Source: Desulfotomaculum sp. (lineage in GTDB: Bacteria > Bacillota > Desulfotomaculia > Desulfotomaculales > Desulfohalotomaculaceae). Taken from it: 45,985 nt of DNA. The stretch spans positions 1 through 45,985 of the forward strand of contig JACDOL010000009.1 of NCBI GenBank assembly GCA_017656165.1. Reading direction: 5' to 3'. The notes beneath the pieces are model-generated. The model had not been told where the DNA came from and ran no database searches. It saw only the letters and a list, made by a program, of their open reading frames with translations. Both the position numbers and the translations under genes were made by a program. This document shows, in pieces, positions 1 through 45,985 of the stretch. The number at the start of each line of letters is the position of its first letter. Position 1 is the stretch's first letter.

Positions 1-104
1 TTTGAAAAACAGGGGCGTGGAAGATATCCTGATTGCCTGTAAAGACGGGCTTTCCATCAAGATTTTGTTTGGCACATATTTGCCTCTTACGATATAATTT
101 GAGT
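1..104 (+). pseudogene. IS256-family (mutator-type) transposase fragment, cut by the window start
   Basis: From base 2 the frame reads LKNRGVEDILIACKDGL, the motif that follows the first catalytic aspartates in IS256-family transposases, where the usual continuation is a glycine-phenylalanine-proline-glutamate stretch. Here the match stops after DGL, the reading continues as unrelated residues (SIKILFG...) and ends at a stop near base 104. I see this as the broken internal end of a transposase gene whose body lies before the window, not a functional gene. How far it extends upstream cannot be judged. Confidence 0.6.
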
Positions 105-136
105 GAGTTTATAATAATGCATAAAACTGAATATGT

Positions 137-462
137 TAGTTTAACAGGTGCCCTCGGAAGAGGGATAATAGGGAATCAGGTAAAAATCCTGAGCGGTCCC
201 GCCACTGTAACCGGGAAGCAAGTCGACAGTATGCCACTGTCCCGCCCAGCACTCAATCCAAAGGTTATTTCTATTTCGCATATATAGTGTTACTTATTAC
301 TAAATCAGTCAGGATGAAATCGATAAGCTTTTTACTAGATTGAGTGCTGGGCGGGTGGGAAGGCGCCGACAAGCAATGACCCGGAAGCCAGGAGACCTGC
401 CTGTTAAATGCGTCACACACAACCTACGAGGATAGGGGGTGTGGAAGTGTAGCAACCAGCAA
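137..462 (+). promoter_or_regulatory. Cobalamin (B12) riboswitch, class I type
   Basis: Conserved blocks appear in the family's order: AGGTGCC (about 146), AATAGGGAA (168-176), GCGGTCCCGCCACTGTAA (193-210), TGGGAAGGCGCC (356-367) and ATGACCCGGAAGCCAGGAG followed by ACCTGCC. The aptamer core is roughly 144-408. A terminator follows at 485-515, so the likely mechanism is transcriptional: adenosylcobalamin binding favours the terminator and switches off the DUF2162-ExbB-DUF2149-CobN operon. The GCCACTG and TGGGAAGGC blocks are separated by an unusually long, perfectly paired arm (241-355). Confidence 0.93.
241..355 (+). repeat. 18-bp perfect inverted repeat forming an extended arm inside the riboswitch
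   Basis: Bases 241-258 (CCCGCCCAGCACTCAATC) are exactly complementary to 338-355, with about 79 AT-rich bases between them. The arm sits in the variable loop between the GCCACTG and TGGGAAGGC blocks of the cobalamin aptamer, so it is an expanded peripheral helix, or a small palindromic insertion that left the core folded. The AT-rich interior has no recognisable gene. Confidence 0.85.
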
Positions 463-484
463 TGCAAAACATGCACTTTACAAA

Positions 485-515
485 CCTCTGCCCAGAGCAG
501 AGGGTAATTTTTTTT
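485..515 (+). terminator. Intrinsic terminator of the cobalamin riboswitch (expression platform)
   Basis: CCTCTGC (485-491) pairs with GCAGAGG (497-503) over a five-base loop, followed by a run of eight T (508-515). It lies between the aptamer and the first gene, as expected for a B12 riboswitch that works by premature termination. Confidence 0.9.
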
Positions 516-531
516 ACAGAAGGTCGTTTAA

Positions 532-639
532 ATGAAAAAAATCCCATTTTTGCTTGCATTCTGTTTTGTTTTTATACTAATTTTATCAAAGGCTTTTTGC
601 TATTGGGTTGGAGCGTTTTCTGGGCAGCTATCAGTTTAA
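532..639 (+). CDS. Possible 35-residue membrane or signal-peptide-like small protein
   Basis: An ATG at 532 is preceded by AGAAGGTCG at good spacing, directly after the riboswitch terminator, so it would be the first ORF of the derepressed mRNA. It encodes MKKIPFLLAFCFVFILILSK, a positive start plus hydrophobic run like a signal peptide or single membrane helix, then AFCYWVGAFSGQLSV and stop. Immediately downstream a different frame encodes another hydrophobic helix (SLIFLIFGIRALDKIMKNN), so this may instead be the first half of a small two-helix protein broken by a frameshift near 610-640. I do not recognise a family. A leader peptide or a decayed gene are equally possible. Confidence 0.35.
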   Translation: MKKIPFLLAFCFVFILILSKAFCYWVGAFSGQLSV

Positions 640-714
640 TCTTCCTGATCTTTGGGATTAGGGCTTTAGACAAAATCATGAAAAATAATCCCAGCACAAA
701 GGGGGTGATTTCCT

Positions 715-1413
715 TTGTTTTTAATAAAAGGCACATTGTCACTGGCTATACTGATCTTGAGTTTAAAGACCGGTTTAATCCTGGGGGCTTCCTGGTTAAG
801 CAAAAAAAGTATCCTCTCGGTTTCAACAATTTTGGGGACAAGCCTATATGTTATTATATGGGTTTTTAAAGGGTACCAGGAGCAGTTGGTTTATTTTTTG
901 GATAATTATACTTTTTTAGGGGCATGTCTCATATCTTTGCTGTTGATATATTTGGGTTTGCAAATACCTGAATTTAAAAAAGAGGACGAGGATAAGGGCA
1001 AAAAATATTTATACGTTTTTAGTTTTTTACCCTGTCCCTTTTGCATGCTTGCCCTTGCTTTTTCAGTGTTTCTTTTTGCACCCGTGTTGGAAATGGATGT
1101 TTTGCAACTGGGCAAGAGGATGGGATTAATTTTTGCAATCATGATATTTGCAGTAAGTATGATTGCGAGAAAAATGATCGCGCTGTTAAAAGTAGAGCCA
1201 ATGGTAATTTTTAACAACATACTTCTGTCATTAGGGTTTATTACTCTTCTTTTTGCATTTACAGTTCCCAACATTGTTCAGGCGGTAAATATTGGATTTA
1301 ATCCGTTGGTGATTAATTCACCAAAACTTCTGGGTGTTTTGACTATAGGAATAATTGGCTTGATTTTGCTGGGATATTTCATTTACCAAAAAAATCAATA
1401 CTTTAGGTGGTGA
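715..1413 (+). CDS. DUF2162-family six-helix membrane protein (putative transporter)
   Basis: A 232-residue protein of about six hydrophobic helices. The N-terminus, with LAILILSLKTGLILGASWL, follows the family pattern of a helix ending in K(T/A)GL, and a PCPFC motif (about residue 103) lies at the start of the third helix, reminiscent of metal- or thiol-handling membrane proteins. The start is a TTG at 715, chosen because AAAGGGGGTGA ends six bases before it; upstream ORFs in other frames run through the terminator. To my knowledge this family is found mainly in methanogens next to MotA/ExbB, DUF2149 and CobN genes, exactly the order seen here. The riboswitch in front implies a role in cobalt or corrinoid supply; the substrate is unknown. 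Confidence 0.8.
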   Translation: MFLIKGTLSLAILILSLKTGLILGASWLSKKSILSVSTILGTSLYVIIWVFKGYQEQLVYFLDNYTFLGACLISLLLIYLGLQIPEFKKEDEDKGKKYLYVFSFLPCPFCMLALAFSVFLFAPVLEMDVLQLGKRMGLIFAIMIFAVSMIARKMIALLKVEPMVIFNNILLSLGFITLLFAFTVPNIVQAVNIGFNPLVINSPKLLGVLTIGIIGLILLGYFIYQKNQYFRW

Positions 1414-1418
1414 CAAAA

Positions 1419-2054
1419 ATGATCATTCCTGGTTCGGAACATTTGACCAGATTGCTGCACATTATTGGCCAAAGTTTATTAATACCGTGTATTTTGGGAT
1501 TACTTTCATTCCTTATATTTTCTTTTGTTGAATTGGGAGGGTTTACGGCTGAGATTAGAATCCGTAAGAGAGAGAAGTTTTCTCAGTGGGAAGAAATATT
1601 GCAACAAATAATAGAAACGACAAATAAATTACAACTGATTAAAGAAAGCGATTTGCCTCTAATTTTCAAGGAAATAGCATTACATTTTTTAAATATAAAA
1701 TACGTATCCCGGGACATCAAAAAAGTTATGGCACGTAAGTTACTGGAACAGCAAGAATTCAAGATGATGAAATCCTTAGAAAAAACAGAGATTATAGCAA
1801 AATTAGGTCCTATATTGGGTTTAATAGGTACCCTCATTCCCTTGGGACCGGGGTTGGCTGCCCTTAGTCAGGGTAATGTTAACGAACTTGCCAAGGCTAT
1901 TATGGTGGCATTTGATACTACGGTTGCTGGTCTGGCGGCAGGGGGAATTGCTTACTTTATTACCAAAATACGCCGGCGTTGGTATGAAGAACAGCTAAGC
2001 GACCTCGAGGCGTTACTGGAAGTACTGGTGGAAGTGAAGGAAGATGTGAGGTGA
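1419..2054 (+). CDS. MotA/TolQ/ExbB-type proton channel protein
   Basis: About 211 residues with the ExbB/TolQ plan: one helix near the N-terminus (about residues 8-38), a long charged cytoplasmic segment, then LGPILGLIGTLIPLGPGLAAL and a second long hydrophobic pair (FDTTVAGLAAGGIAYFITKI). The Gly/Pro/Thr-rich helices match the channel-forming helices of the family, which use the proton gradient to drive a partner protein. I prefer ATG 1419, five bases after AGGTGGTGA, over the GTG at 1407. It overlaps nothing essential and follows the DUF2162 stop by five bases. With no flagellar genes and no outer membrane expected, its partner is probably the DUF2149 protein and the CobN-like protein downstream. 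Confidence 0.85.
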   Translation: MIIPGSEHLTRLLHIIGQSLLIPCILGLLSFLIFSFVELGGFTAEIRIRKREKFSQWEEILQQIIETTNKLQLIKESDLPLIFKEIALHFLNIKYVSRDIKKVMARKLLEQQEFKMMKSLEKTEIIAKLGPILGLIGTLIPLGPGLAALSQGNVNELAKAIMVAFDTTVAGLAAGGIAYFITKIRRRWYEEQLSDLEALLEVLVEVKEDVR

Positions 2055-2060
2055 AGGAAG

Positions 2061-2399
2061 ATGCTGTGCCGGAAACAAAGACGGTTGCTGTCATCGACAG
2101 AAGAGCCAGATCCTCTTAGTGGGCTGGCAAATATGGTTGATGTGATGCTGGTTTTTGCATGTGGCTTAATAGTGATGCTTGTACTTTCCTGGAATTTGCA
2201 AAACATTTTTTTCGCTAGGGTTACTCCGCAAGAGAAGGAAAAGATGCTTCAAGTTATTCAGCGGGTAGTAGATATAGAAAAGGGAAAGGAATTAAAGGAA
2301 CTTCCAAACTTTAGTGAGGGTGGCGGTTCCGGTTATCAAGAAATGGGTACTGTCTATAAAGATCCAAAGACAGGAAAGTTAATTTTGATTGAAAATTAA
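2061..2399 (+). CDS. DUF2149 protein, ExbD-like single-helix partner of the proton channel
   Basis: A 112-residue protein with a short basic cytoplasmic start, DPLSGLANMVDVMLVFACGLIVMLVL spanning residues about 19-44, and an external tail of about 65 residues that ends GTVYKDPKTGKLILIEN. An aspartate at the entry of the only helix, as in VDVMLVF, is what ExbD/TolR proteins use to carry protons. The gene starts six bases after the channel gene with a GGTGAAGGAAG ribosome site, so the two are probably translated together. It is shorter than typical ExbD and the external domain is different; the assignment to DUF2149 comes from this helix and the gene order. Confidence 0.75.
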   Translation: MLCRKQRRLLSSTEEPDPLSGLANMVDVMLVFACGLIVMLVLSWNLQNIFFARVTPQEKEKMLQVIQRVVDIEKGKELKELPNFSEGGGSGYQEMGTVYKDPKTGKLILIEN

Positions 2400-2417
2400 T
2401 AGGGAGGTGTAAGAATA

Positions 2418-5400
2418 ATGAAATTTGCCAAAGTACATTTTTATATGATAACTAATTTACTGCTGCTCTTTAGCTTTTTAAGTATTTTTGTCTTTGTGCC
2501 GGCCGGTTCTGCTGAAGAAATAAACGATGGTCTTAAAATTGTTATAGTTTCACACGAAACCAACGCCCTGGTAAATGCCAACCAGCAGTTGAAAGAAGAA
2601 GGCTACAGCTTTTCTTTGAAAATATTTAATCCCAAATATGCGGAAGACGAAGAAAGAAAAAAGGATTTACAACAGGCTTTGGCTCAGGCGGATATCATCT
2701 TGCTGGACATGATTGGGAATAAGACGTTGAATGCACTTTCTCCAATGTTTTCCGATTTGAAAGAACAAAAGATTTTAGTTACACGAAGTGTAGATGTCTC
2801 TTCCGAAATACCCCGGGCAGATACTTCCTGGGACGAAGCTTTGGCGCCGTATTTCAGTTATGGTGGTGTAGAAAATATGCGGCGGCTTTTACTTTACCTG
2901 TTAAATAATTTTGGAGAAATTAATGTCTCGCAAAAATTGGAACCGGTGGTACTGGAAGGAAGCTTTGCCTATCATCCCGCTGCCGATAAAGTTTTTAATA
3001 CTTATGAACAATACAAAAGCTGGTATGAAGAAAGCGGTAAATATCAGCCTGGTGCCCCGTGGATTGGTATTTTAACGTACGATAGTTCTTATAAAAATGC
3101 AGATTTCAAAATGTATACGGATCTTCTACAGGAATTGGAGAAAAATGGGGCCAATGCAATATTAGTATTTGCCGGTGGAGATAATATCAAGGCAGTGCGT
3201 GATTTTTTCATGGATGATGGCAAGAGCAGAATTGATTGTTTGCTTGCAGCCACGTACTTTAACTTCGTCTATGGGAGACCTGAAGAAGGGATAAAGCTCT
3301 TTCAAGAAATGAACATACCTATCATGACACCTATCTACAGCCGGCAGCTCGATAAATGGGAAAATGATATTTCCGGTATTTCCGACGATGTGCCCTGGCA
3401 GGTTGCCTTTCCGAAGCTGGAAGGAAGAATTGAACCCGTGCTTATTGGAGGTTCTAAGGTAGTTGGGACAGATAAAGATACGGGTGCAATAATAGAACAA
3501 AAGGTGGCCATACCCAACAGGGTAGAAAGGATTGCCAAAAGGGCAATAAACTGGGCCAAACTGCGCCATAAACCCAATCATGAAAAGAAAGTGGCACTAA
3601 TATATTACAATTACGGCGGGGGAAAGGATGGTATTAGTGCATCCTATCTCAATGTAGAGAGAAGTATTGCCGAAATTTTAAAGTCTCTTAAAAAGGAAGG
3701 CTATACTGTAAAAGAAAGTTTGCCGTCAGAAGAACTTTTGGAAAAGATGCTGGCCAGCGGGAGAAATGTGGGAAGCTGGGCACCCGGTGAATTGGAAGCA
3801 CTTGTTCAAAATGGAGCAATAACTATACCCGTGGAGCAGTATTTAAAGTGGTTTGAGGAGCTTCCCCAAGAACTGCAGGAAAAGGTTGAAGATGAATGGG
3901 GTCCTGCTCCGGGAAATATTATGGTATATAATAATGAACTGGTTTTACCGGGAATTATGCTGGGTAATGTCTTTATTGGCCCGCAACCAATGCGCGGCTG
4001 GGGGGATGAACCGGATAAAATAACCCACTCGCCCACACTGCCGCCAACCCACCAGTATCTGGCCTTTTATTTCTGGCTCCAGAAGGAGTTTAAAGCTGAT
4101 GCAGTAGTACATGTGGGTACCCACGGGACTCTGGAATGGCTGCCCGGAAGAAGTGTGGGGCTCGGCAAGAATGACTGGCCTGATGTATTGCTGGGCAATA
4201 TACCCAATATTTATCCATACATTGTCAACAACCCGGGAGAAGGTACCCAGGCAAAGCGGCGGGGCTATGCTGTGATAATTGACCACTTGACGCCCCCCAT
4301 GGTTAAACCGGAACTATATGGCGAGTTGGAAGAACTGATGATGCTATTAAGCAATTATGAAGTGGAAGAAGCCAAAAGTGATACAAAAAGGCTAGAACAG
4401 CTGAAGGAAGAAATACTTGAAAAAATAAAAAGTAATAACATTCATAACGCACTGGGACTGGATTTGGTAAATACAGAATTTAGCCGGATTTTTTCACAGG
4501 TTGAGGAATATCTTTTTGAAATGAAAAGTGAATTAATGCCGTACGGGTTGCATACCTTTGGTAAGCCTCCCCGGGATGATTTGTTGGAGGAGATGACACG
4601 TTCCATAGTGGAATATGACCCGGAAACTCGTAAAGATGCTGCTGGTGAAATTAAAAATAACCTGTACATGACAACCCGTGAAATTGACAATTTACTTAAG
4701 GCCCTGGAGGGACAGTATATTGAACCCGGTCTTGGCAGGGACCCGGTACGTATTCCGGATGTAATGCCCACAGGAGCAAATTTTTTCTCTTTTGATCCGC
4801 GAACCGTGCCTGATAAAGCTGCCTGGGAAACGGGTAAAAAAGCGGCTGACCGCTTGCTTGAAAATTTCCTGGCGCAAAAAGGCAGGTATCCTGAAAAAGT
4901 TGGGATAGTACTCTGGGCTACGGAGACGATGCGAAGCCAGGGAGAAACGGTGGCAATGATACTTCGCCTGATTGGTGCTGAACCAAACTGGGATAAAAGG
5001 GGACGGGTGAAGGGTGTTAATATAGTACCCATTGAAGAACTGGGTCGTCCCCGGGTGGATGTGGTAGTAACCATGTCGGGGCTGTTTCGTGATACCTTTT
5101 CTTACATGGCTGAAGTACTGGATGAGGCCTTGAGAAAGGTTGCCTTACTGGAGGAGAAGCCACAGGACAACTGGGTCAGGAAACACTTTGCGGAAGATTT
5201 GATTTATTATCAGCAGCAGGGGTTAAGCTATGAAGAGTCCAAGTTCCTGGCCGGTGCCCGTATTTTTAGTGAGGCTCCCGGTACCTACGGAACTGGTGTG
5301 GCAGAAATGACTGAGGCTACCAGTGCTTGGGAGGACAGCTCAGAGCTGGCTGAAACTTATCTGTCGCGCATGTCATATATTTACGGTAAAAATGCCTACG

Positions 5401-6401
5401 GGAAAAAGGCTGATACTGTTTTTCAAAAGACGCTAAATGGCATAGAAGTTGCGACTCAGATTAGAGACTCCCTGTGGGGAGTACTCGACAATGATGATGT
5501 ATATCAGTACCTGGGAGGACTGGCCCTGGCTGCGGAAGAGGTTTCCGGCAAAAATGTTTCTATTTATATTAGCAATACCCGGAATGCCAGAAATCCAAGG
5601 GTAGAGTCCATAAAACGTTTTTTAAGCACCGAACTTGCTACCCGTGTTTTCAATCCTGACTGGATAGAAGGGATGCTTAAAGAAGGTTACTCAGGATCCA
5701 CTACTATTAACAAGCATATCGGGCATCTTTTTGGAGTGGATGCCACAATGAAAGCGGTTGATAACTGGCAGTGGCAGCAGGTGGCTGAAACTTTTGTATT
5801 TGATGAGAATATCAGGCAGCAACTGACGCCCCATTCATTACAATCACTGATAGGCTGGACCGTGGAGGCAGCGAGGCGCAAAATGTGGGATGCAGACGAA
5901 GAAACTCTAAGTAAGTTGGCTGATACTTATATACAAAGTGTTATTAAATACGGAGTAGTTTGCTGTCACCATACCTGTGCCAATATAGTATTCAACCAGT
6001 GGATAGCACAACATGCAACATTGTCAGCTAATAAAATCGATGAGTTTGCAAAAACCTTTCAAAAAGCCACTAATAATAGTTTAAACCTTATAAAGGTAAC
6101 AGTACATGAGGAGGGTATTGAACCGGTATCCGAAATAAAACCTAAGAAAAAAGCTATCAAAAATAAATTGTTATCATTGGAAAAGGAAAGCAAAGAGGCT
6201 ATACAAGTAGGGGATACGGAAGAACAGAACAAGCCAAAACCAAAAGCATATGAAATAAAAGTAGTTGAGAAGGAAGAGAGTTCGGCCACATCTGAAAGTA
6301 GTGTAACCTTCTATGCTTTACTTGGTGCATTCCTATTTGCTTTAATTTTTGTTGCTGGCTATGTAATCTTCAATAATAAAAAAAGTAGACGAAGTATTTA
6401 G
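2418..6401 (+). CDS. Secreted, membrane-anchored CobN-like cobalt/magnesium-chelatase large subunit
   Basis: A 1327-residue CobN/ChlH-family protein. Family signatures include HVGTHGTLEWLPGRSVGLG (about residue 565), YPYIVNNPGEGTQAKRR (about 600) and ARIFSEAPGTYGTGVAEM (about 945). Cytoplasmic CobN inserts cobalt into hydrogenobyrinate diamide with CobS and CobT. This one differs: it opens with a signal peptide (residues 1-33, ending PAGSA-EE) and closes with a Lys/Glu/Ser-rich linker, one helix (about 1296-1318) and a basic tail, so the catalytic body should sit outside the membrane. AGGGAGGTG precedes the ATG by about eight bases. It is the last gene of the riboswitch operon, with no AAA+ partner nearby. 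I infer metal chelation, extraction or corrinoid handling at the cell surface, powered by the ExbB/DUF2149 pair. Confidence 0.88.
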   Translation: MKFAKVHFYMITNLLLLFSFLSIFVFVPAGSAEEINDGLKIVIVSHETNALVNANQQLKEEGYSFSLKIFNPKYAEDEERKKDLQQALAQADIILLDMIGNKTLNALSPMFSDLKEQKILVTRSVDVSSEIPRADTSWDEALAPYFSYGGVENMRRLLLYLLNNFGEINVSQKLEPVVLEGSFAYHPAADKVFNTYEQYKSWYEESGKYQPGAPWIGILTYDSSYKNADFKMYTDLLQELEKNGANAILVFAGGDNIKAVRDFFMDDGKSRIDCLLAATYFNFVYGRPEEGIKLFQEMNIPIMTPIYSRQLDKWENDISGISDDVPWQVAFPKLEGRIEPVLIGGSKVVGTDKDTGAIIEQKVAIPNRVERIAKRAINWAKLRHKPNHEKKVALIYYNYGGGKDGISASYLNVERSIAEILKSLKKEGYTVKESLPSEELLEKMLASGRNVGSWAPGELEALVQNGAITIPVEQYLKWFEELPQELQEKVEDEWGPAPGNIMVYNNELVLPGIMLGNVFIGPQPMRGWGDEPDKITHSPTLPPTHQYLAFYFWLQKEFKADAVVHVGTHGTLEWLPGRSVGLGKNDWPDVLLGNIPNIYPYIVNNPGEGTQAKRRGYAVIIDHLTPPMVKPELYGELEELMMLLSNYEVEEAKSDTKRLEQLKEEILEKIKSNNIHNALGLDLVNTEFSRIFSQVEEYLFEMKSELMPYGLHTFGKPPRDDLLEEMTRSIVEYDPETRKDAAGEIKNNLYMTTREIDNLLKALEGQYIEPGLGRDPVRIPDVMPTGANFFSFDPRTVPDKAAWETGKKAADRLLENFLAQKGRYPEKVGIVLWATETMRSQGETVAMILRLIGAEPNWDKRGRVKGVNIVPIEELGRPRVDVVVTMSGLFRDTFSYMAEVLDEALRKVALLEEKPQDNWVRKHFAEDLIYYQQQGLSYEESKFLAGARIFSEAPGTYGTGVAEMTEATSAWEDSSELAETYLSRMSYIYGKNAYGKKADTVFQKTLNGIEVATQIRDSLWGVLDNDDVYQYLGGLALAAEEVSGKNVSIYISNTRNARNPRVESIKRFLSTELATRVFNPDWIEGMLKEGYSGSTTINKHIGHLFGVDATMKAVDNWQWQQVAETFVFDENIRQQLTPHSLQSLIGWTVEAARRKMWDADEETLSKLADTYIQSVIKYGVVCCHHTCANIVFNQWIAQHATLSANKIDEFAKTFQKATNNSLNLIKVTVHEEGIEPVSEIKPKKKAIKNKLLSLEKESKEAIQVGDTEEQNKPKPKAYEIKVVEKEESSATSESSVTFYALLGAFLFALIFVAGYVIFNNKKSRRSI

Positions 6402-6429
6402 GAACACTAAATTGATAGCATAATGTCAT

Positions 6430-6887
6430 TTAAACTTTTATAAACAAAACTCTTGTCTTTCTAGGGGTTTTTCCTTCTAGATAATTGACTATGACATTAT
6501 GTATACTTAAAGCAACAGTTATGAGCATATGCTTGTAAATATATCCTGAAATCTTTTCAGTCCTTTTCCCATTTTTTGACTGAAGGGGATAAGCCTTTTT
6601 AATCTGTTCATAGCTTATCCCCTCCCATGTGCCGAAGTTGATTTCTCTTAATTAATTCCTCTTTTAAAATAGAAAGGCCGTAATAAACATTTATTATTTC
6701 TGCACTTCTTACACATCTTTTTAGCGGACTCGAAAACATACACTTTATCCGTTCATCTTTAAGCTTCTCTTTTAAGATATGAGCCTGTCTTATGCCATTT
6801 GCTGTTAAATCTGTATCCAGCCAACCGTGGGCACAGACCTTCTTTATTGGCACAGGTTTCCCCATGCCTGATCAGTATGATTTCCAT
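6430..6887 (-). pseudogene. Decayed histidine phosphatase (phosphoglycerate-mutase-like)
   Basis: Read from ATG 6887 (ribosome site AAGGAG just before), the protein begins MEIILIRHGETCANKEG, the RHG motif of the family. A frameshift near 6840 moves the continuation HGWLDTDLTANGIRQAHILK to another frame, and after a stop near 6653 a further shift leads to LREINFGTWEGISYEQIKKA, the next family motif. The remainder (to a stop near 6430) is short and lacks the second catalytic histidine motif in recognisable form. At least two frameshifts and probable internal loss make this a pseudogene. It explains the otherwise empty stretch between cobN and pepV. Confidence 0.75.
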
Positions 6888-6973
6888 AAAAGCTCTCCTT
6901 AAAACAAATTATAGTATATCAAAAACCCAAAAAGCATTATAATCTTTTTCCCCTTCTCATTTTCTGCCTCTTC

Positions 6974-8374
6974 TTATTTTGCCAGTTCATACATCGCCCT
7001 GGCATAGATTTTTGCGTTCGTTATTAAATCATCAATTGAAATGTGTTCATCCTTTTGATGGGCAAGCTCTTCTCGCCCGGGGAAAAGGGGACCAAAGGCA
7101 ACAGCGTTATCAATGGCTCTGGCATATGTCCCTCCACCGATTGATATCAGGTAGGGTTCTTCTTCCGTAACCTCCTTATACACTTTTTGAAGTTTTTTTA
7201 CTAAGAAATTGTCTTCAGGAATAAACAGGGGCTTTTTGTGTTCTATATCAACCACTTTAATTCCATACGGTTCTAACACTTTATTAAGCCTTCCAAACAC
7301 ATCTTCATCTGTAAAGGTAACGGGGTATCTGATGTTTATTCCCAGCTCACACCTGTGTTCATCTAATGATATTGTTCCGAGATTAAACACAAGTTTGCCT
7401 GAAACATCATCTTCCAAATCTATCCCAAGAGATTTCCCATCATGTTCATCATCTATCTTTTGTGAAAGGAATTTTATGATTTCACTCACATCTCCCTCAA
7501 TGGAATCCAGCTTCGAAAGGAAACCAAGCAATTGAGTTATAGCATTTTTCCCCTTATGGGGCAGGCTTCCGTGGGCAGATTTTCCACGGGATTTTATTAT
7601 GTATTTTTGTCCTTTCTTTTCTAGTTCCATCTTTACGCCTTCTTGTTTTTTGTGTTCTTCAAAGATTTTTTCAAAGATATTTTCATCAGATTTTATTTCA
7701 AGCACCACCTCACAGTAATCGGGAACCACATTGGGTCTATCTCCACCCTTTATGCTTTTAACAATAATATTTCCCTGATTTTTATCAGTCAAATCTTTTA
7801 CCATCTTAAAGACAAGGATTCCTTTTTCACGGTTGATTATTGGATATTCCGCATCCGGTGAAAAACCGCATATTGGCTTTTCTTTTACTTTTTTAAAGTA
7901 ATACTCGATACCCTTCCAGCCGCTTTCTTCATCAGTGCCCAAAATTATCCTTATTCTCCTGTTCAGCTTCAATCCCGCATCCTTTATGGCTTTAAGTCCA
8001 TATATGCATGCAACGGCAGGGCCTTTGTTATCAATCGCTCCCCTTCCATAAATTTTGCCATCATGGATTTCTCCGCCGTAAGGGGGATATGTCCAATTGT
8101 TGCCTTCAGGTACTACGTCCAGGTGAACAAGCACAGCTATTGTTTCCTCTCCTTCTCCATACTCGATATGTCCTGCATACCCGTCTATGTTTTCAGCCTT
8201 TAAACCCAGGCCTTCACCCAATTTAAGGGTATATTCAAGGGCCTGGTTAACCTCTTCTCCAAAGGGCATCCCGGGTTTGGCTTCATCCTCAACGCTTCTG
8301 ATTTTTATGAGTTCCTGAGTGGATTTTATGATGTCATCCTTCATATTGTCAATAAGGTTTTCCAGTTTATCCAT
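6974..8374 (-). CDS. pepV: Dipeptidase PepV (M20 metallopeptidase)
   Basis: A 466-residue M20-family zinc peptidase that hydrolyses dipeptides and some N-terminal residues of peptides in the cytoplasm. Metal and catalytic motifs are present in order: VHLDVVPEG, GRGAIDNKGP, GTDEESGWKG, FSPDAEYPI, and ELAHQKDEHI near the C-terminus. A lid/dimerisation-like domain occupies the middle (about residues 190-380). Length and motif spacing match PepV rather than the shorter DapE or ArgE branches. It stands alone, flanked by a pseudogene and the integrase remnant. Confidence 0.9.
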   Translation of the reverse strand: MDKLENLIDNMKDDIIKSTQELIKIRSVEDEAKPGMPFGEEVNQALEYTLKLGEGLGLKAENIDGYAGHIEYGEGEETIAVLVHLDVVPEGNNWTYPPYGGEIHDGKIYGRGAIDNKGPAVACIYGLKAIKDAGLKLNRRIRIILGTDEESGWKGIEYYFKKVKEKPICGFSPDAEYPIINREKGILVFKMVKDLTDKNQGNIIVKSIKGGDRPNVVPDYCEVVLEIKSDENIFEKIFEEHKKQEGVKMELEKKGQKYIIKSRGKSAHGSLPHKGKNAITQLLGFLSKLDSIEGDVSEIIKFLSQKIDDEHDGKSLGIDLEDDVSGKLVFNLGTISLDEHRCELGINIRYPVTFTDEDVFGRLNKVLEPYGIKVVDIEHKKPLFIPEDNFLVKKLQKVYKEVTEEEPYLISIGGGTYARAIDNAVAFGPLFPGREELAHQKDEHISIDDLITNAKIYARAMYELAK

Positions 8375-8658
8375 TTGGAAATAATGCCCCCTTCTAGAAT
8401 TTTACTGCTGTTTTCCAGCAACTAAATCCATAGCAAACACCTAAATTATAAATTGCTGACACCCCAACCAATTATGATTATATCAGAAAAAGATGCTTTT
8501 CATTCCTAATACATTTACCATTTTGTCTAACCTCAGCAAAATGCGATAACAATTGTTGTTCGGTGACGGTAAATATATTGGGTGTATCATCATTCATACC
8601 TATATAGCCTTCTAGAAGATTTGGAGAAAATACTTGCATATGTTAGAATTAGTATCAA

Positions 8659-9291
8659 ATGGGAGGTAAGGATGAAAAACAGGTAAAAGCCATGCTGGAA
8701 GCAGCCAAAGGTACAAGTTACTACGGCCCGGTACTGCTGGCGGTAACAACCGGCATGCGCCGAGGAGAAATACTGGGCCTCAGGTGGCAGGATGTAGACT
8801 GGGAAAATAAAGCACTGTTGATAAGGCAGACCATTCAATATACACCGGAACAAGGCATCATATTCAAGCAGCCTAAAACCGCCGGCAGCAGAAGGGCAGT
8901 AAAGATTTCTTCTACCATTATTGAATTTCTCAAAAAGCACAAGGTAGAGCAGAACAAAATAAAACTGCTGCTGGGCCCGGGTTTTTATGAAGATAACGGG
9001 CTGGTTTTCTGCCAAAACAACGGCAGGCCCATGCACCCGGATTCCGTTTCCAGCTGGTTCCCGAAGTTCATGGAGAAAAACGGGCTGCCTAAGATAAGGT
9101 TCCACGATCTGCGGCACACCCATGCCACTTTGCTTTTAAAGCAGGGCATTCACCCTAAAGTGGTGTCAGAACGCCTGGGCCACGTGGGAATTTCTATTAC
9201 CATGGATATTTACTCCCACCTGCTCCCAGGAATGCAGGAAGAAGCGGCAAATAAAATTGATGAGGTGGTTTTGGGTGATGAAGTTAAGTAG
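8659..9291 (+). pseudogene. Truncated phage/ICE tyrosine integrase (catalytic domain only)
   Basis: The 210 residues form a complete tyrosine recombinase catalytic domain: Arg in TTGMRRGEILGLRW, a Lys in PKTAGSRRAVK, HDLRHTHATLL, LGHVG and the nucleophile in MDIYSHLLPG. Family members carry an arm-binding and a core-binding domain (about 150 residues) in front; here stop codons lie directly upstream of ATG 8659, and that ATG overlaps what looks like a ribosome site, so the N-terminus is lost. The gene ends about 100 bases from the 3' end of tRNA-Thr, the usual position of an integrase at its attachment site. I infer an element that inserted here and was later deleted. Confidence 0.8.
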
Positions 9292-9349
9292 TATGGTTAA
9301 TTATTTTTAATTTGGGCAACGATTTGCATAAAATTATAATTTTTGCATA

Positions 9350-9378
9350 AAAGAAAAACACCGCAAATGCTTGCGGTG
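9350..9378 (-). terminator. Intrinsic terminator of tRNA-Thr
   Basis: CACCGCAA (9359-9366) pairs with TTGCGGTG (9371-9378) around a four-base loop; on the minus strand it is followed by TTTTTCTTT. It lies just after the tRNA 3' end and could also serve the integrase remnant from the other side. Confidence 0.75.
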
Positions 9379-9391
9379 CCTGGTTTTTTCC

Positions 9392-9466
9392 TGGAGCCAG
9401 GGATGGGATTTGAACCCACGACCTACGCATTACGAGTGCGTTGCTCTACCACTGAGCTACCCTGGC
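9392..9466 (-). tRNA. tRNA-Thr (anticodon CGT)
   Basis: On the minus strand the gene starts GCCAGGG and ends CCCTGGC-T-CCA, giving a full seven-pair acceptor stem and an encoded CCA. The D arm GCTCAGTGGTAGAGC, the anticodon arm ACGCA-CTCGTAA-TGCGT and the T loop TTCAAAT are all standard. The seven-base anticodon loop presents CGT, which reads the threonine codon ACG. Its 3' end faces the integrase remnant, as expected for an attachment site. Confidence 0.96.
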
Positions 9467-9528
9467 AGTTTTCTATTAAGACACTTTATATTTTAAACGG
9501 GAAAGGTTTTACAGTCAAGAACGCTCAA

Positions 9529-10080
9529 TTATCTGTCTGTTAACAGTTTATACAAATCATTCCAGTTATCACAGCGGGGGCCTGTCCACTTCCATTTTAA
9601 GTTGTGGGGGGCATTAAACAAAATAACTTTTATACCTGCCTCTGCCAGCTGTACGGCATTGTTGTAATTATCCTCCACCATTACATCTACCTTCAACTGC
9701 TGACATGTCTCCACCTTGTCATGGCTGTTTAACATGTGCAGCTGGTGAAAGGGAATCTTGTGACGTTTAAGCCATTTAATAGTGATTTTCCCCAGCCTTG
9801 GGCTGCGGGCTGTAATAATATGAATTTGATGCCCCTGGGAAGCCAGCTTCTGTAAGTATTTATCTGCACCGGGCATAAGCGGAGACTTATCACAGATATC
9901 TTCTTCCCGTTCTTTCATTAACTGGATAAATTGTTCCCTAGTTATGTTATAAATCCTGGTTACATCATAGTCAGTAACATCATTTATTTTAATCTGCTCA
10001 CCAGTGTAAGTATTAAGTTCTTCAATTAAAAGCAGCAGGTTGTCGCATATTATACCGTCCAAATCACAGCCTATTATCAT
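9529..10080 (-). CDS. HAD-superfamily 5'-nucleotidase/deoxyribonucleotidase-like protein (NT5C type)
   Basis: About 184 residues. MIIGCDLDGIICDN carries the HAD nucleophile motif DxDG, IHIITARSP is motif II with a Thr, and VDVMVEDNYNNAV supplies the acidic motif, matching the NT5C family that removes phosphate from (deoxy)nucleoside monophosphates. I start it at ATG 10080, directly before the conserved MIIG strand; the open frame continues upstream into the neighbouring gene. It begins 10 bases after the GbsR-type gene ends, so the two are probably one transcript. Its substrate, and why it rides with an osmotic-stress regulator, are unknown. Confidence 0.75.
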   Translation of the reverse strand: MIIGCDLDGIICDNLLLLIEELNTYTGEQIKINDVTDYDVTRIYNITREQFIQLMKEREEDICDKSPLMPGADKYLQKLASQGHQIHIITARSPRLGKITIKWLKRHKIPFHQLHMLNSHDKVETCQQLKVDVMVEDNYNNAVQLAEAGIKVILFNAPHNLKWKWTGPRCDNWNDLYKLLTDR

Positions 10081-10090
10081 TTTTACCCAT

Positions 10091-10648
10091 CTACTCGCTT
10101 TCTTCTGGCTTAGGAATGAACTCATATATTTTTCCGGTCTCTACAGCTTCTACAAGCTGCTCCAACCATAAGTAGTACTTCTTGGCATTCTCCAATTTTT
10201 TTAAATCCTTTTGAGCCGCTTCTCTTACCTGCTCGTCATCACTTTCAGCCAGTTCCTTGATAATGGGTTCTGCCTTATTTATTGCTTTTAAATTAACTTC
10301 CATTTCACGACGCCATCCATGGCAGAAAAACTCGGCAAACGTTTTGAAGAAATCCTGTTCTGCCTGGTAGAGATCTTTTCGAACTCCTTTCTGCCACACT
10401 TTCTCTACTACCTTTTTCTCCAGCAGCGTCCTCGCGGTATTGCTCATACTGGTTTTACTCATCCCCATGGCTTTAGCCATTTCATCCAGCGTCATGGGTT
10501 TCTCTAAAAAAAACATGGTGCCGTAAAGCCTACCGGTGGAAGGGGTTACACCATAAAAATCCATTGTTTCTGCCATGGCATTTATGATTAAGTCACGAGC
10601 TTCATTTAATTTTTTATATTCCTCCGAATTAACATTATTTTTCTGCAC
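10091..10648 (-). CDS. gbsR: GbsR/MarR-type transcriptional repressor
   Basis: A 185-residue regulator with a winged helix near residues 35-95 (MTLDEMAKAMGMSKTSMSNT as the recognition region) and a helical tail typical of GbsR. In Bacillus subtilis GbsR is a choline-responsive repressor of the choline-oxidation genes gbsAB and the choline transporter opuB. It starts at GTG 10648 after AGGGAGC. Divergent to it are an alcohol dehydrogenase and aldehyde oxidoreductase operon, and two TACAGT-type palindromes lie in the shared control region; a third precedes the OpuA-type transporter. This arrangement supports a choline/glycine betaine function and self-regulation. The ligand is inferred. Confidence 0.8.
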   Translation of the reverse strand: MQKNNVNSEEYKKLNEARDLIINAMAETMDFYGVTPSTGRLYGTMFFLEKPMTLDEMAKAMGMSKTSMSNTARTLLEKKVVEKVWQKGVRKDLYQAEQDFFKTFAEFFCHGWRREMEVNLKAINKAEPIIKELAESDDEQVREAAQKDLKKLENAKKYYLWLEQLVEAVETGKIYEFIPKPEESE

Positions 10649-10684
10649 GAGTAAAGCTCCCTTCGTTAGAAATACAACCTACAA

Positions 10685-10711
10685 ATACAGTATATATAAT
10701 TTATACTGTAT
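10685..10711. promoter_or_regulatory. Candidate GbsR operator 1 (gbsR side)
   Basis: ATACAGTATA (10685-10694) is mirrored by TATACTGTAT (10702-10711) with seven bases between. It lies 37 bases upstream of the gbsR start and shares the ACAGT/ACTGT half-sites of operators 2 and 3, suggesting autoregulation. Confidence 0.65.
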
Positions 10712-10728
10712 GTCAAAGTTAAAACCAC

Positions 10729-10757
10729 TTGAATTTTAATTCTTTATATAATATAAT
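10729..10757 (+). promoter_or_regulatory. Sigma-A-type promoter of the alcohol dehydrogenase operon
   Basis: TTGAAT (10729-10734) and TATAAT (10752-10757) are separated by 17 bases. Transcription would begin near 10764, inside operator 2, so a bound repressor would block it. Confidence 0.7.
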
Positions 10758-10759
10758 TT

Positions 10760-10781
10760 ACGTACAGTTTAAACTGTACGT
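10760..10781. promoter_or_regulatory. Candidate GbsR operator 2 (perfect 22-bp palindrome)
   Basis: ACGTACAGTTT at 10760-10770 is followed directly by its exact complement at 10771-10781. It covers the predicted transcription start of the dehydrogenase operon and is the strongest of the three related palindromes. Confidence 0.75.
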
Positions 10782-10838
10782 TCTTTATTTTTTATTTATA
10801 CGTAATTTAATTAACTAATTGAAAGGGGATGTTACATA

Positions 10839-12029
10839 ATGTTTATGCGGTTTGAACGGATGCACAGGGTAAAAGAATTTGAGATTCCTACCGTTATGAA
10901 AAACGGTATTGGTGCTGTAAAAATTGTTGGTAAAGAAGTTAAAAAGCTTGGAGTATCAAAACCTTTAATAGTTACCGACCAAGGTGTTTTAAATGCCGGC
11001 CTTGTGAATCCGGTAATTGACAGCTTGAAAAAAGCAGGCCTGCCTTACGCTCTCTATGATAAGGTAATCCCTAACCCGGACCTGGAGTGCGTGGCTAAAG
11101 GTACAGAAATGTACAAAGCTGAAGGCTGCGACGGCTTAATTGCTGTTGGCGGCGGAAGTTCCATGGATACCGCCAAGGCAGTTGGTGTAGAAATCTCCCA
11201 CGGGGAACCAGTGCTTGAATACGAATGTGCTGAAGGCAAAAAAACGCTGTCAAAGCGCATTCCAACCCTTATAACTATACCTACCACCGCAGGTACCGGA
11301 AGTGAGGTAACACAGTGGGCGGTAATCACTGACCCGGCCAGGCAGTTTAAATTTAATGTGGGCGGCCCCCTGATTGCTGCTCACCTGACCATAATTGACC
11401 CCGAGCTGCACGTTACTATGCCCCCGCTGGTAACTGCAGGTACCGGCATGGATGCTCTATGTCATGCCATAGAGTGCTATACCTGCCATTATGCTCAGCC
11501 AGCAACCGATGCAGTGGCCCTTTTGGCCATTGAATACGCTGCTAAATATCTGCGCCGGGCTGTGGCTAACGGCCAGGACATTGAAGCCCGCTACGGAATG
11601 GCCATGGCAGCTATGCTGGCCGGACTGTCTTACGGAAGTGAAAGTGCCGGGGCGGTGCATGCTATGACTCAAACCTTGGGCGGCATTGTACCGGTGGCAC
11701 ACGGCACGGCAGTGGCAGCAGCTCTAGGCCCGGTAATGGAATACAATTGGATGGGAGAACCGGAAAAGTTCGCCCGCATTGCCCAGGCCATGGGTGTAAA
11801 CACCTTTGGAATGACTGCAGAAGAAGCTGCTTTAGCTGCAGTAGAAGCTGTTTATGAACTGGTGGATGACCTGAACATACCTTCCCTGGAAGAACAGGGG
11901 GTATCACCAGATTTAATTCCCCGGTTGGCGGAAGAAGCCTACAAGGATCCGCAAACGGTGGGCAACCCCAGGGATATTGACGTTAAGGGTTATGAAGCCA
12001 TCTACCGCCGCTGCTTTGGCTTAGATTAA
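10839..12029 (+). CDS. Iron-containing alcohol dehydrogenase (GbsB-like, candidate choline dehydrogenase)
   Basis: A 396-residue group III (Fe-dependent) NAD(P) alcohol dehydrogenase. Nucleotide-binding GGGSSMDTAK (about residue 105) and TIPTTAGTGSEVT are present, as are the metal ligands in GMDALCHAIE, SAGAVHAMTQ and PVAHGTA. The ribosome site AAAGGGGATG precedes ATG 10839. The family includes GbsB, which oxidises choline to betaine aldehyde, but also ethanol and methanol dehydrogenases, and sequence alone does not settle the substrate. The GbsR-type regulator, the operators and the nearby OpuA-type transporter favour choline; the following aldehyde oxidoreductase would take the aldehyde onwards. 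Ethanol oxidation via acetaldehyde is the main alternative. Confidence 0.88.
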   Translation: MFMRFERMHRVKEFEIPTVMKNGIGAVKIVGKEVKKLGVSKPLIVTDQGVLNAGLVNPVIDSLKKAGLPYALYDKVIPNPDLECVAKGTEMYKAEGCDGLIAVGGGSSMDTAKAVGVEISHGEPVLEYECAEGKKTLSKRIPTLITIPTTAGTGSEVTQWAVITDPARQFKFNVGGPLIAAHLTIIDPELHVTMPPLVTAGTGMDALCHAIECYTCHYAQPATDAVALLAIEYAAKYLRRAVANGQDIEARYGMAMAAMLAGLSYGSESAGAVHAMTQTLGGIVPVAHGTAVAAALGPVMEYNWMGEPEKFARIAQAMGVNTFGMTAEEAALAAVEAVYELVDDLNIPSLEEQGVSPDLIPRLAEEAYKDPQTVGNPRDIDVKGYEAIYRRCFGLD

Positions 12030-12056
12030 ATAAAATATTAGTGGAGGTAATAGGTT

Positions 12057-12485
12057 ATGCGCACAGTCATTTACACTAATTTTGACCTCTGCACCGGCTG
12101 TGCTATCTGCCAAATGATATGTTCAGAGCATAAAACCGGGGGTACAAACCCCCGGTTGGCTCTACTACGCATATCTCCCGGCAGAAATGGCCTCATTCAT
12201 CAGCCGGAAGTCTGCCAGCAGTGTCAAAATGCATTCTGCCTAAAAGTGTGCCCCGTGGAGGCGGTTTACCGGAATAAGGACAACGGAGCGGTAATAATAG
12301 ACGACAGCAAGTGCACCGGCTGCGGCCTGTGCGTAAAAGCCTGCCAGAAAAGCATGATTATGTTGGATAAAGAAAACAAAGCTGCCCGCAAATGTGATTT
12401 ATGCGGCGGCGACCCGTTATGTGTACAGTTCTGTCCCACCGGGGCGCTGCAAATAGTAAAACTGGGAGGGGAAAAAGATGAGTAA
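12057..12485 (+). CDS. Polyferredoxin-type 4Fe-4S electron-transfer protein
   Basis: A 142-residue iron-sulfur protein with four cysteine clusters: CTGCAICQMIC, CQQCQNAFCLKVCP, CTGCGLCVKAC and CDLCGGDPLCVQFCP, enough for about four cubane centres as in the HycB/DmsB type. GTGGAGGT precedes the ATG. It overlaps the following aldehyde:ferredoxin oxidoreductase gene by eight bases, so it is very likely that enzyme's electron-accepting partner. It has no signal peptide and should be cytoplasmic. Confidence 0.9.
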   Translation: MRTVIYTNFDLCTGCAICQMICSEHKTGGTNPRLALLRISPGRNGLIHQPEVCQQCQNAFCLKVCPVEAVYRNKDNGAVIIDDSKCTGCGLCVKACQKSMIMLDKENKAARKCDLCGGDPLCVQFCPTGALQIVKLGGEKDE

Positions 12486-14334
12486 TGGCTGGATGGGAAA
12501 ATTTTTAACAGTTAACCTCTCCACCGGAAATGTAAATATTGTGGATGTGCCCCAGTGGCTGCAGGACCAGTACGTGGGGGGTAAAGGTTATGCCATGAAA
12601 CTTTTATACGACCTGCTTCCTGAGGGTACTGACCCGTTAGCCCCTGAAAACCCCCTGATGTTCTTCCCTGGCCCGCTGACTGGTACATTAGCCCCTTCCA
12701 TGCGCGCCTGCGTGGCTACCAAATCTCCCCTTACCGGCCTGCTGCTGGATTCGTACTTCGGCGGTCATTTCGGCCAGGAAATAAAATATGCAGGGTATGA
12801 CGGCATCATTATTACTGGCCGTTCAGATAAACCTGTATATCTTTGGATAAATGATGATAAAGTTGAACTGCGGGATGCAGGTCACCTATGGGGAACTGGT
12901 GCCCTGGAAGCCAACAGGGCTATTAAGGACGAGCTGGGTGACAGCACTATAAAAGTATCCACCATCGGCCCGGCCGGTGAAAACACCGTCCGCTTTGCCC
13001 TTATCTCCTGCGAGTACAACCGGCAGGCCGGACGGGGCGGCGCCGGTGCAGTGATGGGGTCTAAAAACTTAAAAGCCGTTGCCATCCGCGGCAGCAATAC
13101 TGTCAGAGTAAGCAATCGCAAAGAGTTCTTATCGGCTGTTCAGCAGGGTTACGTTGAACTTAAACAAAGCCCGGATGTACAGGCACTGGTAGATACCGGC
13201 ACTGCCTCTGCAGTTCCCTTTGCCAACGAAGCAGGACTGCTGCCCAGGCGAAACTACCAGGATGGAACTTTTGACCTGGCCGACAGCATTAGCGACCTGG
13301 GGCAAAATAATCATTACTGGCTGCGCAGTGAAGCCTGTGCCGGGTGCCCAATCCGGTGCAGCAAGGTAGGGTACATTCGAACCGGACGCTATGCTGGTAC
13401 CATTTCAGACATTGTTGAATATGAATCAGCCGGGCTTTTAGGCTCCAACCTGGAAATCGGTGATGCCAAGGCAGTAACATACCTGTCAGCATTATGTGAC
13501 AGCTTAGGTATTGATACCATCAGTGCCGGCAGTGTGGTTGGTTTTGCCCTGGAAGCTGCAGAAAAAGGTTTAATAGATAAAAGTACACTGCCCCAGAATG
13601 CCAATTTCGGAAACGCAGAGGCAGCGGCAGAAATTTTAAAGAATATAGCTTACAGAAAAAATGAGCTGGGTAATATATTGGCCGAAGGGGTAAAACGAGC
13701 TGCAGAAAAAATTGGCAGTGAATCTGAAAGCTTTGCAGTGCACATTAAAGGACTGGAAGTACCCGCCTGGGGACCAAGGGGCAACCCGGGTATTGCCTTG
13801 GCACTGATGACTGCCGACCGCGGCGGCTGCCACCAGCGGGGCCTACCGCTGGGCTATGAACTGGCTGGTGAACCATGGAAAGGCAGGATACTTGACCGGC
13901 TTGCCTGCTCCGGCAAAGCAGAAATAATTGTCCATGAACAAAACTACTTAACAGCACTGGATACACTGGTAAAATGCGACTTTGGCCACTTTGGCATCAG
14001 CGCAGGCACATACTTAAGACTGCTTAAGGCATGTACCGGCAGGGAATTCAGCGAAGAACAGTTCCTGGAACTGGGTGCAAAAATATGGAACCTGGGAAGG
14101 TTATTTAATTTAAGAGAAGGGTTAAATCCGGCTGAAGATAAGCTGCCCAAACGCTTTATGACCGAACCCCTCCCCAGCGGACCATGTAAAGGGCATTATT
14201 TTACTGAAGCAGATGTAAAACTGATGCTCACCGAGTATTATAACCTTCGGGACTGGGACAGCAGCGGTTATCCCACTAAGGAAACAATTTGTAAATATGG
14301 GTTAAATGATAACCAAAAATTTGAGATTAAGTAG
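12478..14334 (+). CDS. aor: Aldehyde:ferredoxin oxidoreductase (tungsten/molybdenum pterin enzyme)
   Basis: A 618-residue enzyme of the AOR family that oxidises aldehydes to carboxylates, passing electrons to ferredoxin. The N-terminal segment with GKGYAMKLLYDLLPEG and FFPGPLTGTLAPSM is typical of the pterin-binding domain; CAGCPIRCSK (about residue 285) and a late Cys in LVKCDFGHF supply the 4Fe-4S cluster, and EYESAGLLGSNL is a family signature. It is translationally coupled to the ferredoxin before it and shares the operon with the alcohol dehydrogenase. In this GbsR-controlled setting I infer oxidation of betaine aldehyde to glycine betaine, a role held in bacilli by the unrelated NAD enzyme GbsA. 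General aldehyde detoxification cannot be excluded. Confidence 0.9.
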   Translation: MSNGWMGKFLTVNLSTGNVNIVDVPQWLQDQYVGGKGYAMKLLYDLLPEGTDPLAPENPLMFFPGPLTGTLAPSMRACVATKSPLTGLLLDSYFGGHFGQEIKYAGYDGIIITGRSDKPVYLWINDDKVELRDAGHLWGTGALEANRAIKDELGDSTIKVSTIGPAGENTVRFALISCEYNRQAGRGGAGAVMGSKNLKAVAIRGSNTVRVSNRKEFLSAVQQGYVELKQSPDVQALVDTGTASAVPFANEAGLLPRRNYQDGTFDLADSISDLGQNNHYWLRSEACAGCPIRCSKVGYIRTGRYAGTISDIVEYESAGLLGSNLEIGDAKAVTYLSALCDSLGIDTISAGSVVGFALEAAEKGLIDKSTLPQNANFGNAEAAAEILKNIAYRKNELGNILAEGVKRAAEKIGSESESFAVHIKGLEVPAWGPRGNPGIALALMTADRGGCHQRGLPLGYELAGEPWKGRILDRLACSGKAEIIVHEQNYLTALDTLVKCDFGHFGISAGTYLRLLKACTGREFSEEQFLELGAKIWNLGRLFNLREGLNPAEDKLPKRFMTEPLPSGPCKGHYFTEADVKLMLTEYYNLRDWDSSGYPTKETICKYGLNDNQKFEIK

Positions 14335-14357
14335 CACAGTATGCCGGACTATAAATG

Positions 14358-14400
14358 TAATCCCCCTTCAGTTCTCTAAGGTAAGACTGCAGGGGGATTA
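14358..14400. terminator. Shared hairpin terminator between the converging aor and transporter operons
   Basis: TAATCCCCC (14358-14366) pairs with GGGGGATTA (14392-14400), with extra pairing inside (CAGT with ACTG). T-rich bases follow on the plus side. It lies between two gene ends that face each other and could stop both transcripts. Confidence 0.6.
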
Positions 14401-14402
14401 AT

Positions 14403-15578
14403 TTATACCAGAGCTGACAAAACAGCTACCCTGGAAATTATTCCCATTAATTTATTGTTTTCATTTACTACTGCTATGGGGTACTTGGAATCTGTAGCCT
14501 TGGGAATTAAATCCTGCAGGTATGCCTCCTCGTCCGTGGTATAGTACAAATCAGTTCTAATAATATCATTTAAGGATTTATTTTCTTTCACTGCCCGGAC
14601 GGCATCATCAATGGTTGCCAGGCCCAGCAGTTTTCTCTGGTTATCAACAATAAACACACTGGATATACCGTTAGATTTCATTTCTTTAATGGCTGCTTTA
14701 AGGCCTTCTTTAGAAAAAACTAAAGCACTTGGTTTATACATAACGTGCTTGGCCTGAAATACCTTGGAACGGTCAATGTCCTGGATAAAATTTTCTATAT
14801 ATTCACTTTCCGGTGAGGCCAGTATTTCTTCCGGGGTGCCGATTTGTTCAATCTTCCCATCTTTCATTACCGCAACCCGGTCACCAATTTTAAAGGCCTC
14901 ATTTATATCGTGGGTAATGAAAATAATGGTCTTTTTCAGCCTTGACTGCAGTTCCATCAGTTCAAACTGCATTTCCCGGCGAATAAGCGGGTCCAAGGCA
15001 CTAAACGGCTCATCCATTAATAAAATGTCCGGGTCGTTGGCCAGTGCCCGGGCCAGGCCGACACGCTGCTGCATCCCGCCGCTGAGCTCCCCGGGCATTT
15101 TTTCCTCCCAGCCGGACAGGCCGGTGCTGGCTAAGGCCTGTTTAGCAATTTCGCGTCTTTCTTCCCTGGGTACCCCTCTTACCTCCAGCCCGTATTCAAC
15201 ATTTTCAATTACATTCCGGTGGCTTAAGAGTCCGAAATGCTGGAAAACCATTGCTATTTTTTTCTGCCGCAGCTCCCTTAGTTTTGTGCTGTCGTATTCT
15301 AAAATGTTTTCCCCATCAATATATATTTTCCCTTCAGTGGGCTTGTTTAAGAGGTTCAGGCAGCGAATTAAAGTTGACTTGCCGCTGCCCGACAGGCCCA
15401 TGATTACAAATATTTCCCCTTCATTTACTTTAAATGAAGCATTATATATACCCACTGTATGGCCGGTTTTTTTCAGAATTTCATCTTTGGAAACACCCTG
15501 CTTTACCAAGTCTATAACCGACTCGGGTTTACTGCCAAAAATTTTTGTTAAATTCTGCACCTCTAACTTAACCGTCAT
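14403..15578 (-). CDS. opuAA: Glycine betaine/proline ABC transporter ATP-binding protein with CBS domains (OpuAA/ProV)
   Basis: 391 residues. Walker A GLSGSGKST (about residue 60), signature LSGGMQQRVGLARAL, Walker B DILLMDEPFSALDP and the switch ITHDINEA make up the ABC domain. A C-terminal pair of CBS-like modules (about 270-391) is typical of ProV/OpuAA, where it senses ionic strength or c-di-AMP. It is the last gene of the operon, 21 bases after the permease. ATP hydrolysis here drives uptake of compatible solutes across the membrane. Confidence 0.92.
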   Translation of the reverse strand: MTVKLEVQNLTKIFGSKPESVIDLVKQGVSKDEILKKTGHTVGIYNASFKVNEGEIFVIMGLSGSGKSTLIRCLNLLNKPTEGKIYIDGENILEYDSTKLRELRQKKIAMVFQHFGLLSHRNVIENVEYGLEVRGVPREERREIAKQALASTGLSGWEEKMPGELSGGMQQRVGLARALANDPDILLMDEPFSALDPLIRREMQFELMELQSRLKKTIIFITHDINEAFKIGDRVAVMKDGKIEQIGTPEEILASPESEYIENFIQDIDRSKVFQAKHVMYKPSALVFSKEGLKAAIKEMKSNGISSVFIVDNQRKLLGLATIDDAVRAVKENKSLNDIIRTDLYYTTDEEAYLQDLIPKATDSKYPIAVVNENNKLMGIISRVAVLSALV

Positions 15579-15599
15579 TTTCTAACTCCCACTTTCATT

Positions 15600-16457
15600 T
15601 TAGCTTTCTTCGTTAACTTTATACCTCCTGGCAATTCCCTGGGATAACCTGTCTATTATGATGGCCAGGATAACAATTCCCAGCCCAGCTTCAAATCCCC
15701 GGGCAACATCTATCCTGTTTAATGAGATAAGCACTTCCATTCCCAGGCCCTTGGCACCAACCATAGAAGCAATAACTACCATTGCCAGTGCCATCATGGT
15801 AGTCTGGTTAATACCAGCCATTATGGTGGGCATGGCCTGGGGAAGCTGCACTTTAGAAAGTATCTGCCAGGGAGACGAGCCAAATGATGCCGCCGCCTCC
15901 ACCATCTCCTTGGAAACCTGGCGAATAGCCAGGTTTGTCAACCTGATTACCGGGGGTATGGCATAGACAGTGGTAGCAAAAACGGCCGGAACTTTACCCA
16001 TGCCAAACAGCATCATAGCTGGAATTAAGTACACCATGCTGGGCATAGTCTGCATGAAATCCAGTACCGGCCTCATAAAGGATTCTGTTAACCTACTGTA
16101 AGCCATTAAGATTCCCACAGGAATTCCCAGTAAAATGGAAATAAGAACAGAAGTCAATATAATAGCTAAAGTGTACATCATCAGATCCCAGTAGCCAAAA
16201 GTACCGATTAAAAACAATAATAGTGGAAACAGCACTGCTGCAAGCTTGGAGATATAACGCCAGCTTAAAATGAAAACAGCAGCAATCACCAGCCACCAGG
16301 GAAGCCAAAGCAAAAAGTCTTCTACGTAAATCATAAACCACAAAATTACACTGCTGACGGCTTCAAATATACCGCCCAGGTTGGTGGTAAGCCAATCTAC
16401 AATTTTCTTTACATAAATCCCCAGTTCAAATCGCCATTCTTCAGGAAAATTACTCAT
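15600..16457 (-). CDS. opuAB: Glycine betaine/proline ABC transporter permease (OpuAB/ProW)
   Basis: A 285-residue membrane protein of ProW type with about eight helices. The EAA loop that contacts the ATPase is seen as MVEAAASFGSSPWQILSKVQLPQAMPTIMAGI. The GIPVGILMAY and TMPSMVYLIPAMMLFGMG stretches are characteristic of the betaine permeases. It is encoded between the binding protein and the ATPase, separated from the former by an intercistronic hairpin. Confidence 0.92.
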   Translation of the reverse strand: MSNFPEEWRFELGIYVKKIVDWLTTNLGGIFEAVSSVILWFMIYVEDFLLWLPWWLVIAAVFILSWRYISKLAAVLFPLLLFLIGTFGYWDLMMYTLAIILTSVLISILLGIPVGILMAYSRLTESFMRPVLDFMQTMPSMVYLIPAMMLFGMGKVPAVFATTVYAIPPVIRLTNLAIRQVSKEMVEAAASFGSSPWQILSKVQLPQAMPTIMAGINQTTMMALAMVVIASMVGAKGLGMEVLISLNRIDVARGFEAGLGIVILAIIIDRLSQGIARRYKVNEES

Positions 16458-16519
16458 TATTACCAGCTGCAGGTGCAGCCTTTTTCACCTCTCTGCCTAA
16501 ATAATTAGTCAACCCAAAT

Positions 16520-16547
16520 AGGTTGGCCAGTTTATACCAGCCAACCT
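16520..16547 (-). other. Intercistronic stem-loop between binding protein and permease genes
   Basis: AGGTTGGC (16520-16527) pairs with GCCAACCT (16540-16547) around a 12-base loop. There is no T run after it on the minus strand, so it is more likely an mRNA-stabilising or partial-stop structure that lets the binding protein be made in excess. Confidence 0.55.
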
Positions 16548-16558
16548 AATTAATAAAC

Positions 16559-17578
16559 TTACTGGATAGCTGCCTTAACTTTCTCTGCTGCTTCATCAGG
16601 TACCCATTTAGTCCATAGATCTTCATACTTTTTCAAGAAGTATTCTGCTGCATCTTCAGGCGCAGCTTTGTTGTCCTGCATGTAAGCCAGGCAGTCAGCA
16701 GTTATTTCTGCACTTGTTTGGTAGTGGCTTAAAAATTCAACAACTTCAGGTGCTTTTTCTTTTAACTCGGGTGGTACTATAATAGTCAACCTTTGGGATG
16801 GAAAATCACATTTATAATTATTTTCCCATTTTTCATCATCATACGGTGCCACTTTCAACAGTGTAAGATCGTATTTACCACTGATCCAGGTGGGCTCCCA
16901 GTAATAACCAACCCAGGGTTCTCCGTTTTTAACAGCTGTGGTAAGTGAAGTGGCCAGTGCAGTACCAGAGCCCGGCTGGAAGTAATTAAAATATTTATCC
17001 AGGCCAAATTCCTTTACCTGGGCAGCTAAAACCGTATCAGCAAACCAGCCCGGGATAGAACCATAAATCCTGCCCTTGTCCGGGTCCTCTGGGTCTTTAA
17101 ACAGCTCCCAGTACTTAGGAAGGTCATGTATTGACTCCAAGTCCGGAGCCATGGGCTCTATCCCTCTCTCTGGATCCCCTTTAATTACGTATGTAGGAAC
17201 GTATAGTCCCTGCTTATTGTCGTCATAGTTTACAGATACTTCCAATACTTCGCTGTTTTCAACTGCTTCATTGTACTTGTCGATAATGTTGCCTGACCAC
17301 ACTTCCATATAAACATCAATATCGCCATTTTTAACTCCTTCAAAGGAAGATGTCTCAGAACCAGGCATAACATCTGTTTTATAACCGTAACCATGTTCTA
17401 AAATCTTCATTGCGATGGCATTATGTACCCGAATACTGTCCCAACCGGCATCAGCAAAGACAAGGGTTTTCTTAACTTGCCCATCCTTACCTGGCCCACT
17501 GCAGGCTGCAGCCACCAACGCCAGGGTGATAAGTAATGAAACAGCAAAAACCAGCTTCGCTTTCTTAAAGAAACTCAC
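16559..17578 (-). CDS. opuAC: Glycine betaine ABC transporter substrate-binding lipoprotein (OpuAC/ProX)
   Basis: About 339 residues. The N-terminus KKAKLVFAVSLLITLALVAAAC is a lipoprotein-type signal with the cysteine at about residue 26, so the mature protein is tethered outside the membrane. The body is of OpuAC/ProX type, with Trp-rich segments that form the aromatic box for quaternary ammonium groups (ADAGWDS, MEVWSGN, GYYWEPTWISG). I chose GTG 17578, about nine bases after GGGGGAG; the open frame extends upstream. First gene of its operon, preceded by operator 3, a c-di-AMP riboswitch, its terminator and a dispersed repeat. Confidence 0.92.
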   Translation of the reverse strand: MSFFKKAKLVFAVSLLITLALVAAACSGPGKDGQVKKTLVFADAGWDSIRVHNAIAMKILEHGYGYKTDVMPGSETSSFEGVKNGDIDVYMEVWSGNIIDKYNEAVENSEVLEVSVNYDDNKQGLYVPTYVIKGDPERGIEPMAPDLESIHDLPKYWELFKDPEDPDKGRIYGSIPGWFADTVLAAQVKEFGLDKYFNYFQPGSGTALATSLTTAVKNGEPWVGYYWEPTWISGKYDLTLLKVAPYDDEKWENNYKCDFPSQRLTIIVPPELKEKAPEVVEFLSHYQTSAEITADCLAYMQDNKAAPEDAAEYFLKKYEDLWTKWVPDEAAEKVKAAIQ

Positions 17579-17614
17579 TTCACTAATCTCCCCCTCATTA
17601 TTAATTACCGCCAA

Positions 17615-17692
17615 GATATTTACACTCCGAAGACACGCCGGCACATATAATAGACCGAATTTGCCGGCTGCCGTTTTCTCTGGTAAATAACT
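17615..17692. repeat. Dispersed repeat, copy 1
   Basis: Shares the core GGCTGCCGTTTTCTCTGG and flanks AATTTGC and GGTAAATAACTTGG with copy 2. Its ends GATATTTACACT and GGTAAATAA are imperfect inverted repeats. It lies in the 5' untranslated region of the opuAC gene, between the riboswitch terminator and the ribosome site. Confidence 0.65.
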
Positions 17693-17713
17693 TGGATGTT
17701 TCTGGTAGTGTAA

Positions 17714-17742
17714 ATAAAAAACCGCCCACGGCAGGGGCAGTT
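17714..17742 (-). terminator. Intrinsic terminator of the c-di-AMP riboswitch
   Basis: Minus-strand RNA folds AACTGCCC against GGGCGGTT (one G-U pair) around a six-base loop, followed by TTTT. It is placed between the aptamer and opuAC, as needed for ligand-controlled termination. Confidence 0.8.
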
Positions 17743-17814
17743 TTTACCATATAAAAATATGACCATAATTTTAGTGTAAACTTAGTTTAAAACGGTACAC
17801 TACGGCCTAACTTG

Positions 17815-17937
17815 ACTGCTCCCTTGCCACGCTTACGAGGTTAGCTGCCGGGTTCGGGCTGCAGGGTAGCCCTACCTTACGGATTCACCCCAAAAAATGG
17901 TTCCCCCGCTCCTGTATTACAGGATTCAGCGCATCCA
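17815..17937 (-). promoter_or_regulatory. Cyclic di-AMP riboswitch (ydaO-yuaA type)
   Basis: Minus-strand blocks in family order: GCGCTGAATCCTG, AGGAGCGGGGGAACCA, GGGGTGAATCCG, then AGGGCTACCC, CAGCCCGAACCCGGCAGC and TAACCTCGTAAGCG. This RNA class turns off potassium and osmolyte uptake genes when c-di-AMP is high. It precedes a terminator (17714-17742) and the glycine betaine transporter operon, a normal target. Confidence 0.93.
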
Positions 17938-17969
17938 GGAAATATCTTATTATGAAATTAATATATATC

Positions 17970-17987
17970 GTACAGTATGTACTGTAC
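17970..17987. promoter_or_regulatory. Candidate GbsR operator 3 at the transporter promoter
   Basis: GTACAGTA-TG-TACTGTAC is a perfect inverted repeat with the same TACAGT half-site as operators 1 and 2. On the minus strand TTGTAC overlaps it as a possible -35 box, with TATATA 16 bases on as -10, upstream of the c-di-AMP riboswitch. Binding would occlude RNA polymerase. Confidence 0.68.
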
Positions 17988-18140
17988 AATATTTTACTAA
18001 ATAAATGCAGCTGCGTAAATCAACTATTACAGCAATTAATAGTTGTCACACGCCGCATATTAAAGTAAGAGCAACTTAATACAATGTTCCTTACATTTGG
18101 TATAAAATACATATATATTTAATGTAATTCTAAATATTTT

Positions 18141-18647
18141 TTATTTTTTCTCAATCTCTAAAAGTTTAACTTTCCACTCCGGCCGGCCGCCAAAACCGCC
18201 CGGGCTGCCGTCACTGCAAATAACCCTGTGGCACGGCAGTACCAGCAGCACCCGGTTGGAACGGAGAGCCCCGCCAACTGCCCTGCTGGCCCCAGGCCGG
18301 CCAATCATCTCTGCAACCTGCCTGTATGTCCTGGTCTCTCCATAAGGTATATTTTTTATACTGGTAAGCACTTTATACTGAAATGGAGTGCACCAGCTTA
18401 AATCAAGTGGGTAATTAAAATCACATCTTTGGCCTTCAAAATACCTTTTAAGTTCATCTTCCAGCCCTCGTAACTGGCTGCCGATGCTGCCCTCCACCAG
18501 TTGATTTACGTCTATTTTAAGTCTATCTGCCAGGCCGAGAACTGCCTGCCCAGGTTCGGTGCAGGGCAGGGTTAGGGCGCATAAACCCCTGTCACTCCAC
18601 GCTGCTGCAACCCAGCCGTATTTTACTGCAAACAGCTTGTATCTCAT
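18141..18647 (-). CDS. ogt: Methylated-DNA-[protein]-cysteine S-methyltransferase
   Basis: A 168-residue suicide DNA-repair protein that moves methyl groups from O6-methylguanine to its own cysteine. The active-site motif is LPCHRVI near residue 138, preceded by the helix-turn-helix region YRQVAEMIGRPGASRAVG. The N-terminal domain is of the short Ogt type, without an Ada regulatory domain. It begins one base after the upstream permease gene stops, so the two are co-translated. Upstream and downstream sequence (17988-18140) shows only AT-rich spacer with a small CAACTATT/AATAGTTG hairpin. Confidence 0.92.
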   Translation of the reverse strand: MRYKLFAVKYGWVAAAWSDRGLCALTLPCTEPGQAVLGLADRLKIDVNQLVEGSIGSQLRGLEDELKRYFEGQRCDFNYPLDLSWCTPFQYKVLTSIKNIPYGETRTYRQVAEMIGRPGASRAVGGALRSNRVLLVLPCHRVICSDGSPGGFGGRPEWKVKLLEIEKK

Positions 18648-18648
18648 A

Positions 18649-19578
18649 TTAGCTCACCGTAGGTTCCGCATTTTTTTCTTTTACAGGTAATTCTTGACGC
18701 TGTACCGCCACCGAAAAAATAAATACGTAAAGCCCGGTAATAATAATTGTCCCCCCTGCCAGCTGCAGCAGTGATGGCACTTCATGAAATATAAAATATG
18801 CCAGTATTGTTGCTCCAACCGGTTCTCCCAGTATGCTTACAGAAACCACTGCCGCCTTTACATAGCGCAGCGCCCAGTTAAAGACCGTGTGGCCAAAAAT
18901 TGTCGGTACCACAGCTAGAAGCAAAAACCACAGCCAGGTGCTGCTCTCATATGAAAAGAACGGCAGATTTGCGGCCAAACTAAACACCAGCAGTGTAAGG
19001 GCAGACGCACCATATACCACAATAACATAAGAAAACAATGATAATTTTGCCCTCAATTTACGGCCTATTAAAACGTACCCGGCCACAAAAACAGCCCCGG
19101 CAAAGGCCAATAGATCACCCCACAGGGCCTGCCCGCCCACACGAAAGTCGTTAATGCCAATTATTATGCTTCCCAGAAGAGCCATTGCTGCACCGGTTAA
19201 TCCTCTGCGGGTCAATTTTTCCTGGTATAAAAAATAACCTCCAATAATAACAAAAAGAGGCTGCATAGTTACCAGGACGGTAGAACTGGCCACCGTGGTA
19301 TAATTTAGTGAGGTAATCCAAACAGCAAAGTGCAGCGCTAAAAGAATTCCGGAAGCAACAGCAAGAAGCAGGTCCTTTCTGCCAATTCTTTTTAACTCGC
19401 TGCGCCCAGTGACGTAAGCGGCAGGAGCCAGCAGGAGGACCGTAAAACTCAACCTGTAAAAAGCAATAATCAGCGGTGGAGCCTGGGCAAGTTTAGTAAA
19501 AATTGATGAAAAAGCAGCGGCTAAAACCCCCAGCACCACTGCCAGGTAGGGGTTAATAATAGGTTTACTGCACTTCAT
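18649..19578 (-). CDS. DMT-superfamily permease (EamA domains)
   Basis: A 309-residue protein with ten predicted helices arranged as two EamA repeats; the second repeat contains VPTIFGHTVFNWALRYV and SILGEPVGATILAYFIFHE, typical family residues. The substrate of these exporters cannot be told from sequence; amino acids or metabolites are usual. The gene is tightly coupled to ogt. A short AT-rich gap with the cysK terminator lies upstream. Confidence 0.85.
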   Translation of the reverse strand: MKCSKPIINPYLAVVLGVLAAAFSSIFTKLAQAPPLIIAFYRLSFTVLLLAPAAYVTGRSELKRIGRKDLLLAVASGILLALHFAVWITSLNYTTVASSTVLVTMQPLFVIIGGYFLYQEKLTRRGLTGAAMALLGSIIIGINDFRVGGQALWGDLLAFAGAVFVAGYVLIGRKLRAKLSLFSYVIVVYGASALTLLVFSLAANLPFFSYESSTWLWFLLLAVVPTIFGHTVFNWALRYVKAAVVSVSILGEPVGATILAYFIFHEVPSLLQLAGGTIIITGLYVFIFSVAVQRQELPVKEKNAEPTVS

Positions 19579-19644
19579 TATTTTCTCCTTTTGATTATTA
19601 ATTAGATAATTAATTATTACATTAAAACCATAAATCCTTTTTTA

Positions 19645-19679
19645 TATTTAAAACAGGGACTCAATAAATGAGCCCCTGT
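19645..19679 (-). terminator. Intrinsic terminator of cysK
   Basis: ACAGGGACTCA (19653-19663) pairs with TGAGCCCCTGT (19669-19679), one mismatch, with TTTTAAAT following on the minus strand. It follows the cysK stop by about 14 bases. Confidence 0.7.
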
Positions 19680-19692
19680 ATTACTGGTTAGC

Positions 19693-20637
19693 CTAAAAAG
19701 ACTCTTTAGGTTTACCTGGTTGAAATAACTCTGTAGAAAGATAACGTTCTCCTGTATCCGGGAGAAGAACCACCACCAGTTTATCGTGATTTTCCAACCG
19801 CTGGGCTACCTTTAATGCAGCATATGCCGCTGCACCAGAAGATATGCCAACCAGCATTCCTTCTTCCCTGGCCAGTCTGCGGGCAGTCTCAATGGCCTGT
19901 TCACCGGTTACCTGAAATATCTCATCAATTAATTCCATGTCTAATACTTCAGGTATAAAACCTGCACCTATACCTTGTATTTTATGAGGTCCAGCCTTTC
20001 CCCCGGAAAGCACCGGGGACTCCGCAGGTTCCACCGCTACCACCTGTATGTCCGGATTTTTTTCTTTTAAAGTTTTGGCTGCGCCGGTTATAGTTCCCCC
20101 GGTACCAACTCCAGCAACAAAAACATCCACCCTACCATCAGTATCCCGCCAAATTTCTTCCGCCGTGAAAACCTGGTGGGCTCTGGGGTTAGCATTATTT
20201 TCAAACTGGAGGGGAACAAAAGATTTTTGATACTGCTGGGCCAGTTCTTTAGCTTTCTCTACCGCCCCTGTCATTCCCTTATCTCCCGGCGTTAGTATAA
20301 TTTCTGCACCATAAGCCTTAAGCAAATTGCGCCTTTCAACGCTCATAGTTTCCGGCATGGTTAAAATTAAACGGTATCCCTTTATTGCACATACCATGGC
20401 CAGTCCAATTCCGGTGTTGCCGCTGGTAGGTTCTATAATCACAGTATCTTTATCCAGCTTTCCCTGCTCCTCCGCCCGTTCAATCATGGAAACAGCAATG
20501 CGGTCTTTGACACTTCCCCCGGGATTAAAATACTCCACCTTAGCCACAAGTTCTGCAGAAGGAGGGGTAATGACTTTTTTTAAACGTACAAGCGGTGTTC
20601 CTCCTATTAACTGTATAAGGCTATCTTTAATGTTCAT
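19693..20637 (-). CDS. cysK: Cysteine synthase A (O-acetylserine sulfhydrylase)
   Basis: A 314-residue PLP enzyme that makes cysteine from O-acetylserine and sulfide. The Schiff-base lysine is in [11 protein letters not shown] (about residue 43), the substrate loop is [12 protein letters not shown], the phosphate-binding glycine loop is [13 protein letters not shown] and [12 protein letters not shown] follows. Length and motifs fit CysK rather than cystathionine beta-synthase (no haem or CBS domain). Monocistronic, with its own terminator. Confidence 0.94.
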
Positions 20638-20687
20638 AAGCTCACCACTTTCTTTTAATTACTTATCTCTAATATTTACTACTTTAA

Positions 20688-20721
20688 ATAAAAAAATCCC
20701 TGTGCACTGGGCACAGGGATT
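20688..20721 (-). terminator. Intrinsic terminator of groES-groEL
   Basis: AATCCCTGTGC (20695-20705) pairs with GCACAGGGATT (20711-20721) around five bases. An A-rich tract on the plus side gives a U run on the minus transcript. It follows the groEL stop by 17 bases. Confidence 0.88.
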
Positions 20722-20737
20722 TTTGTTAACTTTCAAG

Positions 20738-22375
<1,638 letters not shown>

Positions 22376-22403
22376 TTATTAGGTATTTGATTAAAGCAGT
22401 TCA

Positions 22404-22694
22404 TTACTCAACAACTGCAAGAATATCCATTTCGCGTAAAATCAGATATTCCTCACCATCAATTTTGAATTCATTACCAGCAAACTTAGAATATAATACT
22501 TTATCGCCAGCTTTTACGTCAATAGTTTGACGCTGACCATTTTCCAGCACACGTCCTGGTCCGACAGCAATTACTTCTGCCTGCTGGGGCTTTTCTTTGG
22601 CAGTATCCGGCAGAACAATACCGCTTTTAGTCACCTCTTCACTGGGTAAAGGTTTTACTACTACCCTGTCTCCTAAAGGTTTAATTGTAGCCAC
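22404..22694 (-). CDS. groS: Co-chaperonin GroES (10 kDa)
   Basis: A 96-residue co-chaperonin capping GroEL. It begins with a GTG at 22694 after AAGGAGGGG, giving [20 protein letters not shown], and keeps the mobile loop [20 protein letters not shown] and the [21 protein letters not shown] segment. It lies directly behind a CIRCE operator and a sigma-A promoter. Confidence 0.98.
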
Positions 22695-22749
22695 AAGTAC
22701 CCCTCCTTGACATTGAAAAATATTTTGTTTTAAATGCTTAACTTAATTG

Positions 22750-22776
22750 TTAGCACTCAACAGGGTTGAGTGCTAA
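22750..22776. promoter_or_regulatory. CIRCE operator (HrcA binding site)
   Basis: TTAGCACTC (22750-22758), nine bases, then GAGTGCTAA (22768-22776): a perfect CIRCE element. HrcA bound here represses the groES-groEL operon until heat or misfolding stress. Confidence 0.97.
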
Positions 22777-22788
22777 CATCCAGGTAAT

Positions 22789-22817
22789 ATAATATAGAAC
22801 CGATAAACCAAAAGCAA
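22789..22817 (-). promoter_or_regulatory. Sigma-A-type promoter of groES-groEL
   Basis: On the minus strand TTGCTT (22817-22812) and TATTAT (22794-22789) are 17 bases apart; initiation would fall near 22782, at the edge of the CIRCE element. The remaining sequence from 22818 to 23002 shows nothing I can name. Confidence 0.65.
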
Positions 22818-23002
22818 ATACCTTTGAGGGAAGAAAACTTCATAAATCTATTAATACAGTAAATTAGAGGTATCTAGCTTTTAATTTCTCAGTCTATATT
22901 ACTTTTACCTGGTTTTCTATAACTTGTAATTTTACCACTTATATTGTTGCCGGCTGTATCCCTGTTTATACTAAAAAAATAAAAAATTTCCAGGGTAATA
23001 AA

Positions 23003-23494
23003 TTACTCTTTACCGCACTCTCCACCCCGGCCGGATAATATGTCCAGCCCGTGCGGCAGTACTGGCATTACCACTTCCAAGCACTCCCTTACTCCTTTTG
23101 GGCTTCCCGGCAAATTAATAATTAGTGTCTTCCCGCGTATCCCAGCCACCGCCCTGGACAGCATAGCCTGGGGGGTCTTTTCTAAAGATGCCATACGCAT
23201 TGCTTCCGGTATTCCCGGCACCTGTTTTTTTACAACCGCCAGGGTGGCTTCAGGTGTATTGTCCCGCGGGCTGAAGCCTGTTCCCCCGGTGGTTAATACC
23301 AACTCTAATTCCAACCTGTCACAGCAGTAAAACAATTCTTCTTTAATAACATCAAAATCATCAGGAATAACTTTATAGTACTGCACCTCACCATCAATAC
23401 TTTTTATCATTTCTTTAATTACTTCGCAGCTTTTGTCTTCCCGTTCCCCCCGGGCTCCTTTGTCACTCATAGTTAATATTCCTACTTTGATCAT
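23003..23494 (-). CDS. mogA: Molybdopterin adenylyltransferase-type protein (MogA/MoaB)
   Basis: About 163 residues. Family motifs are TMSDKGARGEREDKS near the start, LTTGGTGFSPRDNTPEAT in the middle and LIINLPGSPKGVRECLE near the end. The protein adenylates molybdopterin to prepare metal insertion by MoeA. I place the start at ATG 23494, seven bases after AAGAGGTG. It is divergent from fdhD and belongs to a Mo/W-pterin cluster that would supply the formate dehydrogenase and the AOR in this window. Confidence 0.88.
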   Translation of the reverse strand: MIKVGILTMSDKGARGEREDKSCEVIKEMIKSIDGEVQYYKVIPDDFDVIKEELFYCCDRLELELVLTTGGTGFSPRDNTPEATLAVVKKQVPGIPEAMRMASLEKTPQAMLSRAVAGIRGKTLIINLPGSPKGVRECLEVVMPVLPHGLDILSGRGGECGKE

Positions 23495-23574
23495 CTGCAT
23501 CACCTCTTGGTATGTACATTATTAAAAAAATTAATTAAAATAAAACTAATATGACAAATACTGGAGGATTGTAT

Positions 23575-24357
23575 ATGAGTAAAAACTATCTTTCCCTCCC
23601 TATTACCAGGGTTGTTAAAAATAAGGTTTCCCAGGAAAACGACAATGTAGTACAGGAAGTACCTATAACTATTTTTCTTAATGACAAAGAGTTTGTAACC
23701 CTTCTCTGCTCTCCACAATACCTGAAAGAGCTGGCAGTGGGATTTCTCTGCTCGGAGGGTATTCTTCTTGACCCCTCAGACTTATACCATCTTTCGGTAA
23801 ATGAAGAAGAGGGGATCATTAATGTGAGGGCAGCAGCCGGACAGGCAGAAAAACAGTTTATGAAGAGGTATATTACCTCCTGCTGCGGTCGCGGGCGATC
23901 ATCTTTTTACTTTATAAACGATGCCCGGTCTATGTCTAAGGTTAATAATAGCATAAGAATAACACCCCAGCAAATCTGGAAACTTACTACCAAACTGGAA
24001 GAAAAGTCTGCTCTCTTCCGGCAGACTGGCGGTGTGCACAACGCCGCTCTCTGTACCCCGGACGAAGTTATATTATTTTTTGAGGATATAGGCCGGCACA
24101 ATGCAGTAGATAAGATTAACGGCTACTGCTTTTTAAACAATATTGAACTGCAGGATAAAATAATGGTGTTCAGCGGGCGCATATCCTCAGAAATATTAAT
24201 CAAGGTGGCAAAGATGAAAATACCCATTATTGTATCCCGCTCCGCCCCCACTGTCCTGGCAGTAAACATGGCCAAAGAACTGGGAATTACCGTGGTTGGA
24301 TTTGCCCGGGGTAACCGCCTGAATATCTATACTAATCCCCAGCGCATCGCTGTTTAG
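23575..24357 (+). CDS. fdhD: Formate dehydrogenase sulfurtransferase FdhD
   Basis: A 260-residue protein that passes sulfur from a cysteine desulfurase to the metal-pterin of formate dehydrogenase. The active-site loop is TSCCGRGR (about residue 103), and FEDIGRHNAVDKINGY, FSGRISSEILIKVAKM and SRSAPTVLAVNMAKELG are family signatures. I start it at ATG 23575 because GGAGG lies nine bases before it; an in-frame upstream ATG exists at 23551. Its client is probably the selenoenzyme encoded at 32589-35618. Confidence 0.93.
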   Translation: MSKNYLSLPITRVVKNKVSQENDNVVQEVPITIFLNDKEFVTLLCSPQYLKELAVGFLCSEGILLDPSDLYHLSVNEEEGIINVRAAAGQAEKQFMKRYITSCCGRGRSSFYFINDARSMSKVNNSIRITPQQIWKLTTKLEEKSALFRQTGGVHNAALCTPDEVILFFEDIGRHNAVDKINGYCFLNNIELQDKIMVFSGRISSEILIKVAKMKIPIIVSRSAPTVLAVNMAKELGITVVGFARGNRLNIYTNPQRIAV

Positions 24358-24358
24358 T

Positions 24359-24700
24359 TTAGAAAATTTGCTCAAAAATCTTGTTAATACTTTTACTTAC
24401 TTCCTGCTGAAACTGCTCATAGCTGTTGATAAGTTCTAAGGCAGGGGGGGTGAGCAGGGCACCGCCGCCCTGGTCACCTCCAACCTGGGTTTCCACCAGT
24501 TTTACGTTCCAACGTTTTTCAGCTTTTTTTATTTTTCCCCAGGCCGCCCGATAAGACATACTCATTTCCCGGGCAGCGGCGGAAATTGAACCGGTCTTAT
24601 GTATTAGTTGAAGCAGCTTAAATAACCCTTCTCCAAATACAGTGCCGTCCCATTCCAGCCAAACTTTATAGCCCACTTTCAACCGGCCCGGATCTATCAT
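24359..24700 (-). CDS. ModE-like winged-helix regulator without ligand domain
   Basis: A 113-residue DNA-binding protein like the N-terminal domain of ModE: GLFKLLQLIHKTGSISAAAR, then MSYRAAWGKIKKAEK and VETQVGGDQGGGALLTPPA. The molybdate-binding di-MOP domains of full ModE are absent, so it may respond through another protein or act without ligand. Its start codon overlaps the stop of the MoeA-PBP gene, so it is the last gene of that operon. That operon context points to control of molybdenum or tungsten genes; target sites were not identified. Confidence 0.8.
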   Translation of the reverse strand: MIDPGRLKVGYKVWLEWDGTVFGEGLFKLLQLIHKTGSISAAAREMSMSYRAAWGKIKKAEKRWNVKLVETQVGGDQGGGALLTPPALELINSYEQFQQEVSKSINKIFEQIF

Positions 24701-26634
24701 TATTCATCACCCTGCCGCCACATAATTTTACCGCAGTCTCGCAGGTCATACCCACCCAGGTTTTCTACATGCTGTTTAAATTCAGGCATTGCTATCACAT
24801 TTAAGATCCTCTGGATGACAGGCTTATTAAAATATTCGGCCGGTATGCACAAGTCGTATCTTTCTTCCACCACCGGGATAAATTCCAGGTCCAAGGCCTT
24901 GGCTGCCGCTTTAATTCCCAGTCCCGCATCAGCAGATCCACTGGCCACTGCAGCAGCCACCGCCATGTGGGTGTATTCATCATGCTGGTAGCCGTGTATC
25001 TCAGCAGGATCTATACCCAGTTCCTTCAGTTTAAAGTCCAGTAAAATGCGGGTTCCGGCACCGCGCTGGCGGTTTACAAAGCTGACATCTGATCTTGTTA
25101 AATCTGCAAGCCCTTTTATATTTTTGGGGTTGCCTTTAGCCACAATTAAACCCTGTTCCCGGTACACCAGGTTAACCAGTATTATGTCTTTATCCGGCAG
25201 CAGTCTTTTTATATACGGAATATTATATTCACCGGTTTCTTCGTCTAAAAGATGAGACCCTGCACAGTGAGCTTCACCGCGCTTCAGTGCAGAAAGCCCT
25301 CCCAAACTGCCCACATGGGCGGAAGAAAGGGTGGCCTGAGGGTACATTTTGCGCAGGTAGTTAGCCAAAATATCCAGTGCTATATCATGGCTGCCAATAA
25401 CTACAGTGGTCTCATCTATTTCCTCCATTGAGCGCATTAACTCTACTTCCACCGTTTCCCCGGCCTGGTATCCTTCAATGTTCCGGGGTACCCTTAAAAT
25501 CCCGTCTGCCCGCACCATAGTCATTATCAGTCCTGCACCGCGCGATATGGGAGTGGCAATAGTTTTGCTTCCCACCTTTCCCAGCTTAACCCTTACAAAT
25601 TCTTCTACTCCTATGGGGGTAACAAGTTTACGGGAAATGGTGGCAGTTGTTTTTGGTACTGCAGGGGGAACAGTACCCAGCTTTTTATATACCAGCGGCT
25701 TGACAAACAGCTGGCAGGCCAGCACCGCTGAAACAGGGTAGCCCGGTACCCCTACCACCGGTTTGCCTTCTACTTCTCCTAAAATTACCGGCTTTCCCGG
25801 TTTGGTGGCTACACCATGGGTTATAACTTTACCCAGCTCACGCACCAGGTCTGCGGTATAATCCTCTCTACCTGCTGAAGAACCGGCATTTATTACCACT
25901 ATATCCGATTCCTTAACAGCCTTTAACACCTGGTCCTTTAGCAGTTCATAATCATCTATGGTAATATCCCACCTGACCGGCTGTCCACCCCACTCTTTAA
26001 TGCAGCCACCTAAAACCCTTGAGTTGTATTCAATAATATCGCCGGGCTTTAATTCTTTTTTTCCGGGCTGCACCAGCTCCGTTCCTGTCGGTAATATTGC
26101 TACCCTGGGCCGGGGATGTACTGGTATTTCGGCTGCACCGCCAGCCAGCATTCCCCCAATATCCACCGGCCTAATTACATGATTTCCCGGCAGGATCATT
26201 TCGGTAGCCACCACATCTTCGCCAATTACCCGTACATGCTGCCAGGGGGCGGCCGCCGAGGTTATCTCTATTACATCTTCACTTACAAAGTGAACATCTT
26301 CTATCATTATTACAGAGTCAAATCCCTCAGGTATAGGATCCCCTGTATCTACCATTACTGCCTGCTCACCCATCTTTAATTGTTTAGGGGTGGTTTCTGA
26401 AGCGCCAAAGGTGTCAATTGAACGTACTGCTACCCCATCCATTGCTGAAGCATGGTAATGAGGTGAGGAACTAGCAGCATATATAGGACCAGCAGTGACT
26501 CTACCCAGTGCTTCTTCAGCTTTAATTACTTCAGGTTTCCCGGGATCTAGTGCCCCTATTTCATCTAAATATTTAATATACTCATCCAGCGCTTGCTCCC
26601 AGGGTTTATCATCAAGATATACATCCCTCTTCAT
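24700..26634 (-). CDS. MoeA fused to a C-terminal periplasmic-binding-protein-like domain
   Basis: About 644 residues. Residues 1 to about 410 are a MoeA-type molybdopterin molybdenumtransferase (SAMDGVAVRS, VVINAGSSAGREDYTADL, VGVPGYPVSAVLACQ). From about 420 to the end comes a separate domain resembling soluble molybdate/metal-oxyanion-binding proteins (GSHDIALDILANYLRK, GSLGGLSALKRGEAH, NRQRGAGTRILLDFKL, ASGSADAGLGIKAAA). The fusion suggests that this paralogue senses or selects the oxyanion or adenylated pterin it loads. ATG 26634 follows AGGTGG; the frame extends to a GTG at 26646. It lies between a plain MoeA and the ModE-like gene in one operon. Confidence 0.9.
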   Translation of the reverse strand: MKRDVYLDDKPWEQALDEYIKYLDEIGALDPGKPEVIKAEEALGRVTAGPIYAASSSPHYHASAMDGVAVRSIDTFGASETTPKQLKMGEQAVMVDTGDPIPEGFDSVIMIEDVHFVSEDVIEITSAAAPWQHVRVIGEDVVATEMILPGNHVIRPVDIGGMLAGGAAEIPVHPRPRVAILPTGTELVQPGKKELKPGDIIEYNSRVLGGCIKEWGGQPVRWDITIDDYELLKDQVLKAVKESDIVVINAGSSAGREDYTADLVRELGKVITHGVATKPGKPVILGEVEGKPVVGVPGYPVSAVLACQLFVKPLVYKKLGTVPPAVPKTTATISRKLVTPIGVEEFVRVKLGKVGSKTIATPISRGAGLIMTMVRADGILRVPRNIEGYQAGETVEVELMRSMEEIDETTVVIGSHDIALDILANYLRKMYPQATLSSAHVGSLGGLSALKRGEAHCAGSHLLDEETGEYNIPYIKRLLPDKDIILVNLVYREQGLIVAKGNPKNIKGLADLTRSDVSFVNRQRGAGTRILLDFKLKELGIDPAEIHGYQHDEYTHMAVAAAVASGSADAGLGIKAAAKALDLEFIPVVEERYDLCIPAEYFNKPVIQRILNVIAMPEFKQHVENLGGYDLRDCGKIMWRQGDE

Positions 26635-26674
26635 TGGACCTACCACCTTTTATTGTTTATCATGTTCCTGTTTA

Positions 26675-27898
26675 TTAAAACAGCTGAACTTCCACGTACT
26701 CGCCCACTTCTACACCTTCTCTGCTCTCAGGAATGCGGGCAATGCCGTCAGCTTTAACCATAGTGCTGATTAAACCTGATTTACCCAGGACAGGTTCAGC
26801 ATATAATTCTCCTTTATCAACGTACACCCTTACGCGCAGGAAATCTTCCCTGCCGGCTGCAGAACGCATATTGCGGGTAATTTTAGCCCTTACTAAAATA
26901 TTTTGGCCTTCATTTTGATATGAACCCCAGCGTACCAAAGGATTCACCAGCAGGTTGTAAACCACCATAGCAGAGACAGGGTGGCCGGGCAGACCGAATA
27001 CCGGTTTACCATTTACCACTGCACCAATGGTGGGTTTGCCCGGCTTAATATTTATACCGTGAAAAAGCACACCAGGTTGTCCCAATTCATTTATCACCCC
27101 GGCGCTGACATCCCTGGTTCCAACCGAACTGCCGCCTGACACCAGAACAATATCATTTTCAACCAGGGCCTTAGACATTTTTTCCTTTAACACATCAAAA
27201 TTATCTTTTGCTATACCATACAGGTTCGGTATGCCTCCAGCCTGCTGCACCAGCCCATACAGGGTGTATGAATTAATATCCCTCACCTGTCCGGGGCCGG
27301 GAACATCAGCAGGTTCAACCAGTTCATCACCTGTTGATACAATGCCTACTTTATATCGTGGCAGTACCGGCACCCCGGTAACGCCTGCTGCTGCCAAAAT
27401 ACCGAGATCCTGCGGGCGAATTAAATGCCCGGCTTTTAACACCACAGCTCCGGCAGGTACATCTTCAGCTTTTCGCACCACGTTTTCTCCCGGTGCTGCA
27501 GGTTTAATTACCCCTATTGTTTTGTCATCCAATTTTTCTGTGTATTCTACCATTACTACCGCATCGGCACCCTCCGGGAGCATGCCGCCGGTTGAAATAG
27601 CCCATGCTTCCCCGTCTTTAATTTTCCCCCCCGGGGATGCACCCATTTGTACCTGACCAACTACATCCAAGTAAGCGGGCAGTGTTTCTGACGCTCCAAA
27701 AGTATTTTGGGCTTTAACCGCATAGCCGTCCATAGTAGAACGGTGAAAACCCGGAACGTCTTCACATGCTTTTACATCTGCCGCCAGCACCCTGCCCAAC
27801 GCGGACAGCAGGGGGACGGTCTCTGGAGTCCTGCTTTCAATATATGCACTTAATTTTTTCTTGGCATCAGCAACAGTAATTACATTGAATAAATCCAT
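26675..27898 (-). CDS. moeA: Molybdopterin molybdenumtransferase MoeA
   Basis: A 407-residue MoeA that inserts molybdate or tungstate into adenylated molybdopterin. Motifs: STMDGYAVKAQNTFG, ISTGGMLPEGADAVV, VLVSGGSSVGTRDVSAGV and VFGLPGHPVSAMVVYN, with the small C-terminal beta domain (RVYVDKGELYAEPVLGKSGL). GGGGGAAG precedes the ATG. It starts 14 bases after the 59-residue cysteine protein. Two different MoeA proteins in one operon suggests that molybdenum and tungsten are handled separately, but which takes which metal is unknown. Confidence 0.94.
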   Translation of the reverse strand: MDLFNVITVADAKKKLSAYIESRTPETVPLLSALGRVLAADVKACEDVPGFHRSTMDGYAVKAQNTFGASETLPAYLDVVGQVQMGASPGGKIKDGEAWAISTGGMLPEGADAVVMVEYTEKLDDKTIGVIKPAAPGENVVRKAEDVPAGAVVLKAGHLIRPQDLGILAAAGVTGVPVLPRYKVGIVSTGDELVEPADVPGPGQVRDINSYTLYGLVQQAGGIPNLYGIAKDNFDVLKEKMSKALVENDIVLVSGGSSVGTRDVSAGVINELGQPGVLFHGINIKPGKPTIGAVVNGKPVFGLPGHPVSAMVVYNLLVNPLVRWGSYQNEGQNILVRAKITRNMRSAAGREDFLRVRVYVDKGELYAEPVLGKSGLISTMVKADGIARIPESREGVEVGEYVEVQLF

Positions 27899-27912
27899 TT
27901 AACTTCCCCCGT

Positions 27913-28092
27913 TCAAAAACAGCCTAATTGGCAGTGCTTAATTTTTATCTTCAGCTGATCAGCAGCCTTACCTACAAGCTTTGGTGGTACATTTAATTTT
28001 TCAGCCAGTTTATGAGCCGCTGCACAGGAAATAACATTGTCACAGGCCGCCTGGCGTACTGCTTCTAAAACTTCCTTCGGAACATCCTTCAT
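27913..28092 (-). CDS. 59-residue cysteine-containing protein at the head of the moeA operon
   Basis: ATG 28092 follows a strong GGGGGGG ribosome site and ends 14 bases before moeA. The protein starts MKDVPKEVLEAVRQAACDNV and has an amphipathic helical first half, ISCAAAHKLAEKLNVPPKLV in the centre and a tail ending KHCQLGCF. Four cysteines (about residues 17, 23, 53 and 58) could bind a metal or form disulfides. Its codon use and spacing look like a real gene. I do not recognise a named family; the operon suggests a link to molybdenum or tungsten cofactor assembly. Confidence 0.75.
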   Translation of the reverse strand: MKDVPKEVLEAVRQAACDNVISCAAAHKLAEKLNVPPKLVGKAADQLKIKIKHCQLGCF

Positions 28093-28399
28093 ATTTTTAC
28101 CCCCCCAATTTTCGGAAATGTATGGCAGTTATTTAATATTTTAATATTGTCGGCAAAATATCCTGCCGCTGATGCTAAAGTTATGCTCAAAAAAACATAG
28201 CGGGTTTAATTTTGGCAAACCGTACTAACAAATTAATCATCAGCCGATATGCTGCACGTAATACTTTATACCAAATACCGGGTGAGCGGGCTTATTACCC
28301 ATTAACCTGTAAGGGCTGCATTAAATATGCTAAACAGAACAATTAAGTGCTAAATACTGTAATTTAACTTTAAAGTTTCACTTTTTAACAAAAAACTCT
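28093..28399. other. Intergenic region upstream of the moeA operon
   Basis: About 300 bases without a convincing ORF. It must hold the minus-strand moeA-operon promoter, which I could not place with confidence. The stretch GTCGGCAAAATATCCTGCCG near 28149-28168 could form a small hairpin. I looked for the blocks of a molybdenum/tungsten-cofactor riboswitch and could not recognise them. Confidence 0.4.
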
Positions 28400-28427
28400 T
28401 TGACTTTTAACATTTTTGACTTATACT
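28400..28427 (+). promoter_or_regulatory. Candidate promoter of the 64-residue protein gene
   Basis: TTGACT (28400-28405), a 16-base spacer and TATACT (28422-28427), about 50 bases upstream of the GTG start. The region is AT-rich, so chance matches are possible. Confidence 0.5.
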
Positions 28428-28478
28428 ATACTATAATAAAGATAGTGATTGCTTTCTCAAACAGCGGAGGTGAGGCAA

Positions 28479-28673
28479 GTGAAACTTTCCAACGCTATCA
28501 ACCGGCTGACATCGGCGGGTATTAAAGTCATCCCGGTTCCAGGCACCAGCAAGTTCAGCGTTACTCTCCCGGATGGCGAGGTAGGAGTTATAAATGAAAA
28601 AAAGCTTATCAGCCTGGCCAGTAAAACTGACAATCCAAGCAGCTTGCTGAAAATCATAGAACAAGCCGTTTAA
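28479..28673 (+). CDS. Small hypothetical protein (64 residues)
   Basis: GTG 28479 is preceded by GGAGGTGAGG at ideal spacing, and a strong terminator follows the stop, so this is a genuine single-gene unit. The sequence (MKLSNAINRLTSAGIKVIPV, then TSKFSVTLPDGEVGVINEKK) looks like a compact alpha/beta fold with no signal peptide and no cysteines. I do not recognise a family. It stands divergent from the moeA operon and convergent to tatC, without evident functional context. Confidence 0.75.
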   Translation: MKLSNAINRLTSAGIKVIPVPGTSKFSVTLPDGEVGVINEKKLISLASKTDNPSSLLKIIEQAV

Positions 28674-28690
28674 ATAACAAATATACTAGC

Positions 28691-28718
28691 GAGGTAGTTT
28701 TAAACTACCTCTTTTTTT
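28691..28718 (+). terminator. Intrinsic terminator of the 64-residue protein gene
   Basis: GAGGTAGT (28691-28698) pairs with ACTACCTC (28704-28711) and is followed by seven T. It lies 17 bases after the stop. Confidence 0.9.
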
Positions 28719-28826
28719 GTTTTATAAAACTTGCAAATGACATTGTTGCTTGTTTCACATAATCATCTAAAATCATACGCAATTTGCTATTTTTTGACAT
28801 AAAATATTATTAACTCTCATACAGAC

Positions 28827-28885
28827 GGTATTTACACTTCATTGTTTTTTCAATTTGCAGGCTGTCGTTTTCTCCGGTAAATACC
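28827..28885. repeat. Dispersed repeat, copy 2 (best-preserved)
   Basis: A 59-bp unit bounded by perfect inverted ends GGTATTTAC (28827-28835) and GTAAATACC (28877-28885). Inside is AATTTGCAGGCTGTCGTTTT, matching copies 1 and 3. It lies between two converging terminators, outside any gene. Confidence 0.7.
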
Positions 28886-28908
28886 TTGGCTGCGTCAAAA
28901 TTTATAAT

Positions 28909-28932
28909 AAAAAAACCCCGGCTCCCCGGGGT
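28909..28932 (-). terminator. Intrinsic terminator of the fdh-tat operon
   Basis: ACCCCGG (28915-28921) pairs with CCGGGGT (28926-28932) around a four-base loop; the minus strand continues with a run of T. It follows the tatC stop by eight bases. Confidence 0.85.
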
Positions 28933-28940
28933 ATCTGTTG

Positions 28941-29714
28941 TTAACTTTCACTTAATTCACCGCTGTCTTCTTCGTTATCTTCCTTCCGGGCCTTCCGGCG
29001 CTTACGCCACTCAACAAATCTCACTATCTGGGCACTGACCTCATATAAAATGTACATGGGTGATGCCATCAGCAGCGGGGTAATCATATCCGGTGTGGGA
29101 ACAATAGCCGCTGAAATTACCACTGATACAAATATGGCATACTTCCGGTTTTTAGTCATGAATTTATAGCTTATAAGGCCCAGTTGAGATAAAAAGAACG
29201 CCGCCAGGGGCAGTTCAAAAACTAATCCAAAGGGCAGCAGAAAAGTAATGGTAAAGGACACATACTTACCGATGGTCAGCATCGGCAGCAGTTCGGGGCC
29301 GCCAAATTCCAGCAGGAAGTTAATGCCCAGGTGATAAACACCAAAAAAGCCGAACAATATACCGGCAATAAACAATATATATGATATGGCTATAAACAGT
29401 GTAAAGTACACTCTTTCAATTTTCCGCAGTGCCGGTATAATAAATGTCCAAAACTGCCACAGTATTATGGGCAGGGCTGTTAGAAAGCCCAGGAAAAATG
29501 ACAGGGTTATTTTGGTCATTAACGCCTCAGTTACACCAATATAAACCATCTGGTTGCCGGTTTTGGTTACCGGCTGGAGCAGTATTTCCAGGATGCGGTC
29601 TGCAAATACCATGCAGGCAATGGCCATTACAAATGTAGATACTAGTGAAATTATTAATACTTTTCTTAACTCTGCTAAATGTTCAACTAATGTCATCTCT
29701 GTATCCTGCGACAT
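28941..29714 (-). CDS. tatC: Twin-arginine translocase subunit TatC
   Basis: A 257-residue, six-helix protein that recognises twin-arginine signal peptides. LVEHLAELRKVLIISLVS is the conserved cytoplasmic N-terminus, and the P-rich periplasmic loop, PFGLVFELPLAAFFL and AAIVPTPDMITPLLMASPMYILYE are family features. The charged C-terminal tail is longer than usual. It closes the operon tatA-fdhA-fdhB-fdhC-fdhE-tatC, implying a translocase made with its folded formate dehydrogenase cargo. Confidence 0.95.
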   Translation of the reverse strand: MSQDTEMTLVEHLAELRKVLIISLVSTFVMAIACMVFADRILEILLQPVTKTGNQMVYIGVTEALMTKITLSFFLGFLTALPIILWQFWTFIIPALRKIERVYFTLFIAISYILFIAGILFGFFGVYHLGINFLLEFGGPELLPMLTIGKYVSFTITFLLPFGLVFELPLAAFFLSQLGLISYKFMTKNRKYAIFVSVVISAAIVPTPDMITPLLMASPMYILYEVSAQIVRFVEWRKRRKARKEDNEEDSGELSES

Positions 29715-29745
29715 CTGGCGTCCCCCTTTTCCTTAAGCAAAGGGC

Positions 29746-30564
29746 CTAAGCACGGTATCTTTCATTGCCACGCCGGTAACCCTCACCGGCAGCAAGTATA
29801 TCAAAGTCAGTGGTAGCAAGGTCTTCACAGAATAAGTCTACTTCACCGCATTGGCGTTCGTCAACCGTTTTTAAGTAACTTTTGCACTTTTCACACAAGT
29901 AAAGGCGGTACTGTTTATACTCATCAGGTATAATAATTGATATCTGAGATGAATCTTTATTTTCACAATAAGGGCACCCGAGGCGATAAAACCGCCATTC
30001 TGTTTCACAGCGTCCGCAGTACAGCATCCTGGCTCCTGCTTCCCCTGTTAGTTTTGACATAACCGGGCTGTCACCGCAAACCGGGCAGTACCCCCTGTAC
30101 CATTTTTCCAAGTCTACTTTATTACTTACGTAGCTGGAAAAACTGCTTAATATTAACCTGGCCGCTGTACCAGCCAAAAATTCCATCATTTCCGCTGTAA
30201 TAGACAGCCTTTTTGACCACTCTTCTTTCTTATTACCTTCATCTTTAATAATTATGCCTGCCAGCAACGATATTTCTAGGTCATTTAATTTTTCTACTGC
30301 TGGAACAATTTTATCAGAAAGGGCCTGTGGCCCGGGCTGCCACTTAAGGCAGGCCCGGACCACAGTTAACAAGGTATCACGAAACGTGCTTGGATGGATA
30401 CAGGGATGCAGCTGACTTAATACCGGCATACCGTTTAACCATTTTTCTTTAATTTCTTCTGTAATTTCTTCTTCCCACTCTATTGAACTTAATTTTTCCT
30501 CCAGTTCCACCAGTTCAAGGTAAAAGTTTGCTAATCTGCCTGCATTCATTTTCCATTTCTCCAT
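29746..30564 (-). CDS. fdhE: Formate dehydrogenase accessory protein FdhE
   Basis: A 272-residue cytoplasmic protein needed for maturation of exported formate dehydrogenases. The C-terminal half carries paired rubredoxin-like CxxC sites: GYCPVCGDSP, LYCGRCETEW, GCPYCENKD and LCEKCKSY, which bind iron. The N-terminal half is helical, with no recognised motif. It sits between the membrane subunit gene and tatC, consistent with a proofreading role before export. Confidence 0.9.
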   Translation of the reverse strand: MEKWKMNAGRLANFYLELVELEEKLSSIEWEEEITEEIKEKWLNGMPVLSQLHPCIHPSTFRDTLLTVVRACLKWQPGPQALSDKIVPAVEKLNDLEISLLAGIIIKDEGNKKEEWSKRLSITAEMMEFLAGTAARLILSSFSSYVSNKVDLEKWYRGYCPVCGDSPVMSKLTGEAGARMLYCGRCETEWRFYRLGCPYCENKDSSQISIIIPDEYKQYRLYLCEKCKSYLKTVDERQCGEVDLFCEDLATTDFDILAAGEGYRRGNERYRA

Positions 30565-30606
30565 AAGAAGAAAGCCCCTCTCTTTTTTAGGCCTGGCGTT
30601 TTAAAA

Positions 30607-31737
30607 CTAAGCCGTTTCGTGCTTTTCATGTGCTCCCAGTATATTAAAGTTCTCAGCAATGAACAGGTAAACCAGCACTCCTGCCGATACCAGTCCTATT
30701 GTAACTGCCCACTCCATCCAGGAGGGGAAGTACCCCGGTCCTAAAGCCTGGTACATTCCTGTAAATACAACATTCATACGGTTTAACACTACTCCGCCTG
30801 CAGTTAAGGCACTGAAAATTACCAGCCCGTTCCTGCTGGTACTCCAGGAAGAGAAGCAGATAATTATCGGTATAATTATACCGGCCGTCATCTCTAATAA
30901 AAACATGCTGGACTCCAATCCGCCGGCAAACACATAACCAAAAGCATCGCGGTTTGCCAGGTCGATTATCTTTAAGGCCAGGTAAATAATCATTAACGAT
31001 CCAGCTATACGAACCAGGCTGCGCAGGATACGGTCTTCCACATGGTGTCCCAGCGCCTTTCCGGCCAGCGTGGTTTCAATGGTAACCATAGCAGGACCGA
31101 CAAAGAATGAAGACATCATGAAAAACAGAGGTAACATCGGTGACCACCACAGCGGGTGCAGTTTGCCAACTTCTATGATGTAAAGACCGCCCAGCGAAGA
31201 TTGGTGCAGTGTAGGAAGCAGGACACCTAGAATCAGCATTATTGGCATAATACTTTTTAACGGTTTATGCCATGACTTGGCAACTTTTTCCGTGGCAATC
31301 TCACCAAATTCAATTAATTGAACGGTTGTATAAAGTGAGATACACCAGAAAACTTCAAACAGCACACTGTGGTAACCCCAAGATACAAATGGCCTCCAGA
31401 AATTAAACCACTGTCCAATATCTAAAAATAGTCCGGCCATAACCAGCAGGTACCCTAACAGTGATGTCAGCATTGCACTGCGAGCAATTACATTAAATTT
31501 ATTAATATGCATAATGTGTACCAGAAGAGCTGTGCTGTAACCCCCACCGGCAAGGGCAACACCGGTAAGTACGTCAAAACCAATCCACAATCCCCACGGC
31601 CACTGGTCATTTAAATTGGTAGTGGTCCCCAGCCCTGTGGCCAGGCGGTAAACTACAATAACAGCGGCCAGAGCTGCCAGTACCATCAAAACCTTTCGTA
31701 CCGGCGTCCATGTGAAACTCCACTTGTGAGCTGCCAT
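30607..31737 (-). CDS. NrfD/HybB-type membrane subunit of formate dehydrogenase (quinone-linking)
   Basis: A 376-residue integral membrane protein with about nine or ten helices. Sequence features such as QWPWGLWIGFDVLTGVALAGGGYSTALLVHI and a glycine/tryptophan-rich middle resemble the NrfD/HybB family, which passes electrons between a periplasmic iron-sulfur subunit and menaquinone without haem. It replaces the cytochrome b FdnI type. Position between fdhB and fdhE supports its assignment as the membrane anchor of the dehydrogenase. Direction of electron flow and proton coupling cannot be told. Confidence 0.87.
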   Translation of the reverse strand: MAAHKWSFTWTPVRKVLMVLAALAAVIVVYRLATGLGTTTNLNDQWPWGLWIGFDVLTGVALAGGGYSTALLVHIMHINKFNVIARSAMLTSLLGYLLVMAGLFLDIGQWFNFWRPFVSWGYHSVLFEVFWCISLYTTVQLIEFGEIATEKVAKSWHKPLKSIMPIMLILGVLLPTLHQSSLGGLYIIEVGKLHPLWWSPMLPLFFMMSSFFVGPAMVTIETTLAGKALGHHVEDRILRSLVRIAGSLMIIYLALKIIDLANRDAFGYVFAGGLESSMFLLEMTAGIIIPIIICFSSWSTSRNGLVIFSALTAGGVVLNRMNVVFTGMYQALGPGYFPSWMEWAVTIGLVSAGVLVYLFIAENFNILGAHEKHETA

Positions 31738-31769
31738 TATTCCAACCTCCCTTTAATAATTACTCGCAC

Positions 31770-32585
31770 TTACGCACCTATATTTTTCCCTTGATCTTGA
31801 GCCACCTCACCGCGGCGCTTGGTATAGAAATACATCAAGGTAAGCAGACCGCCCCAGGCTGCGATTACAGCTGGAGTCCACTTAAGGTAATCGTGAGTGT
31901 ATTCAGGAAGCGGCCTTTCGGTTACGTCAGTGCGGAAGCCGAAAGTTTCAAAGGGAACATCAGAAATGTACAGCCAGTTGGTACCGCCTGCCTCTTTTTC
32001 CCCATATACATGCTTTACATACTTCGGGTCGCTGTTAATCCGCCTCCAGGCCTCTTTCAGCATCTCATCCCGTTCCCCAAATTCTAAGGTGCCGTTGGGG
32101 CAGGTATCTACACATGCTGGTTTCTGCCCGTGACCTAACCGGTCGTACTTACCATTAGGATCAAAGCAGAACTGGCACTTGGCAACCAGCGGGAACACTT
32201 CATCCCATTCATACTTTGGCACTCCAAAGGGGCAGGCCAGCATACAGTATCGGCAGCCCACACACAATTCCGGGTTATATACCACCGGGCCTTCCGGTGT
32301 CTTCTGCAGCGCTTTAGCAAAACAAGCAGACGCACATGCCGGTTCAAGGCAGTGCAGGCACTGCATTTTGGCAAACCTCATTACATCCTGGCCATCCTTT
32401 TCAGTCACCCGGTGCTGTACTACTGTATAAGTATTCCCATCTGTTTTATTGGGAAAAGTAAGGTTGTTGTCAAATTCAGGTATTACCGCCGGCAGGTCGT
32501 TCCACTGCTTGCAGGCCGTTTGACACGCTTTACACCCGGTACACCTGGTTAAATCTACAAGAACACTTTTAGACAACAAACACAC
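31770..32585 (-). CDS. fdhB: Formate dehydrogenase iron-sulfur (beta) subunit
   Basis: A 271-residue ferredoxin-like subunit with four Cys clusters (CTGCKACQTACKQW, CLHCLEPACASACFAKAL, CVGCRYCMLACPFGVPKY and CQFCFDPN with a later CVDTCP) for four 4Fe-4S centres. A C-terminal helix (about 232-254, AVIAAWGGLLTLMYFYTKRR) anchors it at the membrane, as in FdnH. There is no signal peptide, so it is presumably exported together with the Tat-targeted catalytic subunit. It starts four bases after fdhA ends. Confidence 0.93.
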   Translation of the reverse strand: MCLLSKSVLVDLTRCTGCKACQTACKQWNDLPAVIPEFDNNLTFPNKTDGNTYTVVQHRVTEKDGQDVMRFAKMQCLHCLEPACASACFAKALQKTPEGPVVYNPELCVGCRYCMLACPFGVPKYEWDEVFPLVAKCQFCFDPNGKYDRLGHGQKPACVDTCPNGTLEFGERDEMLKEAWRRINSDPKYVKHVYGEKEAGGTNWLYISDVPFETFGFRTDVTERPLPEYTHDYLKWTPAVIAAWGGLLTLMYFYTKRRGEVAQDQGKNIGA

Positions 32586-32588
32586 CCC

Positions 32589-35500
32589 CTAGGCCTTTTT
32601 AATATTACACAGGAACGCCTTGGATTCCGGAATACTGGTGTTGCCGTCACCCACTGCCGGAACAATGTCGTTGGCAATAGCTCCTGTAACCACTCCCTGG
32701 TACCCAAAACACCAGGGCATCCCAACTATTTCCACTTTCTTGCCGTTAATAATCAGCGGCTTGACAACCGGCAGCACCGAAGCCTTGCACTTGATTCTGC
32801 CGCGGACAGTTTCAACCCACACATCATCCCCGGGCTGAATTCCTCTTTCTTTTGCCAGTTCTTCAGAAATGGTTACATACATGTAAGGACCTATTTCTGC
32901 CAGTGTCGGGCAGTTGCGGGTGACCGCACCGCTCTGGTAGTGTTCAATTGTCCGGTGAGTGGTAGCCACAATGGGGTAATTAGGATCACCCAGTTTCGCT
33001 AACTTAGCCCAATCACCTTTAAACACATTGGCGCAGGGAGCGCTTTGCTGCCTGGACATTATATTCTTAGTGGGACTCTCCATGGGCTCATAATGCTCCG
33101 GGAAAGGCCCATCAACAGGACCGCTGGCAAACAAACGTCCATGCCCTTCCGGCAGCATGATAAAGGGAAATGCCCCGGACTCCTGTGGTGTCTTTTTAGC
33201 GTTAAAATCAGGCACGTCATTGCAGATCCACCTGCTGCCGTCCCACTTAAACAGCGGCCGTTTGGGATCCCACGGGTTACCATCCATGTCTGCAGCACAG
33301 CGGTTGTAAATAATGCGTCTATTGAGAGGCCAGCTGAAAGAATACTTCAAGAACGTACCCAGCCCGCTGTCTTCTCTGCTGCGGCGCTTGCAGTTGGGCA
33401 CTTGCAATTCTTTGTCAATGGCCATGTAGCCGGTGTAAATCCACATACCGCAGGCAGTGGAGCCGTCATCTTTCAGCTGCCCGAAGCTGGCCAACGGTTC
33501 ATTCTTTCCTACTTCATAACCGTTTATTTCCACTGCCACCTTTTCAACATCCGGTTCTTCGTGGCCCGGAACGTCATAATCCCAGTTCATTTTTAAGATA
33601 GGATCAGGAAATCTGCCGCCGCTTTCATATTCCTTGCGAAGGGCTTTAAACAGTCTGTCGGCTATCCAGAGATCGCTTTTAGCCTCCCCCGGGGGATTAA
33701 CCGCCTGGTAACGCCACTGAATCCAGCGTCCGCTGTTGGTTACTGTACCCTGTTTTTCATAGGAAAAGGCCGCAGGAAGCAGGAACACTTCTGTGTTAAT
33801 TTCTTCCGGATTAACACCGGGGGCACGCCAGAAAGCAGCAGTTTCCGTTTCAAACAAGTCAACAACCACCAGCCAGTCCAATTTTTCCATGGCTTTACGC
33901 TCAAACTTGGCACCAACCCCACCAACAGCCGGGTTTTGTCCCCAGGCAAAGAATCCCTTAACGTTTCCTTCCATCATTTCCTGGAATATACCCATGTGAG
34001 TACGGTTTTTGCCGTCTACCTTGGGCAGCCAGTCAAAGCAGAAATCATTCTCCTTGACAGCATGCTTCCCGTAAAATGCTTTCAGCAGGCTGATTAAAAA
34101 CTTGGGTTTATTGCTCCAGTAACCAGAAGCAGGAGTTTCCCTCTCAATATAATCCTGCAGGTTTTTGTGTTTGGTGGCATTGGGAACTCCAAGATAACCC
34201 GGCAGCAGGTGGCTGAGCATGGCCAGGTCAGTTGAACCCTGAACGTTGGACTCACCACGCTGGGCATTAACACCGCCACCAGGTATACCGATATTGCCCA
34301 GTAAAAGCTGAAGCATGGCAATTGCACGAACGTTCTGGGTTCCGGTGGTATGCTGAGTTATCCCCATGGCATAAATTATATTACCGGCCTTATCCGGTGC
34401 ACCGGTAGCAGCATAAGTTTCACAAACCTTACGGTATACATCTTCAGGAACACCGGTAATCCTGGAAACAGTCTTGATATCGTAACGGCTGACATGTTTC
34501 TTCAACAGCTGGAAGACACAGTTGGGGTGACTAAGGGTGGGATCTTTCTTGATGGTTTCTCCGTCTTTTTGGTACTGCCAGGTGGCTTTATTATAAGTAA
34601 CCTTATTATCTTTTTCTAGGGCACCGGTAAATAACCCGTCTGAGAAGCCAAATTCCGGGTTAACTAAATAACTGGCGTTAGTGTAATTGACAACATATTC
34701 CTTGTGATACAAGTTATTCTGAATTGCATAGTTCATGATGCCAAGCAGGAAAGGTATGTCGGTGCCGGGACGGAGACGAGCAAAAATATCAGCATACACG
34801 GTAGATTTGGTAAGTCGAGGATCAGCAACAATTAACTTGGCACCTCTATTACGCTTCGCTTTACCAATCCAGCGCATTGTTTGAGGGTGGTTTTCAGCAG
34901 AATTGGAACCTATCATAAGAAATACGTCGGTGTGCTGGTAGTCGATAAAGTGATTTGTCATTGCACCGCGTCCAAATGAATTGGCCAGACCGGCCACTGT
35001 GGTGCTGTGTCAGAGACGGGCATGGTGCTCCATGTTTATAATGCCTATAGCCCTGAACATCTTATGAAGCAGATAGTTTTCTTCATTATCCAGGGAAGCA
35101 CTGCCAAGAGCACCGATCGCGGTTGTCCTGTTTACAGTAACCCCGTTGCTGTCTTTTTCTTCAAAAGTCTCATCTCTTGTTTTCTTTATCCTCTGGGCAA
35201 CTTTGGCTAAAGCTTCATCCCAGCTGAGCTCTTTCCACTCTTTAGCACCGGGAGCACGATAAAGCGGTTTTGTAATCCTCCTGGGGTTAATATTTCTTCT
35301 CTTATGCTTTTTGGTTACCACGTTATAAGTATCAATGATTGCGTTCCCCTTGGGGCATAAAGTTCCTTCATTAATGGGATGATCAGGATCACCCTCCGCA
35401 AAAACAATCCTGTCTCCATCTGAATACAGTAAAATACCGCACCCACAACCACAGAAGGCACAAACTGTAAAAGTTTCTTTAAGCTTGGTTATCTTTGTAG

Positions 35501-35618
35501 CTAAATTCTTCATAACCCCAGACTGTTGGGAGGCTGCAGCAGGCGAAGCAAACAAAGTTAAACCCGCTGAGCCTAAACCAATACTTTTAAGAAAATCGCG
35601 CCTGTTAAGTTTTCTCAT
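32589..35618 (-). CDS. fdhA: Selenocysteine formate dehydrogenase catalytic subunit, Tat-exported
   Basis: A single gene of about 1009 residues with an in-frame TGA at 35012-35010 (codon 203), read as selenocysteine: the context MEHHARL-U-HSTTVAGLANSFGRG is the invariant active site of formate dehydrogenases. The N-terminus RKLNRRDFLKSIGLGSAGLT is a twin-arginine signal, followed by a 4Fe-4S site (CAFCGCGCG with a later LCPKG) and the MopB pterin-binding body. It oxidises formate, or reduces CO2, at a Mo or W bis-MGD centre outside the membrane. A SECIS-like hairpin lies just after the TGA. Read naively, the gene appears as two separate ORFs. The SelA/SelB machinery must be encoded elsewhere. 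Confidence 0.96.
34981..35012 (-). promoter_or_regulatory. SECIS-type selenocysteine insertion element
   Basis: The minus-strand RNA after the UGA codon reads CACAGCACCACAGUGGCC, then GGUCU, then GGCCA. The apical stem UGGCC/GGCCA closes a GGUCU loop as in the Escherichia coli fdhF element, at the right distance from UGA for SelB binding. Confidence 0.85.
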
Positions 35619-35655
35619 ATTTTATTTCTAACCCCCCTTATTACCTTCATGGCTG

Positions 35656-35871
35656 CTATTTTGCCTCTTTAGCACCTTCCCCTTCAGTGGGCTTGGCTTC
35701 TATTTTATTCTCCTCTTTTTTGTCATCGCCAGCAGTAGCATTCTTGAATTCACGAATTGACTTGCCCACAGCTTTTCCCACATCAGGTAGTTTACCGGGG
35801 CCAAATATAATTAAAACCACTATTAAGATTAATAATAAGTGAGCTGGTTGTAAGAATCCAGAACCAAACAC
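35656..35871 (-). CDS. tatA: Twin-arginine translocase subunit TatA/E
   Basis: A 71-residue protein with one N-terminal helix ([22 protein letters not shown]), the FGPGKLP hinge, an amphipathic helix ([16 protein letters not shown]) and an acidic/lysine tail. I start it at GTG 35871, about five bases after AAAGGGGGG; the open frame reaches to 35916. It forms the export pore with TatC. First gene of the fdh operon, so the operon starts and ends with translocase genes. Confidence 0.9.
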
Positions 35872-35938
35872 GTTTTTCCCCCCTTTCAATGCTATTTCAC
35901 CTGGTAACCTCGGCAAACTACTAACTATAAACTTTCTC

Positions 35939-35965
35939 TATAGTTAAATATTACTTTTAACTATA
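35939..35965. promoter_or_regulatory. 27-bp palindrome in the fdh-tat promoter region
   Basis: TATAGTTAAA (35939-35948), seven bases, then its exact complement TTTAACTATA (35956-35965). A third TAACTATA half-site is at 35922-35929. Placed just upstream of tatA, it looks like an operator; the binding protein is unknown. The ModE-like protein encoded at 24359 is one candidate, though the sequence is unlike the classical ModE site. Confidence 0.55.
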
Positions 35966-35983
35966 AATTATAACCTGTACACT

Positions 35984-36571
35984 TTAATTTCTGGTACCGG
36001 TGCACAAAACTTCCCTGTCAGTTACCAGATAATGAACTTTTTGATCATGACTTTCCGTTAGATAAGATAAATCCTTCAGCACTTGAAACTGGTAACATAA
36101 ACCAACAAACACTGTTTTGGAACCGCACTGGGGCAAAAAGCGGTCATAATACCCTCCACCATATCCCAGGCGGTTACCGCTTCTGTCAAAAGCAACTCCC
36201 GGTACTAATACCACATCTATATCTTTAGGACTGACCGGTTTTATTGCAGAGGGTTTAGGTTCTAGTATTCCGTAGGTTCCTGGTATTAAGTCAGAAGATG
36301 GATTTTTTATTTGTGACGGTATTATTTTTTTCTGTCCTTTAACCACATACGGAACAGCTACCTTTTTACCCCCATCTAAAGATTCTTTTACCACCTGCCA
36401 TGTTAAAACTTCGTTTCTAATGGGCATGTATACCATCAGCAAGCGGCAGTTTTTAAATATTTCCATTCGGCGAAAATTGCACTGCGCTTTTTCGCTAAGA
36501 GATCTAACTTTATCTGCTGTCAGCGCTTCTCTCTGCTTTATAACACTTCTTCTTATTTCTACCTTATTCAT
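35984..36571 (-). CDS. 5-formyltetrahydrofolate cyclo-ligase
   Basis: A 195-residue ATP-dependent enzyme that converts 5-formyl-THF to 5,10-methenyl-THF. Family motifs: RRSVIKQREALTADKV at the start, VYMPIRNEVLTWQVV, and RLGYGGGYYDRFLPQ near residue 140, the folate/ATP-binding loop. ATG 36571 follows GAGAAGG; the frame extends slightly upstream. In an acetogenic or sulfate-reducing anaerobe it would feed the folate branch of one-carbon metabolism, which fits the nearby formate dehydrogenase. Confidence 0.92.
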   Translation of the reverse strand: MNKVEIRRSVIKQREALTADKVRSLSEKAQCNFRRMEIFKNCRLLMVYMPIRNEVLTWQVVKESLDGGKKVAVPYVVKGQKKIIPSQIKNPSSDLIPGTYGILEPKPSAIKPVSPKDIDVVLVPGVAFDRSGNRLGYGGGYYDRFLPQCGSKTVFVGLCYQFQVLKDLSYLTESHDQKVHYLVTDREVLCTGTRN

Positions 36572-36644
36572 GTAAATCCTTCTCATCATTGTTATTATTT
36601 TTTTAATTATCTGTCAATGATCTAAGTCATAATAAAAATTTTTA

Positions 36645-36664
36645 GAAAAAAACCCCGTAAGGGG
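36645..36664 (-). terminator. Probable intrinsic terminator of the paaK-ACT operon
   Basis: CCCC-GTAA-GGGG (36653-36664) with a run of seven or eight A on its left gives a short hairpin and a U tract on the minus strand, 15 bases after the ACT-protein stop. The stem is only four pairs. Confidence 0.5.
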
Positions 36665-36678
36665 AAAATATTAAGTTA

Positions 36679-37110
36679 TTAGAGTTTATAAACCTTGTCA
36701 CTGGATATTAAAGTAATGCCGTTACCAGTTAATTCTTTAATGGCATCTTCCACCTTTTCTACCCTAAAAACTACCAGCGCTTTCTCCGGATCTTTTTGCA
36801 CAAATGCATACAGGTATTCTATGTTTATACCGTTTTCATCAAGCACCCTAAGGGCTTTGCTCAGGGCACCGGGCCGGTCATCAACTTCCACCGCCAGTAC
36901 TTCAGTGGTACTAACCACAAAACCAGCACTGCGCAGAACTTCTACCGCCTTTTCCGGGTCATCAACAATCAGGCGTAAAATACCAAAATCCGTGGTGTCA
37001 GCAATGGAAAGAGCTCGGATATTAATATTATTTTCCCCAAGCACTTCAGTTACTCGGGCCAGCCGCCCGGTTTTGTTTTCCAAAAAGATAGATATCTGTT
37101 TAACCTTCAA
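36679..37110 (-). CDS. Tandem ACT-domain protein
   Basis: A 143-residue protein made of two ACT domains, each starting with the pattern [11 protein letters not shown] or [13 protein letters not shown] followed by [11 protein letters not shown] or [14 protein letters not shown] domains bind amino acids. Such proteins are regularly paired with phenylacetate-CoA ligase in anaerobes and probably sense aromatic amino acids. The start is TTG 37110 after GGGAGGG. It is co-transcribed with the ligase gene, 21 bases downstream of it, and shares its T-box leader. Confidence 0.9.
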
Positions 37111-37131
37111 ATTATTCCCTCCCTTAAAATA

Positions 37132-38430
37132 TTATTTTAATCTCTTATCAACAATACGCTTTGCTTTACCCTCACTTCTAGGAATAGATTTAGGTTCTAC
37201 TAGTTTAATTTTAGCAGAAATACCCAGAACGCTGAATAACCTTGATTTAAGTCTTTTTTCTAAATCTTCCAATCCCCGGACTTTATCTGAAAACATCCGG
37301 TCTGATACTTCAACCCATATTTCTAAATCATCCATTGCACCTTTCCTGTCAACCACCAGCAGGTAATGTGGTTCTGTTTCCCCAAATTCAAGTAAAACGC
37401 TTTCCACCTGGGAGGGAAACACATTAACACCACGGATAATCAGCATGTCATCAGTACGCCCGGTTACACGTTCCATGCGCACCAAAGTTCGTCCGCACTG
37501 GCATTTATCCTCGTACAGGACGGAAATATCCCTGGTACGGTAGCGCAGTACTGGAAAAGCCTCCTTAGTTAAAGAAGTAAATACCAGCTCGCCCTTTTCC
37601 CCGTACGGCAGCTGTTCTCCCGTTTCCGGGTCAATTACTTCAGCTATGAAGTGGTCTTCATTAATATGCAGGCCTTTTTTACACAAGCACTCACAGGCTA
37701 CACCTGGGCCAAGTACTTCAGAAAGCCCATATATATCCAGCGCAGTTATGTTCCAGCGTTCTTCCAGCTGCTGCCGCATGGCATCGGACCAAGGTTCTGC
37801 TCCAAAAATACCTACTTTTAATTTAATTTTATTCCAATCAACACCACCAGCATGAGCTTCTTCTGCCATGTACAGGGCATAAGTAGGGGTACATGCAAGG
37901 ACAGAAGTACCAAAATCCTGCATCAGCATTAACTGTTTAGCGGTGTTTCCACCGGACATGGGAACTACAGCAGCACCAAGAGTTTCCGCACCATAATGAA
38001 CACCTAACCCGCCAGTGAATAAGCCGTAACCATACGCATTCTGTACCACATCTTTAGAAGATACTCCCGCCATAGTCATACAGCGCGCCATTAAGCTGCC
38101 CCAGGTTTTTAAGTCATTTTTAGTATAACCTACCACCACAGGTTTACCTGTTGTACCGCTGGAACCATGCAGCCGTACCACTTCTTCCATTGGTACTGCA
38201 AACATACCGAATGGGTAAGTGTCTCGAAGGTCCTGCTTGGTGGTAAATGGAAGGTGTCTAATATCTTCTAACGTTTTTATATCGCCGGGCAGTATACCTC
38301 TCTCTTTAAATTTTTTCCGGTAAAAAGGCACATTATTATACAAACGCTCAACCAGCGATTTTAATCGCTTTAACTGGATTTCTTTTATTTGCCCCCTGGA
38401 CATGGTTTCATATTCTTTCTCCCAATACAT
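37132..38430 (-). CDS. paaK: Phenylacetate-CoA ligase
   Basis: A 432-residue adenylate-forming enzyme: [20 protein letters not shown] is the usual N-terminus, [17 protein letters not shown] (about residue 90) the P-loop, [17 protein letters not shown] the middle motif, and YRTRDIS and [11 protein letters not shown] lie in the C-terminal part. It makes phenylacetyl-CoA, or related arylacetyl-CoA, from the products of phenylalanine or tryptophan oxidation. GGGGGAT precedes the ATG. The T-box leader upstream ties expression to tRNA charging, unusual for a ligase considered catabolic. Confidence 0.93.
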
Positions 38431-38496
38431 CTGTAAATCCCCCTTATCCTAATTAAATTTTATCTACATAACAAAAACCTTACTTGCTGATATAGT

Positions 38497-38907
38497 AAAA
38501 AAGCTCCCGTCCCTTGAAGGGACGGGAGCCTGCTCCCGCGTTACCACCCTAATTGGCACATCAAATCAGTGCCCACTCGTTTAAGGTACGGGAACAAATA
38601 CCATAAAAAATAAAAAACTTTTCACCGCAGGGAAATAACCACCCTGCCCGGCAAAAAGGTTTCAGTATCTCATGGGTATTTATTCCGATACCCCCTTCCC
38701 GTTAACGGCGGAAGACACCGTCACAGCCTACTTTCCCTGCTGCGGGTTTCAGCTGGAAACTCCGGAGAGAACTTCGGCAAGTCATGTTTTAGGGGCGCTC
38801 CCAGTCCACGACGCCCCCTCCCTGGAAAACTGGGGCTCACCTACTTTTCTCCATCATTGTCTTTACGGCTTAATTTTTAATGATGGTAACATTATTCCTG
38901 TCACCTG
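38497..38907 (-). promoter_or_regulatory. T-box leader of the paaK-ACT operon
   Basis: The minus strand holds the T-box sequence AGGGTGGTAACGCGGG (38550-38535) followed by a terminator: GCTCCCGTCCC with GGGACGGGAGC (38529-38503) and a U run. Upstream, GATGGAGAAAAGTAGGTGAG (stem I start with the AGTA loop motif) and GTTCTCTCCGGAG (stem I end) delimit about 400 bases. The TGGT bulge would pair with an ACCA tRNA end. TTC (Phe) next to the closing stem is a possible specifier, but I cannot fold it with certainty; TGC and CTT are nearby alternatives. Uncharged tRNA would turn the operon on. Confidence 0.88.
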
Positions 38908-38927
38908 TCAATAATTATTTTTACAAT

Positions 38928-40292
38928 TTATATAATATCTACCGGTATACCCCATTTTTCCTGCAGTTCCAAATATGATTTTCCTGTTAAATCTCTCCCG
39001 CGCATATCAAATGCAGCGGAAGGCAGCAGTATCAGCTGGTACTTACTTTTATCAGGAAATTTTTTTTCCACTACAGCATTAAAATCTTCAACTGTCAATA
39101 GACCAGCTGCCATAATATTGCCACCAAAAAAAACGCTCTTAACTGCTTGAAGGTAAATGCTGCTGTTCCCAGTATAAAGTTTTTCCACTGCTGTTTTCAA
39201 TACCGGGTAAGCTAATTCTGAACATAACACCAGTATATTGGAGCCGCGGCAGCGGCGAGCAGCCATTTCAAACTTCTGTATAGTACCAGGGTTTATATCA
39301 TATGACATTACAAGTCCTGAAGTTTCCCAGGCTTTCTTATTAATTTTGATAGTGATTATCTCTTCGCCCCGTTTCACTTCCAGCACTGGTTTTTCCGCTT
39401 CCAGCACCATGTTAAAAGCGTGTACCCTGCTCAGAACCTCTCTCCCGGAAACAGACAGAATAACATCTCCCGGCTTTATTCCGTCCCGTTGAGCGGTTGT
39501 TCCAGCTATTACTCCCAAAACTTCTGCTTTGAGATTTTCCAGTCTTTCTGGTTCAACCGTTATTGGCAGGGATACCTTTCTGCGAAGATCCTCAACACAG
39601 CCTCTTAATTGTTCCCACAGCTTCCTGTTAAAACACAGCTCCGGTGGAGCATATTTGGTGTAACCGGGTAAAAAAACCCGTACCGTTTTTGCACTGCACT
39701 GCTCCAGGTAGAATATAGTATCAACTAAGTCCTGCCAACCTGTAATATGAGGCATGGCAACAATACTTCCGTGAAAAGGAATATGATACTCTTTAAGCAG
39801 TTCTGCAGATTTAATGGCTTGTTCCGCCAACCGGTCATTCATTATTTTTTTTCTACCCCAACAGGAAGAGCTGTTTAAAGAAAGATTTATACTAAAAGGA
39901 GATAATGCTGTAAATTCTTCAGCTGCTGACCTGTTAATAAGTGTACCGTTGGTTGTAAGCTGAATAGGAGTATTGGGCAGCTTCCTTCTAATTTCCCGCA
40001 GTATTTCCATGCATCTTGGATGTGTAAGCGGTTCCCCTTCCATAATCCTGGTGGTGGATTCACCAATTACAACAGGTTTGCTTTCATCCAGAAATTCTAC
40101 GGCCTGGCGTACCTGGTCCATTCCCAGGGGAGGAATCCGGTAGCTTTCCACCTCAGGTGGGTTCTGGTGGTGACTGCAAAAAATGCACCTAACATTACAG
40201 GCTGATGTTATAGGCAGTATATTTGACTGGGCAGCTGAATAAAAAAGAAGGCTTTCAATGTATGATTTGTTACTGTTTGGTTTACCTTCCAC
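38928..40292 (-). CDS. Radical SAM protein with internal PDZ-like and C-terminal DUF512-like domains
   Basis: 454 residues, starting at GTG 40292 after GAGGG. Residues about 25-235 form a radical SAM domain with the cluster CNVRCIFC (32-39) and GEPLTHPRCMEILREI. A PDZ-like segment (about 255-325, QRDGIKPGDVILSVSGREVL) follows, then a C-terminal part (about 345-454) with FFGGNIMAAGLLTVEDF, LILLPSAAFDMRGRDLTGKS and WGIPVDII, which resembles the C-terminus of DUF512 proteins. Known PDZ/radical SAM/DUF512 proteins carry PDZ first; here it is in the middle. The function is unknown. It is transcribed away from the DnaA-box region. Confidence 0.82.
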   Translation of the reverse strand: MEGKPNSNKSYIESLLFYSAAQSNILPITSACNVRCIFCSHHQNPPEVESYRIPPLGMDQVRQAVEFLDESKPVVIGESTTRIMEGEPLTHPRCMEILREIRRKLPNTPIQLTTNGTLINRSAAEEFTALSPFSINLSLNSSSCWGRKKIMNDRLAEQAIKSAELLKEYHIPFHGSIVAMPHITGWQDLVDTIFYLEQCSAKTVRVFLPGYTKYAPPELCFNRKLWEQLRGCVEDLRRKVSLPITVEPERLENLKAEVLGVIAGTTAQRDGIKPGDVILSVSGREVLSRVHAFNMVLEAEKPVLEVKRGEEIITIKINKKAWETSGLVMSYDINPGTIQKFEMAARRCRGSNILVLCSELAYPVLKTAVEKLYTGNSSIYLQAVKSVFFGGNIMAAGLLTVEDFNAVVEKKFPDKSKYQLILLPSAAFDMRGRDLTGKSYLELQEKWGIPVDII

Positions 40293-40315
40293 AGTTCAAT
40301 CCCTCTTACCACAAT

Positions 40316-40345
40316 TTATTCACAGATTTATCCACATTATCCACA
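40316..40345 (+). promoter_or_regulatory. Cluster of three DnaA boxes
   Basis: TTATTCACA (40316-40324), TTATCCACA (40328-40336) and TTATCCACA (40337-40345) lie in a row, same orientation, with a weaker ACATCCACAG at about 40350. Two match the consensus DnaA box exactly. They sit between the radical SAM gene and tsaD, in a region with no oriC genes (dnaA, dnaN), so a regulatory or DnaA-titration role is more likely than an origin. Confidence 0.75.
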
Positions 40346-40386
40346 GCCGAACATCCACAGCCACCGTGGATATTTGTTGATTACTG

Positions 40387-41409
40387 CTAATATTTGTCTG
40401 CTCCCAGTTTTAGCCCCGGGACCGCATTTAATGTTAACGGCGCAAAATCGCTGCGCAGGTACTTGTAGTAAGCAGAACAAGCTATCATTGCCGCATTATC
40501 GGTACAAAGCTCCAATGGTGGGTAAGTAACAAAAATGTTCCTGTCTCCTGCTTTCTGCTGCATCTGGCGGCGCAGCAGGCCGTTTGCTGCTACTCCTCCT
40601 GCCAGCATCACCGTCTTTACGTTATACCACTCAGCTGCCGCAAGAGTTTTATCCACAAGAACATCCACAACAGACTGTTGAAAACTGGCCGCTAGATCTG
40701 CCTTTTTAACTTCTTCACCCTTTTGCTGGGCTCGATTTAGATAGTTTAACACAGCAGTTTTTGTCCCACTGAAGCTGAAGTCCAAACTGCCTTCCTCAAG
40801 GTAAGCTCTAGGAATATAAATGGCTTGTGGGTCTCCCTCCTGGGCAAGGCGGTCTATTAACGGCCCGCCGGGGTACCCTAATCCCATGGCCCGGGCCACC
40901 TTGTCAAAGGCCTCACCTGCAGCATCATCACGGGTTCGGCCTAAAGGCCTGTAAACACCATGATGTTCAATAAGTACTAAATCAGTATGCCCGCCGGAAA
41001 CCACCAGGCAGAGCAGCGGGAACTGCAAATCAGGCTGGTGTAAAAAATTAGCATAAATATGACCCTCAATATGATTAACCCCTATTAAAGGCTTTCCCAG
41101 TGCATAAGCCATAGCTTTACCGGCCGACACTCCTACTAAAAGTGCCCCTACCAGACCCGGCCCATAGGTAACCGCCACAGCATCCAGGTCTTGATATGTA
41201 ACCCCCGCTTCCTCAAGAGCTTCAATTATCACATGATTAATAAGCTCATAATGCTTCCGGGAAGCTACCTCGGGAACGACGCCGCCAAATTTCCGGTGCA
41301 GTTCTACCTGGGAAGCAATTATGTTTGACTTTATATCTATCCCGTCCACAATTACTGCAGCAGAAGTTTCATCACAAGATGTTTCAATGCCTAGTATTAC
41401 TACACTCAA
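40387..41409 (-). CDS. tsaD: tRNA N6-threonylcarbamoyladenosine transferase TsaD
   Basis: A 340-residue ASKHA-fold enzyme that completes t6A at position 37 of ANN-decoding tRNAs. [17 protein letters not shown] is the N-terminus, [13 protein letters not shown] supplies the two metal histidines, [11 protein letters not shown] and [13 protein letters not shown] are nucleotide-binding motifs. I favour the TTG at 41409, after AAAGGTGG; another TTG lies at 41418. Last gene of tsaE-tsaB-rimI-tsaD. Confidence 0.95.
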
Positions 41410-41491
41410 CTTTAACAACCACCTTTACAAAATTTACGACAGGGCTCGAAATAACTCGAGCCCCGGTTAAAATTCCCTTTATTTATCTTTA

Positions 41492-41950
41492 CTAACTATT
41501 CTTTTTTAAATCATATTTCCACATGATAATGGCATCTTCATTAGTATCAGTGTAGTAGTTTTTACGGATACCGTACTCTACAAATCCCAGGCTGCTGTAC
41601 AACAAGCGGGCATATTTGTTGGAAGGACGCACCTCTAAAGTCATTTTAGCAGCACCAAGTTCTACCGCCTTGTCAATCAGCTGCTGCATCAGCTGTCGTC
41701 CAAGACCCCGGTTTCGAAAACCGGGGTGAACAGCAATATTTGTTACATGGGCTTCATCCAGGACCACCCATATACCACCATACCCCAGCACCCGCTGGTC
41801 ATCCAGTGCTACAATGTAATGCCCAAAATCATTATACAGTATTTCATAGGCAAATGCCTGGTAAGACCAAGGGGTAAGAAATGATTGCTTTTCTATTTCC
41901 AGCACCTGGGACAGGTGTTTTAAATCCATGTCAGCAAATTCAATTTCCAC
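41492..41950 (-). CDS. rimI: Ribosomal-protein-alanine N-acetyltransferase-like protein (RimI)
   Basis: A 152-residue GNAT acetyltransferase. VTNIAVHPGFRNRGLGRQLM is the acetyl-CoA binding motif A (R/Q-x-x-G-x-G/A), and LEVRPSNKYARLLYSSLGF is the conserved motif B region of RimI. It acetylates N-terminal alanine of S18 in enterobacteria; in Firmicutes the substrate is less certain. It starts with a GTG overlapping the tsaB end, in the usual tsaB-rimI-tsaD order. Confidence 0.9.
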   Translation of the reverse strand: MEIEFADMDLKHLSQVLEIEKQSFLTPWSYQAFAYEILYNDFGHYIVALDDQRVLGYGGIWVVLDEAHVTNIAVHPGFRNRGLGRQLMQQLIDKAVELGAAKMTLEVRPSNKYARLLYSSLGFVEYGIRKNYYTDTNEDAIIMWKYDLKKNS

Positions 41951-42665
41951 AATTGCATTTCCCGGCAGATTTATTTTTTTCAGCCCATTTCACCTCTGCT
42001 TCGGAAAGACGTATATATTCAGGCTTTACCTCCAGTGCAGAAATTGCCTCTCCTTTTTTCAATTTTTTCAGGCCGATTTCAGCCACTGCAGCACCCCGGG
42101 GCAGGTTTGCGGAAAAAGCAGCAAAATCAGCTCTCCTGCCCATATCTTTAATTTGCTGGTAGTAAATATCTACCCCATCGCCTAAAAAAAGAACTTTGTC
42201 CTGCCACCTGCAGAGTATTTTCTTCAGTTCTTCAATTGAAACAGCCATTAAGTTTGTTAATCTCTTTATTCCTTTTTCTCTACCCTGGTATACCGCAGAG
42301 TAAACTTCATTTTTCCGGGCATTTAATATAGGACATACAAGACCATCATACCCGGTTACTGGATATGCCAGGGCATCCAATGTGGAAACCGGGACCACAG
42401 GTAAATTCCAAACATGAGCTAGGGTTTTAGCTGTAGTCATACCAATACGCAGACCGGTAAAAGATCCCGGACCTGATGACACTGCTATTCCTTCCAACTG
42501 CCCAGGTTCCACCTGGGCATCTTTAATGACATCTTTAATCATTGGCAGTAAATTTACCGAATGAGTAAGCTTATTGTTGACAAATCTTTCAGCCAGCACC
42601 TTTTTTTCATCTACCACAGCTACTCCTGCCACCGGTGTTGCCGCTTCAATTCCCAGGACATACAC
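41940..42665 (-). CDS. tsaB: tRNA threonylcarbamoyladenosine biosynthesis protein TsaB
   Basis: About 241 residues; [20 protein letters not shown] at the start and AVSSGPGSFTGLRIGMTTAK in the middle are characteristic of TsaB, the inactive TsaD homologue that joins TsaD and TsaE in the t6A complex. GTG 42665 follows TGAGGAG, and the gene overlaps tsaE by 20 bases. The longer open frame (to 42695) lies fully inside tsaE and is less likely to be used. Confidence 0.93.
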   Translation of the reverse strand: MYVLGIEAATPVAGVAVVDEKKVLAERFVNNKLTHSVNLLPMIKDVIKDAQVEPGQLEGIAVSSGPGSFTGLRIGMTTAKTLAHVWNLPVVPVSTLDALAYPVTGYDGLVCPILNARKNEVYSAVYQGREKGIKRLTNLMAVSIEELKKILCRWQDKVLFLGDGVDIYYQQIKDMGRRADFAAFSANLPRGAAVAEIGLKKLKKGEAISALEVKPEYIRLSEAEVKWAEKNKSAGKCNCGN

Positions 42666-43119
42666 TTTCAGACAACTCCTCAACCAATTTTTCATACCTG
42701 CTGCCGTAAGGTATAAACTCCAGCAGTCTTTCGTTTTCTCCCTGCCGTTTAATATTTAAGTCGAGCCTCTCTTCCGGCAGCACCTCTTCAACGATATTGG
42801 CCCATTCCACCAGGGTTACCCCGTCTCCATAAAAGTATTCTTCATAACCTAGATCAACCATATCTTCTGGTCCACCCAGGCGGTATACATCCATGTGATA
42901 AAAGGGACACCGGCCTTGGTACTCGTTTATAAGGGTAAATGTAGGGCTGGTTACATATTCCTGCACACCCAAACCCTCAGCTACCCCCTGGGAAAAATTT
43001 GTCTTACCAGCCCCTAAATCACCATATAAACAAAAAACATCTCCCGGCTCAGCTAATTGACCTAACAGTTTTCCCAGGTGATGAGTTTGATCAGGAGAGT
43101 TTGAAATAATCTTAAGCAT
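42646..43119 (-). CDS. tsaE: tRNA threonylcarbamoyladenosine ATPase TsaE
   Basis: A 157-residue P-loop ATPase with Walker [20 protein letters not shown], the switch-like [11 protein letters not shown] and FYHMDVYRL. It powers turnover of the TsaBD complex. First gene of the operon, starting 87 bases downstream of the receiver-protein gene, with only a short gap and a hairpin between. Confidence 0.95.
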
Positions 43120-43205
43120 GCTTCCACCTCAACCCTATTATACCCCAAAGTCTCTGCTGGTGAAACAATAAACCCGGAGGCGTCCCCCGGGCATTCAGCA
43201 TTTTA

Positions 43206-43619
43206 TTATATAGCACAAGAGTTCTTCATTTCTTCCCTTTTTATCTCCCTGAACCAAATAAATTCTTCAACAGTTTGTCTAATATCTTCCACGTCGAAAG
43301 GTTTGGCCAGACACTTTAAAGCTCCACCCTCAAGAGACTGGTTGACAGCTTCCTCGGTGTTGTTGGCGGTCATCATTACCACTTCAACGCTGGAAGATAT
43401 CATTTTTAGTTTTTGCAGAGCTTCAATTCCATCCATCACCGGCATGCGTATATCCATAAATACTAGGTCAAAGTTGCCCTCTTTTACCGCTTCTACTGCT
43501 TCTAAGCCATTTTCTGCCGTACTGGTATTATGCCCGGCTTCCTGCAGCAGTATTTCCAGCAGATATCTTATTCCAACCTGGTCATCGACAATTAAAATAT
43601 TTAACGGTGTTTTAGCCAT
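43206..43619 (-). CDS. Stand-alone response-regulator receiver, Spo0F-like
   Basis: A 137-residue single-domain receiver. LNILIVDDQVGIRYLLEILL holds the acidic pair, VFMDIRMPVMDGIEAL the phosphorylated aspartate (about residue 57), MMTANN the switch Thr and KCLAKPFDVEDIRQTV the Lys and signalling loop. The DDQ-GIR start and AKPFD-EIR end are strikingly like Spo0F, the phosphorelay protein that starts sporulation, but CheY-type proteins cannot be ruled out. ATG 43619 follows GGGGGGAAG; an upstream ATG at 43637 is less well placed. No kinase is nearby. Confidence 0.85.
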   Translation of the reverse strand: MAKTPLNILIVDDQVGIRYLLEILLQEAGHNTSTAENGLEAVEAVKEGNFDLVFMDIRMPVMDGIEALQKLKMISSSVEVVMMTANNTEEAVNQSLEGGALKCLAKPFDVEDIRQTVEEFIWFREIKREEMKNSCAI

Positions 43620-43718
43620 GGCACTTCCCCCCGGCATTTTCTAACATTCTTTACAATTTAATACTTTTTACCATTAATTTCTTTTTCTATATCGATTTGC
43701 CTTTTCCTGCCAAATAAA

Positions 43719-44852
43719 TTAAATTTTTGGTAATATTTTTTGTCCATTTACAAGGACCTGTTCTACTCGACAGCGCAAATCGTAAATAGGCTTATCAAGT
43801 ATTACTATGTCTGCATCTTTCCCTGGTTCTAAGCTTCCCAGCCGGTGATCTAGACCCAGTATTTCCGCAGGATAAAGTGTTATGGCCTTCAAAGCCTCTA
43901 TTTCCGGCAGTCCTGCTCTTAGGATGAGAGCAGCAGATAATGAAAGATAATGTATGGGAACAACCGGGTGATCGGTCATTACAGCAAATTTAACCCCTGC
44001 CTCATAGAGGGCTGCAGCATTTTTCAAGCTCACACCCTGCAGTTCCACTTTGGCCCGGTTGGTGATTATAGGACCTATCACCGCAGGTATTTTTTTCTCG
44101 GCAAGAAGCTCTGCCACCTTATAACCTTCTGTGCAGTGTTCAATAACAATATTAATATTAAATTCTTCTGCAACCCGCACTGCCGTTACAATATCATCAG
44201 CCCTGTGAGCATGGACCCTCAAAGGCAGCTCTTTCTTTATCACCGGAATTAGTGCCTCAAATTTAAGATTTCGTTCTTTATTTCTTTTTTTTAAGTAGTT
44301 GAATGTTTCTACCAGGGTTTGCCGCAGCAGTGCCGCATTTGCCATCCTGGTAGCAGGGGTCTTTTTCTCCCCTCCGTATACCCGCTTAGGGTTTTCTCCC
44401 AGGGCCGCTTTAACACCAACAGGATTCTTTATCACCATCTGGTCAACAATGGTGCCTTTAGTCTTTAAGGCCGCCATTTCTCCCCCCAGGACATTGGCAC
44501 TTCCCGGGGTAATCACCACAGTTGTTACACCGGCAGATAAAGCATCACTAAAGGCAACATCTTCAGGATTTATCGCATCAACTGCTCTCAAATGAGGGGT
44601 AACAGGATTTGTAGTCTCATTCCCGTCATCCCCTTCTATCCTGTAAACTTCCTCCATAATTCCAACGTGACAGTGGGCATCAATAAATCCTGGTAAAACC
44701 AGTTTTCCAGCAGCATCTATAACCTCGGCATTAGGAGGAATATCAATACCACACCCCACATCAATAACTTTATTATTATCAACAAGCACAGTGCCGTTTT
44801 GCAGAATATCACCAGTTATAGTGTAAATAGTTCCCCCTGTAATGGCTATCAT
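43719..44852 (-). CDS. Amidohydrolase of the imidazolonepropionase-like type
   Basis: About 377 residues. Metal ligands and active-site motifs: GFIDAHCHVGIMEE (HxH), LRVHAHRADDI, IVIEHCTEG and AVMTDHPVVP (Asp), with SLEPGKDADIVILD in the C-terminal beta sandwich. These fit a binuclear or mononuclear zinc amidohydrolase such as those acting on dipeptides, imidazolone or guanine-like rings; the substrate is undetermined. I start it at ATG 44852, after GGGGTG; the frame begins 15 bases upstream. Spaces on both sides (43620-43718 and 44853-45027) are AT-rich with nothing evident. Confidence 0.88.
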   Translation of the reverse strand: MIAITGGTIYTITGDILQNGTVLVDNNKVIDVGCGIDIPPNAEVIDAAGKLVLPGFIDAHCHVGIMEEVYRIEGDDGNETTNPVTPHLRAVDAINPEDVAFSDALSAGVTTVVITPGSANVLGGEMAALKTKGTIVDQMVIKNPVGVKAALGENPKRVYGGEKKTPATRMANAALLRQTLVETFNYLKKRNKERNLKFEALIPVIKKELPLRVHAHRADDIVTAVRVAEEFNINIVIEHCTEGYKVAELLAEKKIPAVIGPIITNRAKVELQGVSLKNAAALYEAGVKFAVMTDHPVVPIHYLSLSAALILRAGLPEIEALKAITLYPAEILGLDHRLGSLEPGKDADIVILDKPIYDLRCRVEQVLVNGQKILPKI

Positions 44853-45027
44853 ATTAAGTCTAAACACCCCATAGTTTAATAAATTTTAATTCCAAAAATT
44901 TACAATTCATATTTTTATGGTTTTTGATTCGAGAAATTCTTCAAAAAACCTGCTAAACGGGGAAAATTTTAAATTTTGGTAGTTTTTCATATATTTTCGA
45001 CATTATAATCTATTTTTTTATAAATTT

Positions 45028-45780
45028 TTATAATGTTGATTTACTGTTAATGCAGTTTTGTTTTACATTAAAGTTCTTAGCAGCATTCACAAGTGCTTTA
45101 AATAGGTTTTGTGAATATTTGTCATTTCTCCACATGGCCTCCGGGTGATATTGTACCCCCAGTACAAACTTGTCAGTACCATTATCTTCAATTGCTTCTA
45201 TCACTCCATCGGGCGCCTGTGCCGATACCTTAAAATTACCGCCCAATTTACCCACCATTTGATGGTGAAAGCTGTTGACTTTTACCACCCTGCTGCCTAT
45301 AATCCCTTTTAATTTTGAATTTGGTTCAATGATAATAGTATGAGTGGGATGCCACCGGGGAGCTTGCTGGAAGTGTTTTATCGGTTTTTCTATTTCATGA
45401 GCAATATCCTGGCACACCGTCCCCCCCGCCGCCACATTTAATACCTGTGCTCCCCTGCAGATGCCCAGGATGGGCATTTCCAGTTCAAGTGCTTTAACGG
45501 CCGCCTGCAGTTCAAAATAATCGCACTGGGGACAAATCTCCCCATTATTAGGATGGGGTTCCTCCCCAAACTGCAGGGGGTCGATGTCCCCGCCGCCGGG
45601 CAGAAGCAGACCATGGCAGATAGACAGCAGTTCCTTTATTCTGCTGACCGGTGCCAGTACTGGTAAAACAACAGGCACACCACCAGCAGCAGCAACCGCT
45701 TCAATATAGTATTTTGTAAGCCATATACGACCGGTTTTTTCATTAAAACAGCAGGTTATACCAATAACCGGCGAAACCAT
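45028..45780 (-). CDS. PuuD-like class I glutamine amidotransferase (gamma-glutamyl-GABA hydrolase family)
   Basis: A 250-residue C26 peptidase-family hydrolase. The oxyanion strand LLPGGGDIDPLQFGEE, the nucleophile elbow ILGICRGAQVLNVAAGG (Cys about residue 102) and GVQYHPEAMW (His, Glu) complete the catalytic triad. PuuD removes glutamate from gamma-glutamyl-aminobutyrate in putrescine use; no other puu gene is seen here, so the natural substrate may differ. AGGAG precedes the ATG by about seven bases. Confidence 0.9.
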   Translation of the reverse strand: MVSPVIGITCCFNEKTGRIWLTKYYIEAVAAAGGVPVVLPVLAPVSRIKELLSICHGLLLPGGGDIDPLQFGEEPHPNNGEICPQCDYFELQAAVKALELEMPILGICRGAQVLNVAAGGTVCQDIAHEIEKPIKHFQQAPRWHPTHTIIIEPNSKLKGIIGSRVVKVNSFHHQMVGKLGGNFKVSAQAPDGVIEAIEDNGTDKFVLGVQYHPEAMWRNDKYSQNLFKALVNAAKNFNVKQNCINSKSTL

Positions 45781-45860
45781 TTTTATTCTCCTTTCTGCAT
45801 AAAACTTTAACCATTACAAAACTTATGCCCGGCAGCAGAAAAAAGAATTTATAAATGCTC

Positions 45861-45890
45861 CCGGCTGCCGTTTTCTCCGGTAAATATTTA
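45861..45890. repeat. Dispersed repeat, copy 3 (partial)
   Basis: CCGGCTGCCGTTTTCTCCGG followed by TAAATATTTA matches the core of copies 1 and 2. The outer inverted end is not clear here. It lies about 80 bases upstream of the PuuD-like start, between that gene and the group II intron. Confidence 0.6.
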
Positions 45891-45935
45891 GCTAGCTGCT
45901 ATCCGCAGATCTAAAAAAGCATAATTTCCTAAAAT

Positions 45936-45985
45936 CGAGTAGGAGGGAGTGATTAACTCCCGTCCTCTCACACCACCGTACGTAC
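45936..45985 (-). mobile_element. 3' end of a group II intron (domains V-VI), cut by the window end
   Basis: The minus strand reads GTACGTACGGTGGTGTGAGA, then GGACGGGAGTTAATCACTCC and CTCCTACTCGAT: the right half of a domain V, and a domain VI-like hairpin (GGGAGT/ACTCCC) ending near 45936. This pattern is typical of the end of bacterial retroelement introns. The reverse transcriptase and the 5' end would lie beyond the window. Confidence 0.7.

Follow-up and report, generated by a model that had tools for sequence, protein, structure and literature searches.

Four genes at the start of the stretch of Desulfotomaculum sp. DNA analyzed here (the window, 45,985 nucleotides in all) raise the question of what a predicted exported relative of the CobN chelatases does next to a proton-channel pair in a host of Gram-positive type. 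The genes, designated T, U, V, and S, are co-directional and lie behind a cobalamin riboswitch and a terminator. Analysis of this operon and of related modules indicated that T-U-V-S very likely serves B12-repressed acquisition of cobalt or corrinoids. The best single guess at its mode of action, to which we give a probability of roughly 45%, is B12-repressed, proton-driven acquisition outside the cytoplasm, in which S would remove cobalt and hand it over to T.

The T-U-V-S operon and its B12 riboswitch

All features of the operon are on the plus strand. A promoter-like −35/−10 pair (TTGGCA-18-TATAAT, positions 69 to 98; 11 of 12 matches in a consensus scan), which by itself is no sign of function, lies ahead of a cobalamin (B12) riboswitch aptamer at 129 to 418 (RF00174, 118.3 bits, E value of 3.5e-29). 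An intrinsic terminator consisting of a 7-bp stem (485 to 503) and a T run is present at 485 to 515, and the stretch from 405 to 512 folds better than shuffled sequences (z score of −3.9). With an RF00174 aptamer upstream in cis, the operon belongs to the B12 riboswitch regulon, with a predicted response to the ligand, and the terminator is a putative expression platform that is probably coupled to the aptamer for attenuation. A small conserved gene between the riboswitch and T was considered and rejected, as the open frames there have no common sequence.

T (715 to 1413) encodes a 232-amino-acid DUF2162 membrane protein (PF09930, 137.6 bits) with about 6 to 8 predicted hydrophobic helices and a TTG start codon preceded by AAGGGGGTGAT. 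U (1419 to 2054) encodes a proton-channel subunit of the MotA/TolQ/ExbB family with three hydrophobic helices (PF01618, 47.3 bits), V (2061 to 2399) encodes a DUF2149 protein, an ExbD-like single-helix partner (PF09919, 74.7 bits), and S (2418 to 6401) encodes a predicted extracytoplasmic CobN-like (de)chelatase of 1,327 amino acids (PF02514, CobN-Mg_chel, 1,177.6 bits). U, V, and S are separated by 5 to 20 bases, and the operon ends at S, the following gene lying on the opposite strand. The anatomy proposed in the initial annotation of this DNA, from riboswitch and terminator through DUF2162, ExbB-like, and DUF2149 genes to an exported and anchored CobN-like protein, all tightly spaced, was reproduced with RF00174, Pfam, and hydrophobicity analysis. 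Its end coordinate (6401) stands, and its start (137) falls inside the aptamer, whose first base is 129. Elsewhere in the window, the region from 8659 to 9466 may be the remnant of an integrated element, with a phage integrase fragment (210 amino acids) close to a tRNA gene (9395 to 9466, minus strand), and a c-di-AMP riboswitch (17814 to 17941, minus strand) precedes a glycine-betaine (OpuAC) ABC transporter (15600 to 17941).

A search of 398 genomes from the phylum yielded 8 with DUF2162 above the family cutoff. Adding named loci found in another scan gave a set of 14 DUF2162 modules in distinct Bacillota or Actinobacteria genomes. T, U, V, and S were all present in 13 of them; in the other (L072, from genome G125), at a contig end, V was not found. 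A B12 riboswitch, often two in tandem, was located upstream of all 14 modules, and a T-U-V-S module with two riboswitches is also carried on plasmid pGLOV01/pSZ77 of Trichlorobacter lovleyi. Riboswitches preceded none of nine U/V loci lacking DUF2162 (Fisher P value of 1e-6, a figure that ignores shared ancestry). Because genomes with the module contain only 2 to 10 B12 riboswitches each, chance co-location can be excluded, with the proviso that the cases are non-independent through shared ancestry. T is tied to B12 control. This co-occurrence upholds the predicted B12 control of the operon type. A further statement in the initial annotation, that the same gene set occurs in methanogens, was borne out for the DUF2149, DUF2162, and CobN families, as seen in family-search controls only.

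The window genome (2.29 Mb, 169 contigs, 99.9% complete), from the same phylum as Carboxydocella thermautotrophica, encodes a largely complete anaerobic route of B12 synthesis with CbiK, CbiD, CbiC, CbiA, and CobT, together with one CbiM, one BtuC-like permease, and two B12 riboswitches. S is the sole CobN. In agreement with the absence initially supposed, no AAA+ chelatase partner was found in the window genome, Carboxydocella, or G118. The only AAA+ chelatase-like match in the window genome was a weak one of 29.7 bits, of a kind present in 13 of 14 control genomes, and a TIGR02442 search of the same genome returned nothing above this ubiquitous weak level. The anaerobic CbiK/CbiD route, the single CobN, and the lack of an AAA+ partner argue that S is not the biosynthetic cobalt inserter of the CobNST type.

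S and its relatives

Relatives of S in the PDB are ChlH (4zhj), HmuS (9d26), and CobN (7c6o). In its chelatase core, S is a homolog of CobN and ChlH, with a full-length match to PF02514 and the HxGxHG motif. The known CobNST and ChlHID class I chelatases are cytoplasmic, AAA+ driven, and without anchors, whereas S has exactly two strongly hydrophobic segments, one (residues 9 to 27) in a predicted signal peptide with AGSA/EE (2418 to 2513) and one (residues 1300 to 1318, followed by KKSRR) forming a predicted C-terminal membrane anchor (6315 to 6371). Hydrophobic N- and C-terminal segments occur in nearly all U/V-linked or riboswitch-controlled S proteins (in this comparison, the S of L041 is truncated by a contig end and has a start that was annotated too early), and the C-terminal segment is missing in cytoplasmic relatives. 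In a tree of 40 sequences, S and 12 riboswitch-controlled relatives formed one clade and HmuS fell in another, each with a support of 100, and cytoplasmic CobN, BchH, and AAA+-linked proteins all lay across one fully supported branch from S. Signal peptide, anchor, and tree position are consistent with the extracytoplasmic location first predicted for S. The accompanying generalization that CobN chelatases are cytoplasmic and AAA+ powered is false for the family as a whole, given HmuS and BtuS with HmuU/V (PMC12583661, PMC10100974, PMC6460266), and a periplasmic CobN relative beside an ExbB-like pair is already known.

HmuS is the structurally solved periplasmic haem dechelatase of the Bacteroidota hmuYRSTUV operon (PMC12583661). 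The window operon shares with it homologous S, U, and V genes that lie side by side (HmuU is ExbB-like and HmuV is DUF2149); in both, S is predicted to be exported and anchored, and HxGTHG is kept. The S motif is HVGTHG (residues 565 to 570, 4110 to 4127), in which His569 aligns in the 40-sequence alignment with His538 of HmuS, the catalytic residue (PMC12583661). Unlike hmuYRSTUV, the window operon has four genes, a B12 riboswitch, no HmuY, no TonB receptor (there is no plug domain in the genome), and DUF2162 where hmu has HmuT. HmuT was rejected as a DUF2162 protein, having no Pfam match and a profile probability of 9%.

The family relationship to HmuS could mean that S is a haem dechelatase of the same kind that stands by chance under a B12 riboswitch. 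This is very improbable. S has no His at the column of the HmuS haem ligand His254 (HGR), and the equivalent of Met79 is one residue off. The active-site His1209 of HmuS, in LSLDHxxEFMGG (DHVYEFMGG), is also missing: the S clade has Asp there (DD..QYLGG), as in CobN, and the window S reads LDNDDVYQYLGG (residues 1023 to 1034, 5484 to 5519). In addition, every DUF2162 module has a B12 riboswitch, and the modules neighbor CbiMNQO, BtuFCD-like genes, and cobT/bzaF. The residue at position 1209 is a hint only; several UVS proteins with no assigned substrate show DD. His at this position was rejected as a porphyrin marker, being found in HmuS and BchH but also in the Azospirillum protein that has a NikR neighbor.

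Closer in regulation are the operons of BtuS, described as a third CobN type (PMC6460266), and the Hmu-like operons of Bacteroides for which upstream B12 riboswitches are reported (Rodionov 2003, cited in PMC6460266; B. fragilis NCTC 9343, PMC10100974). As far as BtuS is defined in the citing papers, these operons share with the window a CobN-like protein outside CobNST under a B12 riboswitch, and differ in their Gram-negative hosts with TonB receptors.

Beyond the chelatase core, and absent from the known class I chelatases, S carries CCHHTC (residues 1182 to 1187, 5961 to 5978), a putative metal or thiol site. In the 40-sequence set, this motif was present in all 13 members of the S clade, took the form CCDHTC in T. 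lovleyi, and was absent from the other 26 sequences. In every module in which both proteins are readable, it is found together with PCPxC in T (P106 to C110, 1030 to 1044). PCPxC is invariant in 14 T sequences, including that of T. lovleyi, and sits at a predicted helix break in the AF2 model of T (mean pLDDT of 79). A fold search with this model gave no PDB match under an E value of 0.001, comparison with CcdA/DsbD gave no match above noise, and no mention of DUF2162 was found in open-access papers, which is weak evidence.

The presence of both Cys motifs in every T-containing module is also what would be expected if T and S made up a redox unit, a relay of thiols or electrons by which Co(III) corrinoids are reduced on the outer side of the membrane before uptake or demetallation, and the NADH-dependent activity of HmuS (PMC12583661) implies that a reductant is needed somewhere. 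We regard such a relay as unlikely, since T does not resemble CcdA/DsbD above noise, and since the CGHTTC motif of the Runella S, which occurs with a NicO-like nickel transporter that has HAxxxDH and no CPxC, points to metal binding. T is at present an unproven candidate for a metal carrier.

Other CobN relatives showed features of their own. In Bacillota AAA+-type relatives (L122, L123, L125, L127, and L129), a triplet or pair of Cys residues (GCCC or GCCG) takes the place of the Asp-Asp of CobN and the Asp-His of HmuS. In Carboxydocella (L131), a second, longer exported CobN-like protein (1,644 amino acids) that belongs to a different branch and lacks CCHHTC lies directly behind the module. 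Short CobN fragments (about 465 amino acids, C-terminal part only) occur beside ABC ATPases, U, and V in L053 and L061, with a predicted solute-binding protein downstream; a Cu_amine_oxidN1 domain was typed in L053. A contig of HGW-Firmicutes-8 (L035/L122) has three AAA+-linked CobN genes, an Opp-type ABC transporter, and a U/V pair beside DUF3344/SLH proteins. It was rejected as a case of an AAA+-linked S with U/V, the CobN being of the cytoplasmic type and the U/V pair adjoining the DUF3344/SLH proteins. No S relatives were found in viral contigs.

The U/V pair and the protein it serves

U contains the conserved stretches GPxxGLxGTLIPLGPGL and AFDTTV, an ExbB-type TM2/TM3 signature. The single helix of V (residues 25 to 43) contains Asp27 (2139 to 2141) in an ExbD-like N..VDVMLV context, at least 90% conserved in 20 V sequences, and we take this residue to occupy the position of the proton-carrying Asp of ExbD. 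The U family and the transmembrane Asp of V are shared with the ExbB-ExbD, TolQR, and MotAB stators; in contrast to these, V is DUF2149 rather than PF02472, with an outer domain that differs from ExbD, and the window genome has no TonB-dependent receptor. V was rejected as an ordinary ExbD, as it matches DUF2149 only, with a profile match confined to 12 residues around DVMLV. The model of V was poor (pLDDT of 64).

In the Bacteroidota hmu operon, HmuU and HmuV are drawn as the energizer of the outer-membrane receptor HmuR (PMC12583661, PMC10100974). The window host, initially described as Gram-positive, has no such outer-membrane receptors: Omp85 and the TonB-receptor plug were found in none of nine Bacillota genomes (the window genome and eight others with DUF2149), and the same searches were positive in diderm controls. 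U/V is kept beside S in genomes without TonB-type receptors. The cobN cluster of T. lovleyi pSZ77, in which the authors remarked on a CobN without CobST (PMC3403914), resembles the window operon in its riboswitches, T-U-V-S genes, PCPxC, and CCDHTC, and differs in its TonB receptors, its full ExbB-ExbD-TonB set, and an S on a different branch from the window clade. Its order is receptor-T-U-V-S-ExbB-ExbD-TonB-receptor, beside bzaF/cobT, and with an ExbB-ExbD-TonB set of its own in the cluster, U/V must be an additional, different pair. The separate TonB set of T. lovleyi and the nine Bacillota without Omp85 or plugs show that U/V cannot simply be an outer-membrane energizer.

Most likely, U/V drives S (or T), and we infer that S is probably the protein acted upon. 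All B12-type modules have T as their other membrane protein, which would suit a scheme in which U/V energizes T, with S as a passive binder or enzyme. We think this quite unlikely, as loci lacking DUF2162 still pair U/V with S (Hmu, Runella, Azospirillum, Pseudoalteromonas, and L043).

The pair is not specific to chelatases, since about twenty Bacillota loci contain U/V without an adjacent CobN, and their neighbors, where typed, are surface proteins with SLH, Big_2, Fn3_assoc, or DUF3344 domains. One stator with one surface protein seems to be the shared principle, and the window has S as its sole surface protein. As a second use of such stators, ExbB-DUF2149 pairs of Bacillota adjoin S-layer or surface proteins (SLH, Big_2, Fn3_assoc, and Cu_amine_oxidN1) in L045, L047, L048, L050, L054, and similar loci. 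In L047, a CbiQ/ABC_cobalt-type ECF set comes after the pair and its surface protein, together with a TrmO-FmdE fusion.

Substrate and direction of the pathway

At low B12, the riboswitch would let transcription pass the terminator, and S would be exported and tethered by its one C-terminal helix, placing a class I chelatase outside the membrane. U and V, as an ExbB/ExbD-type stator, would allow the proton gradient to drive the S cycle, in the role that the AAA+ motor has for CobN and ChlH. With HmuS as the model, the likeliest reaction of S would be to strip cobalt from corrinoids or other cobalt complexes outside the cell. CCHHTC of S may catch the metal and pass it to PCPxC of T, and T would either carry the metal inward or deliver it to CbiM to feed the CbiK pathway in the cytoplasm. 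The substrate would then be a cobalt tetrapyrrole, the direction removal, and the recipient T. Cobalt removal is supported by the proven dechelatase activity of HmuS, a relative of S (PMC12583661). Against it, G118 (81% complete), with the module, a BtuC-like permease, and no CbiM or CbiD found, suits corrinoid uptake better. We know of no enzyme precedent for cobalt removal from an intact corrinoid.

Alternatively, S could be a receptor or loader that captures external corrinoids without demetallating them, and U/V would make S release them to T or BtuFCD; cells lacking an outer membrane would thereby have the equivalent of a TonB step. We consider this rather unlikely, although L042, a single run of riboswitch-NrdJ-BtuF/D/C-like ABC-T-U-V-S in a genome with no CbiD or CbiM detected, and the TonB receptors on both sides of the module in T. 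lovleyi speak for it. Carboxydocella, which has CbiM, and G125 both carry the module with no FecCD-type permease over the cutoff, S retains the chelatase core and the catalytic HVGTHG, and L072 couples the module with CbiMNQO (riboswitch-CbiMNQO-riboswitch, with T-U-V-S behind), all of which argue against a loader. Because the downstream importer varies (CbiM in Carboxydocella, BtuC-like in G118), the importer content of these genomes does not decide between cobalt release and corrinoid loading.

The S-U-V core is also found with other partners: with HmuY, a receptor, and HmuT in a haem context; and, in two nickel-type contexts (L081 and L090), with hyp genes and the NicO-like protein in Runella and with NikR, a siderophore-type ABC transporter, and a TonB receptor in Azospirillum. 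Metal-specific partners around one core are consistent with a general tool for extracytoplasmic metal complexes, with a cobalt or corrinoid target here. New in the present module are the riboswitch tie of T, a U/V pair beyond an outer-membrane role, and a separate S clade whose CCHHTC travels with PCPxC of T. The open-access literature searched did not describe the module in hosts lacking an outer membrane, nor its strict association with the riboswitch or the pairing of CCHHTC with PCPxC; such absence is weak evidence.

The full reading, that a surface CobN powered by ExbB/DUF2149 pulls cobalt from corrinoids while a CCHHTC-to-PCPxC relay imports the metal, and by extension that HmuU/HmuV powers HmuS and not HmuR, is put forward tentatively. 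If right, it would provide the first function for DUF2162 and DUF2149 in the B12 branch and would explain CobN genes in anaerobes without CobST or the aerobic B12 pathway. The same stator with a chelatase in cells without an outer membrane, together with the separate TonB set in T. lovleyi, makes HmuU/V a candidate motor of HmuS rather than of HmuR, which would revise the current view of how the Hmu system strips haem in gut bacteria. Cobalt salvage from corrinoids, if true, would be a new way of competing for B12 in anaerobic communities.

Follow-up and report, generated by a model that had tools for sequence, protein, structure and literature searches.

The locus described here very probably lets a strict anaerobe convert choline to glycine betaine, and in this module a betaine-aldehyde:ferredoxin oxidoreductase of the AOR family would stand in place of GbsA. 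The window, the whole stretch of 45,985 nt of Desulfotomaculum sp. DNA that was analysed, had been read in a preliminary description as holding an AOR that performs the second step from choline to betaine, and the genomic tests all support that reading: the alcohol dehydrogenase and the regulator match curated equivalogs of the choline pathway, a betaine-aldehyde dehydrogenase is absent from the genome, and the candidate operator is common to the transporter. The features of the locus are as follows.

10091-10648, minus strand: cudC/gbsR, a GbsR-type regulator and predicted choline-sensing repressor (NCBIfam NF047500)
10686-10710, unstranded: wide dyad TACAGT-N13-ACTGTA near the regulator start, with half-sites as in the candidate operator
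10763-10778, unstranded: candidate CudC/GbsR operator TACAGTTTAAACTGTA at the gbsB operon promoter
10839-12029, plus strand: gbsB, an NAD-type Fe-alcohol dehydrogenase, predicted choline dehydrogenase (NF053866)
12057-12485, plus strand: small subunit (WorS/AorA-like), predicted to carry four [4Fe-4S] clusters (Pfam Fer4 domains, 16 Cys)
12478-14334, plus strand: AOR/WOR large subunit, proposed betaine-aldehyde:ferredoxin oxidoreductase (AFOR_N, AFOR_C)
14403-15578, minus strand: ATPase of a betaine/choline ABC transporter (ProV type; TIGR01186 proV, 440 bits against a cut-off of 326.6)
15600-16457, minus strand: permease of the betaine/choline ABC transporter (TIGR03416, choline permease)
16559-17644, minus strand: substrate-binding lipoprotein (OpuAC domain; PF04069, 196.6 bits)
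17971-17986, unstranded: second copy of the candidate operator, TACAGTATGTACTGTA, upstream of the transporter operon

Gene families were checked with Pfam and NCBIfam profiles, which bore out the GbsR-type regulator and the Fe-alcohol dehydrogenase, polyferredoxin and AOR genes named in the preliminary description, all at the positions listed above. GbsB scores 702.8 bits with NF053866 (CholDhdGbsBBac), well clear of the NCBIfam cut-off of 550, while the regulator scores 224.8 bits with NF047500 (choline_R_CudC), marginally above the cut-off of 218. With the GbsR encoded at a gbsAB locus (L038) the regulator shares 48% identity and, in part, its cluster of phenylalanines at residues 100-108 (FFKTFAEFF). 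Its gene is divergent from gbsB and the two genes that follow on the plus strand. Since gbsB is separated from the small-subunit gene by 27 nt and the latter overlaps the AOR gene by 8 nt, the spacing suggests that the three form one operon (10839-14334).

The GbsR-like palindromes that had been reported at the promoters are real, comprising the 16-bp site at 10763-10778 and the wider dyad at 10686-10710. A pattern scan of the whole 2.29-Mb genome gave just two sites of the form TACAGT-N4-ACTGTA, at 10763-10778 and at 17971-17986. Base composition alone would lead one to expect about 0.2 sites, and the reversed pattern, scanned as a control, had none. Three sites of like kind were found at corresponding places in the sister species (L077/L088), where the wide dyad is also present (L077:8047) and TACAGTTTATACTGTA lies upstream of a gene for a choline-binding protein (L077:12408). 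The exact pattern is found in L077 and in L039, in the latter between the regulator and the small-subunit gene, and the same interval in L040 and L043 holds TACAGT-N4-ATTGTA, with one variant half. Among the loci scanned, a search of distant ones gave no exact operator outside L077 and L039 (or the variant in L040 and L043), and the operator seems to change in sequence as the loci become more distant. In Bacillus subtilis the GbsR operator, an inverted repeat rich in A/T whose half-sites are spaced by 4 bp, is common to the enzyme and transporter promoters (PMC7396694), an arrangement that the candidate operator would share.

An adjoining transporter of OpuA type had also been proposed. A transporter is indeed present, at 14403-17644 on the minus strand and oriented toward the AOR operon, but it is of the ProVWX/ChoXWV type and lies outside 10091-14334. 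The best NCBIfam match of its permease, to TIGR03416, reaches 290 bits, which is below the equivalog cut-off of 363.

No betaine-aldehyde dehydrogenase was found in the genome, which is rated 99.9% complete; its PF00171 matches are of the AdhE and ProA types only, a typing that rests on frame length and score. In eight of 14 AOR-bearing genomes no PF00171 match exceeds 95 bits, and the other six encode some other aldehyde dehydrogenase elsewhere. None of the nine genomes that were found by way of other AOR loci has a betaine-aldehyde dehydrogenase above the curated cut-off. GbsB itself exceeds its cut-off in eight genomes of a 299-genome phylum sample. In seven of these, the window's genome included, the small subunit and the AOR adjoin gbsB; in the eighth (L038), GbsA (betaine-aldehyde dehydrogenase, 771 bits against a cut-off of 668.6) lies between gbsB and the regulator, and there is no AOR at that locus.

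The gene that had been called a polyferredoxin is present, but its product fits better as the AOR's own small subunit. Its 16 cysteines would suffice to bind four [4Fe-4S] clusters. In the PDB it matches best the small subunits of two AOR complexes, 9mqx (9mqx_E) and 8c0z (8c0z_C), with the AOR-complex small subunits 6x6u_B/6x1o_B also among the top matches; we therefore take it for an enzyme subunit rather than a free ferredoxin. Together with this four-cluster subunit, and with no FAD gene among the genes of the operon, the AOR looks like a Class II tungsten oxidoreductase (WorLS). Described members of that class (PfASOR/WOR5, CbGOR) have the same large AFOR subunit and a small subunit with four [4Fe-4S] clusters, and ferredoxin is the predicted acceptor there as here (PMC13328260). 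They differ in their substrates, which are aliphatic sulfonates or glyceraldehyde 3-phosphate, as against the linkage to choline genes seen here, and in having Tyr427 where the present AOR has Trp. The AOR of Aromatoleum aromaticum (8c0z, Class III) likewise has homologous large and small subunits, but no FAD/NAD subunit is encoded in the operon described here, the regulator and the pathway are different, and the A. aromaticum enzyme falls outside the choline-linked clade in our tree.

This clade was defined from AOR orthologues gathered from order, phylum and GTDB genomes, most of the loci being metagenome bins, with a quick LG+G4 tree. The 33 AORs at 48% identity or more form one clade (SH-aLRT 99), which spans Bacillota and delta-type lineages. 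By reading of the neighbourhoods, a choline dehydrogenase gene, either gbsB or betA, adjoins the AOR in 31 of the 33 loci, and in the remaining two (L091, L129) a contig end cuts the informative side. AOR paralogues at 44% identity or less that have long flanks are partnered with neither gene. Fisher's test on the hand count gives 4e-10, a figure that is only indicative because the loci are related, and for the same reason the counts from the 33 loci are not independent. The preliminary description had suggested looking for the same set in other genomes, and the set does recur in many families, often with betaine transporters. One carrier of the locus is a named strain, Desulfoscipio geothermicus DSM 3669 (L089).

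The partner of the AOR is not always the same protein. BetA, a flavoprotein unrelated to GbsB, takes this place (TIGR01810, 823-864 bits against a cut-off of 732) in the sister species MES5 (L088) and in three delta-type loci (L097, L108, L115), and the BetA-partnered AORs arise at no fewer than two separate points of the tree. The sister species, whose AOR is 81% identical to that of the window, appears to retain a trace of the exchange: in L088 the AOR is kept, betA is nearby, and gbsB is reduced to a 70-bp remnant of its 3' end, with the same stop codon, between the operator and the small-subunit gene. This stub was not found by blastn, but a direct pairwise alignment, though short, recovered it with a score of 58, and none of 200 shuffles scored above 52. 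Stub and new partner together indicate that the AOR stayed in place while the choline dehydrogenase was swapped for an unrelated one. GbsB and BetA, though unrelated, yield the same product, betaine aldehyde.

The exchange bears directly on the competing idea of the preliminary description, that the alcohol dehydrogenase and the AOR oxidise ethanol, methanol or other simple alcohols and that the betaine genes are nearby by chance. Such couples are described for methanol and ethanol oxidation, and have been proposed for Desulfofundulus and for ethanol-using sulfate reducers (PMC11505543; PMC6491731), and AORs are often broad in their aldehyde range (PMC12096430). In Desulfofundulus kuznetsovii and its relatives the same kind of Fe-alcohol dehydrogenase adjoins an AOR, but no choline linkage is described for that pair, whereas the dehydrogenase here is a GbsB equivalog rather than a general alcohol dehydrogenase. 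Separate AORs in the genome (C22, C54, C35), one of them near two general Fe-alcohol dehydrogenases, could serve simple alcohols instead. A replacement of gbsB by betA with the AOR kept is not what an alcohol-oxidising role predicts, and with an unrelated choline dehydrogenase, BetA, as the partner in several lineages, with GbsB identified as such, and with an operator in common with the betaine transporter, we consider this role very improbable and have rejected it. It is also quite improbable, if slightly less so, that the AOR acts on some other amino aldehyde, for example from the breakdown of dimethylethanolamine or carnitine, and that the choline enzymes were only recruited to it. Branched-chain-type ABC transporter genes adjoin the AOR in L108 and L115, which would suit a different substrate, but the two unrelated choline dehydrogenases have betaine aldehyde as their one common product, and the GbsB locus that has no AOR carries GbsA in its place.

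A pathway running in reverse, with the AOR drawing on reduced ferredoxin to turn betaine into betaine aldehyde and GbsB then forming choline, strikes us as extremely improbable. Given low-potential donors, AORs are able to reduce acids to the corresponding aldehydes (PMC9295118, PMC10816221). The choline-type repressor and the choline/betaine importer, however, point to choline as the input, and no requirement for choline is known in such cells. The exchange of gbsB for betA also fits oxidation, since BetA is a flavoenzyme that works in the oxidising direction. A last alternative shares the betaine-aldehyde step with the choline-to-betaine reading we prefer and differs from it in purpose alone: the betaine would be demethylated or reduced, and the AOR would recover low-potential electrons for energy. 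Fermentation of choline and betaine by a Peptococcaceae bacterium is known (PMC8163858), and among other carriers of the module, MttB-family methyltransferases (betaine demethylases) occur in 8 of 17 AOR genomes and full-length GrdB-type betaine reductase subunits in four, so that the same module may feed catabolism there. Neither family was found, however, in the window's genome or in that of the sister (G335). We have accordingly rejected betaine breakdown as the purpose in the window's genome, consider catabolism an unlikely explanation overall, and regard it as more probable that the betaine is kept as an osmoprotectant than that it is consumed.

Based on these comparisons we can outline how the proposed choline-to-betaine module might work. 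Choline or betaine would be taken up by the ABC transporter, and choline would free the CudC/GbsR repressor from two operators, that of the gbsB-worS-aor operon and that upstream of the transporter. GbsB would convert choline to betaine aldehyde with NAD+, and the AOR, a tungsten or molybdenum enzyme with the four-cluster protein as its small subunit, would convert betaine aldehyde to glycine betaine, passing the electrons through the small subunit to ferredoxin and thus taking over from the NAD-dependent GbsA of Bacillus. The glycine betaine would most likely accumulate as an osmoprotectant in the window's organism, and some relatives may degrade it. The case for betaine aldehyde as the substrate of the AOR is strong; ferredoxin as its acceptor and osmoprotection as the purpose in this organism are put forward with moderate confidence, and its metal is presumably tungsten. 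The closest known parallel is the GbsR-GbsAB-OpuB system of B. subtilis, which has the same GbsB, a GbsR-type repressor and a betaine/choline ABC transporter, but which has GbsA (NAD betaine-aldehyde dehydrogenase) where an AOR and an iron-sulfur subunit are found here. Proteobacterial BetAB offers a second parallel: delta-type lineages and MES5 have its BetA as partner to the AOR clade, and there the AOR takes the place of BetB.

We consider it likely that tungsten betaine-aldehyde:ferredoxin oxidoreductases of this kind, recognisable by a Trp where the active-site Tyr would be, make up a widespread class not described before. They would have displaced the NAD-dependent betaine-aldehyde dehydrogenase among strict anaerobes from two or more phyla, and their osmoprotectant synthesis would also yield reduced ferredoxin. 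The preliminary description knew of no AOR with a role in betaine synthesis, and the open-access literature searched contained no description of an AOR in the betaine-aldehyde role. Taurine has no N-methyl groups. For that reason the term 'betaine aldehyde', used in one review for WOR5 acting on taurine (PMC12096430), is taken as a naming slip and not as a precedent. In a 2026 survey of 4,064 WOR sequences, five of the 92 clades have a defined role, and choline and betaine are not mentioned in the main text (PMC13328260). The present assignment would thus provide one WOR clade with a physiological substrate on unusually direct genetic evidence, would explain glycine betaine synthesis in anaerobes that have no betaine-aldehyde dehydrogenase, and would tie osmoprotection to low-potential electrons. 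Choline-to-betaine capacity may be overlooked in the genomes of anaerobes if only BetB or GbsA is sought.

The AOR itself matches both Pfam domains of the family (AFOR_N, 265.6 bits; AFOR_C, 397.4 bits), and its best PDB match is 1aor. The cysteines of its [4Fe-4S] cluster (C287, C290, C294 and C500) are kept in all 33 members of the clade, and the second-shell residues Thr243, Glu313 and His448 of PfAOR are retained as T242, E316 and H452. Tyr427 of PfAOR, in contrast, is replaced by Trp431; at this position Trp is found in 32 of the 33 clade members and Phe in one, and Trp in none of the 51 other AORs of the set. Tyr427 is thought to hold the aldehyde (PMC12096430) and is present in most, not all, aldehyde-oxidising members of the WOR family (PMC12096430, PMC13328260). 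WOR4 of Pyrococcus furiosus calls for caution in reading the Trp, since it too carries Trp here and shows no aldehyde activity (PMC12096430), although WOR4 has in addition lost a cluster cysteine that is retained in the AOR described here. Aromatic cages bind betaine in betaine-binding proteins and probably also in GbsR (PMC6207618), and by analogy a cation-pi contact between Trp431 and the trimethylammonium group is plausible. The Trp in place of Tyr427 offers a testable active-site signature of the clade.

Three additional, distant AORs (26-32% identity) are encoded on other contigs of the window's genome (C22, C54 and C35; loci L045-L047). Two general iron alcohol dehydrogenases lie about 4 kb from the AOR on C54, and together these genes could form the genome's alcohol-oxidising set.

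The neighbours of the choline AOR in other genomes of its clade are as follows:

L088:11917-12231 (sister species MES5), EbrB/SugE-like gene (match below the cut-off) for a quaternary ammonium compound transporter of the small multidrug-resistance type
L108:376-3647 and L115:3936-9438 (delta-type lineages), putative GntR-type regulator gene and branched-chain-type (Liv-like) ABC transporter
L089:12125-15020, the same as L078:11943-14838 (Desulfoscipio geothermicus), second OpuX-like gene and second, distant AOR (33%)

In the sister species, the EbrB/SugE-like gene comes immediately after the AOR. The genes at L108 and L115 stand ahead of the AOR-BetA set, where the Liv-like transporter perhaps carries choline or betaine. 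In D. geothermicus the OpuX-like gene and the other AOR come after the choline AOR.

Three further genes of the window were annotated:

9529-10125, minus strand, HAD/NT5C-family phosphatase, directly after the regulator
2418-6401, plus strand, CobN/magnesium-chelatase family protein (1177 bits)
8659-9291, plus strand, tyrosine recombinase (phage integrase family), C-terminal part without the N-terminal part

The sister species carries a phosphatase gene of the same family, 61% identical, at the matching position. Unlike the usual CobN, the window's CobN-family protein is apparently exported, since its N-terminus resembles a signal peptide and its C-terminal segment is hydrophobic. The recombinase fragment is probably a mobile element remnant.
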